The notes beneath the pieces are model-generated. The model searched no databases. It was not told the origin of the DNA and saw nothing but the letters and a program-made list of their open reading frames with translations. A DNA stretch of 64,000 nucleotides from Paraburkholderia largidicola (GTDB lineage: Bacteria > Pseudomonadota > Gammaproteobacteria > Burkholderiales > Burkholderiaceae): NCBI RefSeq assembly GCF_013426895.1, contig NZ_AP023174.1, positions 1,674,001 to 1,738,000 of the forward strand. The letters run 5' to 3'. How positions within the stretch are numbered: position 1 is the stretch's first letter; each line of letters begins with the position of its first letter. Below, piece by piece: positions 1 to 64,000 of the stretch. The position numbers and the translations under genes are program-made.

Positions 1-2
1 GT

Positions 3-62
3 TCACCTGTGATGAACGCGCCGGCGCCGTTGCGTGCCGGCCACGAACGGAGGCTGTCGTGA
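3..62 (+). CDS. possible 3' end of an upstream gene (partial)
   Basis: A reading frame is open from the left edge and ends in TGA at 60-62, overlapping the ATG at 62 of the next gene (TGATG). That is the usual junction of coupled operon genes. Only about 19 residues (ending HERRLS) are visible, so no family can be named. A second possible stop in another frame lies at 10-12. If real, this is the gene before the HDO operon, and could be the missing precursor or partner gene. Confidence 0.3.
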   Translation, partial: SPVMNAPAPLRAGHERRLS

Positions 63-1048
63 TGGACGACATTTTTGAACCACAGGCGTTTGTGCTGGCG
101 GGGAAGTGTCTCAGCACGTCGCCTTCGCTCGTCATCGAAGACGACGAGAACCAATATGAATTTCCGGCGTCCGTCGACGGTGAAGACGCGGCGTCCCTGA
201 TCAGCGCGCTGCGCTCCGGCGTCAAGGCGGAGGAGGTGATCTCCCGCTATTCGCCGTACGAACAGAAAGTGTTCGACCGTCTGAAGGAACTGCAACTGGT
301 GCGCGCGGTGAAGCCCGCGCTGGCCCGCAGCGGCCTCGACGTGCTGCTCGAACTCGAAGATCTCGCCAACGATCTGCTGTATCGCACGCTCTATACGAAC
401 GTGTTCTGGGAGAAGTGCTCGTCCGCGAGTTCGGGCGACGACATTCCCCTCAACGTGATCCACGGGATGATCGTGGAGAACTACCATTTCCTGTTCCGCG
501 AAAGCTATTTCGACGCGCCCGTTCTTTCATACGTCGCGAACACGGGCGTGCGGCTCTCGATGAACGAGTTCTACGCGGAAGAGTACGGCCACGACGAACT
601 GTTGCTCAAGGCGCTGAACACGCTCGGCGTCACGCGCGAGGATCTCGCGCGCACCGTGCCGTTGCCGCAAACCATGGCGCTGTGTAACGCGCTTGCTTTC
701 TGGGCGCATAGCGACCCGCTGTTTTTCTTTTCGACCCTCGGCATTCTCGAAGGCAAGGACATCAAGCAGGATTCCTTCCTCGACGCGGCGTATCGGATCG
801 GTGTCGATCCTGCTTTGCTGAAGCCCGTGAAAGCGCATTCCGACATCAACCTGAACGGCGGTCACGGCAGCCTGACGCGCAAGATCTTTTCGCGCATTCC
901 CGCCATTGCGGATGCCGACGTGCGGCGCATGCGCGCGCACACGCATCTGTTCATCGAACTGTACGACCAGTTCTATACGGGCATCTGGGAACACTATTCG
1001 ACGTCTCCGACGCTGCTGCGCACACTCGACGTCAACGGGGAGGCATGA
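62..1048 (+). CDS. haem-oxygenase-like diiron oxidase (HDO) family protein, paralogue 1
   Basis: Predicted cytosolic iron-containing redox enzyme of the TenA/PqqC-like haem-oxygenase fold, the family that includes UndA, BesC and SznF-type oxidases. Residues about 30-82 form a small alpha/beta winged-helix-like domain ending in 'FDRLKELQL', resembling RiPP recognition elements. The helical HDO domain follows. Candidate metal ligands are E139 and H142 (ENYH), E174 and H177 (EEYGH), E230 (GILEG), H259 and H268. The acidic residue four positions before the last His in paralogues 2 and 3 is Leu here, so metal binding may be altered. A shared 'VPLPxT' motif links all three paralogues. Start: ATG at 62 sits 8 nt after CGGAGG; a GTG at 59 is also possible. 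Substrate unknown. Confidence 0.75.
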   Translation: MDDIFEPQAFVLAGKCLSTSPSLVIEDDENQYEFPASVDGEDAASLISALRSGVKAEEVISRYSPYEQKVFDRLKELQLVRAVKPALARSGLDVLLELEDLANDLLYRTLYTNVFWEKCSSASSGDDIPLNVIHGMIVENYHFLFRESYFDAPVLSYVANTGVRLSMNEFYAEEYGHDELLLKALNTLGVTREDLARTVPLPQTMALCNALAFWAHSDPLFFFSTLGILEGKDIKQDSFLDAAYRIGVDPALLKPVKAHSDINLNGGHGSLTRKIFSRIPAIADADVRRMRAHTHLFIELYDQFYTGIWEHYSTSPTLLRTLDVNGEA

Positions 1049-2043
1049 TGCAGGCCACGACCGCAGCAGATCTTTTCGCCGCGCCGCGCTTTCGTCCCGG
1101 CGTGCAACTGATCGAAGAGCACAACGGCCTGACGCTCGACTATCGCGAGCAATCGTGTTCCGTCGTTGCCGACAGTCAGGGCGCGCTCAAGGCGTTCGTC
1201 GATTCGCTCCGACGCGGCGACACGTCGACGGCCGAACTGAAGCGCCGTCATCCGGAGCTTGCGTCGGAAATCGACGGGCTGCTGGAGGAGTTCGACCGGC
1301 TCGGCCTGCTGACCGAGAGCGCGTTTCCCACGCCTCAGGGTTGTCTGTCAGGCGAGGAGTTCTATCACCGGCTCAGAAAGTTCGCCGCTGAAACCATCGA
1401 GGCGAATTCGAAATCGCGTCTCTATCTGGGGCTGTGCGACCGCACCTTGCCGAAGAGCGCGCTGATCGGCTACGCGCTCGAATACTTCTATATCGTGCGC
1501 GAGGCGCCGGGTCTGATCGCGCCGTCGCTCGCGCATGCCGAACCCGTCAAGGTGCAGAAGCTGCTGCAAGGCTTTCTCGCCTCGGAACTGAATCACGACG
1601 ACATGCTGCGGGAGTCGCTGCATGCCGTTTCCATCCGCACCGACAATCTCGACTATCTGGTGCCGCTGCCCGCCACGTTCGCGCTGTGCGCGTCGCTCGG
1701 CGTGTATGCGCGCCAGCATCCGTTGAGCTTCAAGTCGCTGCTGTTCCTGTTCGAGCAGCCGAGCGTGAGCTTTCATATCGAACTGGCGAACTATTGCCGC
1801 GAGACGGGCATCCCGGAAGGCTTCTGGCGTCCGATCGCCCGTCACTCGACGATCAACGACGAGTTCGATCACGAAGACATTTCGCTCAGCCTGCTTGCTG
1901 AAATCGAGGCCATCTCGCCTGAAGAGCAGATGACGGTCAAGAAGCACGTGATGCTCGCCATCGAAACCATGGTGCTGCAGGAGAACCAGATTCTCGATTT
2001 TTACGGCCGTCAGTCCGTCGTCAAACCGCGCATCTTTGCCTGA
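1045..2043 (+). CDS. haem-oxygenase-like diiron oxidase (HDO) family protein, paralogue 2
   Basis: Second of three tandem HDO-fold proteins (332 aa), overlapping the previous stop codon; a second ATG at 1048 is an equally good start behind GGGGAGG at 1037-1043. Residues about 20-92 form the same N-terminal winged-helix-like domain (ending 'EEFDRLGLL'), followed by the helical HDO domain. Visible ligand positions: E146, E181 and H184 (ELNH), E237, H267, D272 and H276 (HSTINDEFDH). The first-helix His of the other paralogues is Tyr149 here (EYFY), so the site may bind metal differently or have lost activity. The tight overlap indicates cotranslation and a possible complex. Function is inferred only from fold and context. 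Confidence 0.75.
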   Translation: MMQATTAADLFAAPRFRPGVQLIEEHNGLTLDYREQSCSVVADSQGALKAFVDSLRRGDTSTAELKRRHPELASEIDGLLEEFDRLGLLTESAFPTPQGCLSGEEFYHRLRKFAAETIEANSKSRLYLGLCDRTLPKSALIGYALEYFYIVREAPGLIAPSLAHAEPVKVQKLLQGFLASELNHDDMLRESLHAVSIRTDNLDYLVPLPATFALCASLGVYARQHPLSFKSLLFLFEQPSVSFHIELANYCRETGIPEGFWRPIARHSTINDEFDHEDISLSLLAEIEAISPEEQMTVKKHVMLAIETMVLQENQILDFYGRQSVVKPRIFA

Positions 2044-2051
2044 GAGCTGCC

Positions 2052-3554
2052 ATGGAACGCTGGGATATCGATCGATACAGACGGCCGGCGTTGGTGCCGT
2101 GCGAAGTGTCGGCGGGCATCGAGGGATTGACGATCGGCGTGGGCGACGATGCCATCGACCTGTCGTTCGAAGGCGTCGCGCGCGACGAGGTGGCCGAGGT
2201 CGTCACGCAGTTGATGCGGCCTGCGTCTGATATCTGGGTGCGCCTGGGCGAAGGCGCGTGCCCCGCGTGGATTCGTACGCTCACGGTGCAACTGGATGCG
2301 CTGTCGCTGATCGAGGAGACGGATAGCGGAATCGACAGCATCACGTCCGATGCCCAGCGCGCGATGGCGTTGTGCGATGAAGTTGGGCAACGGCTGGCCG
2401 TTGTCGTCGGACGTCGGCTTGCGATGTATCAGGATGTGCTGAGCGTCGTTCATCAGATGCTCACGGCAGACACGCACGATCGCGACGCGATGCCCAGTGC
2501 GTTTCCATTTTCTGATGAAGGCAGCGGCAAGTTCGCCGGCAACTTCGCGCTTCAGTCGCTCCATTTCCAGTTGGCGTATGCGCGCCATAACGCCCCGGAA
2601 ATCGTGTTCGCGTGGCAGCGCGTGCTCGCCGACGTGTTCCAACACGTGGGCTGGCATCCGGCGACGGCCGTGTCGGACGATGCTCCTCTGGAGCGCTTCC
2701 GCAGCGTCGCCTCGCTCGATCCCGTCGATCTGGAAATGTATCTGCTGTCGTTCGCGCATTTCGTCGAGATCGCGCCGCTGCGTGTCGGCAGGCGCATGAC
2801 GTCGGCGGATACGGAACGCTTCACCGAACCCTGCAGCGGTCTCGCGCTCGCCGCGCGCGCCGAGCGCCTGCTACTCAACGCGCTCGAACAACTGGGCAGT
2901 AACGCGTATGCAGCGGCGGCGCTCGAGAGCCATGACATCACGCCGCTCGTGAAGGGCCTGTACATCGAGCAGTATCACGTCACCGACCGGTTCGTCGAGA
3001 TACTCGGGCCGTTGCTGTCGCGCCGCCTCAAACGCAATCTGCGCGCGCGGCTGTTCCAGTACTTCCAGGAAGAATACGGTCACGAAGCATTCGAACTGGC
3101 CACGTGTGTCGCGCTCGGCATGAACGAAGCCGAGGTGCGCGCATCGGTGCCGCTGCCGCTTACGGCGCTGTATATCGACGCGTACACGGTGCTGGCGCAT
3201 CGCCTGCCCACAGCATTCTTTACGTCGATCATGGTCACGGAAGGCCTGCGCGACCAGCACAGTCCCGTACACGAGCACATCGCCGCGCTGGTCGAAAGCG
3301 CGTTGCACGCGGGCGATATCGTCGCAAAGCATGGCGAGACCAACGACGAACTGAATCATCCGAGCCTGTCGCGCCTGTTCCTCGCCGACGTCCCACACGT
3401 GAGCGCGGCGGAGCAGCGGTACAGCCTCGAATCGGCGCTCTTCATGCTCGAAGTGAACATGCGGCAGCTGGAGTCGGTCGCGTTCTTTTATGGTGAACAG
3501 ACACGTCTCCAGTTTCATGGGCTTCGTGAAGGCAGGAGGCCGCTTGAAATCTGA
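2052..3554 (+). CDS. haem-oxygenase-like diiron oxidase (HDO) family protein, long paralogue 3
   Basis: Third tandem HDO-fold protein, 500 aa, starting 8 nt after the previous stop. Residues about 10-95 are the winged-helix-like N-terminal domain; about 96-280 are an additional mostly helical region absent from the shorter paralogues; the HDO domain fills the rest. It is the only one of the three with the complete ligand set by eye: E306/H309 (EQYH), E341/H344 (EEYGH), E397 (VTEG), H427, D432 and H436 (HGETNDELNH). It is therefore the best candidate for the active oxygenase, with the others as partners or diverged enzymes. The family activates O2 at a diiron centre to desaturate, cleave or hydroxylate amino-acid-like or fatty substrates; which applies here is unknown. 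Confidence 0.75.
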   Translation: MERWDIDRYRRPALVPCEVSAGIEGLTIGVGDDAIDLSFEGVARDEVAEVVTQLMRPASDIWVRLGEGACPAWIRTLTVQLDALSLIEETDSGIDSITSDAQRAMALCDEVGQRLAVVVGRRLAMYQDVLSVVHQMLTADTHDRDAMPSAFPFSDEGSGKFAGNFALQSLHFQLAYARHNAPEIVFAWQRVLADVFQHVGWHPATAVSDDAPLERFRSVASLDPVDLEMYLLSFAHFVEIAPLRVGRRMTSADTERFTEPCSGLALAARAERLLLNALEQLGSNAYAAAALESHDITPLVKGLYIEQYHVTDRFVEILGPLLSRRLKRNLRARLFQYFQEEYGHEAFELATCVALGMNEAEVRASVPLPLTALYIDAYTVLAHRLPTAFFTSIMVTEGLRDQHSPVHEHIAALVESALHAGDIVAKHGETNDELNHPSLSRLFLADVPHVSAAEQRYSLESALFMLEVNMRQLESVAFFYGEQTRLQFHGLREGRRPLEI

Positions 3555-4827
3555 CGACGGCGCCGACGAAGGAGGCGAGCGCGGAATTGAACGCGCTCAG
3601 CGCTTCGATCCCGTCAATCCCTATTGGGAACAATTCCTCGACGAAGCGGGCCTCGACATGACGGGCGCGCGCGGCGACGGCTGCTATATCGAAACAGCCG
3701 ATGGCCGCGCGTTGCTCGATTGCCTCGCCGGTTTTGGCACGGCGAACCTGGGGCACGCGCATGAGTCGCTGCTCGCGCGTTTTGCCGATGCACTGCAGCG
3801 CACGTCGGTGAATGTGTTTCCGTTCGAATGCGCCGAGTCCCAACTCGCGCTCGCTGAAAAGTTGCTCGCGCTCAGCGGCCGGCGCTTCCAGAAAGTGTTC
3901 TTCGCGACCACGGGCGCGGAGGCCGTCGAAAGCGCTGTGAAGTTCGCGATGACGAGCACAGGGCGTACCGATGTCGTCACCTTCCGCGACGCCTTCCACG
4001 GCCTGTCGATGTTTTCGTCGTTCATGACGGGCAATCCGTTCTGGACGGAAGCGCTGCGCTGGAAGCCGGGCAACGTCCATCACGTCGATGCGCAGAATTT
4101 CGCCGCGCTCGAAGACAGTCTCGCGAGCCGCAAGATCGCTGCCGTTGTGTTCGAGCCCGTGGCGGGATCGTCGGCGGCGCAGCACTGGACGGCCGACACC
4201 GCGTCGCGTCTCGCGGCGCTGTGTCGTTCGACGGGAACGAAGCTGATCGCCGACGAGGTGTATTGCGGCCTCGGCCGCACGGGGACATGGTTCGGCATCG
4301 ACGCGATCGGCATGGACGCCAAGGGACCCGCGGCAACCGCGGCGCCCGACATGATCGTCGTATCGAAAGGACTGACGGGCGGGCTGGTGCCGCTGTCGGC
4401 CGTGCTGATGAACGACGGCGATTTCGATGCCGTGTTCGGTGCGCCCGGCAAGGCGAAAGTGCAGGGCTCGACCTTTGGCGGCAACCGGCTCGCCATGCAG
4501 TGCGGGCTGATCGTGCTCGACCTCGTCGAACGCGGACGGCTGGTCGAGAACGCGGCCGCGATGGGCGCACTGATCGGCGAGCGCATCGCAGCGCGTTTCG
4601 ATTCGCGCGTGAGCGTGCACGGCAAGGGCCTCGCGCTCAGCCTCAAGCTCGACCCGCGTCTGGACAGGAACATGACCGACGTGTGGGTGGATCTGATCGA
4701 CGGCGGCGTGCTGGCGATGCCGAATTCCGCTGCGCCGGATTCGCTGCGCCTGTCGCCGCCGCTGATTTTCGGCGTGGATGAAGTGGAAGTTCTGATCGAC
4801 CGACTCGACGAGGCGCTACAGCCATGA
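3544..4827 (+). CDS. class III PLP-dependent aminotransferase
   Basis: Fold-type I aminotransferase of the ornithine/diaminobutyrate/acetylornithine class. 'TTGAEAVESAVKFA' (phosphate region), 'IADEVYCGLGRTG' (the Asp that contacts the PLP ring nitrogen) and 'VVSKGLTGGLVPLS' (Schiff-base Lys) are all present, followed by 'STFGGN'. I chose the TTG at 3544 because a perfect AGGAGG lies at 3534-3539; this gives 427 aa and an 11-bp overlap with the preceding gene. An in-frame ATG at 3490 adds 18 residues but has only a distant GGAG. It could install an amine on the product of the HDO enzymes or generate their substrate. The acceptor is unknown. It overlaps the next gene by ATGA. Confidence 0.88.
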   Translation: MKSDDGADEGGERGIERAQRFDPVNPYWEQFLDEAGLDMTGARGDGCYIETADGRALLDCLAGFGTANLGHAHESLLARFADALQRTSVNVFPFECAESQLALAEKLLALSGRRFQKVFFATTGAEAVESAVKFAMTSTGRTDVVTFRDAFHGLSMFSSFMTGNPFWTEALRWKPGNVHHVDAQNFAALEDSLASRKIAAVVFEPVAGSSAAQHWTADTASRLAALCRSTGTKLIADEVYCGLGRTGTWFGIDAIGMDAKGPAATAAPDMIVVSKGLTGGLVPLSAVLMNDGDFDAVFGAPGKAKVQGSTFGGNRLAMQCGLIVLDLVERGRLVENAAAMGALIGERIAARFDSRVSVHGKGLALSLKLDPRLDRNMTDVWVDLIDGGVLAMPNSAAPDSLRLSPPLIFGVDEVEVLIDRLDEALQP

Positions 4828-5906
4828 ATGCGAACAATCAGAAGCAGAAGGAGGGCGCCGGCTACGCTGCGCTGCTCGTGGCGCTGTGCTGGTGGGGCCT
4901 GATGCCGCTGTATTACTGGCATCTGAAGGAAGTGAGCGCGCCGGAGATGCTCGCGCATCGCGTGTTCTGGTCGTTCGTGGTGCTGTCGGCCGTGATTGCT
5001 CTCAAGCCCGCGTTGCGGCAACACATGGGTGACTGGCGCTCGTTCCTGCTCGCACTGTTGCCGGCGATTTTGCTGTCCGCGAACTGGGTTGTGTATATCC
5101 TGGCGTCGGTGACGGGGAACGCGTTACAGGCGAGTCTAGGCTATTTCCTGAATCCGCTGCTGTCGGCTGCGCTTGGCATCGTTTTTCTGAACGAGCGTCT
5201 GAACGGTCTGAAAGCGGCAGCGCTGGCGCTCGGACTGGCCGGCACCTTCGTCCAGTGTTACGCGCATGGCGGCGTGCCCGTGTTCGCCGTGATGCTGACG
5301 GTGACGTTCTCGCTGCTCGGCCTTACGCGCAAAGTGTGGCCGACGCGAAACGCGATCGTCAGCACGTGGCGCGAAACCGTCGTGATGATGCCGTTCGCGC
5401 TCGGCTATTTCGGCTATCTGACGTCGCATCATGCACTTGCGTTTACGTCGTTCGGCGTCGACGCGTCCGTGCTGATGATGCTGGCGGGGCCGCTGACCGT
5501 CGTGCCCCTCGCGCTCTACGCGTACGCAATGCCGCTCGTGTCGATGACGGAATCGGCCGTGATGCAATACGTGACGCCGACCGTGACGTTCATTCTCGCG
5601 CTCACGGTCTTCCACGAACGGTTAACGACCGTCGATCTGACAGGTTACGGGCTGATCTGGTGCGGCCTCGCGCTCGCGACCTATGCGTCGATCCGGCGTC
5701 GTCCGCTTGCGCTCGCCGTCGCGGCGCCAGGAACGGCGCAGGGAACGCAAAGTGTGCAGGGCGTGCAAGGTGCGAGCGTGGCAGGACAGAACGTGTCCTT
5801 TCTTTCGTCGCACAAAAAGACGCCAGCTTCCGCTGGCGTGAATAGGTTCTGGCATTCCGAGGGCCGTCCAGAACCTGAGAGACGGTGCGAAAAGTCTGAC
5901 GCATAA
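4824..5906 (+). CDS. rarD: RarD-type EamA/DMT family permease
   Basis: Inner-membrane drug/metabolite transporter of the RarD family ('chloramphenicol-sensitive protein RarD'). It has many hydrophobic segments and the typical opening 'GLMPLYYWHLKEVSAPEMLAHRVFWS'. The core ends near residue 300, the usual family length. The last roughly 60 residues are low-complexity (Gln/Gly/Val/Ala) and read through an inverted repeat at 5820-5839, so they may not be conserved. The start overlaps the aminotransferase stop (ATGA), placing it in the same operon, where it could export the pathway product. Transport substrate is not known for this subgroup; a housekeeping RarD that happens to be cotranscribed is the alternative. 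Confidence 0.85.
   Translation: MNANNQKQKEGAGYAALLVALCWWGLMPLYYWHLKEVSAPEMLAHRVFWSFVVLSAVIALKPALRQHMGDWRSFLLALLPAILLSANWVVYILASVTGNALQASLGYFLNPLLSAALGIVFLNERLNGLKAAALALGLAGTFVQCYAHGGVPVFAVMLTVTFSLLGLTRKVWPTRNAIVSTWRETVVMMPFALGYFGYLTSHHALAFTSFGVDASVLMMLAGPLTVVPLALYAYAMPLVSMTESAVMQYVTPTVTFILALTVFHERLTTVDLTGYGLIWCGLALATYASIRRRPLALAVAAPGTAQGTQSVQGVQGASVAGQNVSFLSSHKKTPASAGVNRFWHSEGRPEPERRCEKSDA
5812..5839 (-). terminator. intrinsic terminator read on the minus strand
   Basis: Perfect 8-bp stem (ACGCCAGC at 5820-5827 pairing with GCTGGCGT at 5832-5839) with a TTCC loop. A run of A on the plus strand at 5814-5818 becomes a U-tract in a minus-strand transcript. It lies inside the rarD reading frame, so it points to a minus-strand transcript rather than ending the operon. 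Confidence 0.6.
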
Positions 5907-5970
5907 AGGGCGTCGAAGACCGAGTTTCAAATTTCGGCGCGCTCGATTGGGAAATCTGGCGCGCTAAACG
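5813..5970 (-). ncRNA. candidate structured small RNA, antisense to the rarD 3' end
   Basis: Read on the minus strand, this stretch holds three successive hairpins. They are a 5-bp GACGC/GCGTC stem (5898-5914), an 8-bp GGTTCTGG/CCAGAACC stem (5845-5875), and an 8-bp stem with a 4-nt loop (5820-5839) followed by TCTTTTT, a typical intrinsic terminator. No minus-strand protein family was recognised here. The 5' end is uncertain because no convincing promoter was found; the boundary near 5970 is a guess. It could instead be a terminator region with unrelated inverted repeats. Confidence 0.35.
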
Positions 5971-6503
5971 CATGTTGCCGAGTGTACCCCCAGTTCGCAA
6001 AATGAGCTTGCAAAATATGCGATTTAGTTGGGGTCGGATTGTTCGCTCGCGTACAAAGGCATTTGTAAGCCAGGTCCCGCCATCAGTCGCGTCGGCGCCT
6101 GTTCCAAAGGGCCCGAATCGCCATTTTTGCGCCATCGGAGCGATCCTGAAAAAGAACATATAATCAAAGGTCGCGACCGCGCCGGGCAACGGATTCCCGG
6201 CGATGTGGACGGGAGAACAATGAGCCGCGGGCGAAGCAGTTCGGGGAGGGGCGTGGTTGCCGTCATCGGCGTGCCGATGGGACTTGCCTTTCCTGCATCG
6301 GATAAGCGCGCGCATGTCGGCCATCCGATCGTTCTGGCGCTGGCTGTGTGGGCCGGCCCGTTCGGGCTGGCTTTCGTTGGTTCCCCTTCAAGCTTGCATC
6401 GAAAGACATGTTGCGCGATATGCAGCATGTCGGCGCGCCGCCGCATGTCGTGTCGCAGTTTTCATCCGGATTTCACAGGGCTCCTGAGGAGCCAGGCAAT
6501 TTC
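5971..6503. other. intergenic region before the TerB gene
   Basis: No protein-coding gene is supported here. A TATAAT at 6159-6164 could be a -10 box for the downstream operon, but no good -35 lies 16-18 bp upstream. A short GGCTCC/GGAGCC hairpin at 6479-6493 encloses the purine-rich stretch before the ATG at 6504. The rest is GC-rich sequence with only antisense or shadow frames. Confidence 0.4.
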
Positions 6504-8798
6504 ATGACAAGTTCTCCCGGCTCATATGACGACGAGCCGTTGGTATCGATAAACATGGCGGGCTCAGCCGCCGACGCTTACCGCATCAGCCACGCGTCCG
6601 GCGGCGCGCGTCCGGCTGCGCGCGCGTCCGCGCGCTTTGTCGCGCCTGGCGAAAGCATCGATATCCACGGCCTGACGGTCTCGGGAGGCTTCTTCTACAC
6701 GGGCGACGCGCAGCGCCTGCACGCCGATTCGATCGAAGCATGTGTGATCGACGCGCGCCAGGACGTCGCCCGCGACGGCGCGGACCCGGCAGCGGGACTG
6801 GGCAGCGTCGCGCTCAGCTATGGCGGGCTCACGCCGGAGCAACGCCGCACGTATCTCGAATGGCTCGCCTCCGATCGCAAGAAATCGGACATCAACACCG
6901 GCTATCTGTTTTTCTACCTGTACGGGCTGGAGCGGCGCGTGCTCGTCGACGGCGCGGCGGGCAAAGTCAGCGCCGACGAATTCAACGCCATCGCGCGGGA
7001 ACTGCGGCGCCTGCTCAATCTCGACGCGAACTACGGCTGGCAAAAGCACGTGCGCGCGCTCATCGACGCGCTGTCGCTGGTGGCGTCGCGCGGTACGCGA
7101 ATGTATCTGCAACCCGCGCCCGACGGGCTCGCGACGGGTTATCAGGTGCCGCTGAACGTACGCGTCGCGTTCGGCCAGGCGGCGCTCGACCAGCATCCGT
7201 TACCGGCCGACTGGGCGCTCGCGTGGGTCAAGCTCGATCCGATGATGGTGCGGCGCACGGCCGTCGCGCGCTGTCCCGAGGAATTCGACCGCGTGTTCAT
7301 GCGGCAGTATCGCGACCGCTTCGGCGCCGGCATGCTGCTGCCAGCGAACCGCACGAAGCTCGACGCGTCGCCGCAGCCGTCGTTTCGCGCGCTGAAGAGC
7401 GTGCCCGTGCCGGGCTTTCTGGTCGGTCTGCCCGACATCGCGGCCGTCAATGGCACGCGCAACAAGCTGCAACTGCTGATGCACGAGAGCGCCGCCGCGC
7501 TCGACGCGTACAGCCGCTATCTCGGCCGCTATCCGGAGGCGCAGGGCACGCTGGAAGCAACGCTGACGCTGCCGCCCGCCCTGTGGCCGCAGGCGACGCA
7601 CGACGCGATCGACGCGCTCGCCGCCGAAGTCGCGCGCGAGACGGCGGTCAGCACGTTCGGCGCGGTGCTGGCGCGCTTCAAGTCGGGCGGCAAGATGACG
7701 CGCGACAAGGCTGTTGTCTTTACGACGGCGCTCGCGGAAGCGGGCATCGCCGTCGAGCCGGACGTCCGTCTGGGCGCGCGCACGCCGAAGCCGACGGACG
7801 CCGTCGCGCTGTTCGCGGTCGCGCCCAGTGCGACCCCGCTGGCCATCGACGACGCGTACGAGATTGCGACGATCATCGTCGATCTCGCTGCGACGGTTGC
7901 CCGCGCGGATGGCGACGCGACGCAGCGCGAGACGGCCGTGATCGAATGGCAGATCGATCAGTGGCCGCACTTGTCCGATGCGCAGCGCGCGCGGCTGAAA
8001 GCGCGCAATCTCGCGCAACTCGCGCAGCCGACGGCGAGCGCCGGGCTGAAGAAAAAGCTGGAACCGCTCGCGCAGGACGTGAAGGCGACGATCGCGTCGT
8101 TTCTCGTGCACACGGCGAATGCCGACGGCGTCGTGTCGCGTGAAGAAGTGCGCTTGCTGGAGAAGGTGTACCGGATGCTCGGCATCGATCCGCAGCGCCT
8201 GTACACCGACCTGCATCAACATGCGAGCGGCGCGGCCATCACGCCAGCGGGCGTGAAGCCGGCAAAGAAACATGCTCACTCACCGAAGCCTGCCGTGGTG
8301 AAGCACGAGTTCGTGCTCGACGCGACGCGTATTGCCGCGTTGAAGGAAGAGACGGCGCGCGTCTCTTCGATGCTGGCCGATGTGTTCGTCGACGAAGCGC
8401 ATGGGTCCGTTACCGCCGTGCACCTCCCCGAAACGGCGCAACCGGCCGCCGTCGAGGAACAGGACATGCTTGCGCCACAGGCAACGGCCGCCGTGCATGA
8501 CGTCGAGCCGACGCCTTCGCCCGAACCGCAGGCGGGACCGACGCCGCAAACGTCTGACGCTACCGGGCCGCTGCTCGGCCTCGACGATGCGCATTCGTCC
8601 TTTCTGCGCCTGCTCGTGACGCGCGAGTCGTGGACGCGCGCCGAGCTCGCCGATGCCGCATTGCATCTCGAACTGATGCTGGACGGCGCGATCGAACAGG
8701 TGAACGAGGCGTCGCTCGACCGTTGGGACGAGCCGCTCACGGACGGAGAGGATCCCGTCGAAATCAATCAGGAAGTCGCACAAAGGTTGGCTGCATGA
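6504..8798 (+). CDS. TerB N-terminal / TerB C-terminal domain protein
   Basis: Large (764 aa) soluble protein with the architecture of tellurite-resistance-associated TerB proteins. It has a TerB_N-like region beginning near 'IHGLTVSGGFFYTG' and continuing through 'GYLFFYLYGLERR', a long middle region, and a TerB-like helical domain with two acidic metal-site-like stretches ('ARADGDATQRE' and 'ANADGVVSREEVRLLEKVYRMLG'). An acidic Pro/Ala linker then leads to a TerB_C-like end ('FLRLLVTRESWTRAELADAALHLELMLDGAIEQVNE'). ATG 6504 was preferred over an in-frame ATG at 6348 because the added residues look non-conserved. It overlaps the next gene by ATGA. The family is linked by context to phage and DNA-stress response systems; the biochemical role is unproven. 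Confidence 0.8.
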   Translation: MTSSPGSYDDEPLVSINMAGSAADAYRISHASGGARPAARASARFVAPGESIDIHGLTVSGGFFYTGDAQRLHADSIEACVIDARQDVARDGADPAAGLGSVALSYGGLTPEQRRTYLEWLASDRKKSDINTGYLFFYLYGLERRVLVDGAAGKVSADEFNAIARELRRLLNLDANYGWQKHVRALIDALSLVASRGTRMYLQPAPDGLATGYQVPLNVRVAFGQAALDQHPLPADWALAWVKLDPMMVRRTAVARCPEEFDRVFMRQYRDRFGAGMLLPANRTKLDASPQPSFRALKSVPVPGFLVGLPDIAAVNGTRNKLQLLMHESAAALDAYSRYLGRYPEAQGTLEATLTLPPALWPQATHDAIDALAAEVARETAVSTFGAVLARFKSGGKMTRDKAVVFTTALAEAGIAVEPDVRLGARTPKPTDAVALFAVAPSATPLAIDDAYEIATIIVDLAATVARADGDATQRETAVIEWQIDQWPHLSDAQRARLKARNLAQLAQPTASAGLKKKLEPLAQDVKATIASFLVHTANADGVVSREEVRLLEKVYRMLGIDPQRLYTDLHQHASGAAITPAGVKPAKKHAHSPKPAVVKHEFVLDATRIAALKEETARVSSMLADVFVDEAHGSVTAVHLPETAQPAAVEEQDMLAPQATAAVHDVEPTPSPEPQAGPTPQTSDATGPLLGLDDAHSSFLRLLVTRESWTRAELADAALHLELMLDGAIEQVNEASLDRWDEPLTDGEDPVEINQEVAQRLAA

Positions 8799-10105
8799 CA
8801 ACGATCCGCCCAAGGGACCGCGACGCGGTCCTGCAATCCCTGCGCGCCGGCGTGGTGCCGCGCATCGGGCAACATCTGATTCAGGTCGGCCGCGCGCACG
8901 AACTCGAAGCGTTGCTGAAAGACATCGAACGCGTCGCGGACGGCGGCTCGGCGTTTCGCATCGTCGTCGGCGAGTATGGCGCGGGCAAGACGTTCTTCCT
9001 GAACCTCGTGCGCGCCATCGCGCTCGAGAAAAAGCTCGTCACCGTGCACGCGGACCTGAATCCGGACCGGCGCCTGCATGCGTCGGGCGGCCAGGCGCGC
9101 TCGCTGTACGCGGAACTCGTGAAGAACATGGCGACGCGCACCAAGCCCGAAGGCGGCGCGCTGGCCGGTGTGGTCGAGAAGTTCATCGGCCAGGCGAAGA
9201 CGGAAGCGAAGGCGACGGGCCGCACGAGCGACGAAGTGATCCGCGCGCAGCTGTCGCAACTGACGGAGATGGTCAACGGCTACGATTTCGCCGATGTGAT
9301 CGCCGCCTACTTCCGCGGCTTTGAAGAGGGCAACGAGAAGTTGAAGAGCGATGCCGTGCGCTGGCTGCGCGGCGAGTTCACGACGCGCACCGACGCGCGC
9401 CAGGCGCTCGGCGTGCGCACCATCGTCGACGACGCGAGCATGTACGACCAGTTGAAGCTGCTCGGCCGTTTCGTGCGGCTCGCGGGCTACAGCGGGCTGA
9501 TGGTATGTCTCGACGAAATGGTGAACCTGTACAAGCTCGCGAACGTGCAGGCGCGCAACGCGAACTACGAACAGATCCTTCGCATCCTGAACGATTCGCT
9601 GCAAGGCACGGCGGAAGGGCTTGGCTTCGTGCTGGGCGGCACGCCCGAGTTTCTGCTCGATACGCGCCGCGGCCTCTATAGCTATGCCGCACTGCAATCG
9701 CGCCTGGCGGAAAACGCCTTCGCGACCAATGGACTCGTCGACTACAGCGGCCCTGTGATCCGCCTCGCTGCGCTCACGCCGGAAGATTTCTACGTGTTGC
9801 TCGACAAGCTGCGCCTGCTGTACGCGTTCGGCGACGCGAGCAAGGCGCTCGTACCTGAGGAAGCGATTCCCGCGTTCATGGCGCACTGCGCGACGCGCCT
9901 GGGCGAAGCCTATTTCCGCACGCCGCGCACCACGATCACCGCGTTCATCAATTTCCTCGCGGTGCTGGAGCAAAACCCGTCGGCCGACTGGCGCGAACTG
10001 ATCGGCAGTATGGACATCGAGCGCGACACGGGCGGCGCGGCCGACATCGTCAACGACGCCGCGCCCGATAGCGACGATGAACTTGCCAGCTTCCGGCTCA
10101 ACTGA
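8795..10105 (+). CDS. BrxD-like P-loop ATPase (DUF2791)
   Basis: AAA/STAND-like ATPase of 436 aa. The Walker A motif GEYGAGKT is at about residues 59-66, and a Walker B-like 'GLMVCLDEMVNLY' is in the second half. The sequence after Walker A ('TVHADLNPDRRLHASGGQARSLY') and the later 'GFVLGGTPEFLLDTRRGLYSY' are typical of DUF2791 ATP-binding proteins, which include BrxD of some BREX types. The start is fixed by an ATGA overlap with the TerB gene; the frame continues upstream only as a shadow. It overlaps the helicase gene by 29 bp, so the three are almost certainly cotranslated. Likely a DNA- or partner-dependent ATPase of the same complex. Confidence 0.82.
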   Translation: MTTIRPRDRDAVLQSLRAGVVPRIGQHLIQVGRAHELEALLKDIERVADGGSAFRIVVGEYGAGKTFFLNLVRAIALEKKLVTVHADLNPDRRLHASGGQARSLYAELVKNMATRTKPEGGALAGVVEKFIGQAKTEAKATGRTSDEVIRAQLSQLTEMVNGYDFADVIAAYFRGFEEGNEKLKSDAVRWLRGEFTTRTDARQALGVRTIVDDASMYDQLKLLGRFVRLAGYSGLMVCLDEMVNLYKLANVQARNANYEQILRILNDSLQGTAEGLGFVLGGTPEFLLDTRRGLYSYAALQSRLAENAFATNGLVDYSGPVIRLAALTPEDFYVLLDKLRLLYAFGDASKALVPEEAIPAFMAHCATRLGEAYFRTPRTTITAFINFLAVLEQNPSADWRELIGSMDIERDTGGAADIVNDAAPDSDDELASFRLN

Positions 10106-12305
10106 TTCGCGCAGCTTCGATCTGCTCGACGAGCGGATCCGCCGCTGGATCTGGCGCGAAGGCTGGACCGAACTGCGCGATGCGCAGGAGCGCGCGGTGC
10201 CCGCGCTGATCGATGCCGACCGCGATGTGATCATCGCGGCCGCGACGGCGGCAGGCAAAACGGAAGCGGCCTTTCTCCCCATCCTGTCGAACCTGCTGCG
10301 TGACGATCCGTGCAGCGGCTCCGTGCTGTACATCAGTCCGCTGAAGGCGCTGATCAACGATCAGTGGGCGCGCCTCGACGACCTGTGCGACGCGCTGGAG
10401 ATTCCCGTCACCGGCTGGCATGGCGATGTGTCGTCGGGACGCAAGCAACGCTTCGTGAAAAAGCCGACGGGCGTGCTGTTGATCACGCCTGAATCGCTGG
10501 AAGCGATGTTCGTCACGCGCGGCGCGTCGCTCGAAGCGACGTTTGGCGCGTTGCGTTACGTCGTCGTCGACGAGTTGCACGCGTTCATCGGCTCCGAGCG
10601 CGGCATGCAGTTGCAGTCGCTGATGCGGCGCGTCGATCGCGCATGCGGGCGCAATGTGCCGCGCGTCGGCCTGTCGGCGACGCTCGGCGACATGCGCCTC
10701 GCAGCCGAATTTCTGCGCCCACGCGCCGCGCAGGACGTGCAGATCATCGAGTCCGGCAACACGGGCCAGGAACTGAAGATTCTGATCAAAGGCTATGTCG
10801 AGAAGCCGCCGCGCATCCAGTTCGAGCCGGGCATCGAAAATCCCGGCCTCGAAGACGTCGTGCCCGCCAGCACCGTCGAGGTCGCGAATCACATGTACAA
10901 GGTGCTGCGCGGCTCGAACAATCTGATCTTTCCGAACAGCCGTCGCCAGGTCGAGCTCTACGCCGACCTGCTGCGCCGCGCCTGCGAGCGTGACGGCTAT
11001 CCGAACGAGTTCTGGCCGCATCACGGCAGCCTGTCGAAGGAATTGCGCGAGCAGACCGAGCAGGCGCTCAAGGCGGGAGACCGGCCCGCCAGCGCCGTCT
11101 GCACGACGACGCTCGAACTCGGTATCGACATTGGCGCAGTGAAGAGCGTGGTGCAGGTGGGCGCGCCGCCGTCGGTAGCGAGCTTGCGGCAGCGGCTCGG
11201 ACGCTCGGGGCGGCGCAAGGGCGAAGCGGCGATTCTGCGCTGCTATGGCGTCGAAGCGGAACTGCACAGCGGCTCCGATCTGTCGGACCGGCTGCGCGAA
11301 AGTCTCGTGCAATCGGTGGCGATGGTGAACCTGCTGCTGCGCGGCTGGTTCGAGCCGCCGCGTGCGCGCGGCATGCATCCGTCGACGCTCGTGCAGCAGA
11401 TCCTGTCGATCATCGCCGAACGCGGCGGCGCGAGCGCGGGCGAACTGTGGGACACGCTGGTCGCGACCGGCCCGTTCGGCACGATCGACAAGCCGACCTT
11501 CGCCGCGATCCTGCGCAGCCTCGGCGCGAAAGATCTCCTCGTGCAGGAAGCGGGCGGCCTGCTGCTGCATGGCGTGGCGGGCGAGCGGCTCGTCAATCAC
11601 TACGAGTTCTACGCATCGTTTTCGACCGACGACGAATTCCGCATTGTCGCGGGCGCGAAGGTGCTCGGATCGGTGCCTGTATCGCGTCCGCTGGCGCCCG
11701 GGCAAGGCCTCGTGTTCGGCGGCCAGCGCTGGCGCGTGCAGGATGTCGATGCGGGAAAAAAGACCGTGTACGTGACGCCCGATCAGGGCGGCGTGCCGCC
11801 TGTGTTCGACGGCGGCGGCTCGCTCGTGCACGACGAAGTGCGGCGCGAGATGTTCAATGTGCTGAAGGATGGCGCGCCCATCGTGTTTCTCGATACCACG
11901 GGCCGCGAACTGCTCGAAGAGGCACGGCGTTATTTCGCGTCGAACGAACTGGCCACGCGCTCCGTTTTCACGCATGGCGGCAGCACGGTGCTCGCGACAT
12001 GGGCCGGCGACTGGATCAACGATGCGCTCGTCGTACTGCTGCGCGCCGAAGGGTTGGACGCGTGGAATCAGGGCCCGACGATCAGCGTGCGCGTAGCAGG
12101 TTCGGTAAGGGACACACTGCAACGCATCGCTGCGCTGACGCCCGCGCAGACCACGGACGCATTACGCGCGATCGGCAACATCGACAATGAAAAGTGGGAC
12201 TGGACCCTGCCCGACGACGTGAAGCGCAGCGCGTATGCGTCGCTGCGGCTCGACATGCCGGGCGCGCAGGCGCTGGCACGGCGGCTCGCGACGGCGTGCG
12301 ACTGA
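10077..12305 (+). CDS. Lhr/BrxHI-like DEAD/DEAH-box helicase
   Basis: Superfamily 2 helicase of 742 aa. Motif I variant AATAAGKTEAA (about 55-65), DELH motif II (165-168), SAT motif III (200-202) and motif VI 'QRLGRSGRRKG' are in order. The C-terminal half resembles Lhr-type extensions ('VNHYEFYASFSTDDEFRIVAGAKVLGSVP'). It translocates on or unwinds nucleic acid using ATP. In BREX-type loci an equivalent protein is called BrxHI; here no PglX, PglZ or BrxC is present, so the locus is not a BREX system. The start lies 29 bp inside the ATPase gene. Confidence 0.85.
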   Translation: MNLPASGSTDSRSFDLLDERIRRWIWREGWTELRDAQERAVPALIDADRDVIIAAATAAGKTEAAFLPILSNLLRDDPCSGSVLYISPLKALINDQWARLDDLCDALEIPVTGWHGDVSSGRKQRFVKKPTGVLLITPESLEAMFVTRGASLEATFGALRYVVVDELHAFIGSERGMQLQSLMRRVDRACGRNVPRVGLSATLGDMRLAAEFLRPRAAQDVQIIESGNTGQELKILIKGYVEKPPRIQFEPGIENPGLEDVVPASTVEVANHMYKVLRGSNNLIFPNSRRQVELYADLLRRACERDGYPNEFWPHHGSLSKELREQTEQALKAGDRPASAVCTTTLELGIDIGAVKSVVQVGAPPSVASLRQRLGRSGRRKGEAAILRCYGVEAELHSGSDLSDRLRESLVQSVAMVNLLLRGWFEPPRARGMHPSTLVQQILSIIAERGGASAGELWDTLVATGPFGTIDKPTFAAILRSLGAKDLLVQEAGGLLLHGVAGERLVNHYEFYASFSTDDEFRIVAGAKVLGSVPVSRPLAPGQGLVFGGQRWRVQDVDAGKKTVYVTPDQGGVPPVFDGGGSLVHDEVRREMFNVLKDGAPIVFLDTTGRELLEEARRYFASNELATRSVFTHGGSTVLATWAGDWINDALVVLLRAEGLDAWNQGPTISVRVAGSVRDTLQRIAALTPAQTTDALRAIGNIDNEKWDWTLPDDVKRSAYASLRLDMPGAQALARRLATACD

Positions 12306-12454
12306 ACGCAGCTCGCAGGCGCGCACAATCCGAGTGCAAGCCGGTCAATTAAGCGGTAGCATACATTTCTTTGCGCGCATCGAACGGCTCGGCTGAAGCA
12401 TCGTGTTTCAGCGGGCTTTCAACGTTTTCGCGCCGCACACAACTACATCCCCCC

Positions 12455-13957
12455 ATGTCGACTCAACCTCAGACGAAGCGTCATCTCGTCATCGCGGCGG
12501 TGATGGCATCGATGGCGATGGTGGCCATCGAAGCCACCATCGTTTCGACGGCCATGCCGCAGATCGTCACCCAACTCGGCGGCCTGCGTCTTTACAGTTG
12601 GGTCTTCTCGTCGTTCCTGCTGGCGCAAACGGCGATGACCGTCGTGTTCGGCAAGCTCGCCGATCTCTATGGCCGCAAGCCGACCGTGCTGGTGGGAATC
12701 GTGATCTTCCTGGTCGGCTCGATCGGCGCGGGCTTCGCGTGGTCGATGCCCGCGATGATCGTGTTCCGCCTGATTCAGGGCATCGGCGCGGGCGCGATCC
12801 AGCCCGTCACGCTGACCATCGTCGGCGACCTGTATCCGGCACGCGAGCGCGGCAAGATTCAGGGCTATCTCGCGAGCGTCTGGGCGATTTCGGCCGTGAT
12901 CGGTCCGATGGCGGGCGGCCTGCTGATCCGCGATCTGTCGTGGTCGTGGATATTCTGGATCAACGTCCCCATTGGCATTCTGGCTGCGTTTGGCTTCATC
13001 AAGTACCTGCACGAAGAGAAGCGCCATCAACGGCCGTCGATCGACATCATGGGCGCCGTGCTGTTCACCATCGCAATCGGCGCGCTGATGATGGCGCTCA
13101 CGGACGCCGGCTCGGAGAACGATGCGCGCGCGCTGTTCGAAGTCGCGCTGTGCGTGGTTTGCGGTGTGCTGTTCGTGTGGCATGAACGGCGCGTGCCGGA
13201 GCCGATGATCTCATTCAAGTTGTGGAGCCATCGTCCCATTGCCGCGTGCAATGCGGCGACGGTGCTGTCCGGCATGGCGCTGATGGGTCTCACCACGTTT
13301 CTGCCGATGTACGTGCAGGGTGTGCTGCATCAATCGCCCGTGGTCGCGGGTCTCGCACTGACCATGGTGATGCTCGGCTGGCCGTCGGGTGCGACCTTTA
13401 CCGCGAGGTCGTTTCATCGGCTCGGGTTGCGGCGCACGATGGTCGGCGGCAGCTTCTTCCTGCCGCTTGGCGCGATTGCGTTCGCGCTGCTGCAACCGGA
13501 CGGCTCACCCGTGCTGGCGGGCGTCGGCTCGCTGGTGATGGGGCTGGGCATGGGGATCGTGAGCGTCAGTTCGCTGATCCTGATCCAGGAAATCGTGCAG
13601 CCGCTCGAACGCGGCTCCGCAACGGCATCGAACCTGTTCTCGCGCAATCTGGGCAGCACGCTCGGCGCGGCGATTTTCGGCGCGGTGCTGAACTTCGGGT
13701 TGAGCCATTACAAGGGCATGGCGATCACGTCCGACCAGTTGCGCTCGCTGCTCGATGCGACGCCCAACGCGGCGCAAGCGGCGCTGTCGAGCAACGAGAT
13801 GGTGCGCGCAGCGCTGCATCACTCGCTGCATCTGACGTTCCTGTCGATCTTCGTGATCTGCGTGGGCGCAGTGCTGTCGGTGATGATGGTGCCGCACATC
13901 AAGCTCGGTGGACCGCCGCGCGAAACCTCGGTGGCTGCGCATCTGACGGAGATGTGA
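12455..13957 (+). CDS. DHA2 family multidrug efflux MFS transporter (EmrB/QacA type)
   Basis: Inner-membrane proton-driven drug exporter of 500 aa, the length expected for the 14-helix DHA2 branch. Family marks are 'IEATIVSTAMPQIVTQLGG' in helix 1 (motif D1-like), 'GKLADLYGRKPTVLVG' (motif A) and 'RLIQGIGAGAIQPVTLTIVGDLYPARERGKIQG' (motif C region). ATG 12455 was chosen because the transporter homology starts there; an upstream in-frame ATG at 12371 adds 28 non-conserved residues. It is transcribed alone, convergent with the AmpR-like gene. Confidence 0.88.
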   Translation: MSTQPQTKRHLVIAAVMASMAMVAIEATIVSTAMPQIVTQLGGLRLYSWVFSSFLLAQTAMTVVFGKLADLYGRKPTVLVGIVIFLVGSIGAGFAWSMPAMIVFRLIQGIGAGAIQPVTLTIVGDLYPARERGKIQGYLASVWAISAVIGPMAGGLLIRDLSWSWIFWINVPIGILAAFGFIKYLHEEKRHQRPSIDIMGAVLFTIAIGALMMALTDAGSENDARALFEVALCVVCGVLFVWHERRVPEPMISFKLWSHRPIAACNAATVLSGMALMGLTTFLPMYVQGVLHQSPVVAGLALTMVMLGWPSGATFTARSFHRLGLRRTMVGGSFFLPLGAIAFALLQPDGSPVLAGVGSLVMGLGMGIVSVSSLILIQEIVQPLERGSATASNLFSRNLGSTLGAAIFGAVLNFGLSHYKGMAITSDQLRSLLDATPNAAQAALSSNEMVRAALHHSLHLTFLSIFVICVGAVLSVMMVPHIKLGGPPRETSVAAHLTEM

Positions 13958-14002
13958 TCGACCTCTGATGCACGCGTGTAGCCGTTGCGGCGAAGCGCGT
14001 GC

Positions 14003-14932
14003 TCATTCCGCCGACGCCGGCGTCGTTCTGACGCCTAGCTCGCCAGGCGCATCGCCACTCGCTGCGCCTTCATCCACTTCCTTTGTGATCCATTGACTGA
14101 ACGCGCGCATTGCGGGCGTCGCCGGTTTTGCCTTTTGCCAGGTGAGCCAGTAGCTGCCCGCGTGCACGTCGATATCGAACGGACGCGCGAGACGTCCCAT
14201 CGACAGATCGCGCTCGAACATCGAAGCAGGCGCGAGCGCTACGCCCGCGCCTTGCATTGCCGCTTCCACCATCAGCCGCGACGAATCGAATACGGGGCCG
14301 CGCACCGGACGCGGCGCGAGGCCCGCTGCCGCGAACCAGTTCGCCCAGTCGTCTGCGCGATACGAACGCAGCAGCTTTTCACTGGCGAGATCGGCGGGCG
14401 TCTGCAGGCGCTGCGCGATCTCGGGCGTGCACAGTACCGACAGCGGCGCATCGAACAGCTTCTGTGCGCGCGAGCCGGGCCATGTGCCGTCGCCGAAGCG
14501 GATTGCGAAGTCGAGACCTTCCGCGGAGAGATCGACGAGATTGTTGTTGGTCTGCAGGCGCAACTCGACGAAAGGGTGCGCGTCATGAAACGCCTTGAGG
14601 CGCGGCATCAGCCAGCCGACCGCGAACGTCCCGACCGCGCCGACCGTCAGCACCTCATGAAAATGCCCGCCTTCGAACTGCCGCAACACGGCTTCGATGC
14701 GGTCGAATGCATCGCTGAGCACGGGGCGCAGCGCGAGTCCTTCATCGGTGATGGCGAGGCCGCGCGGCAGGCGCTTGAAGAGCGTCGCGCCGAGGCGCTC
14801 TTCTAGCATGCGCACCTGCTGGCTGACGGCCGCCTGGGTGACGTTCAGTTCGAGCGCAGCGCGGGTGAAACTCAGATGCCGGGCCGACGATTCGAAGGCG
14901 CGCAGCGCGTTCAGCGGGAGATACGGTCGCAT
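14003..14932 (-). CDS. penR: AmpR/PenR-like LysR transcriptional regulator
   Basis: LysR-type regulator of 309 aa with an N-terminal winged helix ('LNALRAFESSARHLSFTRAALELNVTQAAVSQQVRMLEERLG', written here in parts: LNALRAF, SFTRAA, TQAAVSQQ) and a periplasmic-binding-fold effector domain. Its helix-turn-helix and 'AMQGAGVALAP' segment match the GcvA/AmpR branch. It is divergent from the class A beta-lactamase gene, the arrangement of penR-penA in Burkholderia. In that family the regulator senses muropeptides and induces the beta-lactamase; the same role is inferred here. Confidence 0.85.
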   Translation of the reverse strand: MRPYLPLNALRAFESSARHLSFTRAALELNVTQAAVSQQVRMLEERLGATLFKRLPRGLAITDEGLALRPVLSDAFDRIEAVLRQFEGGHFHEVLTVGAVGTFAVGWLMPRLKAFHDAHPFVELRLQTNNNLVDLSAEGLDFAIRFGDGTWPGSRAQKLFDAPLSVLCTPEIAQRLQTPADLASEKLLRSYRADDWANWFAAAGLAPRPVRGPVFDSSRLMVEAAMQGAGVALAPASMFERDLSMGRLARPFDIDVHAGSYWLTWQKAKPATPAMRAFSQWITKEVDEGAASGDAPGELGVRTTPASAE

Positions 14933-15029
14933 GTTCGAGCCATAAGAAATTCTGGGGCATCGAGCAATTTATCATCGTTTGTCACCCGGCTGCGGAAACG
15001 AGATAGTGGCGGCTCTTCAAGGAGGAGCA
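14933..15029. promoter_or_regulatory. divergent penR-penA control region
   Basis: A 97-bp gap between divergent genes should hold both promoters and the regulator site. An AT-rich AGAAATTCT imperfect palindrome near 14946-14954 is the best candidate LysR half-site. A strong AAGGAGGAG ribosome binding site ends 3-4 nt before the penA ATG at 15030. Confidence 0.4.
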
Positions 15030-15929
15030 ATGGTCACGAGGCGGACATTCACATTGGCGTTGATAGGCAGTGGGTTAGCTGGCGTTGCGGCTCATGCGCT
15101 CGGCGCAGGGGCGAGCGTGGCGGCATCGGCGCCGCGCGGGAGCGCTCTGGAACAGCAGCTCGCGCAGATCGAAGCGCAAACGGGCGGGCGGCTGGGCGTC
15201 GCGATACTCGATACGGCAAGCACGAAGCCGCAGGGCTGGCGCATGCACGAGCGCTTTCCGATGTGCAGCACGTTCAAGTTCCTGCTCGCGTCGGCGGTGC
15301 TGGTGCGCAAGGATCAAGGCAAAGAACAGCTTGGGCGCAAGATCGTCTACTCGAAAGACGTCGTGGTGGCGAATTCGCCCGTCAGCGGTCCGCGTGCAGG
15401 CGGCGATGGCATGACGGTCGCGGAATTGTGCGAAGCGGCCATCACGCGCAGCGACAACACGGCTGCGAATCTGCTGCTCAAGAGTATCGGCGGGCCGGCG
15501 GCGCTGACGGATTTTGCACGCGGCATCGGCGACCGGATCACGCGGCTCGACCGCAACGAACCGACGCTCAACGAAGCGACGGAAGGCGATCCGCGCGATA
15601 CGACCACACCCGCCGCGATGCTCACCGACATGCGCACGCTGTTGCTCGGCAAGCATCTGTCCACCGCGTCGCGCGAGCAACTAACGGCATGGCTCGCCGG
15701 CAACAAGACGGGCGACGCGCGCCTGCGCGCCGGCTTGCCGAAGTCATGGCAAATCGGCGACAAGACGGGCACGGGCGAGCGGGGCACCTCGAACGATATC
15801 GCCGTCATCTGGCCTGAAGGCCGCGCGCCGATTCTGGTGGTGGCGTATCTGACGGGCGCGACTCAAGCTACCTCGACGCAGCGCGACGCGGCGATCGCGC
15901 AGGTCGGGGCGCTGGTTGCAAACATTTGA
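15030..15929 (+). CDS. penA: class A beta-lactamase, PenA type
   Basis: Periplasmic serine beta-lactamase that hydrolyses penicillins and cephalosporins. The N-terminus carries a twin-arginine signal (VTRRTFTLALIGSG). Active-site motifs are S-T-F-K preceded by Cys ('MCSTFKF'), S-D-N ('TRSDNTAA'), E-x-x-x-N ('NEPTLNEA') and K-T-G ('GDKTGTGE'). The Cys before the catalytic Ser is typical of Burkholderia PenA enzymes. Length is 299 aa, as usual. ATG 15030 is supported by AAGGAGGAG; an upstream in-frame ATG at 14979 is not needed. Regulation by the divergent AmpR-like protein is expected. Confidence 0.93.
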   Translation: MVTRRTFTLALIGSGLAGVAAHALGAGASVAASAPRGSALEQQLAQIEAQTGGRLGVAILDTASTKPQGWRMHERFPMCSTFKFLLASAVLVRKDQGKEQLGRKIVYSKDVVVANSPVSGPRAGGDGMTVAELCEAAITRSDNTAANLLLKSIGGPAALTDFARGIGDRITRLDRNEPTLNEATEGDPRDTTTPAAMLTDMRTLLLGKHLSTASREQLTAWLAGNKTGDARLRAGLPKSWQIGDKTGTGERGTSNDIAVIWPEGRAPILVVAYLTGATQATSTQRDAAIAQVGALVANI

Positions 15930-15947
15930 TCGAAAGGAAACGAAGCG

Positions 15948-17117
15948 ATGAAGTTCGGTACTGTCAGTGCGCGGGCTGCGGCCATGCTCTGCGCGATGTG
16001 GATGACCTCGGGCGCGAGTTACGCAGCCGACGCGCCGCAAGCCAACATCAAACACGCAGTCGACGCGGCGATACAACCGTTGATGACAAAAGACAAGATT
16101 CCCGGCATGGCCGTCGGCGTGATCGTCGACGGCAGGGCGGCGGTGTTCAACTACGGCGTGGCATCGACGGAAACGGGCATGCCTGTCACCGACGCAACGC
16201 TGTTCGAACTCGGCTCGGTGAGCAAGACCTTCACGGCGACGCTGACATCATGGGCGCATGTCGACGGCGAGTTGTCGTTGACCGACAGCGTCGCGACGTA
16301 TCTGCCGACGCTGCGCGGCACGCCGTTCGGCAATGTGAGCCTGCTCAATCTCGGCACCCATACGCCGGGCGGTCTGCCCTTGCAGGTGCCCGACGACATC
16401 CAGAACGACGATCAGATGATCCGCTGGTTCCATGCCTGGCGTCCCGCCCATGCGCCGGGCACGGTCCGCACGTACGCGAACCCCGGCATCGGCGCGTTGG
16501 GCATGATCACGGCAAAGAGTATGGGACGGGATTTCACCGCGTTGATCGAGGGGCGGCTCTTTCCTGCGCTGGGCCTGAAAAACAGTTTCATCGACGTTCC
16601 CGTCGACAGAGCACCTGACTACGCGCAAGGCTATACGAAGACGGGCAAACCGATCCGCATGGCGGGCGGCGAGTTTGCACCCGAAGCGTACGGCGTCAAA
16701 TCGACGGCCGCCGACATGCTGCGCTTCATCGAAGCCAACATGAAGCAGGTCCAGCTCGACGCGCCACTGCAACGCGCGATCATCGACACGCATACCGGCT
16801 ACTTCCAGGCAGGCCCGATGACGCAGGATCTGATCTGGGAGCAATACCCGTATCCTGTTTCGTTGAACGCGCTGATGGAAGGCAACGCGCCCTCGATGGC
16901 GCTCGATGCCAACCCCGTCACGAAGATCGAGCCGCCCGAAGCGCCAAAGGACAACGTGTGGATCAACAAGACGGGCTCGACGAACGGCTTCGGCTCATAC
17001 GTGGCGTTCGTGCCGTCCCGACGTATTGGCATCGTGATTCTCGGTAACCGGAATTTCCCGATCCTCGACCGGGTCGCTGCCGCGCACAAGATATTGACGT
17101 CGCTGGAGCAGCCATGA
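15948..17117 (+). CDS. ampC: class C beta-lactamase (AmpC type)
   Basis: Periplasmic serine beta-lactamase with a Sec signal peptide (cleavage after 'GASYA'). The mature protein has all three class C motifs: S-V-S-K ('LGSVSKTFTA'), Y-A-N ('TYANPGIG') and K-T-G ('INKTGSTNGFGSYVAFVP'). Length (389 aa) fits AmpC. It follows penA by 18 nt with its own GAAAGGAA ribosome binding site, so both enzymes are probably on one AmpR-controlled transcript, an uncommon pairing. It overlaps the cupin gene by ATGA. Confidence 0.9.
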   Translation: MKFGTVSARAAAMLCAMWMTSGASYAADAPQANIKHAVDAAIQPLMTKDKIPGMAVGVIVDGRAAVFNYGVASTETGMPVTDATLFELGSVSKTFTATLTSWAHVDGELSLTDSVATYLPTLRGTPFGNVSLLNLGTHTPGGLPLQVPDDIQNDDQMIRWFHAWRPAHAPGTVRTYANPGIGALGMITAKSMGRDFTALIEGRLFPALGLKNSFIDVPVDRAPDYAQGYTKTGKPIRMAGGEFAPEAYGVKSTAADMLRFIEANMKQVQLDAPLQRAIIDTHTGYFQAGPMTQDLIWEQYPYPVSLNALMEGNAPSMALDANPVTKIEPPEAPKDNVWINKTGSTNGFGSYVAFVPSRRIGIVILGNRNFPILDRVAAAHKILTSLEQP

Positions 17118-17524
17118 ATCGCGTACGTTTCATCGCGGCGACGCTTGTCACATGCGCGTGTGGTTGCGTGCACTCTGCACATGCCGCCGATAAAGCGCCC
17201 GAAGCCAAGGAAACGATCGTCCTGCAACGAGCGCCCGTCGTGCAAACCGATCGCGAGCTGGGCATGGGCATCGCCGAATTTCCGCCCAATGCGTCCAAGC
17301 CGCGTCACAAGGCGACGGGACCGGAACTCTGCTATGTGCTGGAAGGCGAGGTCACCGTGCAGATCGACGGCCAGGCGGTGCATGTGTATCGCGCGGGCGA
17401 GTCCTTCGCGCTGCCGGCCAACGTCGTGCATGTCACGAAGGCCGGGCCGTCCGGCGCCAAGGTACTCGCAAGCTGGGTCCATACGCCGGGCAAGCCATTC
17501 AACGTTCCGGCGTCGTCGGATTGA
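17114..17524 (+). CDS. exported cupin-domain protein
   Basis: Small (136 aa) secreted protein. The signal peptide ends near 'SAHAAD', and one cupin barrel follows with the metal-type motif 'PRHKATGPELCYVLEGEVTVQIDG' (given in parts: PRHKATGPE, YVLEGEV) and a second motif around 'GESFALPANVVHVTK'. It overlaps the class C beta-lactamase stop (ATGA) and is probably cotranscribed with it. Exact function unknown; a periplasmic sugar- or metal-binding role is possible. Confidence 0.75.
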   Translation: MNRVRFIAATLVTCACGCVHSAHAADKAPEAKETIVLQRAPVVQTDRELGMGIAEFPPNASKPRHKATGPELCYVLEGEVTVQIDGQAVHVYRAGESFALPANVVHVTKAGPSGAKVLASWVHTPGKPFNVPASSD

Positions 17525-17529
17525 TCGAC

Positions 17530-17571
17530 CGATACGATGCGCGCGATGGTTATCGCGCGCACACCGTATCG
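17530..17571. other. strong inverted repeat between convergent genes
   Basis: CGATACG (17530-17536) pairs with CGTATCG (17565-17571), and GCGCGCGAT (17539-17547) pairs with ATCGCGCGC (17552-17560) around a GGTT loop. It covers the stop codon of the serine hydrolase and lies just after the cupin stop. There is no U-tract, so it may limit read-through in both directions rather than act as a classical terminator. Confidence 0.4.
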
Positions 17572-18620
17572 ATCGCGTGCAGCATCTTGCCGAAGAACGC
17601 ATCCGCGAACTGCGAATCGAGCCAGCGCACGATCAACGCGATGCGTCGCTCCGGCTCGATCCACATGAACGAACTGCCCGCGCCGACGCCGAAGTAACTC
17701 GTTTCGGGCACGCCCGGAAACACGCGGCGACCCGTGTTGAGCCACACCAGATACCCGTAGTACGGCGCGAGCGCGCAGGGCGTTTGCATCCGCGCGATCC
17801 ATTCGGCCGACAGCACGCGACGTCCGTTGGCGACGCCGCCGTCGAGCAGCATCTGCGCAACTTTCAGTTGATCGTTCGCGCTCACCGACATGCCGCCGCC
17901 CCAGTGCGAACCGCCCGGCACCGATTGGACGCGCGTACCATCGATGTCGATCCACGCGTCGTCATAGCCGACCCATTGCCAGTTCTCGCTCGCGCCGACG
18001 GGCCGCATGATGGCCTCGCGAAACACCTCGGGCAAGGGCTTGCCGAACAGATGCAGCAGCGCGAGGGACAACTGGTTGATACGCACGTCGTTGTATTCCC
18101 AGTACGTGCCGGGCGGCTGCAACGGGCGCAGATCGCCTTTTTTGCCGTTGGGCGGATCGCCGAACGTCACGGCGCGATAGTGATCGGCCTGATCGGTCAG
18201 ACTGAAGCACTTGCCTTGCCACTCGCTCGTCTGCTGCAACAGTTGCGTCCACGTAATGGGCGCGTTGTGCGGATCGTCGAAGCCGATGCCGGGCACACGC
18301 ACGCGCACCGGTTCGTCCGGATCGGGCAGCAGGCCGCGATCGTGCGCGACGCCTGCCAGCAGCGCGAGGTAGGTCTTGGCGATGCTGAACGTCAGGTCGG
18401 CGCGATCCGGCTCGCCCCATGTCGCGAGCAGCCGGCCATCGACGGCGACCGCGCCCGACACCGGCCCGCGGTCATGGATCGGCCCGAGCAGCCGGTTCCA
18501 CGGCGGCGGATCGTTCACATGCACGCCGAACTTGCCGTCGGCGTTGCGGTCCCACGCCGATTCGTGGTCGATCGAAAAATGGATAGCGTCGCGGATGTCC
18601 TGCGGCAAATCGTGTTGCAT
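17550..18620 (-). CDS. beta-lactamase-fold serine hydrolase (class C/EstB-like)
   Basis: Serine hydrolase of 356 aa with the S-x-x-K motif 'FSIAKTYLALLAG' and a Tyr-x-Asn motif 'YWEYNDVRINQLS', as in EstB esterases and 6-aminohexanoate oligomer hydrolases. No signal peptide is obvious, so it is probably cytoplasmic. It is the third gene of a minus-strand operon after an M20 peptidase and an MHS transporter, with a 45-bp gap. That context suggests it hydrolyses an imported amide or ester substrate, not a resistance role. Confidence 0.8.
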   Translation of the reverse strand: MQHDLPQDIRDAIHFSIDHESAWDRNADGKFGVHVNDPPPWNRLLGPIHDRGPVSGAVAVDGRLLATWGEPDRADLTFSIAKTYLALLAGVAHDRGLLPDPDEPVRVRVPGIGFDDPHNAPITWTQLLQQTSEWQGKCFSLTDQADHYRAVTFGDPPNGKKGDLRPLQPPGTYWEYNDVRINQLSLALLHLFGKPLPEVFREAIMRPVGASENWQWVGYDDAWIDIDGTRVQSVPGGSHWGGGMSVSANDQLKVAQMLLDGGVANGRRVLSAEWIARMQTPCALAPYYGYLVWLNTGRRVFPGVPETSYFGVGAGSSFMWIEPERRIALIVRWLDSQFADAFFGKMLHAIDTVCAR

Positions 18621-18665
18621 ACGTGCCTGTTCCTTGCTGATGGATTCGATTCAATGTGATCCGCT

Positions 18666-19988
18666 TCAATGTGCGTTCAGCCGCGCCCGCGCCCAGACCA
18701 ACGTCAACAGGCTCACGACGGCGGCCATCATCAGATAGAGACCCGGCGCGAGGTTGTTGCCCGTCGCCGCGATCAGCGACGCCACCGCGAGCGGCGTGAA
18801 GCCGCCGAAAATCGTCGTGCCGATGTTGTAGCCGAACGCCATGCCCGTCGTGCGCGTGCGGGGCGGGAACAGCTCGGCCATCAGCGCGGGGATCGGCGCG
18901 AAGTAGGTGGCCTTCAGCAATGCGACCCACGTGACGGCGGCGAGCAGAGTAGGCAGCGACGGGTGCGCGTTCATGAACATGAAGGCGGGATACACGGTCA
19001 GGAAAAACAGCGCGCCTGCCCCGAGCATGATGCGCGTGCGGCCCACCTTGTCCGACCAGTGTCCGACAATGGGCGTGAGCACCGTGACGATCAACCCCGC
19101 GATCAGCGTCGCGATGAAGCCCGACGAAGGCGCCAGACCGAGTTGCCGCGCAGCGTAAGTCGGCATGTACAGGATCATGTAGTTGGCCGTCGTGGTCAGC
19201 ACCAGCGCGCCGATCGACACCAGCACGCGCGACTTCTGCGTCGCGAGCAGTTCGCGCACGGGGGAGTGGGCTTTTTCGATGCGCTCGAACTCGGGCGTCT
19301 CGTCGATGCGCCGGCGGATGTACAACCCGACCGGGCCAATCAGCATGCCGAACAGAAACGGAATGCGCCAGCCCCAGCCTTCCAGTTGCGGCTGCGTCAA
19401 CATGCCCGTCAGCACCGCGCCGAATGCCGACGCGAGCAGCGTGCTGGCGCCCTGGCTGGAAAACTGCCAGCTCGACATGAAGCCGCTGCGCTCCGGTGCG
19501 TGTTCGATCAGGAACGCCGTCGAGCTCCCGAACTCGCCGCCTGCCGAAAACCCTTGCAACAGCCGCGACACGAAAATGCCGATGGGCGCGAGCAGTCCGA
19601 TCGTCGCGTACGTGGGCATCAGCGCGACCATCCCGGTGCCGACCGTCATCATCGCAATCGACAGCGTCAGCGACGCCTTGCGGCCCTTGCGGTCGCTATA
19701 CGAGCCGAGCACGAGCGCGCCGATGGGCCGCGCGAGATACGACAGCGCGAACGTGCCGAGCGTGAGCAGCAGCGAGATCGTCGCGTTGTGGGCGGGAAAG
19801 AACAGCTTCGACAGCGTGGTCGCGAAGTAGCCGTAGGCGATCAGGTCGTAGAACTCGAGCGCATTGCCGATCGAGGTCGCGACGATCAGGCGCGAGACGC
19901 TCTTGCCCGACACCGGCTGTGAAGACGCTTGATGGGCTTCATGCGAAGGGTGAGCAGGGTGATGCGCGGTGACGGAATCCACGTTCAT
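18666..19988 (-). CDS. MFS transporter, metabolite:H+ symporter (MHS) family
   Basis: Inner-membrane symporter (440 aa) of the ProP/KgtP/ShiA type. Marks are 'IGNALEFYDLIAYGYFA' in helix 1, 'SYSDRKGRKASL' (motif A) and 'LLQGFSAGGEFGSSTAFLIEHAPERSGF' (family signature). ATG 19988 follows AAGGAAG at good spacing; the longer frame upstream overlaps the M20 gene and is a shadow. It lies 11 bp after the M20 peptidase stop, so it probably imports that enzyme's substrate. Substrate unknown. Confidence 0.88.
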   Translation of the reverse strand: MNVDSVTAHHPAHPSHEAHQASSQPVSGKSVSRLIVATSIGNALEFYDLIAYGYFATTLSKLFFPAHNATISLLLTLGTFALSYLARPIGALVLGSYSDRKGRKASLTLSIAMMTVGTGMVALMPTYATIGLLAPIGIFVSRLLQGFSAGGEFGSSTAFLIEHAPERSGFMSSWQFSSQGASTLLASAFGAVLTGMLTQPQLEGWGWRIPFLFGMLIGPVGLYIRRRIDETPEFERIEKAHSPVRELLATQKSRVLVSIGALVLTTTANYMILYMPTYAARQLGLAPSSGFIATLIAGLIVTVLTPIVGHWSDKVGRTRIMLGAGALFFLTVYPAFMFMNAHPSLPTLLAAVTWVALLKATYFAPIPALMAELFPPRTRTTGMAFGYNIGTTIFGGFTPLAVASLIAATGNNLAPGLYLMMAAVVSLLTLVWARARLNAH

Positions 19989-19998
19989 TGCGACTTCC

Positions 19999-21420
19999 TT
20001 ATGCAAGGGTTGTCGAAACATGCGGTGCGGGATTGATTGCGCCGGCTTGTTGCGCGCCGAGATCCCAGAAAAGTCCAGCCATGATGCGAAGTCCGTCGCG
20101 TACGACGGGGCCGAGCAGATGCTCGTTCGGCGCATGCTGCGAGCAGCCGGGATACGAGTGCGGGACCCATAGCGTCGGCATGCCGAGCACATCGGCGAAG
20201 ACGTCGTTGGGCAGCGTGCCGCCCAGGTTCGGCAGCAGCACGGGTTCGTCGCCCGTCGTGTGACGCAGCGAGCGCAGCGCCCACTGGACCCACGCGTTGT
20301 CGGGATCGACGCGCGTCGCGGGCGCGCCGCGTTCCACGTCCAGTTCGATCATGCCGAAACCGTGCCCGTCCAGATGCTCGCGAACGATGGTTTCCAGCTT
20401 CTGCCAGTCCGTGCCGACCACGAAGCGGATCTGCATGTACGCGACAGCCGATGGCGGAATCGCGTTGACGGGCTTTTCGGGGTTGCCCGTGCGGAAGGCG
20501 AGCACTTCGAGATTGTTCCAGCCGAACACGCGCTCGGTGGGCGTGAGGCCCGGCTCGCCGTAGTCGGTATCGACGGTGGGTTCGCCGGGATTGCCGCCCA
20601 CGGCGATGCCGGACAGCGCGCGCCGCACCGGGTCGGGAATGGGCGGCGGGCGCAGCCCTTCGACGAGAATCTTGCCGTTCGCATCGACCATCGATGCGAT
20701 CGCATTCGCCAGCACCACGCCCGGATTGCGCAGCAGCCCGCCCCAGTTGCCCGAGTGATGGCCGCCGTCGCGCAACTTCAGTTCGAGCTTGAAATTGACG
20801 AGGCCGCGCGAGCCGAGAAATAGCGTTGGTCGATGCGCGGACAGGCGCGGGCCGTCGGACGCGATCAGCACGTCGGCGGCGAGTTCTTCGCGCAGTTGCG
20901 TGCATAGCGCATGCAAGCCGGGCGAGCCGACTTCTTCGCCCGTTTCGAACAGCAGTTTCAGGTTGAAGCCGAGCTTGCCGCCGCGCGCGTCGAGCACGGC
21001 TTTCAGCGCGGCGAGATTGATACTGTGCTGGCCTTTGTTGTCGGCGGTGCCGCGACCGTACCAGCGTTCGCCGTCGACGGTCACGTCCCACGGCGAGAGG
21101 CCGTCGCGCCATTGCGCGTCGTAGCCGCGCACGACGTCGCCGTGGCCGTAGCTGAGGACGGTCGGCAGCGCGTCGTCTTCGTGGCGATGCGCGATCAGGA
21201 ACGGGCCCGCGCCCTGCGCCGGGTTATCGACGATGCGGCAGGTGAAGCCCCATTGCGTGAGCAGGGGCGTCAGTTCGTCGTCGAGATAGCCGCGCAGGCG
21301 CGCGCCGCTATCGGCCTCCTGGCTCTCCGTGCGGTACGCGACGCGGCGCCGCAGATCGTCGAGAAAGCGGCCGGAATCGAACTGGCTGGCGGCGTTTTGG
21401 ATGGCGATGTCACGATTCAA
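19999..21420 (-). CDS. M20 family metallopeptidase
   Basis: Zinc-dependent amino- or dipeptidase (473 aa). Metal and catalytic motifs are visible: 'SYGHGDVV' (His and Asp), 'YGRGTADNKGQHSIN' (bridging Asp) and 'LFETGEEVGSPG' (Glu-Glu). A dimerisation insert and a late His ('VPHSYPGCSQHAPNEH') follow. The start codon is TTG (21418-21420) behind AGGAGAC, which itself follows a hairpin repeat at 21437-21471. First gene of a three-gene operon with transporter and serine hydrolase; likely control by the divergent LysR gene at 21642. Confidence 0.87.
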   Translation of the reverse strand: MNRDIAIQNAASQFDSGRFLDDLRRRVAYRTESQEADSGARLRGYLDDELTPLLTQWGFTCRIVDNPAQGAGPFLIAHRHEDDALPTVLSYGHGDVVRGYDAQWRDGLSPWDVTVDGERWYGRGTADNKGQHSINLAALKAVLDARGGKLGFNLKLLFETGEEVGSPGLHALCTQLREELAADVLIASDGPRLSAHRPTLFLGSRGLVNFKLELKLRDGGHHSGNWGGLLRNPGVVLANAIASMVDANGKILVEGLRPPPIPDPVRRALSGIAVGGNPGEPTVDTDYGEPGLTPTERVFGWNNLEVLAFRTGNPEKPVNAIPPSAVAYMQIRFVVGTDWQKLETIVREHLDGHGFGMIELDVERGAPATRVDPDNAWVQWALRSLRHTTGDEPVLLPNLGGTLPNDVFADVLGMPTLWVPHSYPGCSQHAPNEHLLGPVVRDGLRIMAGLFWDLGAQQAGAINPAPHVSTTLA

Positions 21421-21436
21421 CGGCGGGTCTCCTGTC

Positions 21437-21471
21437 GATCAGAGTGGGCGCTTCAGCGCCTTACTCTGATC
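21437..21471 (-). repeat. leader hairpin repeat, copy A
   Basis: Near-perfect palindrome with 9-bp outer arms (GATCAGAGT/ACTCTGATC) and an inner GGCGCT/AGCGCC stem. On the minus strand it reads GCGC-TGAA-GCGC at its tip and is followed without a gap by GACAGGAGAC, the ribosome binding site of the M20 gene. The same layout occurs at 39721-39764. Confidence 0.7.
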
Positions 21472-21483
21472 CCATGGCATGTC

Positions 21484-21518
21484 GGCCCGAGTTGGCGCTT
21501 TAGCGCCTACTCGGGGCC
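21484..21518 (-). repeat. leader hairpin repeat, copy B
   Basis: A second copy 12 bp upstream of copy A in minus-strand terms: outer arms GGCCCGAGT/ACTCGGGGCC and the same inner GGCGCT/AGCGCC stem. On the minus strand it is followed by GACATGCC, a partial version of the GACAGGAGAC tail, suggesting tandem duplication. Confidence 0.65.
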
Positions 21519-21641
21519 CTTGGCGAGTCGATCAGCTTTCACGCGGATCATGGAAAGCAGTCGAATCGATCGTGCGGTCGCCGATATTTCTGCACAATTA
21601 CAATATTTGCCACGAATCGTTGCCAAAACGGCAAAGCGGAC

Positions 21642-22547
21642 ATGGACAACACAGCACTGCGTTACTTTCTGGAAGTGGCTCGCAGCGGGTCGCTGAGCAA
21701 GGCGTCGGAGCGGCTCTTCGTCGCCGTGTCGGCGTTGAGCCGGCAGATCGGCAAGCTCGAGGAGGAACTGGGCACGCCGCTATTCGAGCGGCGTCCGCGC
21801 GGCATGGTGCTGAGCGACGCGGGGCGCGTGCTGGCCGAGCATGCGCGGCGCAGCCTGCTCGAAGCCGAGCGCGTGGTCGGCGAAATTCGCGGACTAAGCG
21901 AGGAGGGCCGGGCGACGATACGTGTCGCCAGTTCCGAAGGCGTCGCGCCGCATTTTCTGCCGCAGGTGTTCGCGCATTTCCTGAAGACCTGGCCGTCGAC
22001 GCATTTTCAGCTCGACGTCTCGGCGCCTTCCGTGGCGACGCAGCGGGTGAGGGAAGGGACGGCGGATATCGCCGTGTGCTTCAGCATCGCGCCGGAGAAG
22101 GAGATCAACGTGCACTATTCGCAGCGCGCGCCGATTTACGCGCTCGTGCGGCGCGGCCATCCGCTGGCGGCGCGCGAGTCGGTGTCGTTGAGGGATCTCA
22201 CGCCGTGGCCGCTCGCCATGGACAACCAGGGCGTGACGATCCGGCAACTGTTCGATATCTCATGCAGCCTCGAAGGGCTGATCTTCGAGCCGGTGTTCGT
22301 CAGCAACTATCACGCGGCGCTGCAGAGCTTCGTGCGGCTCACCGATGCCGTCACGCTGACGGGCTATCTGACGGTGCGCAGCCGGCTCGATGTCGACGGA
22401 CTGGCCGCCGTGCCGATTACGAACGCGGAGTTGCATCAGCGCACGCTGCAGGTTCAGACGATGGCGGGCCGCACGCTGCCGCATACGATGCAGGCGTTCG
22501 TCGAGCTGTTGATGCGGGCGATCGGGGAGCCGGAGGTGGTGGATTGA
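21642..22547 (+). CDS. LysR family transcriptional regulator
   Basis: LysR regulator of 301 aa. An N-terminal winged helix ('ALRYFLEVARSGSLSKASERLFVAVSALSRQ', in parts: LRYFLEVA, SLSKASERL, SALSRQIGKLE) is followed by an effector-binding domain. It is transcribed divergently from the M20-MHS-hydrolase operon, with about 220 bp between them, and is the natural candidate to control it. Ligand unknown. Confidence 0.85.
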   Translation: MDNTALRYFLEVARSGSLSKASERLFVAVSALSRQIGKLEEELGTPLFERRPRGMVLSDAGRVLAEHARRSLLEAERVVGEIRGLSEEGRATIRVASSEGVAPHFLPQVFAHFLKTWPSTHFQLDVSAPSVATQRVREGTADIAVCFSIAPEKEINVHYSQRAPIYALVRRGHPLAARESVSLRDLTPWPLAMDNQGVTIRQLFDISCSLEGLIFEPVFVSNYHAALQSFVRLTDAVTLTGYLTVRSRLDVDGLAAVPITNAELHQRTLQVQTMAGRTLPHTMQAFVELLMRAIGEPEVVD

Positions 22548-22643
22548 GCGCCTGTCTATCGGGGACGTGTCGCTCAGGTGCGATGCTATGATCTGGCACA
22601 TGCGCACCGCCGATGCGACGTATCTTGTGTGTTTAGAAATCAG

Positions 22644-23405
22644 ATGACCCTCCACTCCGCCACACCCTTCGAAGCTATCGATAACGACAAGTCGAAGCTC
22701 GATTCGGCACGTCCGTTACCGAAGCACTCGCTTGCAACGCTGCGAGAAAAGCTGGCATTGGAGTGGACGTATCACTCCAATGCAATCGAAGGCAATACGC
22801 TCACGTTGCGCGAGACCAAAGTGGTGCTGGAGGGCATCACGGTAGGTGGCAAGTCGCTTCACGAACACTTCGAAGCGACCAACCACCGCGATGCCATCCT
22901 CTACGTCGAGGAACTTGTAGCGAAGGATGAGCCATTATCCGAGTGGCAAATCCGCAACATTCACGCCCTCGTTCTGAAAGGCATCGACGAGGGCGAAGCC
23001 GGGCGATATCGCCAGGAGAACGTGGTGATTGCGGGCGCAAGCACCACGCCTCCTGATTTTCTCCATCTGCCGGCGGAAATGGCGTCACTTATCGAGTGGC
23101 ATGCTCAGGCACAAGCGCTTCATCCGATCACACGTGCAGCCGAACTGCATACGCGCTTCATCAAGATTCATCCCTTCGTGGATGGAAACGGGCGCACGGC
23201 TCGCCTGTTGCTGAATTTCGAATTGATGAAGGCTGGCTATCCGCCAGCGATCATCCGCAAGGAAGATCGCCTCGCCTACTACGATGCACTCGATGATGCG
23301 TGCGTAAGCGGCGACTATGGCGCGATCACGCAGCTCGTCGCGCAAGCCGTTCAGCGTTCGCTCGACACCTACTTGCAGGTTCTGGGCTTGCGTAGCGAAC
23401 GCTGA
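22644..23405 (+). CDS. Fic family AMP-transferase-like protein
   Basis: Fic-domain protein (253 aa) with the full active-site motif HPFVDGNGRTAR at about residues 176-187. These enzymes transfer AMP or other phosphate groups to protein hydroxyls. An N-terminal inhibitory helix motif S-N-A-I-E-G (45-50) matches the (S/T)xxxE(G/N) of class II Fic proteins, so it is probably self-inhibited and needs no separate antitoxin; none is visible beside it. ATG 22644 gives the usual family start; the frame extends to 22578. Convergent with gntP. Confidence 0.87.
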   Translation: MTLHSATPFEAIDNDKSKLDSARPLPKHSLATLREKLALEWTYHSNAIEGNTLTLRETKVVLEGITVGGKSLHEHFEATNHRDAILYVEELVAKDEPLSEWQIRNIHALVLKGIDEGEAGRYRQENVVIAGASTTPPDFLHLPAEMASLIEWHAQAQALHPITRAAELHTRFIKIHPFVDGNGRTARLLLNFELMKAGYPPAIIRKEDRLAYYDALDDACVSGDYGAITQLVAQAVQRSLDTYLQVLGLRSER

Positions 23406-23412
23406 AGATTCG

Positions 23413-24789
23413 TCAGCTCAACACCCCCCACAACACCAGCGTCCCCACCAGCCCCACCACCGACACGATCGTCTGCAAGATCGACCACACGAACACCGTC
23501 TGCTTCAGTTGCAGCCCGAAGTATTCGCGGACCATCCAGAAGCCCGCGTCGTTGACGTGGCAGAAGAACACCGATCCTGCGCCGATGGCGAGCGCCATCA
23601 GCGAGTTGTGCGTCACCGACAGGCCCGCGACGACAGGCGCCACGATGCCCGCCGTCGTGGTGGTCGCGACCGTGGCCGAGCCCGTCGCCTGACGCAGCGC
23701 GACGGCGATCAGCCACGCGAGCAACAGCAGCGGCATGTGCGCGCCGACGGCGATCTTGCCGATCGTCGTGCTGATGCCTGCGGCGACGAGTGTCTGCTTC
23801 AGGCCGCCGCCCGCGCCGATGGTCAGCAGCAGCGCCGCGATGGGCGGCAGACTCTTGCGCAGGATGCCGCCGACGCGATCGCGCGACATGCCGCGCGACC
23901 AGCCAAGCGCGATGATCGCGAAAATCACCGTCAGCCCGAGCGCGATGATCGGCTCGCCGAGAAAGTCGAGCGTGTCGAACAACAGCGTGTCTTTCGCGAG
24001 CGCGAGTTTCGCCACCGTGCGCCCGAGCATCAGCACGACGGGCATCAGAATCGTCACCAGCGATATGGCAAAGCCGGGCAGATCGGTTTGCGCCGACCCG
24101 GCGCGAAACAGCTTGCCCATTTCTTCCGGCTCTGCGATCTGCATGCGCTTCGACAGCGCGATGCCATAGAGCGGACCTGCAAGGATCACTGCGGGAATCG
24201 CGACGATCAGCCCAAGGCCGAGCGTAATGCCGAGATCGGCATGCAGCGCGCTCACGGCGATCAGCGGACCCGGATGCGGCGGCAGCAGTGCGTGCAGCGT
24301 CGTCATGCCGGCGAGCGCGGGAATCGCGATACGCAGGATCGGCTGCTGCGAGCGGCGCGCCATCACGAAGATGATGGGCACCATCATCACGAGGCCCACT
24401 TCGAAGAACAGCGGCAAACCGATGATGATCGCGACGAGCGCCATCAGCCAGGGCAGACGGCGCGGCGTCGAGTGTTCGAGAATCGTCGACACGAGCCGGT
24501 CGGCGGCGCCCGAATCGGCCATCAGCGCGCCCAGCATCGCTCCGAGCGCAATGATGATGCCGACGTCGCCCAGCAGTGCGCCCGCGCCCTTGCTGAACGA
24601 GCTGGCCACGGTTTCGAGCGGTAGCTGCGCGGTGAAGCCCGCGGCGAATGTGCCGATCAGGATCGACAGGAACGGCGCGAGCTTGAGCGCGCTGATGAAG
24701 ACGATGATGAGCGCAAGACCGAGCGCGCACGAAAGGATCAGGCGTGTGTCGTGGGCGGACCACGGACTCAGGGGAGCGGTGAGATGCAC
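23413..24789 (-). CDS. gntP: GntP family gluconate:H+ symporter
   Basis: Inner-membrane permease of 458 aa. GntP-family sequence is visible from 'LGALMADSGAADRLV' through 'GLPLFFEVGLVMMVPIIFVMARR' and 'ALLPPHPGPLIAV' to 'HVNDAGFWMVREYFGL'. It imports gluconate or a related hydroxy acid with protons. No kinase or dehydratase gene is adjacent, so it seems to act alone at this locus. The exact substrate is inferred from the family. Confidence 0.88.
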   Translation of the reverse strand: MHLTAPLSPWSAHDTRLILSCALGLALIIVFISALKLAPFLSILIGTFAAGFTAQLPLETVASSFSKGAGALLGDVGIIIALGAMLGALMADSGAADRLVSTILEHSTPRRLPWLMALVAIIIGLPLFFEVGLVMMVPIIFVMARRSQQPILRIAIPALAGMTTLHALLPPHPGPLIAVSALHADLGITLGLGLIVAIPAVILAGPLYGIALSKRMQIAEPEEMGKLFRAGSAQTDLPGFAISLVTILMPVVLMLGRTVAKLALAKDTLLFDTLDFLGEPIIALGLTVIFAIIALGWSRGMSRDRVGGILRKSLPPIAALLLTIGAGGGLKQTLVAAGISTTIGKIAVGAHMPLLLLAWLIAVALRQATGSATVATTTTAGIVAPVVAGLSVTHNSLMALAIGAGSVFFCHVNDAGFWMVREYFGLQLKQTVFVWSILQTIVSVVGLVGTLVLWGVLS

Positions 24790-25370
24790 AGGATGTCTCT
24801 TGTCTGTTCGAGCGTAGATGATGTGGTTGGAAGATTCGCGCGTGCGTGCTGGCCGTAACAGCGAGCAGCAGGTGGGCTGGCGCAGTGCGCCCGATGGTAA
24901 CAGCGGCTGCTTTCAGATTCCTGCTGGCGGGCAAACGCGATACGTCACGAATGAAGTATCGGCGTGCAATGCCCGAATGCCGCGAAAAATCAATACGCCG
25001 ATTTATCAATTATTTATTGGTCGATTTAAAATGAGTTGAAATTCAGGGATATTATTGCATTACCTTACCATTATAAGAATGCGAAAGGATAATGCGCGAC
25101 GCAGAGCTTGTGGATTCAACAGAAGACCCATAAAATCCGCAGGCCTGTATTCCGAGAACGGCTAGAATTGGGCACTTGGGGCGCATCCGCGAGAGGGATG
25201 CGCCCCATTTCATATGAAGTTCTGCAGCATCAAAATTACGAATGCCATTACAAGGAAGATTGAGAAAGCGTTTAAGGGGTGGTTTAAACGCAACGACAAA
25301 GTCGCAAAGCCGATTCAATCAGATATTCTCCGCGCCACGATAGCATTCGTTATCGGAATATGGAGAAAAG
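24790..25370. other. intergenic region between gntP and a porin gene
   Basis: 581 bp without a supported gene; clearly AT-richer from about 24980 to 25130. It should hold the gntP promoter and the porin promoter. A perfect 11-bp inverted repeat (GGGGCGCATCC at 25178-25188, GGATGCGCCCC at 25196-25206) followed by ATTTCAT could be a terminator or a regulatory hairpin in a long porin leader. Confidence 0.5.
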
Positions 25371-26510
25371 ATGAAAAAGCTCGTACTCTCGACCCTCTCG
25401 CTCGCTTTGTTTGGCACGGCTGGTGCCGCGCACGCTCAGAATTCCGTCACGCTCTACGGCCTGCTCGATACGGGCCTGACGTACTCCAGCAATTCTGGCG
25501 GCCATAGCAACATCCAGCAGGCCAGCGGCATCCTGAACGGCAACCGTTGGGGCCTGCGTGGTTCGGAAGATCTCGGCAACGGCCTGAAGGCAATCTTCAC
25601 ACTGGAAAGCGGCTTCAATCTGTCGAACGGCAACATGGGCCAGAACAGCCGCCTGTTCGGCCGCCAGGCCTTCGTCGGGCTTGCAAGCAACCAGTACGGC
25701 TCCGTCACGCTCGGCCGCCAGTACGACAATCTCGTCGACAACCTGGGCCCGCTGTCGCTGAACGGCACGCAATACGGCGGCACGCTCGCCTCGCACCCGT
25801 ACGACAACGACAACCTCAACAACTCGTTCCGCGTCAGCAACTCGGTCAAGTATCAGAGCGTCGATTACGCAGGCTTCAAGGTCGGCGCGATGTATGGCTT
25901 CTCGAACGAAGCGGACGGCTTCTCGGACAACCGCGCGTATAGCGTCGGCGCGACGTACACGTTCGGCGGCCTGAAGGTTGCGGCGGCTTACCTGCAACTG
26001 AACGGCGCAGGCACGAGCAATTCGAGCGGCGCCGTGAGCAGCGACGCCACCTTCACGGCTTCGCGTCAACGCACGTACGGCGCGGGCGTCAGCTACGCGT
26101 TCGGCCCGGCTAACGTCGGCTTCGTGTTCACGCAGACGCAACTGGCGAATGCGACGTCGATCGGCGCAACGGCATCGGGCACGTCGAGCGGCTTCACGCT
26201 GAACGGCTCGGGCGCGCACTTCACCAACTTCGAACTGAATGGCCGTTACGCGCTCTCGCCGGCGTGGACGCTGTCGGGTGCCTACACGTACACCGATGCA
26301 AGCCTGCAAGGCGTCGATCCGAAGTACCACCAGATCACGCTGCAAACGGATTACGCACTGTCGAAGCGCACCGATGTGTATGCTGAAGCGGCGTATCAGC
26401 ATGTCGGCAGCACGGGCAACTCGGGTGTTACCGCGCATATCGTCGGCGTGAGCGCTTCGTCGACGGATTCGCAAGTGGTCGGCACCGTCGGTATCCGTCA
26501 CCGCTTCTAA
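25371..26510 (+). CDS. Gram-negative trimeric porin (OmpC-like)
   Basis: Outer-membrane general porin (379 aa). The signal peptide ends in 'GAAHAQ', followed by 'NSVTLYGLLDTGLTY', the standard opening of burkholderial porins. A loop-3 region and 'RHRF' at the C-terminus, ending in Phe for BAM recognition, complete the barrel. ATG 25371 follows a GGAGAAAAG site. Monocistronic. Forms a diffusion pore for small hydrophilic solutes; specificity cannot be read from sequence. Confidence 0.92.
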   Translation: MKKLVLSTLSLALFGTAGAAHAQNSVTLYGLLDTGLTYSSNSGGHSNIQQASGILNGNRWGLRGSEDLGNGLKAIFTLESGFNLSNGNMGQNSRLFGRQAFVGLASNQYGSVTLGRQYDNLVDNLGPLSLNGTQYGGTLASHPYDNDNLNNSFRVSNSVKYQSVDYAGFKVGAMYGFSNEADGFSDNRAYSVGATYTFGGLKVAAAYLQLNGAGTSNSSGAVSSDATFTASRQRTYGAGVSYAFGPANVGFVFTQTQLANATSIGATASGTSSGFTLNGSGAHFTNFELNGRYALSPAWTLSGAYTYTDASLQGVDPKYHQITLQTDYALSKRTDVYAEAAYQHVGSTGNSGVTAHIVGVSASSTDSQVVGTVGIRHRF

Positions 26511-26710
26511 GCCGTGAGTCACGCATCTCATTCATCGCGGGATTTGCGGGGCGTGCTCTAACCGGGTGCGTGCCGCGTCTGCTGCGAGAGTTTGACTGAC
26601 GCGCGTCCCGTTCCGGCGGGGCGCGCGTTTGCGCTTTTACGAGCGGATCTGTGTACGCATCTGTCGCACAGCTATAATCGCGCTCGACTGTCGCAAAGGA
26701 AGCTTCACTC

Positions 26711-27166
26711 GTGAAAAAAATCCATGTCGTTGCGTTGGCCGCACTCGTGCTCGCAGGTTGCTCGTCTGCCGAAAAGGAGGCGCGCCAGGCCCAGGAATAC
26801 GAGCACAACGAAACCAGCCTTGCCGCTGCACAGCGCAATGCGGCCGTCGATTGCAACGGCGCGCAGTGCGACGCCGCGTGGGTAGCGACGAAGCGCTATG
26901 TCGAGCAGCATTCCGATACCTCCGTCACGCGCGCGGACGCCGTGGCGATCGAAACCGATGTGCCTTACAGCTCAGGGAAGGTGTCGTTCTCGGCGACGCG
27001 TGTCGCGCACCCCGGTGGCGCGACGCTCACGCTGTTCGCGCAGTGTCGCGGCATGTATGGGCCGGACAACGCGAAGGGCTCGGACTATGACGACTGCGCA
27101 AGCAAGATCCTGAAAACGCAGAATGGGTATGTCGCGTTTGTCAGGAAGCAGGTGTCGGGGCAATAA
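26711..27166 (+). CDS. putative lipoprotein
   Basis: A 151-aa protein with a clear lipoprotein signal: basic start MKKIH, hydrophobic core and lipobox LAGC (Cys at about 17). The mature part is charged and contains four further Cys residues ('CNGAQC', 'FAQCRG', 'DDCASK') that could form disulphides in the periplasm. I do not recognise the family. Monocistronic, convergent with flhC. Confidence 0.75.
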   Translation: MKKIHVVALAALVLAGCSSAEKEARQAQEYEHNETSLAAAQRNAAVDCNGAQCDAAWVATKRYVEQHSDTSVTRADAVAIETDVPYSSGKVSFSATRVAHPGGATLTLFAQCRGMYGPDNAKGSDYDDCASKILKTQNGYVAFVRKQVSGQ

Positions 27167-27245
27167 GTCGCGCTGATTCGGCGGCGGCGCGCAGGGCGGT
27201 TGCGGCATGTCGTCGAGTGCGGCAGGGCAGCAGCGTTGCGCGGCA

Positions 27246-27890
27246 TCAGGCGGCCAACACGGCTTCCTCGAAGACGCCGGGCGCGACGCTCTCGCCCAGC
27301 TTACCCAACTCTACTTCGACGGCATCGTGGAGCACTTCGACGAGTTGCCGTTGCGCATCGCGCTTCGCGGCAGCCGCTTTCTTCGTCTTGCCGGCGCGCG
27401 ACGGCGGCTGGCACGCGTCGCACACGACGTTGTGCTGCAGGTCATGCTTGTGACCAATAAACTTGCCGCTGCAACGGCTACAGGGCGTCAGTTGCAGGAG
27501 GTCGGCATCGAAGAAGCGCACCAGCGTCCAGGCACGCGTCAGGTCGAGCACCGATTCGCTCTGGCTGTGATGGCAATGTTCCAGATAGAGGCGGTAGCCT
27601 TTGGTCAGCGCATCCAGATGCGAGCAGCGCGCTTCGTCTCTCAGGAAACGGTACGTGTTGTAGAAGAGTGAAGCGTGGATGTTTGCAAGCCACGTCGTAT
27701 ACCAGTCGGCGGAGAACGGCAGCATGCCCTTGGGCGGCGACACGCCCTTGACCTCGCGATACAGACGGATCAAGCGGTCGCGCGAGAGCGTCAGTTCGGT
27801 TTCGAGCACTTGCATCCGCGCGCCCAGTTCGATCAGTGCGATCGCGCGGAACACTTCCTGTGCGTCTTCGGCGAGGCTTTTCTTCGACAT
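27246..27890 (-). CDS. flhC: flagellar transcriptional activator FlhC
   Basis: FlhC subunit (214 aa) of the FlhD4C2 master activator of flagellar genes. Visible are 'LIELGARMQVLETELTLSRDRLIRLYREVKG' (in parts: LGARMQVLE, LSRDRLIRLYRE) and a zinc site C-x2-C...C-x2-C ('CSRCSGKF' and 'VVCDAC'). The alanine- and lysine-rich tail is longer than in enterics but common in Burkholderia. ATG 27890 was chosen by homology; the frame extends upstream without conservation. Follows flhD by 14 nt. No motAB or che genes follow, unlike the usual main flagellar locus. Confidence 0.92.
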   Translation of the reverse strand: MSKKSLAEDAQEVFRAIALIELGARMQVLETELTLSRDRLIRLYREVKGVSPPKGMLPFSADWYTTWLANIHASLFYNTYRFLRDEARCSHLDALTKGYRLYLEHCHHSQSESVLDLTRAWTLVRFFDADLLQLTPCSRCSGKFIGHKHDLQHNVVCDACQPPSRAGKTKKAAAAKRDAQRQLVEVLHDAVEVELGKLGESVAPGVFEEAVLAA

Positions 27891-27904
27891 GGCAACGCCT
27901 GGGT

Positions 27905-28225
27905 TTAACCGGACTGGGTTGCGGGCTGACCCGCTAGCAAGATGGCGGCGTGCGTGGCGGTCACTTCCGCGTGCTTCGAGGTATGCGTCAATGCCGACAG
28001 CAGCGCGTGATCGTTGAAGCGGAACGAGCAAAGAAGCTGCTCTGAACTGGCCAGCTTGACGATTTGCGCGAGTGACAGACCGGCGAGAATGTCGGCCACT
28101 TGCGACGACAGGCCCAGACGGAACATGCCGACTGCCCTGTCCTCTCGGAGGATGCGCTGCGCAAGCATGATGTACGACAGATTGATTTCGCGGATCTGTT
28201 CGATCACTTCGCTGCTACGGTCCAT
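27905..28225 (-). CDS. flhD: flagellar transcriptional activator FlhD
   Basis: FlhD subunit (106 aa) with the family core 'EIREINLSYIMLAQRILREDRAVGMFRLGLS' (here 'QIREINLSYIMLAQ' and 'REDRAVGMFRLG') and a conserved C-terminal half. It pairs with FlhC to recruit sigma70 RNA polymerase to class II flagellar promoters. First gene of the two-gene unit; its upstream region (to about 28500) is AT-rich, as expected for a heavily regulated promoter. Confidence 0.9.
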   Translation of the reverse strand: MDRSSEVIEQIREINLSYIMLAQRILREDRAVGMFRLGLSSQVADILAGLSLAQIVKLASSEQLLCSFRFNDHALLSALTHTSKHAEVTATHAAILLAGQPATQSG

Positions 28226-28761
28226 TTTCTACTCCCCATTCCCCGAATGCTTTCTGGCTTTTTGCCGGAATGCGAAATTCATTCTGCGGGTTGCCGCGTT
28301 GAACCACACACGCGCGGCGAATGGAAATAATTGTATGAAGTGACTTTCTGACAGGCCATTTGTTTTTTACAAAGGCTTTATGGATCTAATTTTAAATAAG
28401 AAACGCCAACTGATTTATATGGTTTTTCGATGCGTTGTGAATCGGATTTATCTGGTCTGAATGCGATCGCAGGCATTTGACTATGATTTCACAAAAGTAC
28501 TGTCATCCTCGAGCACGCGGATTGCTACGCGGTTCTTTAACGGGAGGCGACTGGGAGGCCGTCTGGCGAGATTTCTGCTGCCAGGTAGTTGATGGCGAAG
28601 TTAATCGCGATCTGCGCGTGAATGTCAGGTGGCAGGATATGCCACCTGACACGGTCGCCTCGAATCTCGGGCTTGCGGCTCTCGATATTTGCGGTCTGTT
28701 CAGCCGAGGACGTTTGATATCTCTTGCGCGGCGCAGGGGAAAGCCGGCGACCGCGTCGAGG
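28226..28761. other. long AT-rich upstream region of flhD
   Basis: No supported gene. 28300-28480 is strikingly AT-rich against the surrounding sequence and probably carries the flhD promoter and nucleoid-protein sites. From 28762 down to about 28540 the minus strand stays open in the frame after the sugar porter stop, ending '...AAEISPDGLPVASR' before a stop, but has no start codon. It may be a gene remnant. The plus-strand frame 28477-28992 mostly shadows the porter gene. Confidence 0.5.
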
Positions 28762-30159
28762 TCACTTGTCAGCCTTGCCCAGATCACGCAGACGCTTGCC
28801 GGCCATCAGGTCGTTACCCAGCTTCTCGAGCGAGACACCGCGAGTCTCGGGTACATAAAAGAACACCACGACCGCGAAGATCACATTGAGGATGGCATAC
28901 AGCACGAAGGTGTTCGCTTCGCCAACCGTCGACAACAGGCTGAGGAACGTGGCCGCGACGGCCATGTTGGCCACCCAGTTGACCAGGGTTGAGACAGCGA
29001 TGCCGAAGTCCCGTCCCTGCTGGGGTTGAATCTCCGAGCAGAGAATCCACACAAGAGGACCCGCCGACATGGCGAAGCCTGCGATGAAGAGCAGCAGCGC
29101 CGCGACAGCCAGAATCTGCGCCGTGAGACCTGCCACGCCGGCATGCAGCAGAAACCCGAGAGAGCACATTCCGAATGCCATGACCGCGCATCCCGCGTAG
29201 AGAATCGGCTTGCGGCCCCAACGATCGACGAAGGCGATTGCGCCAAACGTTGCCACGACGTTGACAAGGCCGACGATGACGGTAGCCCACAATTGCTGCT
29301 CATGGGTGCCGAAGCCGGCCAGCGCGAAAATGCGCGGCGCGTAGTACATCACGACGTTGATGCCCGTGAGCTGCAGCACGATGCCGAGCAGCACCGAACG
29401 GCGAAAGTTCGGGTTCTTGCGCAGCAGGCTCCATCCCCGCTGGGGTCGCGTGTTGTCCTCGGTGACCTGTTCGAGTTCGGCTTGAACGTCAGCCGGATTG
29501 CAGTGGAGACGCTCGAGGACGGTGCGAGCTTCCGCTGCGCGGTTGCGCTGAAGCAGCCAGCGCGGACTGTCGGGGAGGGCGAGGACGCCCGCCAGGAAGA
29601 TCGCGGCGGGGATCGCGATAACGCCCAGCATCCAGCGCCAGTCGGCCACGTAGGAAAGCCCGATGTTCGACAGGAAGGCCGCGAGAATCCCCACTGTAAT
29701 CATCAGTTGATAAGTGGAGATCATGGCCCCGCGCACCTGTCTCGGCGCCACCTCCGAAAGATAGAGCGGCGCCGTGAAGGACGCCATGCCGACGGCGAGG
29801 CCCAGCAGCAGGCGCGCGCCGATCAGATCGGCGGGACTGCCCGCGAACCCCGACCATAGCGAGCCCACGATGAACAGTACCGCCGCCAGCGCAAGCGCGT
29901 AGCGGCGTCCGAGGCGCCACGACAGCCAGCCCGCGCTCAGTGCGCCGATTGCCGCGCCGACCATCATCGAACTGACGATCCATTCCTGCGAGCGGTCATT
30001 CAGAACGAAATGCTTCGCGATAAAGGGCAGGGCGCCTGAAATCACGCCGATGTCGAGACCGAACAGCAGGCCGGCGAGCGCTGCCATGAGGCAAACGAAG
30101 AGGCCATAGCGTCTGGATCTCGAACGGGTGGGGGCGATGCTGTCAGCGAGCGTGCTCAT
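28762..30159 (-). CDS. sugar porter family MFS transporter (GalP/AraE-like)
   Basis: Proton-coupled sugar importer, 465 aa, almost the length of E. coli GalP. Signatures: 'GLLFGLDIGVISGALPFI' in helix 1, 'RLGRRYAL' (motif A), 'PLYLSEVAPRQVRGAM' after helix 4, 'PDSPRWLL' in the central loop and 'PETRGVSLEKL' at the C-terminal end. ATG 30159 follows CAGGAGACACATCAA; the upstream in-frame ATG at 30234 lacks such a site. Galactose, arabinose or xylose are plausible substrates; none can be proved. Divergent from the DUF3563 gene. Confidence 0.9.
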   Translation of the reverse strand: MSTLADSIAPTRSRSRRYGLFVCLMAALAGLLFGLDIGVISGALPFIAKHFVLNDRSQEWIVSSMMVGAAIGALSAGWLSWRLGRRYALALAAVLFIVGSLWSGFAGSPADLIGARLLLGLAVGMASFTAPLYLSEVAPRQVRGAMISTYQLMITVGILAAFLSNIGLSYVADWRWMLGVIAIPAAIFLAGVLALPDSPRWLLQRNRAAEARTVLERLHCNPADVQAELEQVTEDNTRPQRGWSLLRKNPNFRRSVLLGIVLQLTGINVVMYYAPRIFALAGFGTHEQQLWATVIVGLVNVVATFGAIAFVDRWGRKPILYAGCAVMAFGMCSLGFLLHAGVAGLTAQILAVAALLLFIAGFAMSAGPLVWILCSEIQPQQGRDFGIAVSTLVNWVANMAVAATFLSLLSTVGEANTFVLYAILNVIFAVVVFFYVPETRGVSLEKLGNDLMAGKRLRDLGKADK

Positions 30160-30440
30160 TTGATGTGTCTCCTGGGGGCTTCTCATATCAGTCATGGTCG
30201 GGCGCTTTGGCATCAATCGCCCATCTGTGTCCATGATCGAATATGAGAATTAGCGCTGGATGAGGGCACGCAATCCTTTCCGTCCCGCGCAATGCTCATT
30301 CGAAGCTAATTCACGGGCCTTAATCTGCTTCACATCAGCGGTGCATGTGAAGCGGGTTCACCAAACCTGTTTCATGTGCGCTGTGTCGGGTGGTGACGCA
30401 ACACTGCGAGCGCCGCCCTTTACACGACAAGGAGCACATC

Positions 30441-30644
30441 ATGTTTGCACGCCTTTCCCACCTCCTCGGAAAAATGGTGTCCGGCCACGACGTTTCTTCG
30501 CACGGCGACTATCTCGCGTCGTCGAGCGATCTGGCTGATCTCGAACGCCGCATGCGGCAGGTCGACGAGGAAGAGCACGCGTACCGCATGCCGTTTTGCG
30601 GATCGGTATCTCGCGATCAGAATTCGTTTGTCTCGAAGCATTGA
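30441..30644 (+). CDS. DUF3563 family small protein
   Basis: A 67-aa protein with the DUF3563 core 'YLASSSDLADLERRMRQVD', a family common in Burkholderiales and of unknown function. A good AAGGAG site precedes the ATG at 30441. An amphipathic start (MFARLSHLLGKMV) precedes the conserved helix. Monocistronic, in the gap between two transporter genes. Confidence 0.82.
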   Translation: MFARLSHLLGKMVSGHDVSSHGDYLASSSDLADLERRMRQVDEEEHAYRMPFCGSVSRDQNSFVSKH

Positions 30645-30730
30645 GTCGTTTGCAGTATCGCGGCTCGTCCGGCAGACAGGCGGATCGAATCGTCACTGCG
30701 AGTCAATCGCTATGGCGAACCCGCTGCGCG

Positions 30731-31981
30731 TCAGGCAATGGTGTTTGCACATGTTTGCCTGACGCTTTCGCGTGGCACGAGAAGGCGCGTCGAGAGCCAG
30801 CAACCGATGCCCATCAACGCAATGACGTATGCCATTGGGCGCGGCGTGCCGTCCGCGAAGAAACCGATCAGCGCCGAGCCCGCAATACCGGCGCCATACT
30901 GTATCGAGCCGATCAGTGCGGAGACGGCGCCTGCGCGCTCGGGGCAAGCGCCAAGCGCACCCGTGATTGCATTGGCGTTGATGAAACCGTTGGTCGAGAC
31001 GAAAAGGAACAGCGGCAGCACGAGGCCGGTCAAGCCGCCCCATCCCGATCCCGCATCGAACGCGAGGAGGGCACCCATGAGCCCCGCTACGATTGCGCCA
31101 AAACGCATCAGACGATCGCCGCCGAAACGCAGGACAAGCCGGGCGTTGACCTGGTTGGTGATCATGATGCCGACGATTCCCGCAGCGAACAGCACGCCGT
31201 AGTGCTGCGGCGACACGTGGTGATAGGTGATGTACGCGAACGGCGTACCCGCAACGTACGCAAAGATGCCGCCGTAGAAAAATCCTACGCTGACGGAATA
31301 TCCGAGCACGCTTCGATTGCGCAACAGGCTGGCATAACCGGCAAGTGAGTTCCCGAGTGGTGCGCGAATGCGGCGCTCCCGGGGCAAGGTCTCAGGGAGG
31401 CAATAAAGCCCTGCGAGCGTTGCGATGCCGACGACGACGAGTACCCAGAAGATCGCCCGCCATGACGCAACGTGGAGAATCAGGCTACCGACGCTCGGTC
31501 CTATCAACGGCGCAATGGCCATGACGGTCATCAGCGTCGACATCATTTGCGCGGCGCGTGCGCCGCTGTACAGATCGCGCACCATGGCGCGGGAAATGAC
31601 CACGCTTGCGCATGCGCCGACTGCTTGCAGCACGCGCCAGCCAATGAGGGTGTGTGCGTCCTGCGATATCGCGCAGCCAGCGGAGCCGAAGATAAAAAGA
31701 ACAAGGCCGATTGCCACCGGTAACCGGCGGCCGTGACGATCGCTGACCGGTCCCCACAACAACTGGCCCAGGCTGAAGCCAATCAGATATCCCGAGATCG
31801 TCAGTTGCAGTGTGCCGGGGTCGGCGTGGAGCGCATCGGCCATGGCGGGTAATGCGGGAAGGTAGAGATCCGTCGAGATCGACGCGAAAGCCATCAACGT
31901 GCTGAGGATCAGCAGCGTCCGCACGCGATGATGTTGAGCATCATGCTTCGCGGCGGCGGTCGATTGATGGTCTGTTGGCAT
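30731..31981 (-). CDS. Bcr/CflA family multidrug efflux MFS transporter
   Basis: Inner-membrane DHA1 drug exporter (416 aa). The Bcr/CflA signature 'STDLYLPALPAMADAL' in helix 1, 'GPVSDRHGRRLPVAIG' (motif A) and 'GWRVLQAVGACASVVISRAMVRDLY' (motif C region) are clear. Bcr-type pumps export bicyclomycin, sulphonamides or Cys; the substrate here is unknown. Single gene. Confidence 0.88.
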   Translation of the reverse strand: MPTDHQSTAAAKHDAQHHRVRTLLILSTLMAFASISTDLYLPALPAMADALHADPGTLQLTISGYLIGFSLGQLLWGPVSDRHGRRLPVAIGLVLFIFGSAGCAISQDAHTLIGWRVLQAVGACASVVISRAMVRDLYSGARAAQMMSTLMTVMAIAPLIGPSVGSLILHVASWRAIFWVLVVVGIATLAGLYCLPETLPRERRIRAPLGNSLAGYASLLRNRSVLGYSVSVGFFYGGIFAYVAGTPFAYITYHHVSPQHYGVLFAAGIVGIMITNQVNARLVLRFGGDRLMRFGAIVAGLMGALLAFDAGSGWGGLTGLVLPLFLFVSTNGFINANAITGALGACPERAGAVSALIGSIQYGAGIAGSALIGFFADGTPRPMAYVIALMGIGCWLSTRLLVPRESVRQTCANTIA

Positions 31982-32123
31982 GAGCGGATGTGGTGGCGGT
32001 ACCTGGCAATAGTATGGGCTACATCAGAAGCGTGAGGTGCTGATCGCGGCCGTAGTCAGTAAGCGGCGCGACGCTACAGGCATAATCGGGTGCCTCGGAA
32101 AGTGCTTCTGACGGGGTCCATAT

Positions 32124-33128
32124 CTAGAGCGCCCGGCGACCTTCGACCGGGTACCCCGGGTCGGTGTAACCCGGCGTCGATGCATGTCCAGGTGGCACCA
32201 GGCTATCGACGAATTTTTCGTCGTCGGGTCCGAGTTGCAGGTTCAGCGCTTCGATATAGCTATCCCAATGCGCTTCCGTACGCGGACCCCCAATCGCCGC
32301 ACTGACGAGCCGATTCTTGAGTACCCACGCCAGCGCGAACGCGATCGACGTCGTGCCGCGCCCGGCGGCGTGCGCCGCTACCTTTTGCGCAATCGCCAGC
32401 GACTCCGGCCGCCATTCCGTCTGCTGGATGCGCTTGTCGCCGCGGCCCGCCCGTGTGTCCGAGGGCGGGGGAGCATCCACTGCATACTTGCCCGTCAGCA
32501 CGCCACGGGCAAGTGGGCTATAGGAGACGATGCCCACGCCGTAGTGCGCGGCCGCCGGCAACTGTTCAACCTCGGCAGTACGGTCCACCATGTTGTACAG
32601 CGGCTGGCTCGCAACCGGCCGGTCGATGCCGAGCTGATCGGCGAGCCGCACGATCTCGGCGATGCGCCAGCCCCGGAAGTTCGACACGCCGAAATAGCGC
32701 ACCTTGCCCTGACGGATCAGATCGCCAATCGCACGCACGCCTTCTTCGAGCGGTGCATCGAGCAACGCGCGATGAAAGTACAGGACGTCGATGTAGTCGG
32801 TGCCCAGGCGCCTGAGGCTCGCCTCGACCGATTGCATGATCCACTTGCGCGACTGTCCCTGTTCGTTCGGACCTTGCGTGGTCGGATAGCCGAACTTCGT
32901 CGCAACCACCCAGCTATCGCGACGCTCGGCGATCGCGCGGCCGACGATTTCTTCCGAGCGGCCGGCGTGATAGACGTCAGCCGTGTCGATGAAGTTGATG
33001 CCCTGATCGAAAGCCTTGTCGATGATGCGTTTCGAAGTGGCTTCGTCGGTTTCGCCGCCGAACATCATCGCGCCCAGGCACAAGGGCGAAACCTTGAGGG
33101 CGCTGCGGCCCAGATATCCGTATTCCAT
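32124..33128 (-). CDS. aldo/keto reductase
   Basis: NADPH-dependent (beta/alpha)8 oxidoreductase (334 aa). The catalytic tetrad region is visible: 'FIDTADVYHAGRSEE' (Asp, Tyr), 'VVATKFGYP' (Lys) and 'YIDVLYFHRAL' (His). The cofactor phosphate region lies near 'GPRTEAHWDSYIEAL'. ATG 33128 follows AGAAGGAAC at good spacing. It is 16 bp downstream of the SDR gene and probably shares its transcript. Confidence 0.87.
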   Translation of the reverse strand: MEYGYLGRSALKVSPLCLGAMMFGGETDEATSKRIIDKAFDQGINFIDTADVYHAGRSEEIVGRAIAERRDSWVVATKFGYPTTQGPNEQGQSRKWIMQSVEASLRRLGTDYIDVLYFHRALLDAPLEEGVRAIGDLIRQGKVRYFGVSNFRGWRIAEIVRLADQLGIDRPVASQPLYNMVDRTAEVEQLPAAAHYGVGIVSYSPLARGVLTGKYAVDAPPPSDTRAGRGDKRIQQTEWRPESLAIAQKVAAHAAGRGTTSIAFALAWVLKNRLVSAAIGGPRTEAHWDSYIEALNLQLGPDDEKFVDSLVPPGHASTPGYTDPGYPVEGRRAL

Positions 33129-33144
33129 GTCGTGTTCCTTCTGA

Positions 33145-33906
33145 TTAACGAGCGGTGTAGCCGCCATCGACGGCGAGCGCGTGACCGATTACGAAACTCG
33201 CGCCTGGGCTGCACAACCAGAGCACGGCCGCGGCGATCTCATCGGACCGTCCGAGCCGGCCGATGGGCTGCTCCTTCATGAGCGCTTTCATCGCCTCGGG
33301 CTCGCGCGCCAGCATCTCCGCGACCATCGGCGTTTCAATGATGCCGGGGCACACGGCGTTGATGCGGACGCCTCTCGCTGCGTATTCGAGCGCGGCGCTT
33401 TTCGTGAGTCCGATGACGCCATGCTTCGACGCGTGATACACGCCACGTCCCGCAATACCCACGAGCCCGCCGAGCGACGAGCAGTTGACGATCGCGCCGT
33501 TTCGCTGTTCGCGCATCTGCAGCAGTTCGTATTTCATGCAATTCCACACGCCACGCAGGTTCACGCCGTTCACGCGTTCGAACTCGTCGCCGCTGGCGTC
33601 GGCCGTTTCGGCGACAGGACTGTTGATGCCTGCGTTGTTGTACGCCGCATCGAGATGTCCGTAGGTCGCGACAGTCAGATCGACCATCGCTTTGACTTGC
33701 GCCTCGTCGGCAACGTCGCAGCGTACGGCAAGCGCCTGATGACCTGAAGCGACAAGCCTGGCGGCGGCTGCTTTAACCGCGCCTTCGTCGACATCCGCGA
33801 GTACCACGGAAGCGCCTTCGGCGGCAAATGCCTGTGCTGCGGCAAGCCCCAGTCCTGAACCCGCGCCCGTCACCAGCGCGACCTTGCCTTGAAACATGCC
33901 GTTCAT
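33145..33906 (-). CDS. short-chain dehydrogenase/reductase (SDR)
   Basis: Classical SDR of 253 aa: cofactor motif TGAGSGLG, 'NNAGI', catalytic Ser ('IVNCSSLGG'), Tyr-x-x-x-Lys ('YHASKHG') and 'PGIIETPM'. Asp after the second beta strand ('VVLADVDEG') suggests NAD(H) preference. First gene of an SDR-AKR pair and downstream of a LysR gene on the same strand. A TTTAGCGTCTA motif lies about 42 bp before its start and is repeated in the LysR promoter region. Substrate unknown. Confidence 0.88.
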   Translation of the reverse strand: MNGMFQGKVALVTGAGSGLGLAAAQAFAAEGASVVLADVDEGAVKAAAARLVASGHQALAVRCDVADEAQVKAMVDLTVATYGHLDAAYNNAGINSPVAETADASGDEFERVNGVNLRGVWNCMKYELLQMREQRNGAIVNCSSLGGLVGIAGRGVYHASKHGVIGLTKSAALEYAARGVRINAVCPGIIETPMVAEMLAREPEAMKALMKEQPIGRLGRSDEIAAAVLWLCSPGASFVIGHALAVDGGYTAR

Positions 33907-33947
33907 GTCCGTCTCACCTGAATGCTGACCAGGTGAAATGATAGGAA

Positions 33948-33958
33948 TTTAGCGTCTA
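33948..33958. promoter_or_regulatory. candidate LysR box upstream of the SDR gene
   Basis: TTTAGCGTCTA, containing the symmetric TAG-N3-CTA. The identical 11-mer occurs at 34946-34956 in front of the LysR gene. A shared site for the LysR protein encoded at 34021-34914 is inferred. Confidence 0.45.
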
Positions 33959-34020
33959 TCGATAAAGACCTTAAAACTGCAAGCTCTTATGTCTCTCGTT
34001 CATGAATCAAACGACCGTGT

Positions 34021-34914
34021 TCAGGGGCGGTAGCGGAGCGCGTCGATCACTACGTTCATCGCACGCGAGGACTGGCGGCGGCTTGCGTAATACGCATGGA
34101 GGCCCGCGAATGTCGGCGACCAGTCTTCGAGCACCCAGACAAGGCGGCCCGCCGTGATATGCGGCTGAGCGACGTCTGCCGGAATGTAGGCGAGTCCATA
34201 ACCCGACAAGGCCGCATCGAGCATCTGATAGGTGCCATTGAAGGCAAGCTGCCCCTCCACACGCACCTGGACCTCCCGCTGTCCTTTCCTTAGTTCCCAT
34301 GCGTAGAAGCCGCCATGGGTAGGGAGACGCAGGTTGATGCAATTGTGGGCGATCAGGTCTTGCGGTTTCCTCGGGGCCGCGTGCTTTTGCAGGTAAGCGG
34401 GCGTGCCGACAACGGCCATGCGCATGTCGGGGCCGACACGGACGGCGATCATGTCCTTCGCGACCTGATCGCCGTTGCGAACGCCGATGTCATAGCGATC
34501 CGCGACGATATCCGAGAGACCGTAGTCCGTGATGATTTCGACCTTGATCTCGGGATAGCGACGAAGCACTTTAGACAGTCTTGGCCACAGGATGGTCCTG
34601 GTCGCGTAGTCGGTCGCCGTGATGCGGATCGTGCCCGCCGGCATATCGCGAAGTTCGGTGACGGCGGCCAGTTCGGCCTCGATTTCCTCGAAGCGAGGCG
34701 CGACAGTCTCGAGTAGTCGCTCGCCGGCCTCCGTCGGGGCGACGCTGCGCGTCGTGCGGGTCAGGAGCCGAAGACCGAGACGCGTTTCGAGCGCCCGGAT
34801 CGTGTGGCTCAACGCTGATTGCGATACGCCGAGTTGGGCTGCGGCGCGTGTAAAACTGCGCTCGCGCGCGACGGCGATGAATGCAAGCAGGTCGTTGAAA
34901 TTTTCGCGTGGCAT
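34021..34914 (-). CDS. LysR family transcriptional regulator
   Basis: LysR regulator of 297 aa with an N-terminal winged helix (FNDLLAFIAVARERSFTRAA, then QLGVSQSALSHTIRALE) and an effector domain of the CrgA/DmlR-like group ('AGTIRITATDYATRTILWP'). It lies between the SDR-AKR pair, on the same strand, and a divergent CMD-domain lipoprotein gene. Both promoters carry TTTAGCGTCTA, so it probably controls both units. Confidence 0.86.
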   Translation of the reverse strand: MPRENFNDLLAFIAVARERSFTRAAAQLGVSQSALSHTIRALETRLGLRLLTRTTRSVAPTEAGERLLETVAPRFEEIEAELAAVTELRDMPAGTIRITATDYATRTILWPRLSKVLRRYPEIKVEIITDYGLSDIVADRYDIGVRNGDQVAKDMIAVRVGPDMRMAVVGTPAYLQKHAAPRKPQDLIAHNCINLRLPTHGGFYAWELRKGQREVQVRVEGQLAFNGTYQMLDAALSGYGLAYIPADVAQPHITAGRLVWVLEDWSPTFAGLHAYYASRRQSSRAMNVVIDALRYRP

Positions 34915-34945
34915 TGATGAACCCGTTTCATAGGTGTATGCCGAT

Positions 34946-34956
34946 TTTAGCGTCTA
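34946..34956. promoter_or_regulatory. candidate LysR box in the LysR/CMD divergent region
   Basis: Second exact copy of TTTAGCGTCTA, 32 bp upstream of the LysR start and about 106 bp upstream of the divergent CMD-domain gene. Also nearby are two GGTGTATGCC/GGGGTATGCC direct repeats (about 34933-34973). Confidence 0.45.
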
Positions 34957-35061
34957 GTCAGACGGGGTATGCCTGGATATCTTTGTAAGGCCCGTGCTGG
35001 CTCGTGCGGCCTTTGGCATTGACACCCCGATTCTGGCTCCCCTCGCGCAAGGACATCACAC

Positions 35062-35859
35062 GTGAACAGGTTCGTCATATTGCTCGGGTCGGTTTGCCTG
35101 ACGCTTTCCGCCTGTTCGCAAATGCAAAGGAATATCACTATGGAAAAAAGCCATTCGCTTCCCCCCGTTCCGACGCCCGAGGACGTGCGTGCGGTCTCGC
35201 CAGCGCTCGAAAAGTATTCAACAGATGCGCTGTCAGGAGATGTGTGGAAGCGTCCACAACTGTCGCCGCGCGATCGCAGCATCGTGACGCTGTCGGTACT
35301 GATTGCACGCAATCAGACGGTCGAGTTGCCTCACCACCTCAACCTTGCACTCGATAACGGCGTCAAGCCGGGTGAGATCTCGGAGATCATTACGCATCTC
35401 GCGTTTTACTCGGGCTGGGCCAATGCGACATCGGCGGTCGGCGTCACGAAGGCCGTATTTGACCAGCGCGGCGTCAAGGCAGATCAGATACCGCCTGCCA
35501 CGGTCAAGATGCTGCCGCTCGACGAAGCCACTGAGGCGAAGCGGGCGGGCACCGTGCAGCAAAATTTCGGCACCGTCGCGCCGGGCGTCGTGCAATTCAC
35601 GACCGATGTGCTGTTCCGGGATCTCTGGTTGCGCCCCGGTCTCGCGCCACGCGACCGCAGCCTCGTGACGGTCAGCGCGCTCGTTGCCACGGGGCAGGTT
35701 GCGCAGATCGCCTATCACCTCAATCGTGCGATGGATAACGGCCTGACCCGAGACGAAGCGTCGGAGGTGATGACGCAACTCGCCTTCTATGCCGGTTGGC
35801 CTAAGGTCTTTTCCGCGCTGCCGGTGGTCAAGGACGTCTTTGAGAAGCGTGCACACTGA
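35062..35859 (+). CDS. periplasmic lipoprotein with two carboxymuconolactone decarboxylase (CMD) domains
   Basis: A 265-aa protein with lipoprotein signal (lipobox LSAC, Cys at about 18), then two AhpD/CMD-type repeats: 'LSPRDRSIVTLSVLIARNQTVELPHH' and 'LAPRDRSLVTVSALVATGQVAQIAYH' (quoted in parts: RDRSIVTLSVL, RDRSLVTVSALV). The usual redox Cys pair of AhpD is absent. Start is GTG 35062 behind AAGGA; a later ATG at 35140 would remove the signal. Divergent from the LysR gene, with a shared candidate operator. Likely acts on small carbonyl or lactone compounds in the envelope; unproven. Confidence 0.8.
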   Translation: MNRFVILLGSVCLTLSACSQMQRNITMEKSHSLPPVPTPEDVRAVSPALEKYSTDALSGDVWKRPQLSPRDRSIVTLSVLIARNQTVELPHHLNLALDNGVKPGEISEIITHLAFYSGWANATSAVGVTKAVFDQRGVKADQIPPATVKMLPLDEATEAKRAGTVQQNFGTVAPGVVQFTTDVLFRDLWLRPGLAPRDRSLVTVSALVATGQVAQIAYHLNRAMDNGLTRDEASEVMTQLAFYAGWPKVFSALPVVKDVFEKRAH

Positions 35860-36054
35860 GCGGGCGGCGCCTCGCCGACGAAAAGTCACGCCTCGCCGCT
35901 CACACAGCGATAACCAGTGGGAATCGTCCCATAAGCCGATTTCAATAGACGGCTATCAGAGTTCTCTCCAGACTTTGGTGCGGCGGACCTCGAATCGCGG
36001 TCCGCCCTCAAGAAGAGCGCGCTAGCGCGCAAAAGCCCTGGAGGAGACAAAGAC

Positions 36055-37362
36055 ATGCCGCATCGCCCAAGAGTCACACGGTCGGTCCTCGCGCTGATGT
36101 GCGCGATGTCGTTCATCATGTATCTCGATCGCGTGAATCTTTCCGCCGCCGCGGGACTGATTCGCGACGACCTGCATCTTTCCAATACCAATGTCGGTTT
36201 CGTATTCGGCGCGTTCGCCTACACATATGCGATCTTCCAGGTGATCGGCGGATGGTTCAGTGACCGCGTGGGTGCGAAGACCACGCTCATGCTTTGCGCG
36301 ACGATCTGGATCATCGCCACGGTCGCGACGGGTGTCGCGGGCGGTGTGGCGTCGCTGTTCTGCGCGCGAATGCTGCTAGGCGTCGGCGAAGGCGCCGCAT
36401 TGCCCGCGCAGGCGCGTGCGCTCGTCAACTGGTATCCGGCGAGCAAGCGCGGCTTCGTCCAGGGCCTCACACATTCGTTCTCGCGCCTCGGAAACGCGCT
36501 GACGCCGCCGCTGATCGCGCTGCTCGTCGCCTTCGCGTCGTGGCGAGCGTCGTTCCTGCTGGTCGGCGCGCTCACCGCCGTCTGGCTCGTGGTCTATGCC
36601 TGGTACTTCAAGGACGACCCGCGCAAGCATCGGCACATCACGCGGGAGGAAGTGGCCGAACTGCCGCCGGAAACGATGGTATCGGCGAAGACGACGCGCG
36701 AGCCGACGCCATGGGGCAGGCTCATCAGGCGCATTGGTCCAACCATGATCGTCTACTTCTGCTACGGCTGGACGGGTTGGCTTTTCTTCACCTGGCTGCC
36801 GACCTTCTTCATGCACGGGCGCGGCCTCGATCTCAAGAGTTCGGCGCTGTTCTCGGCGGGCGTGTTTCTTTCGGGCGTGGTCGGCAATACAGCAGGCGGG
36901 ATGCTGTCGGATCGCATTCTGAAACGAACGGGCAACGTGGTTGCCGCGCGACGCAACATGATCATCGTCGCCTTTCTGGGCGCACTGGTGTTTCTCGCGC
37001 CCGTGATGATCGTCGATTCGCTGCCCGTCATGGCTGCCTCGTTGAGCCTGTCGTTCTTCTTCCTCGAACTGACCATTGGGCCGATCTGGGCCGTGCCCAT
37101 GGACATCACGCCGAAACACGTGGGCATCGCGAGCGGACTCGTGAACGCAGGCTCGGCCATTGCCGGCATTTTCTCGCCGATCGCCTTTGGCTTCATCGTC
37201 GATCGGACGGGAAACTGGACGTTGCCGTTCATCGGGTCGCTGGGCTTGCTGACGGTGGGCATCGTGATGACGTTTTTCATGCGTCCGGATATCAAGCTGG
37301 ATGCGCAGCCTGACGACGCTTCCGGTGAACACGGATTGAAGCTGGCCGAGCAGAGTCGCTGA
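36055..37362 (+). CDS. MFS transporter, anion:cation symporter (ACS) family
   Basis: Sugar-acid/carboxylate importer of the GudP/ExuT type, 435 aa. Helix 1 signature 'SFIMYLDRVNLSAAAGLI', 'FSDRVGAKTTLML' (motif A) and 'RMLLGVGEGAALPAQARAL' are visible. A CTGGAGGAGAC site precedes ATG 36055, itself preceded by a GCGCGCTAGCGCGC palindrome (36017-36030). It ends at a shared terminator with the convergent LysR gene and opens the sugar-acid region. Confidence 0.87.
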   Translation: MPHRPRVTRSVLALMCAMSFIMYLDRVNLSAAAGLIRDDLHLSNTNVGFVFGAFAYTYAIFQVIGGWFSDRVGAKTTLMLCATIWIIATVATGVAGGVASLFCARMLLGVGEGAALPAQARALVNWYPASKRGFVQGLTHSFSRLGNALTPPLIALLVAFASWRASFLLVGALTAVWLVVYAWYFKDDPRKHRHITREEVAELPPETMVSAKTTREPTPWGRLIRRIGPTMIVYFCYGWTGWLFFTWLPTFFMHGRGLDLKSSALFSAGVFLSGVVGNTAGGMLSDRILKRTGNVVAARRNMIIVAFLGALVFLAPVMIVDSLPVMAASLSLSFFFLELTIGPIWAVPMDITPKHVGIASGLVNAGSAIAGIFSPIAFGFIVDRTGNWTLPFIGSLGLLTVGIVMTFFMRPDIKLDAQPDDASGEHGLKLAEQSR

Positions 37363-37378
37363 AGCGCATAAAAAAAGA

Positions 37379-37413
37379 GACCGCCTTCGCGAAGGAGGGC
37401 GGTCTTTGTTTTT
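37379..37413. terminator. bidirectional intrinsic terminator
   Basis: GACCGCC (37379-37385) pairs with GGCGGTC (37398-37404), followed by TTTGTTTTT; on the other strand the stem is followed by a run of six U from the A-tract at 37371-37376. It serves both the MFS gene (+) and the LysR gene (-), whose stop codon overlaps it. Confidence 0.85.
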
Positions 37414-38335
37414 ACGCGGTGCGAATCGCCTCGATCACCAGTTGCGTTGCCGGACTGATGCGCCGGTTCTTCCGCAGAATCAGCCCATAAGGCGCGAGCC
37501 GGCCGCGTAACGGCGTACCCAGCGATGCAATCGTGCCGAGCGCCGAATAGTAGTCCGCCACGGATGACGGCAGCACGGCCAGCATGTCCGAATCCCGCAG
37601 CAGCGAGAGCGTGGTGAGAATCGATGACGTCTCCACGGTGCTTTCCGGCGCGGCCACGCGCGATTCCCTGAAAGTCTGGTCGATGATCTCGCGCATCGGA
37701 CTGGGATGGGGTTGCACGATCCACGCGAACTTCGACAACTGCACGAGCTTCGGCCTGCCCGGAATGCCGAGCGCCGGATGGTCCGGCCGCGCGACGATGG
37801 AAAGCGCCTCCTCCGACAAAGTCTCGAAGCTCAGATCCAGCGCGGGAAAGCCATACGGAATGCGCCCGACGACGATATCGAGCTGATCTTGCTGCAAGGC
37901 CTGCACGAGCACGTCGCTGGTATCGATCTGCACGCTGATCTGCAGACGGGGGTGTGCCTCCTTCAACTGCACGATCACGCGCGTCAGCAGCTCCGGCGCG
38001 GGCGCCATCACGGCGCCGATGCGCACCTTGCCGATATCGCCCGCCTCGATGGCGGCCAGTTCCTCGCGCAGTTCATCGAGATCCTCGAACATCACGCGCG
38101 CATAGCGCATCACTGCCTCGCCGTAGACGGTCGCCTCCATGCCGCGCGGATGCCGCACGAATAGCGACACGCCGATGGTGTCTTCCAGTTCCTTCAACGC
38201 CTTGGTGGCCGCGGGTTGGGTCATCGCGAGTTCGTCGGCGGCGCTGCGTAGCGATTCAGTTTCGGAGAGCGCATGCATCAGTTGCAGATGGCGCAGGCGG
38301 AGTCGTTTCCGGATGGTCGAGGCGGGCGCGATCAT
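37412..38335 (-). CDS. LysR family transcriptional regulator (GbpR-like)
   Basis: LysR regulator of 307 aa. The N-terminal 'RHLQLMHALSETESLRSAADELAMTQPAATKALKELE' region (in parts: LRSAADELAMTQPAATK) is typical of the GbpR/PcaQ branch that controls sugar and aromatic-acid catabolism. Divergent from the enolase-superfamily gene, with inverted repeats in the 159-bp gap, so it is the probable regulator of the 38495-46431 operon. Effector unknown. Confidence 0.87.
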   Translation of the reverse strand: MIAPASTIRKRLRLRHLQLMHALSETESLRSAADELAMTQPAATKALKELEDTIGVSLFVRHPRGMEATVYGEAVMRYARVMFEDLDELREELAAIEAGDIGKVRIGAVMAPAPELLTRVIVQLKEAHPRLQISVQIDTSDVLVQALQQDQLDIVVGRIPYGFPALDLSFETLSEEALSIVARPDHPALGIPGRPKLVQLSKFAWIVQPHPSPMREIIDQTFRESRVAAPESTVETSSILTTLSLLRDSDMLAVLPSSVADYYSALGTIASLGTPLRGRLAPYGLILRKNRRISPATQLVIEAIRTA

Positions 38336-38355
38336 GTCGTGACGAGGTCTCTTGA

Positions 38356-38408
38356 GCGATAACCGTTGGAAATAGGCTGATCCAAATAATTCAATGGTCA
38401 GTTATCGC
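38356..38408. promoter_or_regulatory. candidate LysR operator
   Basis: Two nested inverted repeats lie between the divergent LysR and dehydratase genes: GCGATAAC (38356-38363) with GTTATCGC (38401-38408), and TTGGA (38366-38370) with TCCAA (38381-38385). The inner pair, TTGGA-N10-TCCAA, fits a LysR recognition site. Confidence 0.45.
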
Positions 38409-38494
38409 AGAGTTTCGCACACTAGCAGCACCCGAAACAGCCGCGCAAACCCTTGAATTGTGCGGCGCAACTCGATCGAACGGAGACAGACGAG

Positions 38495-39670
38495 ATGAAG
38501 ATCAAGCACGTCCGCGCACGCGTTTTCGAATGGAAGGGCAAGGTCGTTCCGCCGCAATCGCACTTCTGCACGAACGCGGTGGACATCCTCTACGAACGCG
38601 GCGACGCGATGGGCTCGTTCCGCTTCCACGGCTGGCTGGTCGTGGAGATCGAATGCGACGACGGCACGGTGGGCATTGGCAATTGCGCGCTGGCGCCGCG
38701 CGTGGCCAAGCAGATCGTCGATGAATACCTCGCGCCTATCGCGATCGGCGAAGATCCGTTCGATTACGAATACCTGTGGCAGAAGATGTATCGCCGCACG
38801 CTGGCATGGGGCCGCAAGGGCATCGGCATGGCGGCGATTTCGGCGATGGACATCGCCATCTGGGACATCATGGGCAAGGCGGTGAAAAAGCCGGTGTTCA
38901 AGCTGCTCGGCGGCCGCACGAAAGAGAAGATCTGGTGCTACGCCTCGAAGCTCTACAACAACGACGATCGCGACGCCTTCCTCGGAGAAGCGCAAGGCTA
39001 TCTCGACCAGGGCTTCACCGCGATGAAGATGCGCTTCGGCTACGGCCCGAAGGACGGTCCGAAAGGCATGGCGAAGAATCTCGAACAGGTGCGCCTGCTG
39101 CGCGAACTGGCGGGCGATGACGTGGACATCATGGTCGAATGCTACATGGGCTGGACGCTCGAATACGCGCGCCGCATGTTGCCGCGCCTCGCTGAATTCA
39201 ATCTGCGCTGGCTGGAAGAGCCGGTGATCGGCGACGACGTTGAAGGGTATCAGGAGCTCAAGAAGATGAACATCCTGCCCATCTCGGGCGGCGAGCACGA
39301 GTTCACCGTGTACGGTTTCAAGGACCTGCTCGAACGGCGCGCGGTGGACGTCATCCAGTACGACACCAACCGCGTGGGCGGCATCACCGCGGCGCGCAAG
39401 ATCAACGCGATGGCCGAGGCGTGGTCCGTGCCCGTCATCCCGCACGCGGGGCAGATGCACAACTATCACCTCACCATGGCCTCGACGGCCAGCCCGATGT
39501 CAGAGTTCTTCCCCGTCTTCGACGTCGAAGTGGGCAACGAGTTGTTCTACTACATCTTCGACGGCGAGCCGCAGCCGGAGAACGGCTATCTGCAGCTGTC
39601 CGACGAAACGCCGGGTTTGGGAATCACGCTCTCGGACAAGCATCTGAAGGACTTCGACATCATCGAATGA
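38495..39670 (+). CDS. enolase-superfamily sugar-acid dehydratase (L-rhamnonate dehydratase-like)
   Basis: Mandelate-racemase-type enzyme (391 aa) that would remove water from an aldonic acid via Mg2+-stabilised enolate. Capping domain first, then the barrel with K-x-R ('[13 protein letters not shown]'), Mg2+ ligands in '[10 protein letters not shown]', 'RWLEEPV' and 'ISGGEHEF', and a late His in '[12 protein letters not shown]'. The 'FGYGPKDG' region resembles proteins annotated as L-rhamnonate dehydratase, but the substrate could be another acid sugar. First gene of the cluster; ATG 38495 follows a CGGAGAC site. Confidence 0.8.
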
Positions 39671-39720
39671 GCCGCATGACGGCGGGGCCGACGTAGCCCC
39701 ACAGCAAACATCTTGCATGG

Positions 39721-39754
39721 GGCTCGCGTACGCGCTGAAGCGCCAGCTCGAGCC
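39721..39754 (+). repeat. leader hairpin repeat, copy C
   Basis: Imperfect palindrome with outer arms GGCTCG/CGAGCC and tip GCGC-TGAA-GCGC, followed without a gap by GACAGGAGAC (39755-39764) and the MFS ATG at 39769. Same layout as copy A at 21437-21471 in front of the M20 gene. Confidence 0.7.
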
Positions 39755-39768
39755 GACAGGAGACAGAC

Positions 39769-41079
39769 ATGGAGAGCAGGATGGAGGCCCGCGCGGCGAC
39801 GCGCGATGCAGCATCGGCACAGCACTCGACCAGCGTACGCTGGCGCATCTTCGGCGTGGTGTTTCTCATCACGCTGATCAATCTGGTGGATCGCATCTCG
39901 CTGTCGATCGCGATGCCCACCATCGCGAAAGAGTTCACGCTCTCGCCCGCGATGCAGGGCCTCATTCTCTCCAGCTTCTTCTGGTCGTATGCGTTGCTGC
40001 AGATTCCCGGCGGCTGGCTGATCGACCGCTTCGGCCCGCGCAAGGTGGTCGCATGCGCAACGGTGCTGTGGGGCCTGTTTCAGACGCTGATGGGCGCAGC
40101 GACGGGCGGTCTGTCGATGCTCTTCATGCGCGTCGGGCTGGGCGCCGCTGAAGCGCCGCTGTTTCCCGCGGGCAGCAAGCTCAACGCGCTGTGGCTCTCG
40201 AAGAAGGAACGCGCGCGCGGCGCGGTATTGATGGATGCCGGCTCGCCGCTCGGCGCGGCGATCGGCGGGCTGGCCATCTCGAACCTGATCCTGATGTTCG
40301 GCTCGTGGCGCACGGCATTCGTGGTCGCGGGCCTCGCGACCATCGCATGCGGATGGCTGGCGTGGCGCTATCTGCGCGACGATCCCGCGAAGCATCCGGG
40401 CGTCAACGCGGCGGAACTGGAGCATATCCGCGACGGCGCACCCGCACAGGCCAGCGCCGCGATTCAGGCGAGCGCGCACACGCAGGACGCGCCCTTGCCG
40501 CTGCGCTCGACGGTGGCGATGTGCATGGGTCGCATGGCTTGGGCGATGATCTTTTTCGGCTTGCTGACCTGGGGCCCGACCTATCTGACTCAGGCACGGG
40601 GCCTGAGCCTGTCGCAAATCGGCGCCGCCACGTTCTTCATCTTCCTCGCGGGCGCCTGTGGCTCACTGACGGGCGGCTTCCTGTGCGACGCGTTGTGCTC
40701 GTGGGGCTTCTCGCGCGGCAAGGTCGTGAAGGGCATGATCGCGCTATCGGGTCTCGCGACGCTGGCGGTGTTTGCCGCGCTGCCGGGCATTTCATCGCCC
40801 GTGACGGCCATCGCGGTGCTGTGCGCGGCATCGTTCATGCTGTTGTGGGGCAGCCTCTACTGGAGCCTGCCATCGCTGCTCGCCAGTCCGGGACGCGTGG
40901 GCCTGCTCGGCGCATGCATGAATTGTGCGGGCAGCGTCGGCGGCATCTCGATTCCGCTCATCACTGGCTTCATTCTTCAACGCACCGGCTCTTTCGATGC
41001 GGTGCTGCATTTTTACAGTGCGTGTGCACTGGTGTATATCGCCGGCTCGCTGGCGATCGACCTGCGCCGCACGCGCTGA
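39769..41079 (+). CDS. MFS transporter, ACS family (sugar-acid uptake)
   Basis: Inner-membrane importer (436 aa). 'NLVDRISLSIAMPTIAKEF' in helix 1, 'GGWLIDRFGPRKVVACA' (motif A) and 'RVGLGAAEAPLFPAGSKL' identify the ACS branch. It follows the dehydratase by about 100 bp containing a leader hairpin and a strong ribosome binding site. Probable uptake of the cluster substrate. Confidence 0.87.
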   Translation: MESRMEARAATRDAASAQHSTSVRWRIFGVVFLITLINLVDRISLSIAMPTIAKEFTLSPAMQGLILSSFFWSYALLQIPGGWLIDRFGPRKVVACATVLWGLFQTLMGAATGGLSMLFMRVGLGAAEAPLFPAGSKLNALWLSKKERARGAVLMDAGSPLGAAIGGLAISNLILMFGSWRTAFVVAGLATIACGWLAWRYLRDDPAKHPGVNAAELEHIRDGAPAQASAAIQASAHTQDAPLPLRSTVAMCMGRMAWAMIFFGLLTWGPTYLTQARGLSLSQIGAATFFIFLAGACGSLTGGFLCDALCSWGFSRGKVVKGMIALSGLATLAVFAALPGISSPVTAIAVLCAASFMLLWGSLYWSLPSLLASPGRVGLLGACMNCAGSVGGISIPLITGFILQRTGSFDAVLHFYSACALVYIAGSLAIDLRRTR

Positions 41080-41100
41080 CATTCAAAAGGCAAAACTACG

Positions 41101-42102
41101 ATGAAACCTCGTATTGCAGTCCTGCTTGGCGACCCGGCCGGCATCGGTCCCGAACTCATCGCGCGTTTGCTCGCGCGGCCCGAAAACCGCGCGCGCGCCG
41201 ATCTGCTCATCATCGGCGACAAACGCGAGCTGGATGAAGGCATGGAGATCGCGCAGCAGCGCTTTGACTACACCGTGGTCGAAAGCGAAACCGATGCCCC
41301 ACGCGATACCGATGTGCCTTCGCTGATCGATTTTCGTCTCGCCGACGATGCCCCTTACGAACGCGCCGTTTCCACCGAGCGGGGCGGGCGCTACAGCCTT
41401 GAAGCCTTCAGGAAGGCGCTGGCCCTGACGCAAGACAAGCGCACCCACGCGATGATGTTCGCCCCCGTCAACAAGACGTCGCTGCACATGGCGGGCATGG
41501 AGACGAGCGACGAAATGGAGTGGTTCGCGCGCCAGCTCGATTACAGCGGCGCATTCTGTGAATTCAACGTGCTCGACGAACTGTGGACCTCGCGTGTCAC
41601 CTCGCACATGGCATTGAAGGATGTCAGCGCGCGGCTGTCGGAGCAGCGCATCATCGGCGCGATCCAGTTGATCAACGATGGCCTGAAGCGGGCGGGTATT
41701 GCTTCACCGCGCATCGCGGTGTGCGGCTTCAATCCGCATAACGGCGACAACGGCGCGTTCGGCCGCGAGGAACTGGACGTGATCGCGCCCGCCGTCGACA
41801 AGGCGCGCTCGCTCGGATACGACGCGCAGGGGCCGTTCCCGGCCGATACGATTTTCGTGCGTGCACGCGACCAGAAGGCGTTCGATGGCGTGGTCACGAT
41901 GTACCACGACCAGGGCCAGATTGCGATGAAGCTGATGGGCTTTTGGCGCGGCGTGACGGTGCATGGCGGCCTGCCCGTGCCGATCACCACGCCCGCGCAC
42001 GGCACCGCGTTCGACATCCACGGCCAGGGCAAGGCGGACGTGGGCGCGACGCAAAAGGCCTTCGACATTGCCGTGCGCATGGCGCAGGACCGTCTGGGCT
42101 GA
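41101..42102 (+). CDS. PdxA-family 4-hydroxythreonine-4-phosphate dehydrogenase-like protein
   Basis: NAD-dependent oxidative decarboxylase fold (333 aa). Opens with 'AVLLGDPAGIGPELIARLL'; metal-binding His residues are seen in 'MAGMETSDEMEW' neighbourhood, 'GFNPHNGDNGAFGREE' and 'TTPAHGTAFDIHGQGKAD'. In catabolic clusters, PdxA2-type enzymes oxidise threonate- or erythronate-4-phosphate made by a DUF1537 kinase. No such kinase is present here, so either the substrate is unphosphorylated or the kinase is elsewhere. Vitamin B6 synthesis is unlikely in this context. Confidence 0.83.
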   Translation: MKPRIAVLLGDPAGIGPELIARLLARPENRARADLLIIGDKRELDEGMEIAQQRFDYTVVESETDAPRDTDVPSLIDFRLADDAPYERAVSTERGGRYSLEAFRKALALTQDKRTHAMMFAPVNKTSLHMAGMETSDEMEWFARQLDYSGAFCEFNVLDELWTSRVTSHMALKDVSARLSEQRIIGAIQLINDGLKRAGIASPRIAVCGFNPHNGDNGAFGREELDVIAPAVDKARSLGYDAQGPFPADTIFVRARDQKAFDGVVTMYHDQGQIAMKLMGFWRGVTVHGGLPVPITTPAHGTAFDIHGQGKADVGATQKAFDIAVRMAQDRLG

Positions 42103-42106
42103 CGCC

Positions 42107-43063
42107 ATGATGCACGAGCACATCGAGGCCTTGCGACAGCGCTTTCTGCATAGCGGCGATGACGCGGACCTGCCCATCGTCGATGCGCATCATCACTTCT
42201 GGGATCTGGAGCGCAACTATCATCCGTGGCTGCGCGACGTGCCGCGCATCCCATTTCGTTACGGCGATTACGAAGCGATCTGCCATGACTTTCTGCCCGA
42301 CGATTATTTCGCGAGAGCGGGCAATCACCGCATCGTCAAGACGGTGATGATGGAAGGGGAGTGGGACCCGCGCGATCCCACGGGCGAAGCGCGCTGGGCC
42401 ACGGCGCTGCATCAGCGAACGGGTCTGCCCAGCGCGATGGCTGCGCAGATCTGGCTAGACCGCGACGACGTGACCGACGTGCTCGCCGCTTACCGTGATC
42501 TACCGCTCGTGCGCAGCGTACGGCACAAGCCCGCTACCGTGCCGCGCGCCGCGCATCGCCGCGATTTCAGCGCGCCCGGCTCGATGCGTTCCGAAGGCTG
42601 GCGGCGCGGCTACGCGCTGCTTGAAGCAAGTGGCCTGATGTTCGAACTGCAGGCGCCGTGGTGGCATTTCGAAGAAGCGGCCGAACTCGCGCGCGACTTT
42701 CCGCGCACGAGGATCGTCGTGAATCACACGGGTTTGCCTGCTGACCGCAGCGACGAAGCGCTTGCCGCGTGGCGCCGCGCGCTCGATGCGCTGGCGCGCC
42801 ATCCCAATGTCTGGCTGAAGATTTCAGGCATCGGCGAGCAGGGCGCTGCGTGGAGCGTGGCGCGCAACGGCCCCGTCGTGCGCGATGCGATCGCCTGCTT
42901 CGGCACGGCGCGTTGTCTGTTCGCGAGCAACTTTCCCGTCGACAGTCTGGTGGTGACGCTCGACGATCTGTTCACCGGCTTCAAGACGATCGTCGCGGGT
43001 TGCACGCGCGAGGAGCGGCTCGCGCTCTTTTACGACAACGCGTGCGCGCTCTATCGCATCTAG
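42107..43063 (+). CDS. amidohydrolase family lactonase (COG3618 type), paralogue 1
   Basis: TIM-barrel metal-dependent hydrolase (318 aa) opening with 'IVDAHHHFWDLERNYHPWL', the signature of the L-fuconolactonase/galactarolactone-isomerase branch. Further conserved parts: 'VVNHTGLP' (His after strand), 'WLKISG' and 'CLFASNFPVDSL' (late Asp). Starts 4 nt after the PdxA-like stop. Likely hydrolyses or isomerises an aldonolactone before dehydration. A second, related gene lies at 45478. Confidence 0.83.
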   Translation: MMHEHIEALRQRFLHSGDDADLPIVDAHHHFWDLERNYHPWLRDVPRIPFRYGDYEAICHDFLPDDYFARAGNHRIVKTVMMEGEWDPRDPTGEARWATALHQRTGLPSAMAAQIWLDRDDVTDVLAAYRDLPLVRSVRHKPATVPRAAHRRDFSAPGSMRSEGWRRGYALLEASGLMFELQAPWWHFEEAAELARDFPRTRIVVNHTGLPADRSDEALAAWRRALDALARHPNVWLKISGIGEQGAAWSVARNGPVVRDAIACFGTARCLFASNFPVDSLVVTLDDLFTGFKTIVAGCTREERLALFYDNACALYRI

Positions 43064-43088
43064 GCACTGACACAGGAGACGTCTTTAC

Positions 43089-44009
43089 ATGACTGCACCG
43101 ACCTACCGCGGCGTGTTCCCCGTCGCACCCACCATTTTCGACGAGGACGGGCGGCTCGATCTCGAAGGCCAGAAACGCGCCATCGATTTCATGATCGACG
43201 CCGGCTCGCATGGCGTGTGCATCCTTGCGAACTTTTCCGAGCAGTTCGCGCTCTCCGACGCCGAACGCGAGACCGTGCAACGCACCGTGCTCGAACACGT
43301 CGCGGGCCGTGTGCCAGTGATCGTCACGACCACGCACTTCAGCTCGCAGCTCTGCGCCGGGCGCAGCCGTGCGGCGCAACTCGCGGGCGCCGCGATGGTC
43401 ATGGTGATGCCGCCATATCACGGCGCGACGATTCGCGTGAGCGAGCGCGACATCGAGGCGTTCTACCAGCGCGTGTCGGATGCAATCGACATCCCGATCA
43501 TGATCCAGGACGCGCCCGTGGCGGGTACGCCGCTGTCCGCGCCGTTTCTCGCCAGATTGGCGAAGGAAGTCGAGCACGTGTCGTACTTCAAGATCGAAAC
43601 CGCGCAGGCCGCCTCGAAGCTGCGCGAACTGATCGAACTGGGCGGTGATGCGATCGTCGGCCCATGGGACGGCGAGGAAGCGATTACGTTGATCCCGGAT
43701 TTCGATGCGGGCGCGACGGGCGCGATGACGGGCGGCGGCTATCCGGACGGCATCCGCAAGATCGTCGATGCGTATGCGTCCGGCGACACCGAACAGGCCG
43801 CGGCGCTCTATCAGCAATGGCTTCCCCTCATCAACTACGAGAACCGCCAGTGCGGGCTTGCCGCCTGCAAGACGCTGATGAAGGAGGGCGGCGTGATCCG
43901 CTCGGACGCGGTGCGTCATCCGCTCGCACCGATGCATCCCAAAGTACGCGAAGGGTTGTTGAAGGTGGCGCGCAGGCTTGACCCGCTGGTCTTGCGCTGG
44001 GGCCGCTGA
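43089..44009 (+). CDS. araD: 2-keto-3-deoxy-L-arabinonate dehydratase-like enzyme (DapA/NAL family)
   Basis: Class I aldolase-fold enzyme (306 aa) with the Schiff-base Lys in 'VSYFKIETA'. The aldolase Tyr motif (YNxP) reads 'IQDAP' here, as I remember for Azospirillum AraD, and the whole protein ('GVFPVAPTIFDEDG', 'ANFSEQFALSD', 'GPWDGEEAIT', 'ATGAMTGGGYPDG') matches my recollection of that enzyme. The reaction would convert 2-keto-3-deoxy-L-arabinonate to 2-oxoglutarate semialdehyde and water. Note that this araD is not ribulose-5-phosphate epimerase. Substrate by recall, not by search. Confidence 0.78.
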   Translation: MTAPTYRGVFPVAPTIFDEDGRLDLEGQKRAIDFMIDAGSHGVCILANFSEQFALSDAERETVQRTVLEHVAGRVPVIVTTTHFSSQLCAGRSRAAQLAGAAMVMVMPPYHGATIRVSERDIEAFYQRVSDAIDIPIMIQDAPVAGTPLSAPFLARLAKEVEHVSYFKIETAQAASKLRELIELGGDAIVGPWDGEEAITLIPDFDAGATGAMTGGGYPDGIRKIVDAYASGDTEQAAALYQQWLPLINYENRQCGLAACKTLMKEGGVIRSDAVRHPLAPMHPKVREGLLKVARRLDPLVLRWGR

Positions 44010-44105
44010 ACATCGTTTGAACCCGCGCGTGAACCCTGCGCGCCCATCCACGCTACATCGACCAACATAAAACGCTCGCGATCCGGCGAAGCGGCAGGAG
44101 ACGTC

Positions 44106-45434
44106 ATGACCTCATCTTTTTCAGGCAGTTCATCCAGTGCGGACGTTGACACTGGCGCGATGGCGGTGGACGAAGAGCATCGGCTCTTCCGCAAGATCGC
44201 GTGGCGCTTCTTGCCGGTGCTGATGCTCGGCTATCTCGCCGCGTCGATCGATCGCGTCAACGTGGGTTTCGCCAAGCTGCACATGGCGCAAATGCTCGGC
44301 CTGAGCGACGCGATGTATGGTTTCGGTGCGGGCATTTTTTTCGTTGGCTATTTTTTCTTCGAAGTCCCGAGCAACCTGATTCTCTACCGCGTCGGGGCCC
44401 GCCGCTGGCTGGCGCGCATCATGGTGAGCTGGGGTGTGGTATCTGGCCTGATGATGTTCGTCAGCACGCCGTGGCAGTTCTATGCCGCGCGTTTCGCGCT
44501 CGGCGTGGCGGAGGCGGGCTTCATACCCGGCGTCATTTACTACCTCACGAGCTGGTTTCCCGCGCATCGGCGCGGCCGCGTGATGGGCGTGTTCTATATC
44601 GCGCTGGCGCTGTCCGGGCTGATCGGCGGTCCCGTGTCCGGCTGGATCCTGCAGACCACGCCGGGTGTCTGGGGCCTGGCGGGCTGGCAGTGGATGTTTC
44701 TGCTCGAGGCGCTTCCGACCATCGCCGTGGCGGGGCTGATCCTTGCCACGCTCGACGACAGGATCGAGGATGCGCAGTGGCTCGATGCCAGCGAGCGCGC
44801 CAATCTGCTGCGCGTGATGCAAAACGAGGTGCGCCATAAGCGGCATCTGTCGATGCGCGAGATGTTCGCCAATCGTCACCTCGCCGTGATGTGCCTGATC
44901 TTCTTCGCGAACATCTTCGCGATGTATGGCCTCGGCTTCTGGATGCCCACGCTGATCAAGAACATGGGCGTCGCCAGCGATCTGCATATCGGCCTGCTGT
45001 CCGCGCTGCCGAGCTTATGTGCGATTCCGGCGATGGTCCTGTTCGGCCGTAGCGCGGACCGGCATGGCGAGCGCCGCTGGCATCTGGCTACGCTGTTCCT
45101 GATTGGCGCAGTGGGGCTGGCCTTGACGGTGATCTGGCAGCACGAGCCCGCGCTCGGCATACTCGCTCTCTGCGTAGCGAACTTCGGCATACTCGCCATT
45201 CCGCCGATGTTCTGGAGCCTGCCGACGGCGCTCCTGAGCGGCGCGGCGGCGGCTGCGGGCATTGCGCTGATCAACTGTCTGGCCAATCTGTCCGGCTTTC
45301 TCGGGCCGTATATCGTTGGCACGGTGAAACAGTTGACGGGCACCAGCGAGGCGTCGATCTGGCTGATGTGCGCTGTGCTGTTCGCGGGCGCGCTGCTGGT
45401 GCTGTCGATTCCCGCGCGGCTCGTCAATCGATGA
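44106..45434 (+). CDS. MFS transporter, ACS family
   Basis: Third ACS-type importer in the region (442 aa). 'MLGYLAASIDRVNVGFAKLHM' in helix 1, 'YRVGARRWLARIM' (motif A variant) and 'RFALGVAEAGFIPGVIYYLTSWFP' match the tartrate/phthalate-permease branch. A GGCAGGAGACGTC site precedes ATG 44106. Two transporters in one cluster suggest more than one related substrate, or separate uptake of the acid and its lactone. Confidence 0.87.
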   Translation: MTSSFSGSSSSADVDTGAMAVDEEHRLFRKIAWRFLPVLMLGYLAASIDRVNVGFAKLHMAQMLGLSDAMYGFGAGIFFVGYFFFEVPSNLILYRVGARRWLARIMVSWGVVSGLMMFVSTPWQFYAARFALGVAEAGFIPGVIYYLTSWFPAHRRGRVMGVFYIALALSGLIGGPVSGWILQTTPGVWGLAGWQWMFLLEALPTIAVAGLILATLDDRIEDAQWLDASERANLLRVMQNEVRHKRHLSMREMFANRHLAVMCLIFFANIFAMYGLGFWMPTLIKNMGVASDLHIGLLSALPSLCAIPAMVLFGRSADRHGERRWHLATLFLIGAVGLALTVIWQHEPALGILALCVANFGILAIPPMFWSLPTALLSGAAAAAGIALINCLANLSGFLGPYIVGTVKQLTGTSEASIWLMCAVLFAGALLVLSIPARLVNR

Positions 45435-45477
45435 AGCCTGACATCGACCGTCCGTGCCTCGCTCTCTGAATCACGCC

Positions 45478-46431
45478 ATGAACGCACGCTCGCAAAACAG
45501 CATCGGTTTCGACCTGCCGATCTTCGACGCACACCATCATTTCTTTGATCTGTCGGACGGTCACTATCCGTGGCTGACCGACGCCTACGATCCGCAGTTC
45601 TTTCTCGGCGACTATCGCGCGATCTGCCGTGATTTTCTGCCGGCGGACTATCGCGCGGCGACGGCGGGCTTCCAGCTGATCGGCACGGTGCATGTCGAAG
45701 CGGAGCGCTCGCGCCGTGAGCAGGTCGCGGAGAACGGCTTCGTCGCGCGGCTCAATGCGCGCGAGGGCTTGCCGTCAGTCGCGGTCGCGCACGTGTATTT
45801 CACGCAGGACGATTGCGCGGAGGTGCTCGCGGCGCACGCGGCCGATCCGCTGGTGCGCGGTGTGCGTTCCAAGCCGGTGACCTCGACGCACGCGCAGGTG
45901 AGCGTGCGCGGCGAGCCGGGCACCATGCAGGACGAGGCCTGGCTGCGCGGTCTGGCCATGCTGGAACGCTTCGGCCTGTCGTGGGATCTGCGAGTGCCTT
46001 ACTGGCATCTGGAGGAGGCAGCGGAAGTCGCACGCGGCGTCCCGGATACGGTCATCGTGCTCAATCACCTGGGGCTTCCGCTCGATCGCTCGGATGCCGG
46101 TCTTGCAATATGGCGGCGGGGGATGGCGGCGCTTGCCGATTGCGGCAATGTGCATCTGAAAGTATCGGAAACCGGCCTTAAGGGTGGTGTGTGGGACAGC
46201 GTCAGTAATCGGCGGGTCATTCGTGAGGCGGTCGACATGTTCGGCTTCTCGCGTTCGATGTTTGCGAGCAATTTGCCCGTCGGAAGTCTCTCTGCGAGTT
46301 TCGAACAGATGGTTGCGGATGTGGTTGGTGCGTTGCCTGCTGCGAGTGAAGCGCAATTGCGGGATCTTTTTGCGGGGACGTGTCGACGGGTGTACAGGGT
46401 GCCAGCATCGACGCCGATCTCAGCTTTCTGA
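45478..46431 (+). CDS. amidohydrolase family lactonase (COG3618 type), paralogue 2
   Basis: Second TIM-barrel hydrolase of the cluster (317 aa), opening 'IFDAHHHFFDLSDGHYPWL'. It shares 'VLNHLGLPLDRSD', 'HLKVSETG' and 'SMFASNLPVGSL' with paralogue 1; the late Asp of paralogue 1 (FPVDSL) is Gly here, a possible loss or change of activity. Starts at ATG 45478 or at GTG 45454; neither has a clear ribosome binding site. Last gene of the cluster, just before the low-coding island. Confidence 0.8.
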   Translation: MNARSQNSIGFDLPIFDAHHHFFDLSDGHYPWLTDAYDPQFFLGDYRAICRDFLPADYRAATAGFQLIGTVHVEAERSRREQVAENGFVARLNAREGLPSVAVAHVYFTQDDCAEVLAAHAADPLVRGVRSKPVTSTHAQVSVRGEPGTMQDEAWLRGLAMLERFGLSWDLRVPYWHLEEAAEVARGVPDTVIVLNHLGLPLDRSDAGLAIWRRGMAALADCGNVHLKVSETGLKGGVWDSVSNRRVIREAVDMFGFSRSMFASNLPVGSLSASFEQMVADVVGALPAASEAQLRDLFAGTCRRVYRVPASTPISAF

Positions 46432-47241
46432 GATGTCCTACCGTTCGTTCCAAATCGCGGGGTGAGAGTCGCCCCAAAAGATCATCATTTTTGGATTTGA
46501 AGGATCCGGGACCGTTGTCGGGCTTGTCTATGTACTGGGTTCTACGATGTCAGAATCTGACGCGAAGAAACTATTTTCGCATGGCACACTAAGGCTGATT
46601 CCCGACTATCCCTCACCATTGATGTCTGTATTGCCAGCACCTTCGGGCGACGCATTGTTTGAGTCTGAAGATGAGGGAATCCAGTTCAGACAGGCAAATT
46701 ATTCAGTTATTTGACCTGCATGCGGTTAAAAGGGAAATCACTCCTATGCAGACTTGCGCTCGTGAAACTGGCACATTACGGGAGAGTGGCGGCAGACCTG
46801 TCGGGAGTGACCTTAAGGGGGAGGCTGACACAACTCGCATTCGTTTCCATCAGTAAATTGATGAAACTGTTTTAGGTCTGAAGTGGTCCCGTTCGGACGG
46901 CTGCTTTCGGAACGCTTAAATGTCCCTTATGAATCGGTTTTTTCGGTCTTTTCGGTCTTTCCGCGGTAACGCGAGGCAGGTTGCAGTGGTAAGGCAGTTA
47001 TCGTGGCGTAGAAGCTTCGCCGCACATCCGCGATGGCGGAATGCGTGACTGCAGCGTTGGGCGAGCGGTCCCGAACATCAATGACAGGCGGGCCCTCGTA
47101 AAACGACGCCGTTCATATAAAAGAATACTCATCTTAATAGCACGATTCTGTCTCTCGATTTACTGCAAATTTGACGTTCAGGCGGGAAGATCTATGGGGC
47201 GCCCTATCTTTGCGGTCAAAGATCGCCCCTAGAACGCGTCA
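46432..47241. other. gene-poor stretch at the left edge of the accessory island
   Basis: About 810 bp of lower GC without a recognisable gene. It contains one short plausible frame (46547-46717), a set of TTTTCGGTC direct repeats near 46940-46965, and AT-rich sequence around 47120-47170. It may be remnant DNA left by past insertion and deletion. Confidence 0.5.
46547..46717 (+). CDS. hypothetical small protein
   Basis: A 56-codon frame starting MSESDAKKLFSHGTLRL and ending QANYSVI. Its composition is less biased than a GC-rich shadow frame, but there is no clear ribosome binding site and no family I recognise. It could be a fragment of a lost gene. Confidence 0.25.
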
Positions 47242-48105
47242 TTACGATTTCAACTGCGGTTCGCGACCGACGCACTCCGCCAGAAATGCCATAGCCGCCT
47301 GGATAGCCGGCGTGCGCCGTAGATCGGGATAAGTGACAAGCCACAATGCTGCGTCGGGAGGGTTGTCATCGACGCTTAGCCTGACGAGCCCTGCGTCACG
47401 CTCGCCGAGGATCGTCGGTAGAATCGCAACCCCAACATCGTTTCGAGCGGCCATCTGCTGTGCGACAACATCGCTCGTTTCGAACACGATGGGTCTGCCG
47501 TCGAGGAATCGGCGCAGCCACACCTGATGCTTCACGTGGTCCAACGACGCATCGTAGGCGATGAACGCCCACTGTGCAGGAGGGCGTGCCGCGTAGGCGC
47601 GGCTTGCGTATAAGCCGAAGCGAATCGCACCGACCCGGCGCGAAAGTAGACTCGCCTCTTGTGGTTTGAACATTCGAATCGCGATATCCGCAACACCTCG
47701 GTCAAGCGGGGCGATTTCCGGGGTACTCGACATAACGAGTTTCAATGACGGATGGCGCTCGCGGAATTCCTGAATATACGGAGCAACGCAAAAATTGCCG
47801 ATCGTAGGCGGCACGCTGATCCGCACTGATCCGGACATCAATGCCGAGGTCCGAAGTGCAAATCCGTCGATTGCCTGTGCGCTTTCCGTCATCCCGATGG
47901 CGAACTCGGCAACGACCATTCCATCTTCCGTTAATCGGGTGCTCCGGGGTAGCCGATGAACGAGTTTCAAACCGAGCGTCGCCTCGAGCGATGCGATGCG
48001 ACGCCCGACCGTCGCGTGCTCAACAGAAAGCTCATTGGCAGCACCGGAGAGTGATCCAGTGCGTGCGAGCACGAGGAAGTACCGTAAATCTTGCCAGTCG
48101 AACAT
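47242..48105 (-). CDS. LysR family transcriptional regulator
   Basis: LysR regulator of 287 aa. The N-terminal 'DWQDLRYFLVLARTGSLSGAANELSVEHATVGRRI' region (in parts: LRYFLVLARTGSLSGAA, EHATVGRRI) is typical of the group near 'transcriptional activator of GST/quinone' regulators. The effector domain is shortened but complete to 'MAFLAECVG'. Divergent from the NIPSNAP gene, which it may control. Confidence 0.85.
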   Translation of the reverse strand: MFDWQDLRYFLVLARTGSLSGAANELSVEHATVGRRIASLEATLGLKLVHRLPRSTRLTEDGMVVAEFAIGMTESAQAIDGFALRTSALMSGSVRISVPPTIGNFCVAPYIQEFRERHPSLKLVMSSTPEIAPLDRGVADIAIRMFKPQEASLLSRRVGAIRFGLYASRAYAARPPAQWAFIAYDASLDHVKHQVWLRRFLDGRPIVFETSDVVAQQMAARNDVGVAILPTILGERDAGLVRLSVDDNPPDAALWLVTYPDLRRTPAIQAAMAFLAECVGREPQLKS

Positions 48106-48221
48106 AGCGAATTCTTGACGGAGCGTGTGAACGGATAGGGAATACCGCGTGAGAACGTCTCAGTCTAATCTGGTCATCAATTGGACGCTGACGATCGTCC
48201 AAAACACCATGGAGATTGGAC

Positions 48222-48833
48222 ATGTTTTACGAACTCACTACTTTGTCCTCGCATATCCTTAAACTGTCTCAGGTAATCAGGAATGCGGAGGCTTACCTCC
48301 ATCACTCTGAAATATCGGGTCATTGGCTCGGCGCATGGACCTCCGAAAACGGTCCACTTGGCAATCTGCGGATGCTGCGGGGATTCAATGACGCTGACGA
48401 GCTGGCGCGTGAACGAGAACGTGCGCTCCATCACTCGAATCCTTTCGGAGCAGCTACCAGCGACTGTCGGATCGAGATGGAGAGTTACGCAGGGTTTTCG
48501 TTTCTTCCTCCGGTAGAGCCAGGGTGCTTCGGCAAATACTACGAATTCCGCACTTACTGGCTTCGACCAGGCGGGCTTGAGCCTACTATTGAAGCCTGGA
48601 AGGCCGCGATGCCTGAGCGCTCGAAACGCTCGCCCCTGACAGTCAACATGTATGCGCTTGATGGCGCTCCTCGCATCACGCACATCTGGCCGTGGGAAAG
48701 TCTCGATGAGCGCATCGCGATCCGCGCGAAGTCTTACGCTGACGGCGTCTGGCCGCCCAAGGGAGGACCAGATCAGTTTTTTGACGCGACATCGACGATC
48801 TGGATCCCGACAGATAATTCGCCACTTAGCTGA
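48222..48833 (+). CDS. NIPSNAP family protein
   Basis: A 203-aa protein with two ferredoxin-like halves: 'YELTTLSSHILKLSQ' with 'HHSEISGHWLGAWTSENGPLG', and 'YYEFRTYWLRPGGLEPTIEAWKAA' (in parts: YEFRTYWLRPG, EPTIEAW) with 'ITHIWPWESLDERIAIRA'. Such dimeric alpha/beta-barrel proteins occur beside redox and degradation genes; the function is unclear. ATG 48222 lies 6 nt after GGAGA; an upstream TTG at 48216 is less likely. Confidence 0.82.
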   Translation: MFYELTTLSSHILKLSQVIRNAEAYLHHSEISGHWLGAWTSENGPLGNLRMLRGFNDADELARERERALHHSNPFGAATSDCRIEMESYAGFSFLPPVEPGCFGKYYEFRTYWLRPGGLEPTIEAWKAAMPERSKRSPLTVNMYALDGAPRITHIWPWESLDERIAIRAKSYADGVWPPKGGPDQFFDATSTIWIPTDNSPLS

Positions 48834-48979
48834 ATCTCGTATGCTGGTCTCGGCGGGGAGCGAGCATGCTTGCGTTGAGTTCCGCCTTTTGACCGAGATT
48901 GGCCGGCTGCCGTGAGTCGATCGTCGACAACTCAAAGCCGTTTGCGACGCTTGCGTCACTCACGCAATTCACAAGCGTG

Positions 48980-49563
48980 CTAGGCGGGAAGTAGTCCGGT
49001 AGCGCGATAGCCGTCGATCAGTGTGTCGTAGATGGAGACATCCGAACGGCTCCTCGCAATGAGCTGTGCGCCAGCTACGGCGGCGAAGATAGCGCGGGTC
49101 CATGGATCACTCCCTTTTGAATCAACAACCCCTGCCGCTGAGAGAACCTTGCTCAGCCAGGCGATATGCACCTCAGCGAAGGTTTGGACTTCCTGCATCA
49201 TTTCACCGGGGAGGTCATCGCTTTCGGCAGCCATGAAGCTGCACAAGCAGATGCGATTTGCGTTTTCCAGCGCCTTGCGAAACGTTTCGGGATAGCGGTG
49301 CAGGCAGTGCAACGGGTCCGGGGATTCTTCCTGAAGACTTTCAAGAACCGCTGCCGAGTCCTCCCAATACCGCCGTGCCACCGTGCCACCGTGGCACCGA
49401 GGTCGGCCTTGTTCGTGAAGTGGTGATAGATGCTAGCGGGTCTGATACCGATGTCTTCCGCGAGATTCCGAAAATTCAATCCGCTGTAGCCGTGGGCCTG
49501 AGCAGTCTTCGTGGCCGCCGCCAGGATCCGCTCCCTGGAGCCGGAGTTCGATTCGTTCCGCAT
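48980..49563 (-). pseudogene. TetR family regulator broken by an 8-bp tandem repeat
   Basis: The N-terminal DNA-binding half (RERILAAATKTAQAHGYSGL, then NFRNLAEDIGIRPASIYHHF) runs in one frame and the C-terminal half ('RRYWEDSAAVLESLQEES...LIDGYRATGLLPA', shown in part) in another. They meet at three 8-bp units at 49374-49397: CGTGCCAC, CGTGCCAC, CGTGGCAC. Removing one unit rejoins the frames exactly, giving a normal ~190-aa TetR protein. Either a slipped-strand mutation, a switchable repeat, or a sequence error. ATG 49563 touches a palindrome; divergent from the GST gene. Confidence 0.8.
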
Positions 49564-49583
49564 TTGTGCGGTTTTCCGCACAA
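49564..49583. promoter_or_regulatory. TetR-type operator palindrome
   Basis: Perfect inverted repeat TTGTGCGG-TTTT-CCGCACAA immediately upstream of the tetR ATG (minus strand at 49563). The position suits autorepression, and repression of the divergent GST promoter about 15 bp away. Confidence 0.55.
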
Positions 49584-49593
49584 CTACTCAGTG

Positions 49594-49623
49594 TTGACAA
49601 CCAAGACTGTTAACGCATATTGT
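49594..49623 (+). promoter_or_regulatory. candidate GST promoter
   Basis: TTGACA (49594-49599), an 18-bp spacer and TATTGT (49618-49623) resemble a sigma70 promoter. It overlaps a pair of TGTTAA repeats (about 49608 and 49621). Transcription would start about 60 bp before the GST ATG. Confidence 0.45.
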
Positions 49624-49690
49624 TAAACTAACAAACGATAGGTAGGTAGAATTGCTGTTCGCCCGGACACCATTTCGAAGGGAAAGCCAA

Positions 49691-50389
49691 ATGAGTGCTA
49701 CTGCAACGAGTATCAATGACAATCAGTTGTCGACGATGACGGTTTATGACTTTCCGCAAGGGCCGTATCCGACGCGTGTGCGCATTGCGTTGGCGGAAAA
49801 AAATCTGCACTCGCGAGTGCGGTTCGTGCTGGTCGATCTGTACGCGGGCGAGCACAAGAAGCCCGAATTCATGGCAAGCAAGAACTACTCGGGCACGCTG
49901 CCGGTGCTCGAACTCGAGGACGGGACCTGTATTGCCGAGTGCACAGCCATAACGGAGTACCTTGACGGACTCGATGGCGTGCCGACTCTGACTGGCAGGG
50001 CGCCGCTCGAAAAAGGGTTGATCCACATGATGAGCAAGCGTGCCGAACTGGAACTGCTCGACGCCATAAGCGTTTATTTCCATCATGGAACGCCGGGATT
50101 GGGGCCGCACGTTGAGCTGTACCAGAACGCCGAATGGGGATTCAAGCAGCGTGACAAGGCCCTGCGCGGAATGTATTACTTCGATGCAGTTCTTCGAAAC
50201 CAGCCATATGTCGCCGGCAAAGAATTTTCAATGGCCGACATCACGGTAATCGGCGGCCTGGTCTTCGCAGCTATCGTCAAGCTGCCAGTGCCGGCTGAGT
50301 GCACCGCGCTCCTGGCGTGGTACGAAAGAATGCAGGAGCGGCCCAGTGTAAGCACGCAGCCGGCGTTCTCCGTACCAGAGGCTGCATGA
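49691..50389 (+). CDS. glutathione S-transferase
   Basis: Cytosolic GST (232 aa). The thioredoxin-fold domain includes 'YDFPQGPYPTRVRIALAEKNL' and 'SGTLPVLELEDGTCIAECTAITEYLD', with the cis-Pro and Glu-Cys/Ser glutathione contacts; an all-helical C-terminal domain ends with 'FSMADITVIGGLVFAA'. Conjugates glutathione to electrophiles. ATG 49691 follows GGGAAAG. Divergent from the broken tetR and followed by an aldehyde dehydrogenase remnant, suggesting an old xenobiotic or aldehyde detoxification operon. Confidence 0.87.
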   Translation: MSATATSINDNQLSTMTVYDFPQGPYPTRVRIALAEKNLHSRVRFVLVDLYAGEHKKPEFMASKNYSGTLPVLELEDGTCIAECTAITEYLDGLDGVPTLTGRAPLEKGLIHMMSKRAELELLDAISVYFHHGTPGLGPHVELYQNAEWGFKQRDKALRGMYYFDAVLRNQPYVAGKEFSMADITVIGGLVFAAIVKLPVPAECTALLAWYERMQERPSVSTQPAFSVPEAA

Positions 50390-50502
50390 AAAATTTCATT
50401 TTCTGAAGATAAGTATTCCTACCAGGTGACGAAGAACCCGCCGATTTGTTGCGGGATTCGCGACTGCAGCACTTCAGCCCTCCATACCTCGGAGAACAAT
50501 TC

Positions 50503-50999
50503 ATGTCTGCATTACCTCGAGCAGTTCAGTCCGGTGGTATTTTCCACGGCCCGTATTACCTCAGCATCGCTGGTAATCTTTTGCCGTCGCTCGATAGCTT
50601 TGGCGTAATCAACCCGGCTACTGGTGAAGTATTCGCCAAGACTCCGATCGCGCCAATAACAGCCCGTTTGGCCTCGGCGGTTCGGTCTGGGGCCGCGATA
50701 CTCAAGCCGTGGTTGCGGTAGCGAACCGTCTGGAAACGGGAATGGTCTGGGTGAACGAGATCCATACCCAAGGCGTCGACATTCCGTTCGGCGGGCACAA
50801 GCAATCAGGCCTCGGTACGGAACACGGTGCGGAAGGTCGTCAACTCTTTACCAATCCGAAGACGGTGCTGATAAGGAAATCCGTCAGGCAGCCACGAGTG
50901 GCTGCTAGTGAAGGGGGCGAGAGCGTGACTGATCAGGTGGAAATAAATAGCTACGCCTGGTCCCGACCGCTCTCAGGAACCCGCCACTTTGAGGTCTGA
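50503..50999 (+). pseudogene. aldehyde dehydrogenase remnant with deleted centre
   Basis: The first about 48 codons match an ALDH N-terminus ('SFGVINPATGEVFAKTPIA'). Near 50655 the sequence jumps, in another frame, to a normal ALDH C-terminus ('NSPFGLGGSVWGRDTQ', 'ETGMVWVNE', 'PFGGHKQSGLGTEHG', 'TVLIRK'). The whole middle with NAD site, catalytic Cys and Glu is missing (roughly 330 codons). It cannot be active. Downstream of the GST and probably once cotranscribed with it. Confidence 0.85.
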
Positions 51000-51039
51000 C
51001 AATCTACGGCCTGCTGGAAGGAGCGTTGATGAATCGCCG

Positions 51040-51561
51040 CTAACGGCCGGGCCATCCGAGTTGCTGTGCCCGGTCGAGCGAGGCTCGCACTACGAGGCGA
51101 TGGAAAGGAGCGATAAGGCCAAGATAGGCCCGACCCAGCAGACGATTGTAGAAGACAAGCGTAGTGACTATCAGGCGCTGGGGGCAGTCCTCGGATGCAG
51201 GCTGCACGAGAACCGACACGCGGAAATCAAGATGCCTGTCGTCCTCGCCTAGAATGATCTCGTCTTTATGCCGTTCGAACACGCGAAAAATGCTTAGCCG
51301 GTCGCCCCTCGCGACTTTCAGATCGACTGTTCTTTTAAGTCCGAACGGCCATACGGCAATGTCGCGAACTCCCTGTAGCATCGCGATCCACTTGGGTTGC
51401 TCGGCAAAGATGTATCGAGCGAGAGACTCTGCGTCGTTGCAGGCAGTCGCTGGCAAGTCCACCGAAAATGCGTCGACAAAATCAGCCCTGCCGTACGACC
51501 GGCTCAGCCGTGAGGTCGCCGGCAGGCCGACCTGTTCGGCTTTCTTCGAATTCGTCTGCAT
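51040..51561 (-). CDS. DUF2867 domain protein
   Basis: A 173-aa protein whose body ('DAFSVDLPATACNDAESLARYIF' in parts, 'PKWIAMLQGVRDIAVWPFGLK', 'GEDDRHLDFRVSVLV', 'YLGLIAPFHRLVVRASL') fits DUF2867, a small polyketide-cyclase-like domain often joined to or near SDR proteins. Function unknown. ATG 51561 lies behind GGAGAG. Isolated on the minus strand inside the decayed island, with pseudogenes on both sides. Confidence 0.72.
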   Translation of the reverse strand: MQTNSKKAEQVGLPATSRLSRSYGRADFVDAFSVDLPATACNDAESLARYIFAEQPKWIAMLQGVRDIAVWPFGLKRTVDLKVARGDRLSIFRVFERHKDEIILGEDDRHLDFRVSVLVQPASEDCPQRLIVTTLVFYNRLLGRAYLGLIAPFHRLVVRASLDRAQQLGWPGR

Positions 51562-51808
51562 GCCCACTCTCCATGCGTTAGGATTTCCTTGCTGCCCCCG
51601 TGCGACTCAAGCGAACGCAGTCGAGAGAAATAGCGTGACAGATTCCTGCTAAAGCCGAGGTCAAACCGATTGTGGCGGTCCAGCAATGGACAAATGCCAA
51701 GACATTCATCCGGCGGCTGCGCGTCTGCGAGCAGACATTGGCGAAAGACGGACGGTCTTCAAATGAGGATCGGTGCCGATTTCGTCCGACCGAGAACATT
51801 GGACAGGA

Positions 51809-52160
51809 TCACCCCCCTGGGGCAGCCCACCTCTTGATGCTAACCTCTGCCAGCACCTCGAATATAGCCGGCGTGCGTTCAAGGCGGGCGACCGTCCGTG
51901 TCCCTTCGAGGGCTGCAACCAATGCGGCCGCGGTAGTGAACGCGCGCTCGGGAGCGAAACCGCACCCCCTAAAATGCTCCGCAATAAGCTCGGTCGACTC
52001 AACAATCTGCGCGCTACCGTTTGGTCAGCTCAGCGTCGAGCGCGAGCAGCTCATTCGCCAGATTTTGCATTAGACATTCGTACTGGAAATCGGAGTCGAC
52101 CATTTCGGCCGCGAATGCCCTGAAAATCTGAAGAACAAAATTCAGCGCATCACCCGACGT
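51809..52160 (-). pseudogene. C-terminal remnant of a TetR/AcrR regulator
   Basis: The minus strand encodes a TetR-type C-terminal domain in two frames: 'FAAEMVDSDFQYECLMQNLANELLALDAELTKR' (in part) then, after one extra base near 52012, 'IVESTELIAEHFRGCGFAPERA' (in part) and 'ALEGTRTVARLERTPAIF', ending at the stop 51809-51811. The DNA-binding half is missing: it is replaced at about 52160 by the transposase fragment. Not functional. No other part of this gene was found in the window. Confidence 0.7.
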
Positions 52161-52711
52161 ACTCGCCGAGAAGTGCAGCGCCATCAGCCGGCTGGTGGCG
52201 TCATCGACATACACCAGCAGCGTGCAGGCCGGCGCCCGGTCCTCGAACCAGCGGTGATCGCTGCCGTCGATCTGGATCAGTTCGCCCAGGCAGGCGCGCC
52301 GCGCCCGTGGCTGGTAGATCTTCGGCGGACGCTGCCGGCGCGGAATCCACAGTCCGGCCTCGGTCATCAGCTGCCTGACCGTCTCCTTAGTCAGCCGTGA
52401 CATTCATCGAGCTTCTCGCGCGCCAGCGTCGGCCCAAAATCGGCATAGCGCTCGCGGATGATCGTCAGGGCCTGCAATGCCAGTCCTGCGTCGAGCTTGC
52501 GGTTGCCCGGTCGGCCACGTCTGCCGGACGCGACGCCAGATGGCCCGTGCTCGCGATACCGGGTCACCAGACGTTCGACCTGGCGCACGCTCAGGCCCAG
52601 CCGTTCGGCGGCACGGCCGGGCTTCAGACCGATCTCAACGATCGCCTGGATGACCTTCAGCCTGTCCAGTTCGCGCATGCTCAGACTCACCAGTGTCGTG
52701 TCCGGCTTCAT
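52161..52711 (-). pseudogene. truncated, frameshifted ISNCY/IS1202-type transposase
   Basis: The N-terminal helix-turn-helix part ('KVIQAIVEIGLKPGRAAERLG', in part; 'LSVRQVERLVTRYREHG') runs to 'AREKLDECHG' and stops. A second frame carries on with 'SRLTKETVRQLM', 'WIPRRQRPPKIYQPR' and 'IDGSDHRWFED' to 'LMALHF', after which it fuses to the TetR remnant. It aligns by eye with the intact transposase at 52904-54304 but is clearly diverged and lacks the second Asp and the Glu of the DDE triad. Confidence 0.82.
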
Positions 52712-52749
52712 GGCTGGCTCCTGCAAGATGCAGCACGGTGCCAGCTTGC

Positions 52750-52840
52750 CAGCGTTCAGAAACCCGACATCTGTAAATAGCCAGAACACGACATTCTCAC
52801 ATTGCTGCTACAGACAGTGTCAAAGCCAGATCCAGATGTC
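52750..52840. repeat. degenerate end of the older insertion sequence
   Basis: On the minus strand this stretch contains worn versions (ATGTCGTGTTCTGGCT, ATGTCGGGTTTCTG, AACCCGGACATCTGG) of the ATGTCCGGTTCTG motif seen at both ends of the intact element next door. It therefore marks the upstream end of the broken transposase copy. Confidence 0.55.
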
Positions 52841-52850
52841 CGGGTTTGGA

Positions 52851-54411
52851 CTTTTTAGAGATGTCCGGTTCTGAGGTTCAGAAATATCTACTTTTAAGGG
52901 GCTTTAAAGCACCGAGCCTGCCCGCGCTCCGGCAGTTCCCAGGATCGCCTCATTCAGGTCCTCACGCGTCAGTTCACGCTGCGTGCGAGTGCCCACCTTG
53001 CGCTGCTTCGGACGCGGCGCTTGCCCCTGATTGGTCCTCAATGGCGAGCCTGACGCACGCCGTTCATCGCGCTGCGCCTGGATCACCTGCGCCATCTGCA
53101 ACGTGTGTCCCAGCCGCTTGTTGTCGACCACCGCGGCCCGGTCAATCTCCGAGAGCCGGTCGTAGCGGACACAGGGCAGGGCAGCGCCATTGGCCCGGAT
53201 CTCGATGCGCCCGTCCGGATACTCGAACACATCCAGATAACGGTGAACGAGGCTGCGGTTCGCCACCGTATCCTCCAGCAGATAGATCACGCGGTCGTAC
53301 TGCACCGTCAGTACCTTCGATACGCGCCGCGGCACGCGGACCGTCAGGATCAGGTCGAGATCGTCGTCAGCGCGCAGCGGCCGGTGTGCATCGAATGTGC
53401 TCCTGGGCACCTTGCCGAACCGGCCGTTGAAGTCAGCGATGAAGTGGGGCGCATAAGCGTTGGCCGCCTCCCTGGTACTGATCCCGCGTAGCCGCAGTTC
53501 CTTCACGAGACGATCCTGCAACGTCAGATTCGCGCGCTCGATCCGACCCTTCGCCTGACTGCTGTTGGCGCAGAACGTATCGACATTGAGCTCGTACAGC
53601 GCGCGCCCAAACTGCGTCACGCCCTTGCCAGGCGTCACCGAATGGCTGTTGCAATGAAAGACGCTGGCCCTGTCGCTATACAGCGCAACCGGCTTGCCAT
53701 GCTGTTCAAGGTACATCCGCATCGCCTCGAAGTAGCTGAAGGTCGATTCGGTCGCCGTAAAATGCAGCGCCATCAGCCGGCCCGTTGCATCGTCGATGAA
53801 CACCAGCAGCGTGCACGCCGGTGCGCGCTCCTCGAACCAGCGATGATCGCTGCCATCGATCTGCACCAGCTCGCCCAGACACGCGCGGCGGTTTCTCGGC
53901 TGATGGAGCTTCGGCGGACGCTGCCGGCGTGGAATCCACAGCCCGGCGTCACGCATCCAGCGCCGCACCGTTTCCTTCGCCAGCACCACGCCGTGACACT
54001 CCCGCAGCTTCTCGCAGGCCAGTGTCGGCCCAAAATCGGCATAACGCTCACGCACCAGCGCCATCGTGCGTGCACGGACATCGACCGGCAGTTCGCGGTT
54101 ACTGGGCTGACCCCGTCGCGCCGAGATGAGCCCGGCCGGTCCCGCGGCTTCATAGCGGCGCACCAGCCGGCTGACCTGACGCTCGCACAGCTGCAGCCGT
54201 CCTGCTGCCAGCACAATCGTCAGCCGGTGCTGGACGACCGCCTCAATGATCTTGACCCGCTCGAGCTCGTGCATGCTGATCGTGATGAATCCACGTGCAT
54301 TCATGTCCGGCTCCCAGGGCGATCACCATGGCGCAGCATGCGCGCAGCGCGTGGCCCAGGGGCGCCAAACCGGACATTTCTAATGAGCCAGAACCGGACA
54401 TTACTAAAAAG
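52851..54411 (-). mobile_element. apparently intact ISNCY/IS1202-type insertion sequence
   Basis: About 1.56 kb with one transposase gene. Ends are inverted repeats: CTTTTTAGAGATGTCCGGTTCTG at 52851-52873 (23 bp, here given by its position and the shared core ATGTCCGGTTCTG) and the complementary core CAGAACCGGACAT at 54389-54401 followed by TACTAAAAAG. A second internal copy of CCGGACAT lies near 54370. No certain target duplication; ACAGACAGT occurs on both sides (52810, 54416) at slightly different distances. Confidence 0.75.
52904..54304 (-). CDS. ISNCY/IS1202-family transposase
   Basis: DDE transposase of 466 aa. Helix-turn-helix at the N-terminus ('RVKIIEAVVQHRLTIVLAAGR', in part; 'LCERQVSRLVRRYEAAG'), then an integrase-type core with Asp in 'VQIDGSDHRWFEE', Asp in 'ALYSDRASVFH' and Glu in 'AKGRIERANLTLQDRLVKEL'. 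A basic C-terminal tail follows. No frameshift or stop was seen, so the element may still be mobile. Confidence 0.88.
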   Translation of the reverse strand: MNARGFITISMHELERVKIIEAVVQHRLTIVLAAGRLQLCERQVSRLVRRYEAAGPAGLISARRGQPSNRELPVDVRARTMALVRERYADFGPTLACEKLRECHGVVLAKETVRRWMRDAGLWIPRRQRPPKLHQPRNRRACLGELVQIDGSDHRWFEERAPACTLLVFIDDATGRLMALHFTATESTFSYFEAMRMYLEQHGKPVALYSDRASVFHCNSHSVTPGKGVTQFGRALYELNVDTFCANSSQAKGRIERANLTLQDRLVKELRLRGISTREAANAYAPHFIADFNGRFGKVPRSTFDAHRPLRADDDLDLILTVRVPRRVSKVLTVQYDRVIYLLEDTVANRSLVHRYLDVFEYPDGRIEIRANGAALPCVRYDRLSEIDRAAVVDNKRLGHTLQMAQVIQAQRDERRASGSPLRTNQGQAPRPKQRKVGTRTQRELTREDLNEAILGTAGARAGSVL

Positions 54412-54532
54412 CTCTGACAGACAGTATGTTGATAATTAAGATTATGTCAAATCATAAACAGGCAGCAGCAAACCAGCCACCGCTCCCTACAGCCTCAATC
54501 CTCAACAACCCGTCTGACCGACCTGCAATCGA

Positions 54533-55204
54533 TCAACCCTGCGCCTGATCCGCAGCCGGCGCATTTCCTTCACCGTCCGTCTGCGCCGCAGCCGCATCAT
54601 CCGCAGGCTTCGCAGCCACAGCCGCACCCGCATCTTCACCCGTCTTCGCAGCAGGCTTGTTGCGTCCACCCGAACGGCGTCGCGCGAACGCGGATTCCGA
54701 TGCGGTGACCTTACCCGTTTCCGCGCCATTCAGATCCACGCGCGACGCGCCTTCCGTCAGGCTTGCCCAATAGCGGCTGCCACGGCACCAGGTGCTCACG
54801 GCATCGCGGACTTCCTGCTCGGTCAGTTTCAGTTCGCCGGCCTGCTTGAGCAGATCGTCGAGAATGCCGATTTTGAGTGCCACCTTCGGCGCAGGATTCT
54901 TCGGAAACGCCAACGGGAAACGCTTCTGCAGCTTGCCGATCGTATGCACGACGGGATCGACGGGATTCTGCTGCGGTTTTGCCGCCGGACGCGCCGAGGC
55001 TGGCTTGCCGTGCGCCTTCGCGTCCGCAGGCCTGGGCGCGCGCCGAGCGTCCCGAGGCTTCGCGTCGCGCGGAGCGTCCTTCGCCTTCTGATCCTTGCCG
55101 CCCGCGTGAGGAGCCGGCTTGTCCGCAGCCTGCTGTTCCTTGCGCTGCGCTTTTGCCTGCTTGGCGAGTTCGTCCCTCAGCTTCGCCAGTTGTTCAAAGC
55201 CCAT
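54533..55204 (-). CDS. proQ: ProQ/FinO family RNA chaperone
   Basis: RNA-binding protein (223 aa). The FinO domain at about residues 83-175 has 'LQKRFPLAFPKNPAPKVALKIGI', 'LTEQEVRDAVSTWCRGSRYWASL' (in parts) and 'GASRVDLNG'. It is flanked by an N-terminal Lys/Ala/Pro/Arg-rich tail of about 80 residues and a C-terminal Ala/Asp-rich tail. ProQ-type proteins stabilise small RNAs and mRNA 3' ends and help pairing. Monocistronic, at the right border of the decayed island. Confidence 0.9.
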   Translation of the reverse strand: MGFEQLAKLRDELAKQAKAQRKEQQAADKPAPHAGGKDQKAKDAPRDAKPRDARRAPRPADAKAHGKPASARPAAKPQQNPVDPVVHTIGKLQKRFPLAFPKNPAPKVALKIGILDDLLKQAGELKLTEQEVRDAVSTWCRGSRYWASLTEGASRVDLNGAETGKVTASESAFARRRSGGRNKPAAKTGEDAGAAVAAKPADDAAAAQTDGEGNAPAADQAQG

Positions 55205-55438
55205 GTGTTCACCTTCATTGCAATGACGCAGGATTGTAGCAGCCGCTGAGCACCTTCATGCCCGGCGACTTCTCGCTGCCGTCCGCCAATCTTGCACCCG
55301 CAGATGACCGTTTCCTGTCATCGGGTCATCTGGACGCAACAGGCAACCGAATCCGCCAGCCGAAGCGAGCAGCAAGCGACGGCCCCGCATCGAATGCGCG
55401 CGCAGCGCACGTCGCCACGCATCAAACGAAAACAAGAC

Positions 55439-55463
55439 AAAAAAAGCGCCGCAAGCGCGGCGC
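55439..55463 (-). terminator. intrinsic terminator of the porin gene
   Basis: On the minus strand, a 7-bp GCGCCGC/GCGGCGC stem with a 4-nt loop is followed by seven U (A-run at 55439-55445 on the plus strand). It lies 31 bp after the porin stop. Confidence 0.85.
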
Positions 55464-55493
55464 CCTGTCTTGCCTGAAAAACTTCGAACAGCG

Positions 55494-56711
55494 TCAGAAC
55501 CGGTGCACCATGCCGACGCCGACACCAACCATGCTGCGCGATGACGAAGGCGTCGAATTGAAGCCGTCGCCGATCGTCGCCGTCGCGTTGATGATGCTGC
55601 GGCCGTTCGTGCCGAGCGTCTGGCCGTTCGCGCGCTGATACGCCTGCAACGCATACAGACCGGTACGCTTGGACAGCGAGTAATACTCGGACAGGTTGAC
55701 CTGCGAATACGACGCGTTGCTCGAGATGCCATTGGCCTTCGTCGCGCGCGTGTATGCGTAGCCCGTCGCGAAGTCCCATGCGGCCGTCGGCTTCCAGTGC
55801 AGCACGACGCCGCCCGAATTCCAGATAGACAGGTCGTGGAAAGCCGAACCGATGCCGGGAATGTACTGCACGTTCGAATACGTCGCCGTGATGTCGAACT
55901 GGCTGTTGAACGTGTAGCCCGCGCCGACCGCGAAGCGCTGCTGCGCGCGCGCCGACTGGTAGCCATTGGTCACGGCCGACACGCCTGCCTGCGCGCCTGC
56001 GTTCGAGGTCGTCGTATCGGTGCCGAACGTGCCGCCATTGACGTTCGAGTTGTTGATCTTCGAGAAGCCCACCGCAATGCCGATCGGGCCTTGCGCATAC
56101 TGGACCGCCGTGCTCCACGTCGAGCCCTGATACGCACTGCCCGGCACGCCGCCGAACGAATACGAGCCGCTGAACTTGAAGCCGTAGATCTGCGGCGACA
56201 TGTACAGCAGCGTGTTGTTCGCGCGATAGATCGTATCGAGACCGTCGACGTCGCCTGCGTGCGCGCCGTAGAAGCCGGTGAGCCACGTGGTCGGGCTATA
56301 CGGCGACAGCAGCTGGTAGTACGACGCGTACTGGCGGCCAGCCGTCAGCGAGCCGTAGGTGGCGTTCGACACGCCCACAAACGCCTGGCGGCTGAACATC
56401 AGGTTGTTCGTCGACATTGCGCCGTTGTTCGCGCTGAAGCCCTCTTCTAGTGTGAAGATCGCCTTCGTACCGCCGCCGAGGTCTTCCGCGCCCTTCAGGC
56501 CGAAGCGGCTGCCCGCCCACACGCCCGTCACCATCTTGAAGGCCGAGTGACCATTCGCGGTCGAACCAAGCGTCGTCGAACTCGACTGATAACCGATGCC
56601 GTTATCGATGATGCCGTACAGCGTCACGCTGCTCTGCGCGAACGCAGGCAGCGTGGCCAGCATGGCTGCGCCAGCCAGGGCCGCTTTGACTTCGGGGTAA
56701 CGTCGTTTCAT
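55494..56711 (-). CDS. Gram-negative trimeric porin (OmpC-like)
   Basis: Second general porin of the window (405 aa). Signal peptide ends 'LPAFAQ', then 'SSVTLYGIIDNGIGYQSS', 'SRFGLKGAEDLGGGTKAIFTLEEGF' (in parts) and 'FSRQAFVGVSNATYGSLTAGRQY'; the C-terminus is 'GMVHRF', ending in Phe. ATG 56711 is preceded by an AGGAGA site. Monocistronic with its own terminator. Diverged from the porin at 25371, so the two are not a recent duplication. Confidence 0.92.
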   Translation of the reverse strand: MKRRYPEVKAALAGAAMLATLPAFAQSSVTLYGIIDNGIGYQSSSTTLGSTANGHSAFKMVTGVWAGSRFGLKGAEDLGGGTKAIFTLEEGFSANNGAMSTNNLMFSRQAFVGVSNATYGSLTAGRQYASYYQLLSPYSPTTWLTGFYGAHAGDVDGLDTIYRANNTLLYMSPQIYGFKFSGSYSFGGVPGSAYQGSTWSTAVQYAQGPIGIAVGFSKINNSNVNGGTFGTDTTTSNAGAQAGVSAVTNGYQSARAQQRFAVGAGYTFNSQFDITATYSNVQYIPGIGSAFHDLSIWNSGGVVLHWKPTAAWDFATGYAYTRATKANGISSNASYSQVNLSEYYSLSKRTGLYALQAYQRANGQTLGTNGRSIINATATIGDGFNSTPSSSRSMVGVGVGMVHRF

Positions 56712-56911
56712 CTCCTGATCCTTTGTCTTTGAGTGTTATCACGATGCGTCGCATCGTTTTGTCGGCGGCGGGACAAACGCGTGCCGTCGCCGCCGGTGCT
56801 GCGGGTAGTACGAAAAGCTGAAGTAATGCGGGAAAATCCGGATGCCGTGAGGATTACTACGGGTAACTACCACTATCGTCCCGCGCGATCCTTCACTGCA
56901 TGCCGTTGCGC

Positions 56912-58804
56912 CTAGCCGTGCTTGCGCTGAGCCTGCGCTGCGAGTCTCACAGGCGCATTGACCGCGCCGTATCCGTCGTAACCGCCCTTGCGCTGCACGA
57001 CCTCCAGAAAGAAGCGGCCATCCATCTGCTCGGTGTACACATGGAAGAACTCGCCGCCCTGCGCGTCCCTGTCGTAAAGGACGTGGGCTTCTTTCATCCT
57101 CGTCACCACGCCGTCGGCGAAATCGTAACGCGCTTCAAGGTCATCGTAATAGTTCGACGGGATTCGCAATAGCTGAACGTCGCGTGCGCGCAACTGTTCG
57201 ACCGCCGAGAAAATATTGTCGGTGTCGAATGCGACGTGATTGAGGCCCGATCCGCGATACGTGTGCAACGATTGCGCCGTCGACGTCCGGCCGTCCACCG
57301 ATGCATTGAGAACGATCCGCACCGATCCGTCGGCGCTACGTACCGCGCGGCTGCGCACCAGTCCATACGGATCGGGAAGCAGCCAGGCGGGCTCCGCGTC
57401 GAAACCGAACACGGCCTTGAAGTACAGAATCCACGTGTCGAGTGTGTCGGCGGGCAGATCGAGGCATACGTGATCGATGCGCTTCAACTCGCCCTGCACT
57501 GCCTGAGTGCGTTCGCCCCCTTGCTCGCTCAGCACGAAGTCGGCTTCGTAGAGCGTCGGCTCGTCGGGGCGCGCATCGACGAAGTAATGCAGGCTGCCAT
57601 CGGGCGCGCGCACGCCCGGCACGACGCGCTCGTTCGGACCGACGCGGCCCGAAAACGGTGCATAACCGAACGACGTCGCGCGCTCGAACACGCGCTCGGC
57701 ATCGTCGACCTGAAACGCCGACGCGCACAGCGACAGCCCGTGCCGATGGAAGAACTCGCTGGCGAACGAATCGGTCTCCGCGTTCAGCACGATCGACGCC
57801 CCACCCTGCTGATACAGCGTCACGTCCTTCGAGCGATGCTTGCCCGCCGCATGGAAGCCCGCTTCGGCAAAGCGCTGCGCAAGGCGCGGCGCGCCGCTCG
57901 AATCGACGGCGAACTCGATGAACTGGAAGCCCGAATGCGCGGGCGGCGCAGGCGGCGTGAAAAGCGGCTGACCATCTTTCGAGCGGGCGCCCTTCAGCAC
58001 GGCCTGCTCTTCGAGATACAGCAGCGATCGATAGCCATCGGCGGCCGTCGCGGCCGTCGGTGCGGCGCGAAAACCGTCGTTGAAAATTTCGAGTGAGAAC
58101 GGGCCTTGGTAGCCCGTCGCGAGCACGCGGTCCGCGAAGCCCGCGACATCCAGATCGCCTTGCCCCGGGAAGCATCGATAATGTCGGCTCCATTCGAGCA
58201 CGTCCATCTTCTGCAGCGGTGCATCGGCGATCTGCACGAAGGCGATGCGATCACCCGGAATATCGGCGATGGGTTCGATCGGGTCGTCGATCGACAGCGT
58301 ATGGAAGCTGTCGAGTATCAGGCCGAGCGCCGGATGATCGACGGCATCGACGAGCCGCCACGCGTGACGATACGAGTTCACGTACTTGCCCCACGCCAGC
58401 GCTTCGAAGCCCACCCGCACGCCTTCGCGTTCGGCGAGCAACGCAAGCTGGCCGAGCTGATCGACGATCAGCGCATCGTCCGCGATCACGTTGGGATTGA
58501 CGTTGCTGCACACGAGCACGAGATCGGTGCCGAGTTCGTGCATCAGTTCGAACTTGCGTTGCGCGCGATTCAGATTTTGCGTGAGCCGCTCCTTCGACAC
58601 CCCCTCGAAATCGCGGAACGGCTGGAACAGCGTGATCTGCAGGCCGAGATCGGCGCAACGCTTGCGAATGTCGGCGGGCGAGCCGTCGAAGTACAGCAGA
58701 TCGTTTTCAAAGATCTCGACGCCGTCGAAACCCGCCGCGCGTATCGCAGCGAGTTTCTCGACGAGCGTGCCGCTAACCGACACAGTGGCAATGGAGCGAA
58801 GCAT
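56912..58804 (-). CDS. quiC: 3-dehydroshikimate dehydratase, two-domain QuiC type
   Basis: Converts 3-dehydroshikimate to protocatechuate in quinate/shikimate catabolism (630 aa). The N-terminal sugar-phosphate-isomerase-like barrel (about 1-270) shows the metal ligands Glu ('VGFEALAWGKY'), Asp ('LILDSFHTLS'), Gln ('AFVQIADAP') and Glu ('FSLEIFND'). The C-terminal half (about 290-630) is a VOC/4-hydroxyphenylpyruvate-dioxygenase-like module ('IDHVCLDLP', 'GLNHVAFDTDNI', 'FFLEVVQRKGGYDGYG'). The long upstream frame to 59065 is a shadow; ATG 58804 fits the family. Second gene after BKACE, 26 bp apart. Confidence 0.9.
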   Translation of the reverse strand: MLRSIATVSVSGTLVEKLAAIRAAGFDGVEIFENDLLYFDGSPADIRKRCADLGLQITLFQPFRDFEGVSKERLTQNLNRAQRKFELMHELGTDLVLVCSNVNPNVIADDALIVDQLGQLALLAEREGVRVGFEALAWGKYVNSYRHAWRLVDAVDHPALGLILDSFHTLSIDDPIEPIADIPGDRIAFVQIADAPLQKMDVLEWSRHYRCFPGQGDLDVAGFADRVLATGYQGPFSLEIFNDGFRAAPTAATAADGYRSLLYLEEQAVLKGARSKDGQPLFTPPAPPAHSGFQFIEFAVDSSGAPRLAQRFAEAGFHAAGKHRSKDVTLYQQGGASIVLNAETDSFASEFFHRHGLSLCASAFQVDDAERVFERATSFGYAPFSGRVGPNERVVPGVRAPDGSLHYFVDARPDEPTLYEADFVLSEQGGERTQAVQGELKRIDHVCLDLPADTLDTWILYFKAVFGFDAEPAWLLPDPYGLVRSRAVRSADGSVRIVLNASVDGRTSTAQSLHTYRGSGLNHVAFDTDNIFSAVEQLRARDVQLLRIPSNYYDDLEARYDFADGVVTRMKEAHVLYDRDAQGGEFFHVYTEQMDGRFFLEVVQRKGGYDGYGAVNAPVRLAAQAQRKHG

Positions 58805-58830
58805 GATAGGGCTTGGGTTCGGAATCGTGT

Positions 58831-59676
58831 TTATGCAGCGGGCTTGAGCGCCAGCAGCTCGCGCGCCTGCTTCGCCGTCGCGACAGGACGGCCGTATTCG
58901 CCGCACAGTTTCGCGACGCGCTCGACCAGTTGCGCATTGCTTTTTGCGAGCGTGTCCTTGTCCCAACGCACGTTGTCTTCGAGTCCCGTGCGGCAATGGC
59001 CGCCCATTTCGAGCGTCCAGTAGTTCACTTCCAGTTGATGCCGGCCGATGCCCGCTGCCGTCCACGTCGCGCTCGGCAGCAGCTTCTGCAATTGCGCCAC
59101 TTCGAATTCGAGAATCTCGCGGCGCGCGGGCAAGGCGTTCTTCACGCCCATCACGAACTGCACATGCACGGGCTCTTTCAACAGGCCTTGCTGCACGAGA
59201 TCGACGGTGCTGTACAGCATCGCCAGATCGAAAATTTCGATTTCGGGTTTGACGTCGTGATCGAGCATCGTCTGCGCGAGCGTGCGCACGAAATCAGGCG
59301 GGTTCTCGTAGACGGTGGTCGGGAAGTTCACCGAGCCCGTGGCCAGCGACGCCATGTCGGGCCGCAAATCGAGCATCGCGCCGCGTTGCTCGAACGACCG
59401 TCCGCGCCCGCCCGTCGAAAACTGGATGATGATGTCCGGGCAATGCTTGCGGATGCCTTCCTGCAGCACCGCGAAGCTGTTGCGGTCCGAACTCGAGCGC
59501 TCCTCTTCGTCGCGCACGTGCAGATGCACGAGGGTCGCACCGGCTTCATAGGCTTCATGCGTGCTCTCGACCTGCTCGGGTATCGAGATCGGCACTGCCG
59601 GGTTGTCCTTCTTGCGCGGCACGGAACCCGTGATCGCGACGGAGATGATGCAGGGCTGATTCGTGGCGTGACTCAT
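58831..59676 (-). CDS. BKACE family beta-keto acid cleavage enzyme (DUF849)
   Basis: Zinc-dependent enzyme (281 aa) that condenses a beta-keto acid with acetyl-CoA and cleaves it, as Kce does with 3-keto-5-aminohexanoate. Metal site 'TLVHLHVRDEE', 'IQFSTGGRG', 'LDLRPDMASLATGSVNF' and 'WTAAGIGRHQ' are typical. Upstream of quiC in one operon; the pairing with aromatic-precursor catabolism is seen in other Burkholderiales, but which keto acid it uses is not known. ATG 59676 was preferred; the frame reaches 59736. Confidence 0.87.
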   Translation of the reverse strand: MSHATNQPCIISVAITGSVPRKKDNPAVPISIPEQVESTHEAYEAGATLVHLHVRDEEERSSSDRNSFAVLQEGIRKHCPDIIIQFSTGGRGRSFEQRGAMLDLRPDMASLATGSVNFPTTVYENPPDFVRTLAQTMLDHDVKPEIEIFDLAMLYSTVDLVQQGLLKEPVHVQFVMGVKNALPARREILEFEVAQLQKLLPSATWTAAGIGRHQLEVNYWTLEMGGHCRTGLEDNVRWDKDTLAKSNAQLVERVAKLCGEYGRPVATAKQARELLALKPAA

Positions 59677-60043
59677 GGCAGAACCTTTCTCGATGAAACG
59701 CGTGATGCCGCTGCGCGACGCATCCGATGTACCCATCCGGTGCGGCGCGGCCTGAAGCGCTGAGGTGGCTCAAGAATAGGCAAGCGGCATGAGGCGGGCA
59801 ATGCTCCTGGTACCCGAAACGTGCGTTAATCGCACGTTTCTGTGCGATTAACGCGCGCTTCGCGGGTTAGCACCAGGCCGGGTGTCGTGTGGCGCATACA
59901 GTGTCGGCAAGGTTTTCCGGCCGATCCGCGAGCGATCGAGGCGGCGTTCCGCCCCACGCCCGGCGCTATCAACAAACGCGGCATGGTGAGCGATAATCGC
60001 GCGTACCGATACGTTAGCCGCGCAATATCAGGGGACGATTGCC
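59677..60043. promoter_or_regulatory. divergent control region of BKACE-quiC and the IclR gene
   Basis: 367-bp gap. Its key element is a perfect 13-bp inverted repeat, GCGTTAATCGCAC (59823-59835) and GTGCGATTAACGC (59842-59854), separated by 6 bp. The half-site resembles the GTTCGATAATCGCAC boxes known for PcaU/PobR/PcaR-type IclR regulators. It lies about 147 bp from the BKACE start and 190 bp from the IclR start. Confidence 0.7.
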
Positions 60044-60814
60044 ATGAACCGACCGCCATTGGACAAACGCGACTGGATCGCCGGCCTCGAAAAAGGCCTC
60101 GCGATCCTGGAGTCGTTCGACAGCGAACACGCGCGCCTCACACCGAGTCAGGCCGCGCAACTGACGGGCATGACGCGCACCGCAGCACGCCGCTATCTGC
60201 TGACGCTCGAACACCTCGGTTATGTGCAGGGCGACGGCAAGCTATATGGGTTGACGCCGCGCGTGCTGCGCGTCGGCTGGTCGTATTTCGACTCGGCGCG
60301 GCTGCCGAAGACCGTGCAGCCGTACCTGCAGCAACTGAGCGCGACGATCAACGAATCCGTCTACGTGAGCGTGCTCGACGACTGGGAACTCGTGTTCATC
60401 GCGCGCAACGGCACGTCGCGCGTGATGACGACGGGCTTCGTGCTGGGCGCGCGCGTGCCCGCCCCGCTCACCTCCCCCGGCGTCGTGCTGCTCGCGTATC
60501 ACCGCGATCAGGAAGCGATGCAGACGTGGCTCAACGACGCCGAACTCATGCCCTTCACGCCGCACACGGTCACCAACAAGACGGGGCTGCTCGAAAAGGT
60601 CCGTCGCGCGCAGGCCGACGGTTTCGCGGTGATCGAGCAGCAGCTGGATATCGGCGTGCGCGGCGTGGCCGTGCCGATGAAGAACCGTCATGGCGAAGTC
60701 GTCGCGGCGCTCAGCACGAACATGCCGATGGGCAAGGAAAGCTCGGAAGCCGCGCTCAACCGCGTATTGCGCGCGCTGCAGGAATCGGCACTCTCGATGC
60801 TCAACGTCCTATAG
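60044..60814 (+). CDS. IclR family regulator (PcaR/PobR type)
   Basis: IclR regulator of 256 aa. N-terminal winged helix ('IAGLEKGLAILESFDSEHARL' in parts; 'PSQAAQLTGMTRTAARRYLLTLEHLGYV' in parts) is followed by the ligand-binding domain ('VSVLDDWELVFIARNGTSR', 'DIGVRGVAVPMKNRHGEVV'). This resembles PcaR and PobR, which respond to aromatic acids such as beta-ketoadipate or protocatechuate. It probably binds the 13-bp inverted repeat upstream and controls BKACE-quiC. Confidence 0.88.
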   Translation: MNRPPLDKRDWIAGLEKGLAILESFDSEHARLTPSQAAQLTGMTRTAARRYLLTLEHLGYVQGDGKLYGLTPRVLRVGWSYFDSARLPKTVQPYLQQLSATINESVYVSVLDDWELVFIARNGTSRVMTTGFVLGARVPAPLTSPGVVLLAYHRDQEAMQTWLNDAELMPFTPHTVTNKTGLLEKVRRAQADGFAVIEQQLDIGVRGVAVPMKNRHGEVVAALSTNMPMGKESSEAALNRVLRALQESALSMLNVL

Positions 60815-60850
60815 TGAATGACGTAGAGGTAGCGGACGTGGGAGCGAATC

Positions 60851-61522
60851 ATGCACCGTCGATTTGCGGATCGCGCCGACGCGGGCCGTGCGCTCGCCGA
60901 TCAACTGAAGCATTACGCGCAACGCGACGATGTCGTCGTGCTCGGGCTGCCGCGCGGTGGCGTGCCCGTTGCGTATGAAGTGGCGCGCGCGCTCGGCGCG
61001 CCACTCGACGTACTCGTGGTTCGCAAGCTCGGCGTGCCGTGGCAATGCGAGCTCGCAATGGGCGCGATCGCATCGGGCGATGCACTGTATGTGGATGAAG
61101 AATTGATGCGCGAGACGGGCGTTTCGCAGCCCGAATTCGAACGCGTGCTGGCAGACGAGAAAGCGCAACTGGCGCGGCGCGAGGCCATGTTTTGCGACCC
61201 GCAGCGCGCGAGTGCCGACGTGGCGGGCCGCGTCGCGATCATCGTCGACGACGGGCTTGCAACGGGCGCTTCAATGAAGGTGGCCGCGCGCGCATTGCGC
61301 GCACGCGCGCCGGCGAAGATCGTTGCCGCGCTGCCCGTCGCGCCGTACGACGCGGCTGGCCGCATTGGCGACGACGTCGACGAATATGTCTGCGTCGTCG
61401 CGCCGGAACTCTTCTTCAGCGTCAGCCAGTTTTATTCGGACTTCAGCGAAACCACCGACGACGATGTGTGCGCAATACTCGCACGCGCATCGTCGGCCAA
61501 CGGGCCCGCGTCGTGCGGATGA
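60851..61522 (+). CDS. phosphoribosyltransferase family protein
   Basis: Type I phosphoribosyltransferase fold (223 aa). The PRPP loop is clear ('VAIIVDDGLATGASMKVAARAL'; core VDDGLATGAS), and 'VVVLGLPRGGVPVAYEVARALG' provides the pyrophosphate loop. This subgroup, annotated as predicted phosphoribosyltransferase, is widespread, often beside stress or hydrolase genes; the base acceptor is unknown. 36 bp after the IclR gene, probably with its own promoter. Confidence 0.83.
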   Translation: MHRRFADRADAGRALADQLKHYAQRDDVVVLGLPRGGVPVAYEVARALGAPLDVLVVRKLGVPWQCELAMGAIASGDALYVDEELMRETGVSQPEFERVLADEKAQLARREAMFCDPQRASADVAGRVAIIVDDGLATGASMKVAARALRARAPAKIVAALPVAPYDAAGRIGDDVDEYVCVVAPELFFSVSQFYSDFSETTDDDVCAILARASSANGPASCG

Positions 61523-61595
61523 CGCGCGCGCTTGCACCGACTGACCTGCAGCAAGACGGCCGGTAGACGCGCCGTCGCTGCCGCAGGCGGGCCTT

Positions 61596-62489
61596 TCAGG
61601 CAGCGGCGGCCGTCAGATGCAGCGGCAGATAGCTTTGCAGATAGTCCTCGAACTCGCCGCGCACTTCCGGGTGACGCAGCGCGAACTCGACGGTCGCCTT
61701 CAGATAGCCGATCTTGCTGCCGCAATCGAAGCGCGTGCCGAAGTAGCGATACGCGAGCACCTGCTCTTCCGTCAGCAGCGATTGCAGCGCGTCCGTCAGT
61801 TGCAGTTCGCCGCCCGCGCCCGGCTTCAACGCGCGAATGTGCTTGAAGATGGTCGGCATCAGCACGTAGCGGCCGACCACGCCGAGATTCGACGGTGCCT
61901 TGTCGGGCGCCGGCTTCTCGACGATGCCCGACAGCTTGATGACGTCCTCTTCCCACTCTTTGCCGTCGACCACGCCATACGAACGGCTTGCTTCGCGGGC
62001 GATGGTTTCGACGCCGACCACGGAGCTGTGATAGTGGTTGAACACGTCGACCAGTTGCTTCATCACGGGCTGTTCGCTGTGCAGCAGGTCGTCGGCGAGA
62101 ATCACGGCGAACGGGCTGTCGCCGACCAGCTTTTCGGCGCACATCACGGCATGGCCGAGGCCTAGCGCTTCTGCCTGACGCACGTAGAAACAATCGACGT
62201 TCGCCGGCTTGATGCTGCGCACGAGATCGAGCAGTTGCTCCTTGCCGCGCGCTTCGAGTTCCGCCTCGATTTCATAGGACTTGTCGAAGTGATCTTCGAT
62301 CGCGCGCTTGCTGCGGCCAGTGACGAAGATCATTTCGGTGATGCCTGCTGCGATCGCTTCTTCGACCGCGTACTGGATCAGCGGTTTATCGACGATGGGC
62401 AGCATCTCCTTCGGGCTCGCCTTCGTGGCGGGCAGAAAACGTGTGCCGAGGCCCGCTACAGGAAAGACGGCTTTGGTGACTTTCAGCAT
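61596..62489 (-). CDS. galU: UTP-glucose-1-phosphate uridylyltransferase
   Basis: Makes UDP-glucose for lipopolysaccharide, exopolysaccharide and galactose metabolism (297 aa). The nucleotide-binding start '[24 protein letters not shown]' (in parts) and '[11 protein letters not shown]', 'EALGLGHAV', 'VILADDLL' and '[11 protein letters not shown]' are diagnostic. ATG 62489 fits the family start; in-frame ATG 62498 and GTG 62504 are alternatives and share the same weak GAGTGGAA site. Downstream of a long AT-rich leader; an acyltransferase gene lies nearby on the other strand. Confidence 0.93.
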
Positions 62490-62751
62490 GGTATGCATTT
62501 CCACTCGGTTGATTGAATGTATGCAATCGCCGTGAGAGGCGGCGCATTGTCGTGCCGGAAAAGACTAGCGCAAAATTATTTGAAAGAACGGATGGCGCCC
62601 CGTTGAAATTAATTCAAATTGTTCTTTTGCCGATCAGCTGTTCCGGTATTTGAAAATCGTGCGGAAAGAATGACATCGACAATTTGAATTGATATACGGC
62701 GTCGCGTAAATTTTGCCAATCACGCCTGGGCGGCGGGTGCCGCCCGCGCGT

Positions 62752-62895
62752 TCAGTCGTTCTCTTCGAACTGCGGCATCTTTTCCGGATTCATGCGGATA
62801 CGGCTGATCGGCTCGTTGCGCAGTGCTTCGCGATACGCGGACACGGCGACGAGTAGCAGCAACACGGCGATGCCGGCGATCAAATGCAGGTTCAT
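62752..62895 (-). CDS. small single-span membrane protein
   Basis: A 47-aa protein: one hydrophobic helix (LHLIAGIAVLLLLVAVSAY) followed by a charged tail ending 'MPQFEEND'. A purine-rich GGGGTGGGG precedes the ATG at 62895. No family recognised. Located alone in a roughly 650-bp gap between galU and the acyltransferase gene. Confidence 0.5.
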   Translation of the reverse strand: MNLHLIAGIAVLLLLVAVSAYREALRNEPISRIRMNPEKMPQFEEND

Positions 62896-63137
62896 GACCC
62901 CACCCCTGTCAGAAGTTTTCCCCGCATGAACGTAACATGAAAAAAACATCAAATAATTCAGAGGTCTATTTGAATTTGGATTTGCTTCGGCTATGCATTG
63001 GCAATATGACAACCTGAATAATTCCAATCATTTCTTGTCGATTTTTTTGCACGCCCTTTCACCTAGGATACGCAAGCGGGCGTGCTGCGCGTTGGATGCT
63101 GCGCGTCAATTTATTCATCAACGATCAAGGACCGCGA

Positions 63138-64000
63138 ATGAGTGACACAGCACTGGACGCCACCGGCTCGTCCCTGTCCTTGCCGGCGGCGCGCAGCGAT
63201 GCGAAGGTCGCCGGGAAGGAACATGTCATCGACGCGATGCGGGGTTTTGCCGCGTTGCTGGTGGCGTATTTTCATTGCCGCCAGGTGGAATGGGTGGGCA
63301 TGCAGAGCTTTCACCATGTGGCGGGCAAGTCGCTCGATCTGAATACGATCGTTGCGTACCTGACGCTGCCTATTGCGTGGGGCTCGGCAGGGGTGCCGAT
63401 TTTCTTCGTCATTAGCGGGTATTGCATTCATCGTGGCGCGGCGCAGCGTCTTGCGAAGAATCCGGCTTATCGGCTGGATGCGATGAATTTTTGGGCGCGG
63501 CGGTTTGCGCGCATTTACCCTGTGCTGTTTGCTGCGCTGCTGCTCACGCTGGCGCTCGACTGGACTAGCCTGCACTTTCCGCCTGTCAATCACAAGATTC
63601 TCGATATCGGGCCGCAGGCGTTTCTCGTCAATCTGTTTTCACTGCAAGGCGTGGGTGGCAAGACGTATGGATCGAATGGCGCGTTGTGGACGCTGTCGCT
63701 GGAAGTGCAGTTTTATGCGGTTTATCCGCTGGTTTTTGCTTTGCGGCGCCGGCTTGGGATGATGCCTGTGCTCGCGATTGTTGCGCTCGTTAATGTCGCT
63801 TCGGTTTTTGTTTTCGAGCGGCATGACTTGCAGTTTTTTACGTCGTTCTGGTTCTCGTGGATGCTTGGGGCGTGGATCGCTGAATTGCAGCTGGAGCGTG
63901 GTGATGGGTCTTCTTCGCGTCAGCGCATGCCCTGGCTGATGTATGGGGCGGCCGTCCTCCTGACAGTTCTAGGGTGTGTTGCGTTTCGCTTTGGGCAGTA
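63138..64000 (+). CDS. acyltransferase family 3 protein (partial, runs off the window)
   Basis: Polytopic inner-membrane acyltransferase of the O-antigen/exopolysaccharide acetyltransferase (OafA/NodX) type; about 287 residues are visible, and the frame is open at the right edge. Marks are 'VIDAMRGFAALLVAYFHC' with its conserved Arg and His, 'FFVISGYCIHR' and 'WARRFARIYPVL'. It would transfer an acyl group to a surface sugar, consistent with the neighbouring galU. ATG 63138 lies behind AAGGA. Only the C-terminal helices are missing. Confidence 0.88.
   Translation, partial: MSDTALDATGSSLSLPAARSDAKVAGKEHVIDAMRGFAALLVAYFHCRQVEWVGMQSFHHVAGKSLDLNTIVAYLTLPIAWGSAGVPIFFVISGYCIHRGAAQRLAKNPAYRLDAMNFWARRFARIYPVLFAALLLTLALDWTSLHFPPVNHKILDIGPQAFLVNLFSLQGVGGKTYGSNGALWTLSLEVQFYAVYPLVFALRRRLGMMPVLAIVALVNVASVFVFERHDLQFFTSFWFSWMLGAWIAELQLERGDGSSSRQRMPWLMYGAAVLLTVLGCVAFRFGQ

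Follow-up and report, generated by a model that had tools for sequence, protein, structure and literature searches.

A candidate ribosomal-peptide tailoring pathway around three HDO paralogues in Paraburkholderia largidicola

Introduction

What does an operon act upon that encodes three haem-oxygenase-like diiron oxidase (HDO) paralogues in a row, followed by an aminotransferase and a permease? The operon lies at the left edge of the window, meaning the whole 64,000-nucleotide stretch analysed (G000:C1:1674001-1738000, from the 9.47-Mb genome of Paraburkholderia largidicola); Paraburkholderia is also the source of the nearest named relatives of H1, the first paralogue. An earlier note, made from the letters alone, proposed an undescribed small-molecule pathway. 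The likely substrate was invisible to that reader because the window's left edge cuts the gene of a short peptide, and the operon is more interesting than first reported because its probable substrate is ribosomal.

Results

Five co-directional genes downstream of a peptide gene cut by the window's edge

Analysis of the window's reading frames revealed five open, co-directional genes at 62-5906 that overlap or nearly touch, preceded by the end of a sixth, much shorter one (positions are those of the window):

1 to 12, + strand: 3' end of the gene of the 48-aa candidate precursor peptide, with last codons Val-His-Leu and the stop; the remainder occupies window −134 to 0 (L003:9866-10000)
20 to 41, + strand: 8-bp hairpin between the peptide stop and the H1 start, with no T run (z −1.40, not significant)
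62 to 1048, + strand: H1, 328 aa; an RRE-like N-terminal domain, likely on sequence grounds (aa 1 to about 90), and an HDO domain
1045 to 2043, + strand: H2, 332 aa; architecture as H1
2052 to 3554, + strand: H3, 500 aa; N-terminal domain, an extra middle region of about 190 aa, and an HDO domain
3490 to 4827, + strand: class III PLP aminotransferase, 445 aa; the start codon is uncertain and the true start may be later
4824 to 5906, + strand: RarD-type EamA permease, 360 aa; a probable exporter

The three tandem HDO-fold paralogues that the earlier note had recognised all exceeded the Pfam cut-off of 28.9 bits for PF14518 (Haem_oxygenas_2), with scores of 35.6 (H1), 33.5 (H2) and 31.0 (H3), so that the HMM test it had proposed did not place them outside the fold. 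Its assignment of a class III aminotransferase and a RarD permease to the same operon also held, through matches to PF00202 and TIGR00688 (147.3 bits, cut-off 130.15) and the near-touching arrangement of the genes, whereas the supposed gene ending at 62 does not exist: the reading frame that is open from position 2 belongs to H1 itself. None of the 25 NCBI models listed for the aminotransferase, of 70 matched, reached its cut-off (best, acetylornithine transaminase, 226.6 vs 457 bits). Seven aminotransferases from clusters of this kind, the window's among them, formed one clade (support 100/100) against an outgroup of 13 other class III enzymes, all from the window's own genome. RiPP clusters commonly include a protease or an ABC exporter; neither is among the operon's five genes, nor is a hydrolase, ligase, YcaO protein or carbamoyltransferase.

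A conserved peptide ending in His-Leu

The neighbour suspected to the left of position 1 does exist, although it ends at 12 and not at 62: a gene for a 48-aa peptide (L003:9866-10012, window −134 to 12) lies upstream of H1, and beyond it, about 1 kb from H1, a MocR-type regulator with GntR and aminotransferase I/II domains is encoded divergently on the other strand. A peptide ending His-Leu-stop was found upstream of the HDO genes in all 25 loci with an H1, which span Burkholderiaceae to Rhodococcus, giving each the RiPP trait of a short precursor gene beside modifying enzymes. The His-Leu ending was the search criterion upstream of these loci; the first sightings were independent of it, coming from lists of all plus-strand ORFs of at least 25 aa in eight upstream regions. 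Within the 1.1 kb of upstream sequence examined, the peptide ended about 49-85 nt before the estimated start of H1 in 24 of the 25. The Tistrella peptide, found by reading all short ORFs, lies further upstream and precedes the gene of a ThDP enzyme. Elsewhere, ORFs of at least 15 aa ending in His-Leu numbered 12 in 807 strand-kb (24 of the loci), and one locus without H1 (L047), which keeps H2 and part of H3, is also without the peptide.

A longer C-terminal signature, [PT]-[VIT]-[LV]-[IMA]-[PAV]-x-H-L-stop, was present in 24 of the 25 loci; the Rhodococcus peptide, ending TIVAVAVHL, falls outside it, has the His-Leu end alone in common, and was added to the pattern by hand as an alternative. 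Lengths ranged from 17 aa (Rhodococcus) to 59 aa (type C, below). Among ten representative peptides an ATG start could be placed in all, the C-terminal residue was Leu in all, and a Shine-Dalgarno-like stretch preceded the ATG in eight, being weak in both type C members. At a threshold of E 0.1 the window's peptide had no match in its own genome other than itself. The Robbsia and Rhodococcus peptides have no entry in the gene tables of their plasmid records, tables which are known to be incomplete.

Across all 13 loci of the window's own type (type A), pN/pS for the peptide was 0.13, and codons 31-48 (TVVVKPRKARPVLIPVHL) showed synonymous changes only, 15 of them varying and 3 not. The peptide is under purifying selection. 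These counts come from loci that are not independent: besides the 13 close relatives of type A, the 25 include 3 of type B, 5 of type C and a single locus for each of four further types.

A fixed gene order with variable last genes

A gene-order search, which the earlier note had suggested, found H1-H2-H3 in 24 of 26 loci, beyond what chance would give, the exceptions being Rhodococcus (L054; H1-H2 only) and L047. The genes inside the fetched stretches define seven cluster types:

Type A (window type, 13 loci): MocR divergent; peptide-H1-H2-H3-aminotransferase-RarD
Type B (G083, G084 and Robbsia plasmid p4): peptide-H1-H2-H3-aminotransferase-EamA-GNAT; MocR adjacent in 2 of 3
Type C (four genomes of genus g277, and G010): peptide-H1-H2-H3-GMC oxidoreductase, with a fourth HDO nearby, split into two pieces in G010
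Type D (a Legionellales MAG): peptide-H1-H2-H3-aminotransferase-GNAT-MFS
Type E (P. fluorescens P5A): peptide-H1-H2-H3-aminotransferase-ATP-grasp-MFS-GNAT
Type F (Rhodococcus gordoniae plasmid): peptide-H1-H2-MFS-GNAT
Type G (Tistrella pTM3): peptide-ThDP enzyme-H1 fused to H2-H3

The stretches of Rhodococcus, Tistrella and all five type C loci yielded no aminotransferase, which is therefore not part of the core.

Within the genus, 19 of 144 genomes had a relative of H3, one of them partial. Matches occurred in 9 of 398 genomes of the family, own genome included (G969 has a weak lone match); at E 1e-30, the own genome alone matched among 369 of the class, 398 of the phylum and 300 of the order. 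These four counts are lower bounds because few candidates were scored per genome. H1 and H2 also co-occur in the protein lists of relatives, for example as E6Q88_03690 and E6Q88_03685 of Lysobacteraceae. A phage or virus origin was considered and set aside, with no match to H1 among phages and no confirmed relative in viral_contigs.

Three old paralogues with probably RRE-like N-terminal domains

Pairwise identities among the paralogues were 24% for H1 and H2 (E 8e-20), 28% for H1 and H3 (E 1e-16) and 22% for H2 and H3 (E 2e-8). A tree of 33 rows, drawing on 10 of the 26 loci and built on the C-terminal 260 residues of the proteins (Rhodococcus without H3; two rows of the fourth HDO, HDO4, and two Enterobacter outgroup rows included), placed H1, H2 and H3 in one clade each, with support of 100/99, 98/98 and 100/100, respectively, and long branches flagged. 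The trio therefore does not reflect recent tandem duplication and is, as judged from these sequences, an old, fixed set. The fusion of H1 and H2 in Tistrella suggests physical contact between the two. A second HDO domain hidden in the middle region of H3 was looked for and not detected (0.1-5.6% probability).

The N-terminal 90 or so residues of the three proteins matched each other in hhalign comparisons (H1n/H2n 97.6%, H1n/H3n 94.4%, H2n/H3n 95.4%). A profile of this region, built from 20 hand-picked rows (19 of the 38 in the H1 alignment and one of HDO4), ranked PbtF (E 0.001) first and PaaA (E 0.0011) second in the PDB; we take both to be RRE-bearing RiPP proteins. Third came an ArsR regulator (E 0.0038). 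The H1 domain matched PqqD at 69.8% (12 of 14 PqqD loci passing the filter), as against 4.9% for a GntR control; the H2 and H3 domains, taken alone, matched PqqD at 4.2% and 2.4%. Pfam assigned generic winged helices to a few members, with PqqD not among the listed families, and no NCBIfam RRE model was significant, ApyI reaching E 0.093 in 1 of 38 rows. RRE domains are not universal in RiPPs. We conclude that the N-terminal domains of H1-H3 are likely RRE-like.

Precursors dock onto RREs as an extra beta strand, and pantocins are named among the classes with fused RREs (PMC7470986; this and the other cited papers are drawn on for their accessible portions). A Val/Ile-rich stretch precedes the end of the peptide here and would, by analogy, lend itself to such strand binding.

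A predicted metal site with Asn in place of Asp

The haem-oxygenase-like helical fold is indicated by sequence through the PF14518 matches of all three proteins and through the match of the H1 profile to MboA, its best sequence relative in the PDB (E 1.3e-5), which covers the HDO part of H1 only. The ligands of MboA are E86, H89, E143, H172, D176 and H181, with D90 additional in one chain (PMC13185094, accessible part). Transfer of this numbering by alignment and a renumbered chain, H2 and H3 being aligned through H1, gave the following positions:

H1: E174, H177, (D178), E230, H259, N263, H268
H2: E181, H184, (D185), E237, H267, N271, H276
H3: E341, H344, (E345), E397, H427, N431, H436

Three His and two Glu were kept in every row (H1 38/38, H2 38/38, H3 13/13), the position of Asp176 was Asn in nearly all (37/38, 38/38 and 13/13), and the switchable D90 position was Asp or Glu in all. 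The rows comprised, for H1, 37 of 120 listed relatives (290 found) and the window's own; for H2, 35 of 120 listed relatives (230 found), two loci and the window's own; and for H3, 7 of 31 relatives, five loci and the window's own. By eye, the fourth HDO of type C retains the Asp. With Asn at this site, diiron binding could be changed or lost, and the Asp or Glu at the Asp90 position might stand in for the sixth ligand. A review of HDOs describes 3H/3C and 3H/4C sites and a mononuclear variant without two alpha3 ligands, and no mention of an Asn variant was found in the part of it that was accessible (PMC13108848). The idea that H2 is degenerate, seemingly without an alpha1 His, was dropped because the MboA alignment shows the true ligands, which H2 keeps.

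Discussion

A proposed peptide-tailoring pathway

We propose, at a probability of about 0.7, that the operon encodes a RiPP-type pathway in which three HDOs with RRE-like domains act oxidatively on the C-terminal end of the peptide. The precursor would be the short peptide encoded upstream of H1, which is likely the HDO substrate; we lean slightly towards the C-terminus as the site of modification. In MboA, the target of oxidation is the residue at the C-terminus of a short peptide, and the peptide's carboxylate binds Fe1, according to the accessible text of PMC13185094. By analogy, the winged-helix RRE-like domains of H1-H3 would hold the Val/Ile-rich stretch while the C-terminal His-Leu, its free carboxylate coordinating iron, enters the HDO metal site. 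H1, H2 and H3 would then carry out successive O2-dependent oxidations of the Leu, perhaps also of the His, leaving an end that is desaturated or decarboxylated and carbonyl-bearing. They may act as one complex, for which we see even odds.

A carbonyl end would be the simplest reading because aminotransferases, GMC oxidoreductases and ThDP enzymes can all work on a carbonyl or alcohol, or on the position beside one. The aminotransferase would convert the carbonyl to an amine, a route that we put forward tentatively as the less probable part of the scheme, and the product would be exported by RarD, or by EamA or MFS proteins in relatives. In related clusters the final reaction would fall to a different enzyme (GMC oxidase, ThDP enzyme) or be followed by another (ATP-grasp ligase), and the GNAT that they often carry could mask the new amine or a free N-terminus.

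Alternative explanations

The alternative that survives best, though we consider it unlikely, is that the peptide is a carrier from which the modified Leu or His-Leu is cut off and exported as a small molecule that is toxic or binds metal. The last residues are all that the cluster types have in common, and the GNATs of four clusters belong to one family (29-46% identity) and occur in relatives with single-polypeptide exporters (EamA, MFS), as would suit N-acetylation of such a molecule for self-protection; that version overlaps with the oxidation of the C-terminus proposed above, the peptide still being the substrate. Against release of a fragment, a hydrolase or ligase is absent from the operon's five genes, although an ATP-grasp ligase is present in that of P5A; furthermore, no GNAT was found in the 13 type A stretches, and a search without a positive control found no relative of the Robbsia GNAT in the window's genome.

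The short ORF could instead be a regulatory leader, an attenuator or arrest peptide, with the HDOs acting on a free amino acid or another small molecule. Its position shortly before H1 would fit, as would its conservation up to the stop codon, which arrest peptides also show. Strong hairpins formed in four of the nine peptide-H1 spacers folded (z −7.1, −5.3, −3.1 and −2.7), including the homologous L034 spacer (z −2.68), and a terminator-like stem with T5 at 55-71 of the window overlaps the H1 start. However, the other five spacers folded no clearly better than their own shuffles (z −1.75 to 0.88), terminator-like sites were no commoner than in shuffles (10 vs 6.9, sd 2.8), and the Rhodococcus hairpin, on reading, like that of the window, is without a T run. 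The folds and the terminator-like stem are compatible alike with control of stoichiometry and with attenuation. The RRE-like domains on the HDOs, the placement of the Tistrella peptide before a ThDP gene and not before H1, and the recurrence of the His-Leu ending across the whole range of peptide lengths also speak against a leader, making it quite improbable.

Still less probable is an ordinary small-molecule pathway beside an incidental ORF, essentially the pathway that the earlier note had in mind. Characterised HDOs do act mostly on fatty or amino acids (PMC13108848, accessible part). Nevertheless, peptide and H1 occur together in 25 of 25 loci and are both missing from L047, and the peptide is under purifying selection, so that the evidence favours a ribosomal peptide substrate.

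Membership in the daptides, in which a C-terminal Thr is decarboxylated, transaminated and methylated, we regard as refuted: despite a class III aminotransferase, C-terminal conservation and an E value of 2.6e-52 against the daptide aminotransferase model, the enzyme scored 177.8 bits against a cut-off of 450, the C-terminus was Leu and not Thr in 10 of 10 representatives, and alcohol dehydrogenase, methyltransferase and intramembrane protease are absent from the five genes; the logic of the route, oxidative decarboxylation followed by transamination, may still be common to both. The FVG (gvg) cluster, with core genes gvgA, gvgB, gvgC and gvgF per the accessible part of PMC8064604, was rejected as its core differs and its carbamoyltransferase (gvgF) is absent from the five genes, and the fragin/valdiazen (ham) cluster was set aside as the 10 kb preceding the window showed no ORF large enough for an NRPS.

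A probable new class and its relation to known systems

The preferred reading, oxidation of a ribosomal peptide's C-terminus, would probably define a new RiPP class: a fixed trio of RRE-fused HDOs with a 3His/2Glu/Asn (plus switchable Asp/Glu) site, acting as one assembly on an invariant His-Leu, distributed over Actinomycetota and three classes of Pseudomonadota, and finishing with one of several exchangeable steps (transamination, GMC oxidation, ThDP chemistry). If true, diiron HDOs can form the core of a peptide class, beyond an accessory role in RiPP pathways, and three enzymes take turns on one peptide end, providing a system for asking how an Asn-for-Asp ligand set directs the reaction of O2 with a Leu or His that is not activated. 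A peptide of 17-59 aa ending in His-Leu near H1-H2 would, in addition, be a gene-based handle for products that annotation misses.

The operon is undescribed in the literature searched. As the earlier note had supposed, no cluster with this gene order was met there, the listings being partial, and no RiPP class with an HDO core was found, an absence that is not proven as most subscription papers lay outside the coverage. A term search of the main text of two RRE-guided surveys found nothing about HDOs (PMC7470986, PMC12710340), and HDO involvement is noted in Sinorhizobium RiPP clusters (PMC8120280, accessible part).

Comparison with individual systems, drawn from the accessible parts of the papers, revealed partial likenesses. 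DtpC of Acinetobacter resembles H1-H3, by description, in having an HDO-like domain outside the classical amino-acid pathways, but it is set apart, again by description, by co-transcription with a catalase and a tie to desiccation tolerance (PMC13232832). Daptides have a conserved C-terminus, RRE delivery, a PLP aminotransferase and a C-terminal carbonyl (presumed here) in common with the proposed pathway, whereas their Thr end, alcohol-dehydrogenase-type decarboxylase, methyltransferase and protease have no counterpart in this operon (PMC10036551). VarO, the thiovarsolin dehydrogenase, is likewise an HDO-type protein in a RiPP pathway, but it is a single enzyme beside YcaO/TfuA that acts on an Arg side chain, in contrast to three HDOs without YcaO here (PMC6511847). 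Finally, MboA, the mangotoxin acetylenase (PDB 9YPI, 9YPL and 9YPM), has the HDO fold of H1-H3. Its peptide is ligase-made and not ribosomal, and it works with the reductase MboB (PMC13185094); its E86, H89, E143, H172 and H181 positions are kept in all three paralogues, and its Asp176 is replaced by Asn.

Variation in cluster composition

The cluster version with the fewest parts was that on the Rhodococcus gordoniae plasmid pDND3A, in which H1 and H2, two of the three paralogous haem-oxygenase-like dimetal oxidase (HDO) proteins, are accompanied by a 17-aa peptide that is absent from the gene table shown for the plasmid record.

L054:11509-15362, R. gordoniae pDND3A cluster: 17-aa peptide, H1, H2, MFS, GNAT

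On plasmid pTM3 of Tistrella mobilis, H1 and H2 are joined in a single 691-aa open frame (L055:9950-12025); the pTM3 record is without annotation in the collection used. Genome G143 retained H2 and a partial H3, with neither H1 nor the peptide found at the locus (L047), which is apparently a decaying copy of the cluster.

All four type C loci compared (L066-L069), which carry a fourth HDO nearby, contain a small conserved ORF between this divergent HDO and the precursor candidate ending in His-Leu (L066:6603-6905 and the corresponding position in L067-L069), and this ORF might be a second candidate precursor.

Neighbouring genes and other HDO clusters

In genome G084, the stretch beside the type B cluster (L045:10903-12566) contains, by our reading of the sequence, a transporter resembling LysE together with an oxygenase-like ORF. 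An Enterobacter chuandaensis plasmid carries a different HDO cluster, with two HDO-type proteins.

L056:148-9560, E. chuandaensis partners: M14 peptidase, class I/II aminotransferase, nucleotidyltransferase, MFS

Immediately 3' of the HDO operon in the window, PADLOC assigned an anti-phage pair, followed by a further ORF.

window 6504-10102: SngA (TerB domains, E 4.6e-94) and SngB (BrxC/D ATPase, E 2.5e-183)
window 10077-12305: ORF after the pair

We take the SngA and SngB pair to be a Shango system.
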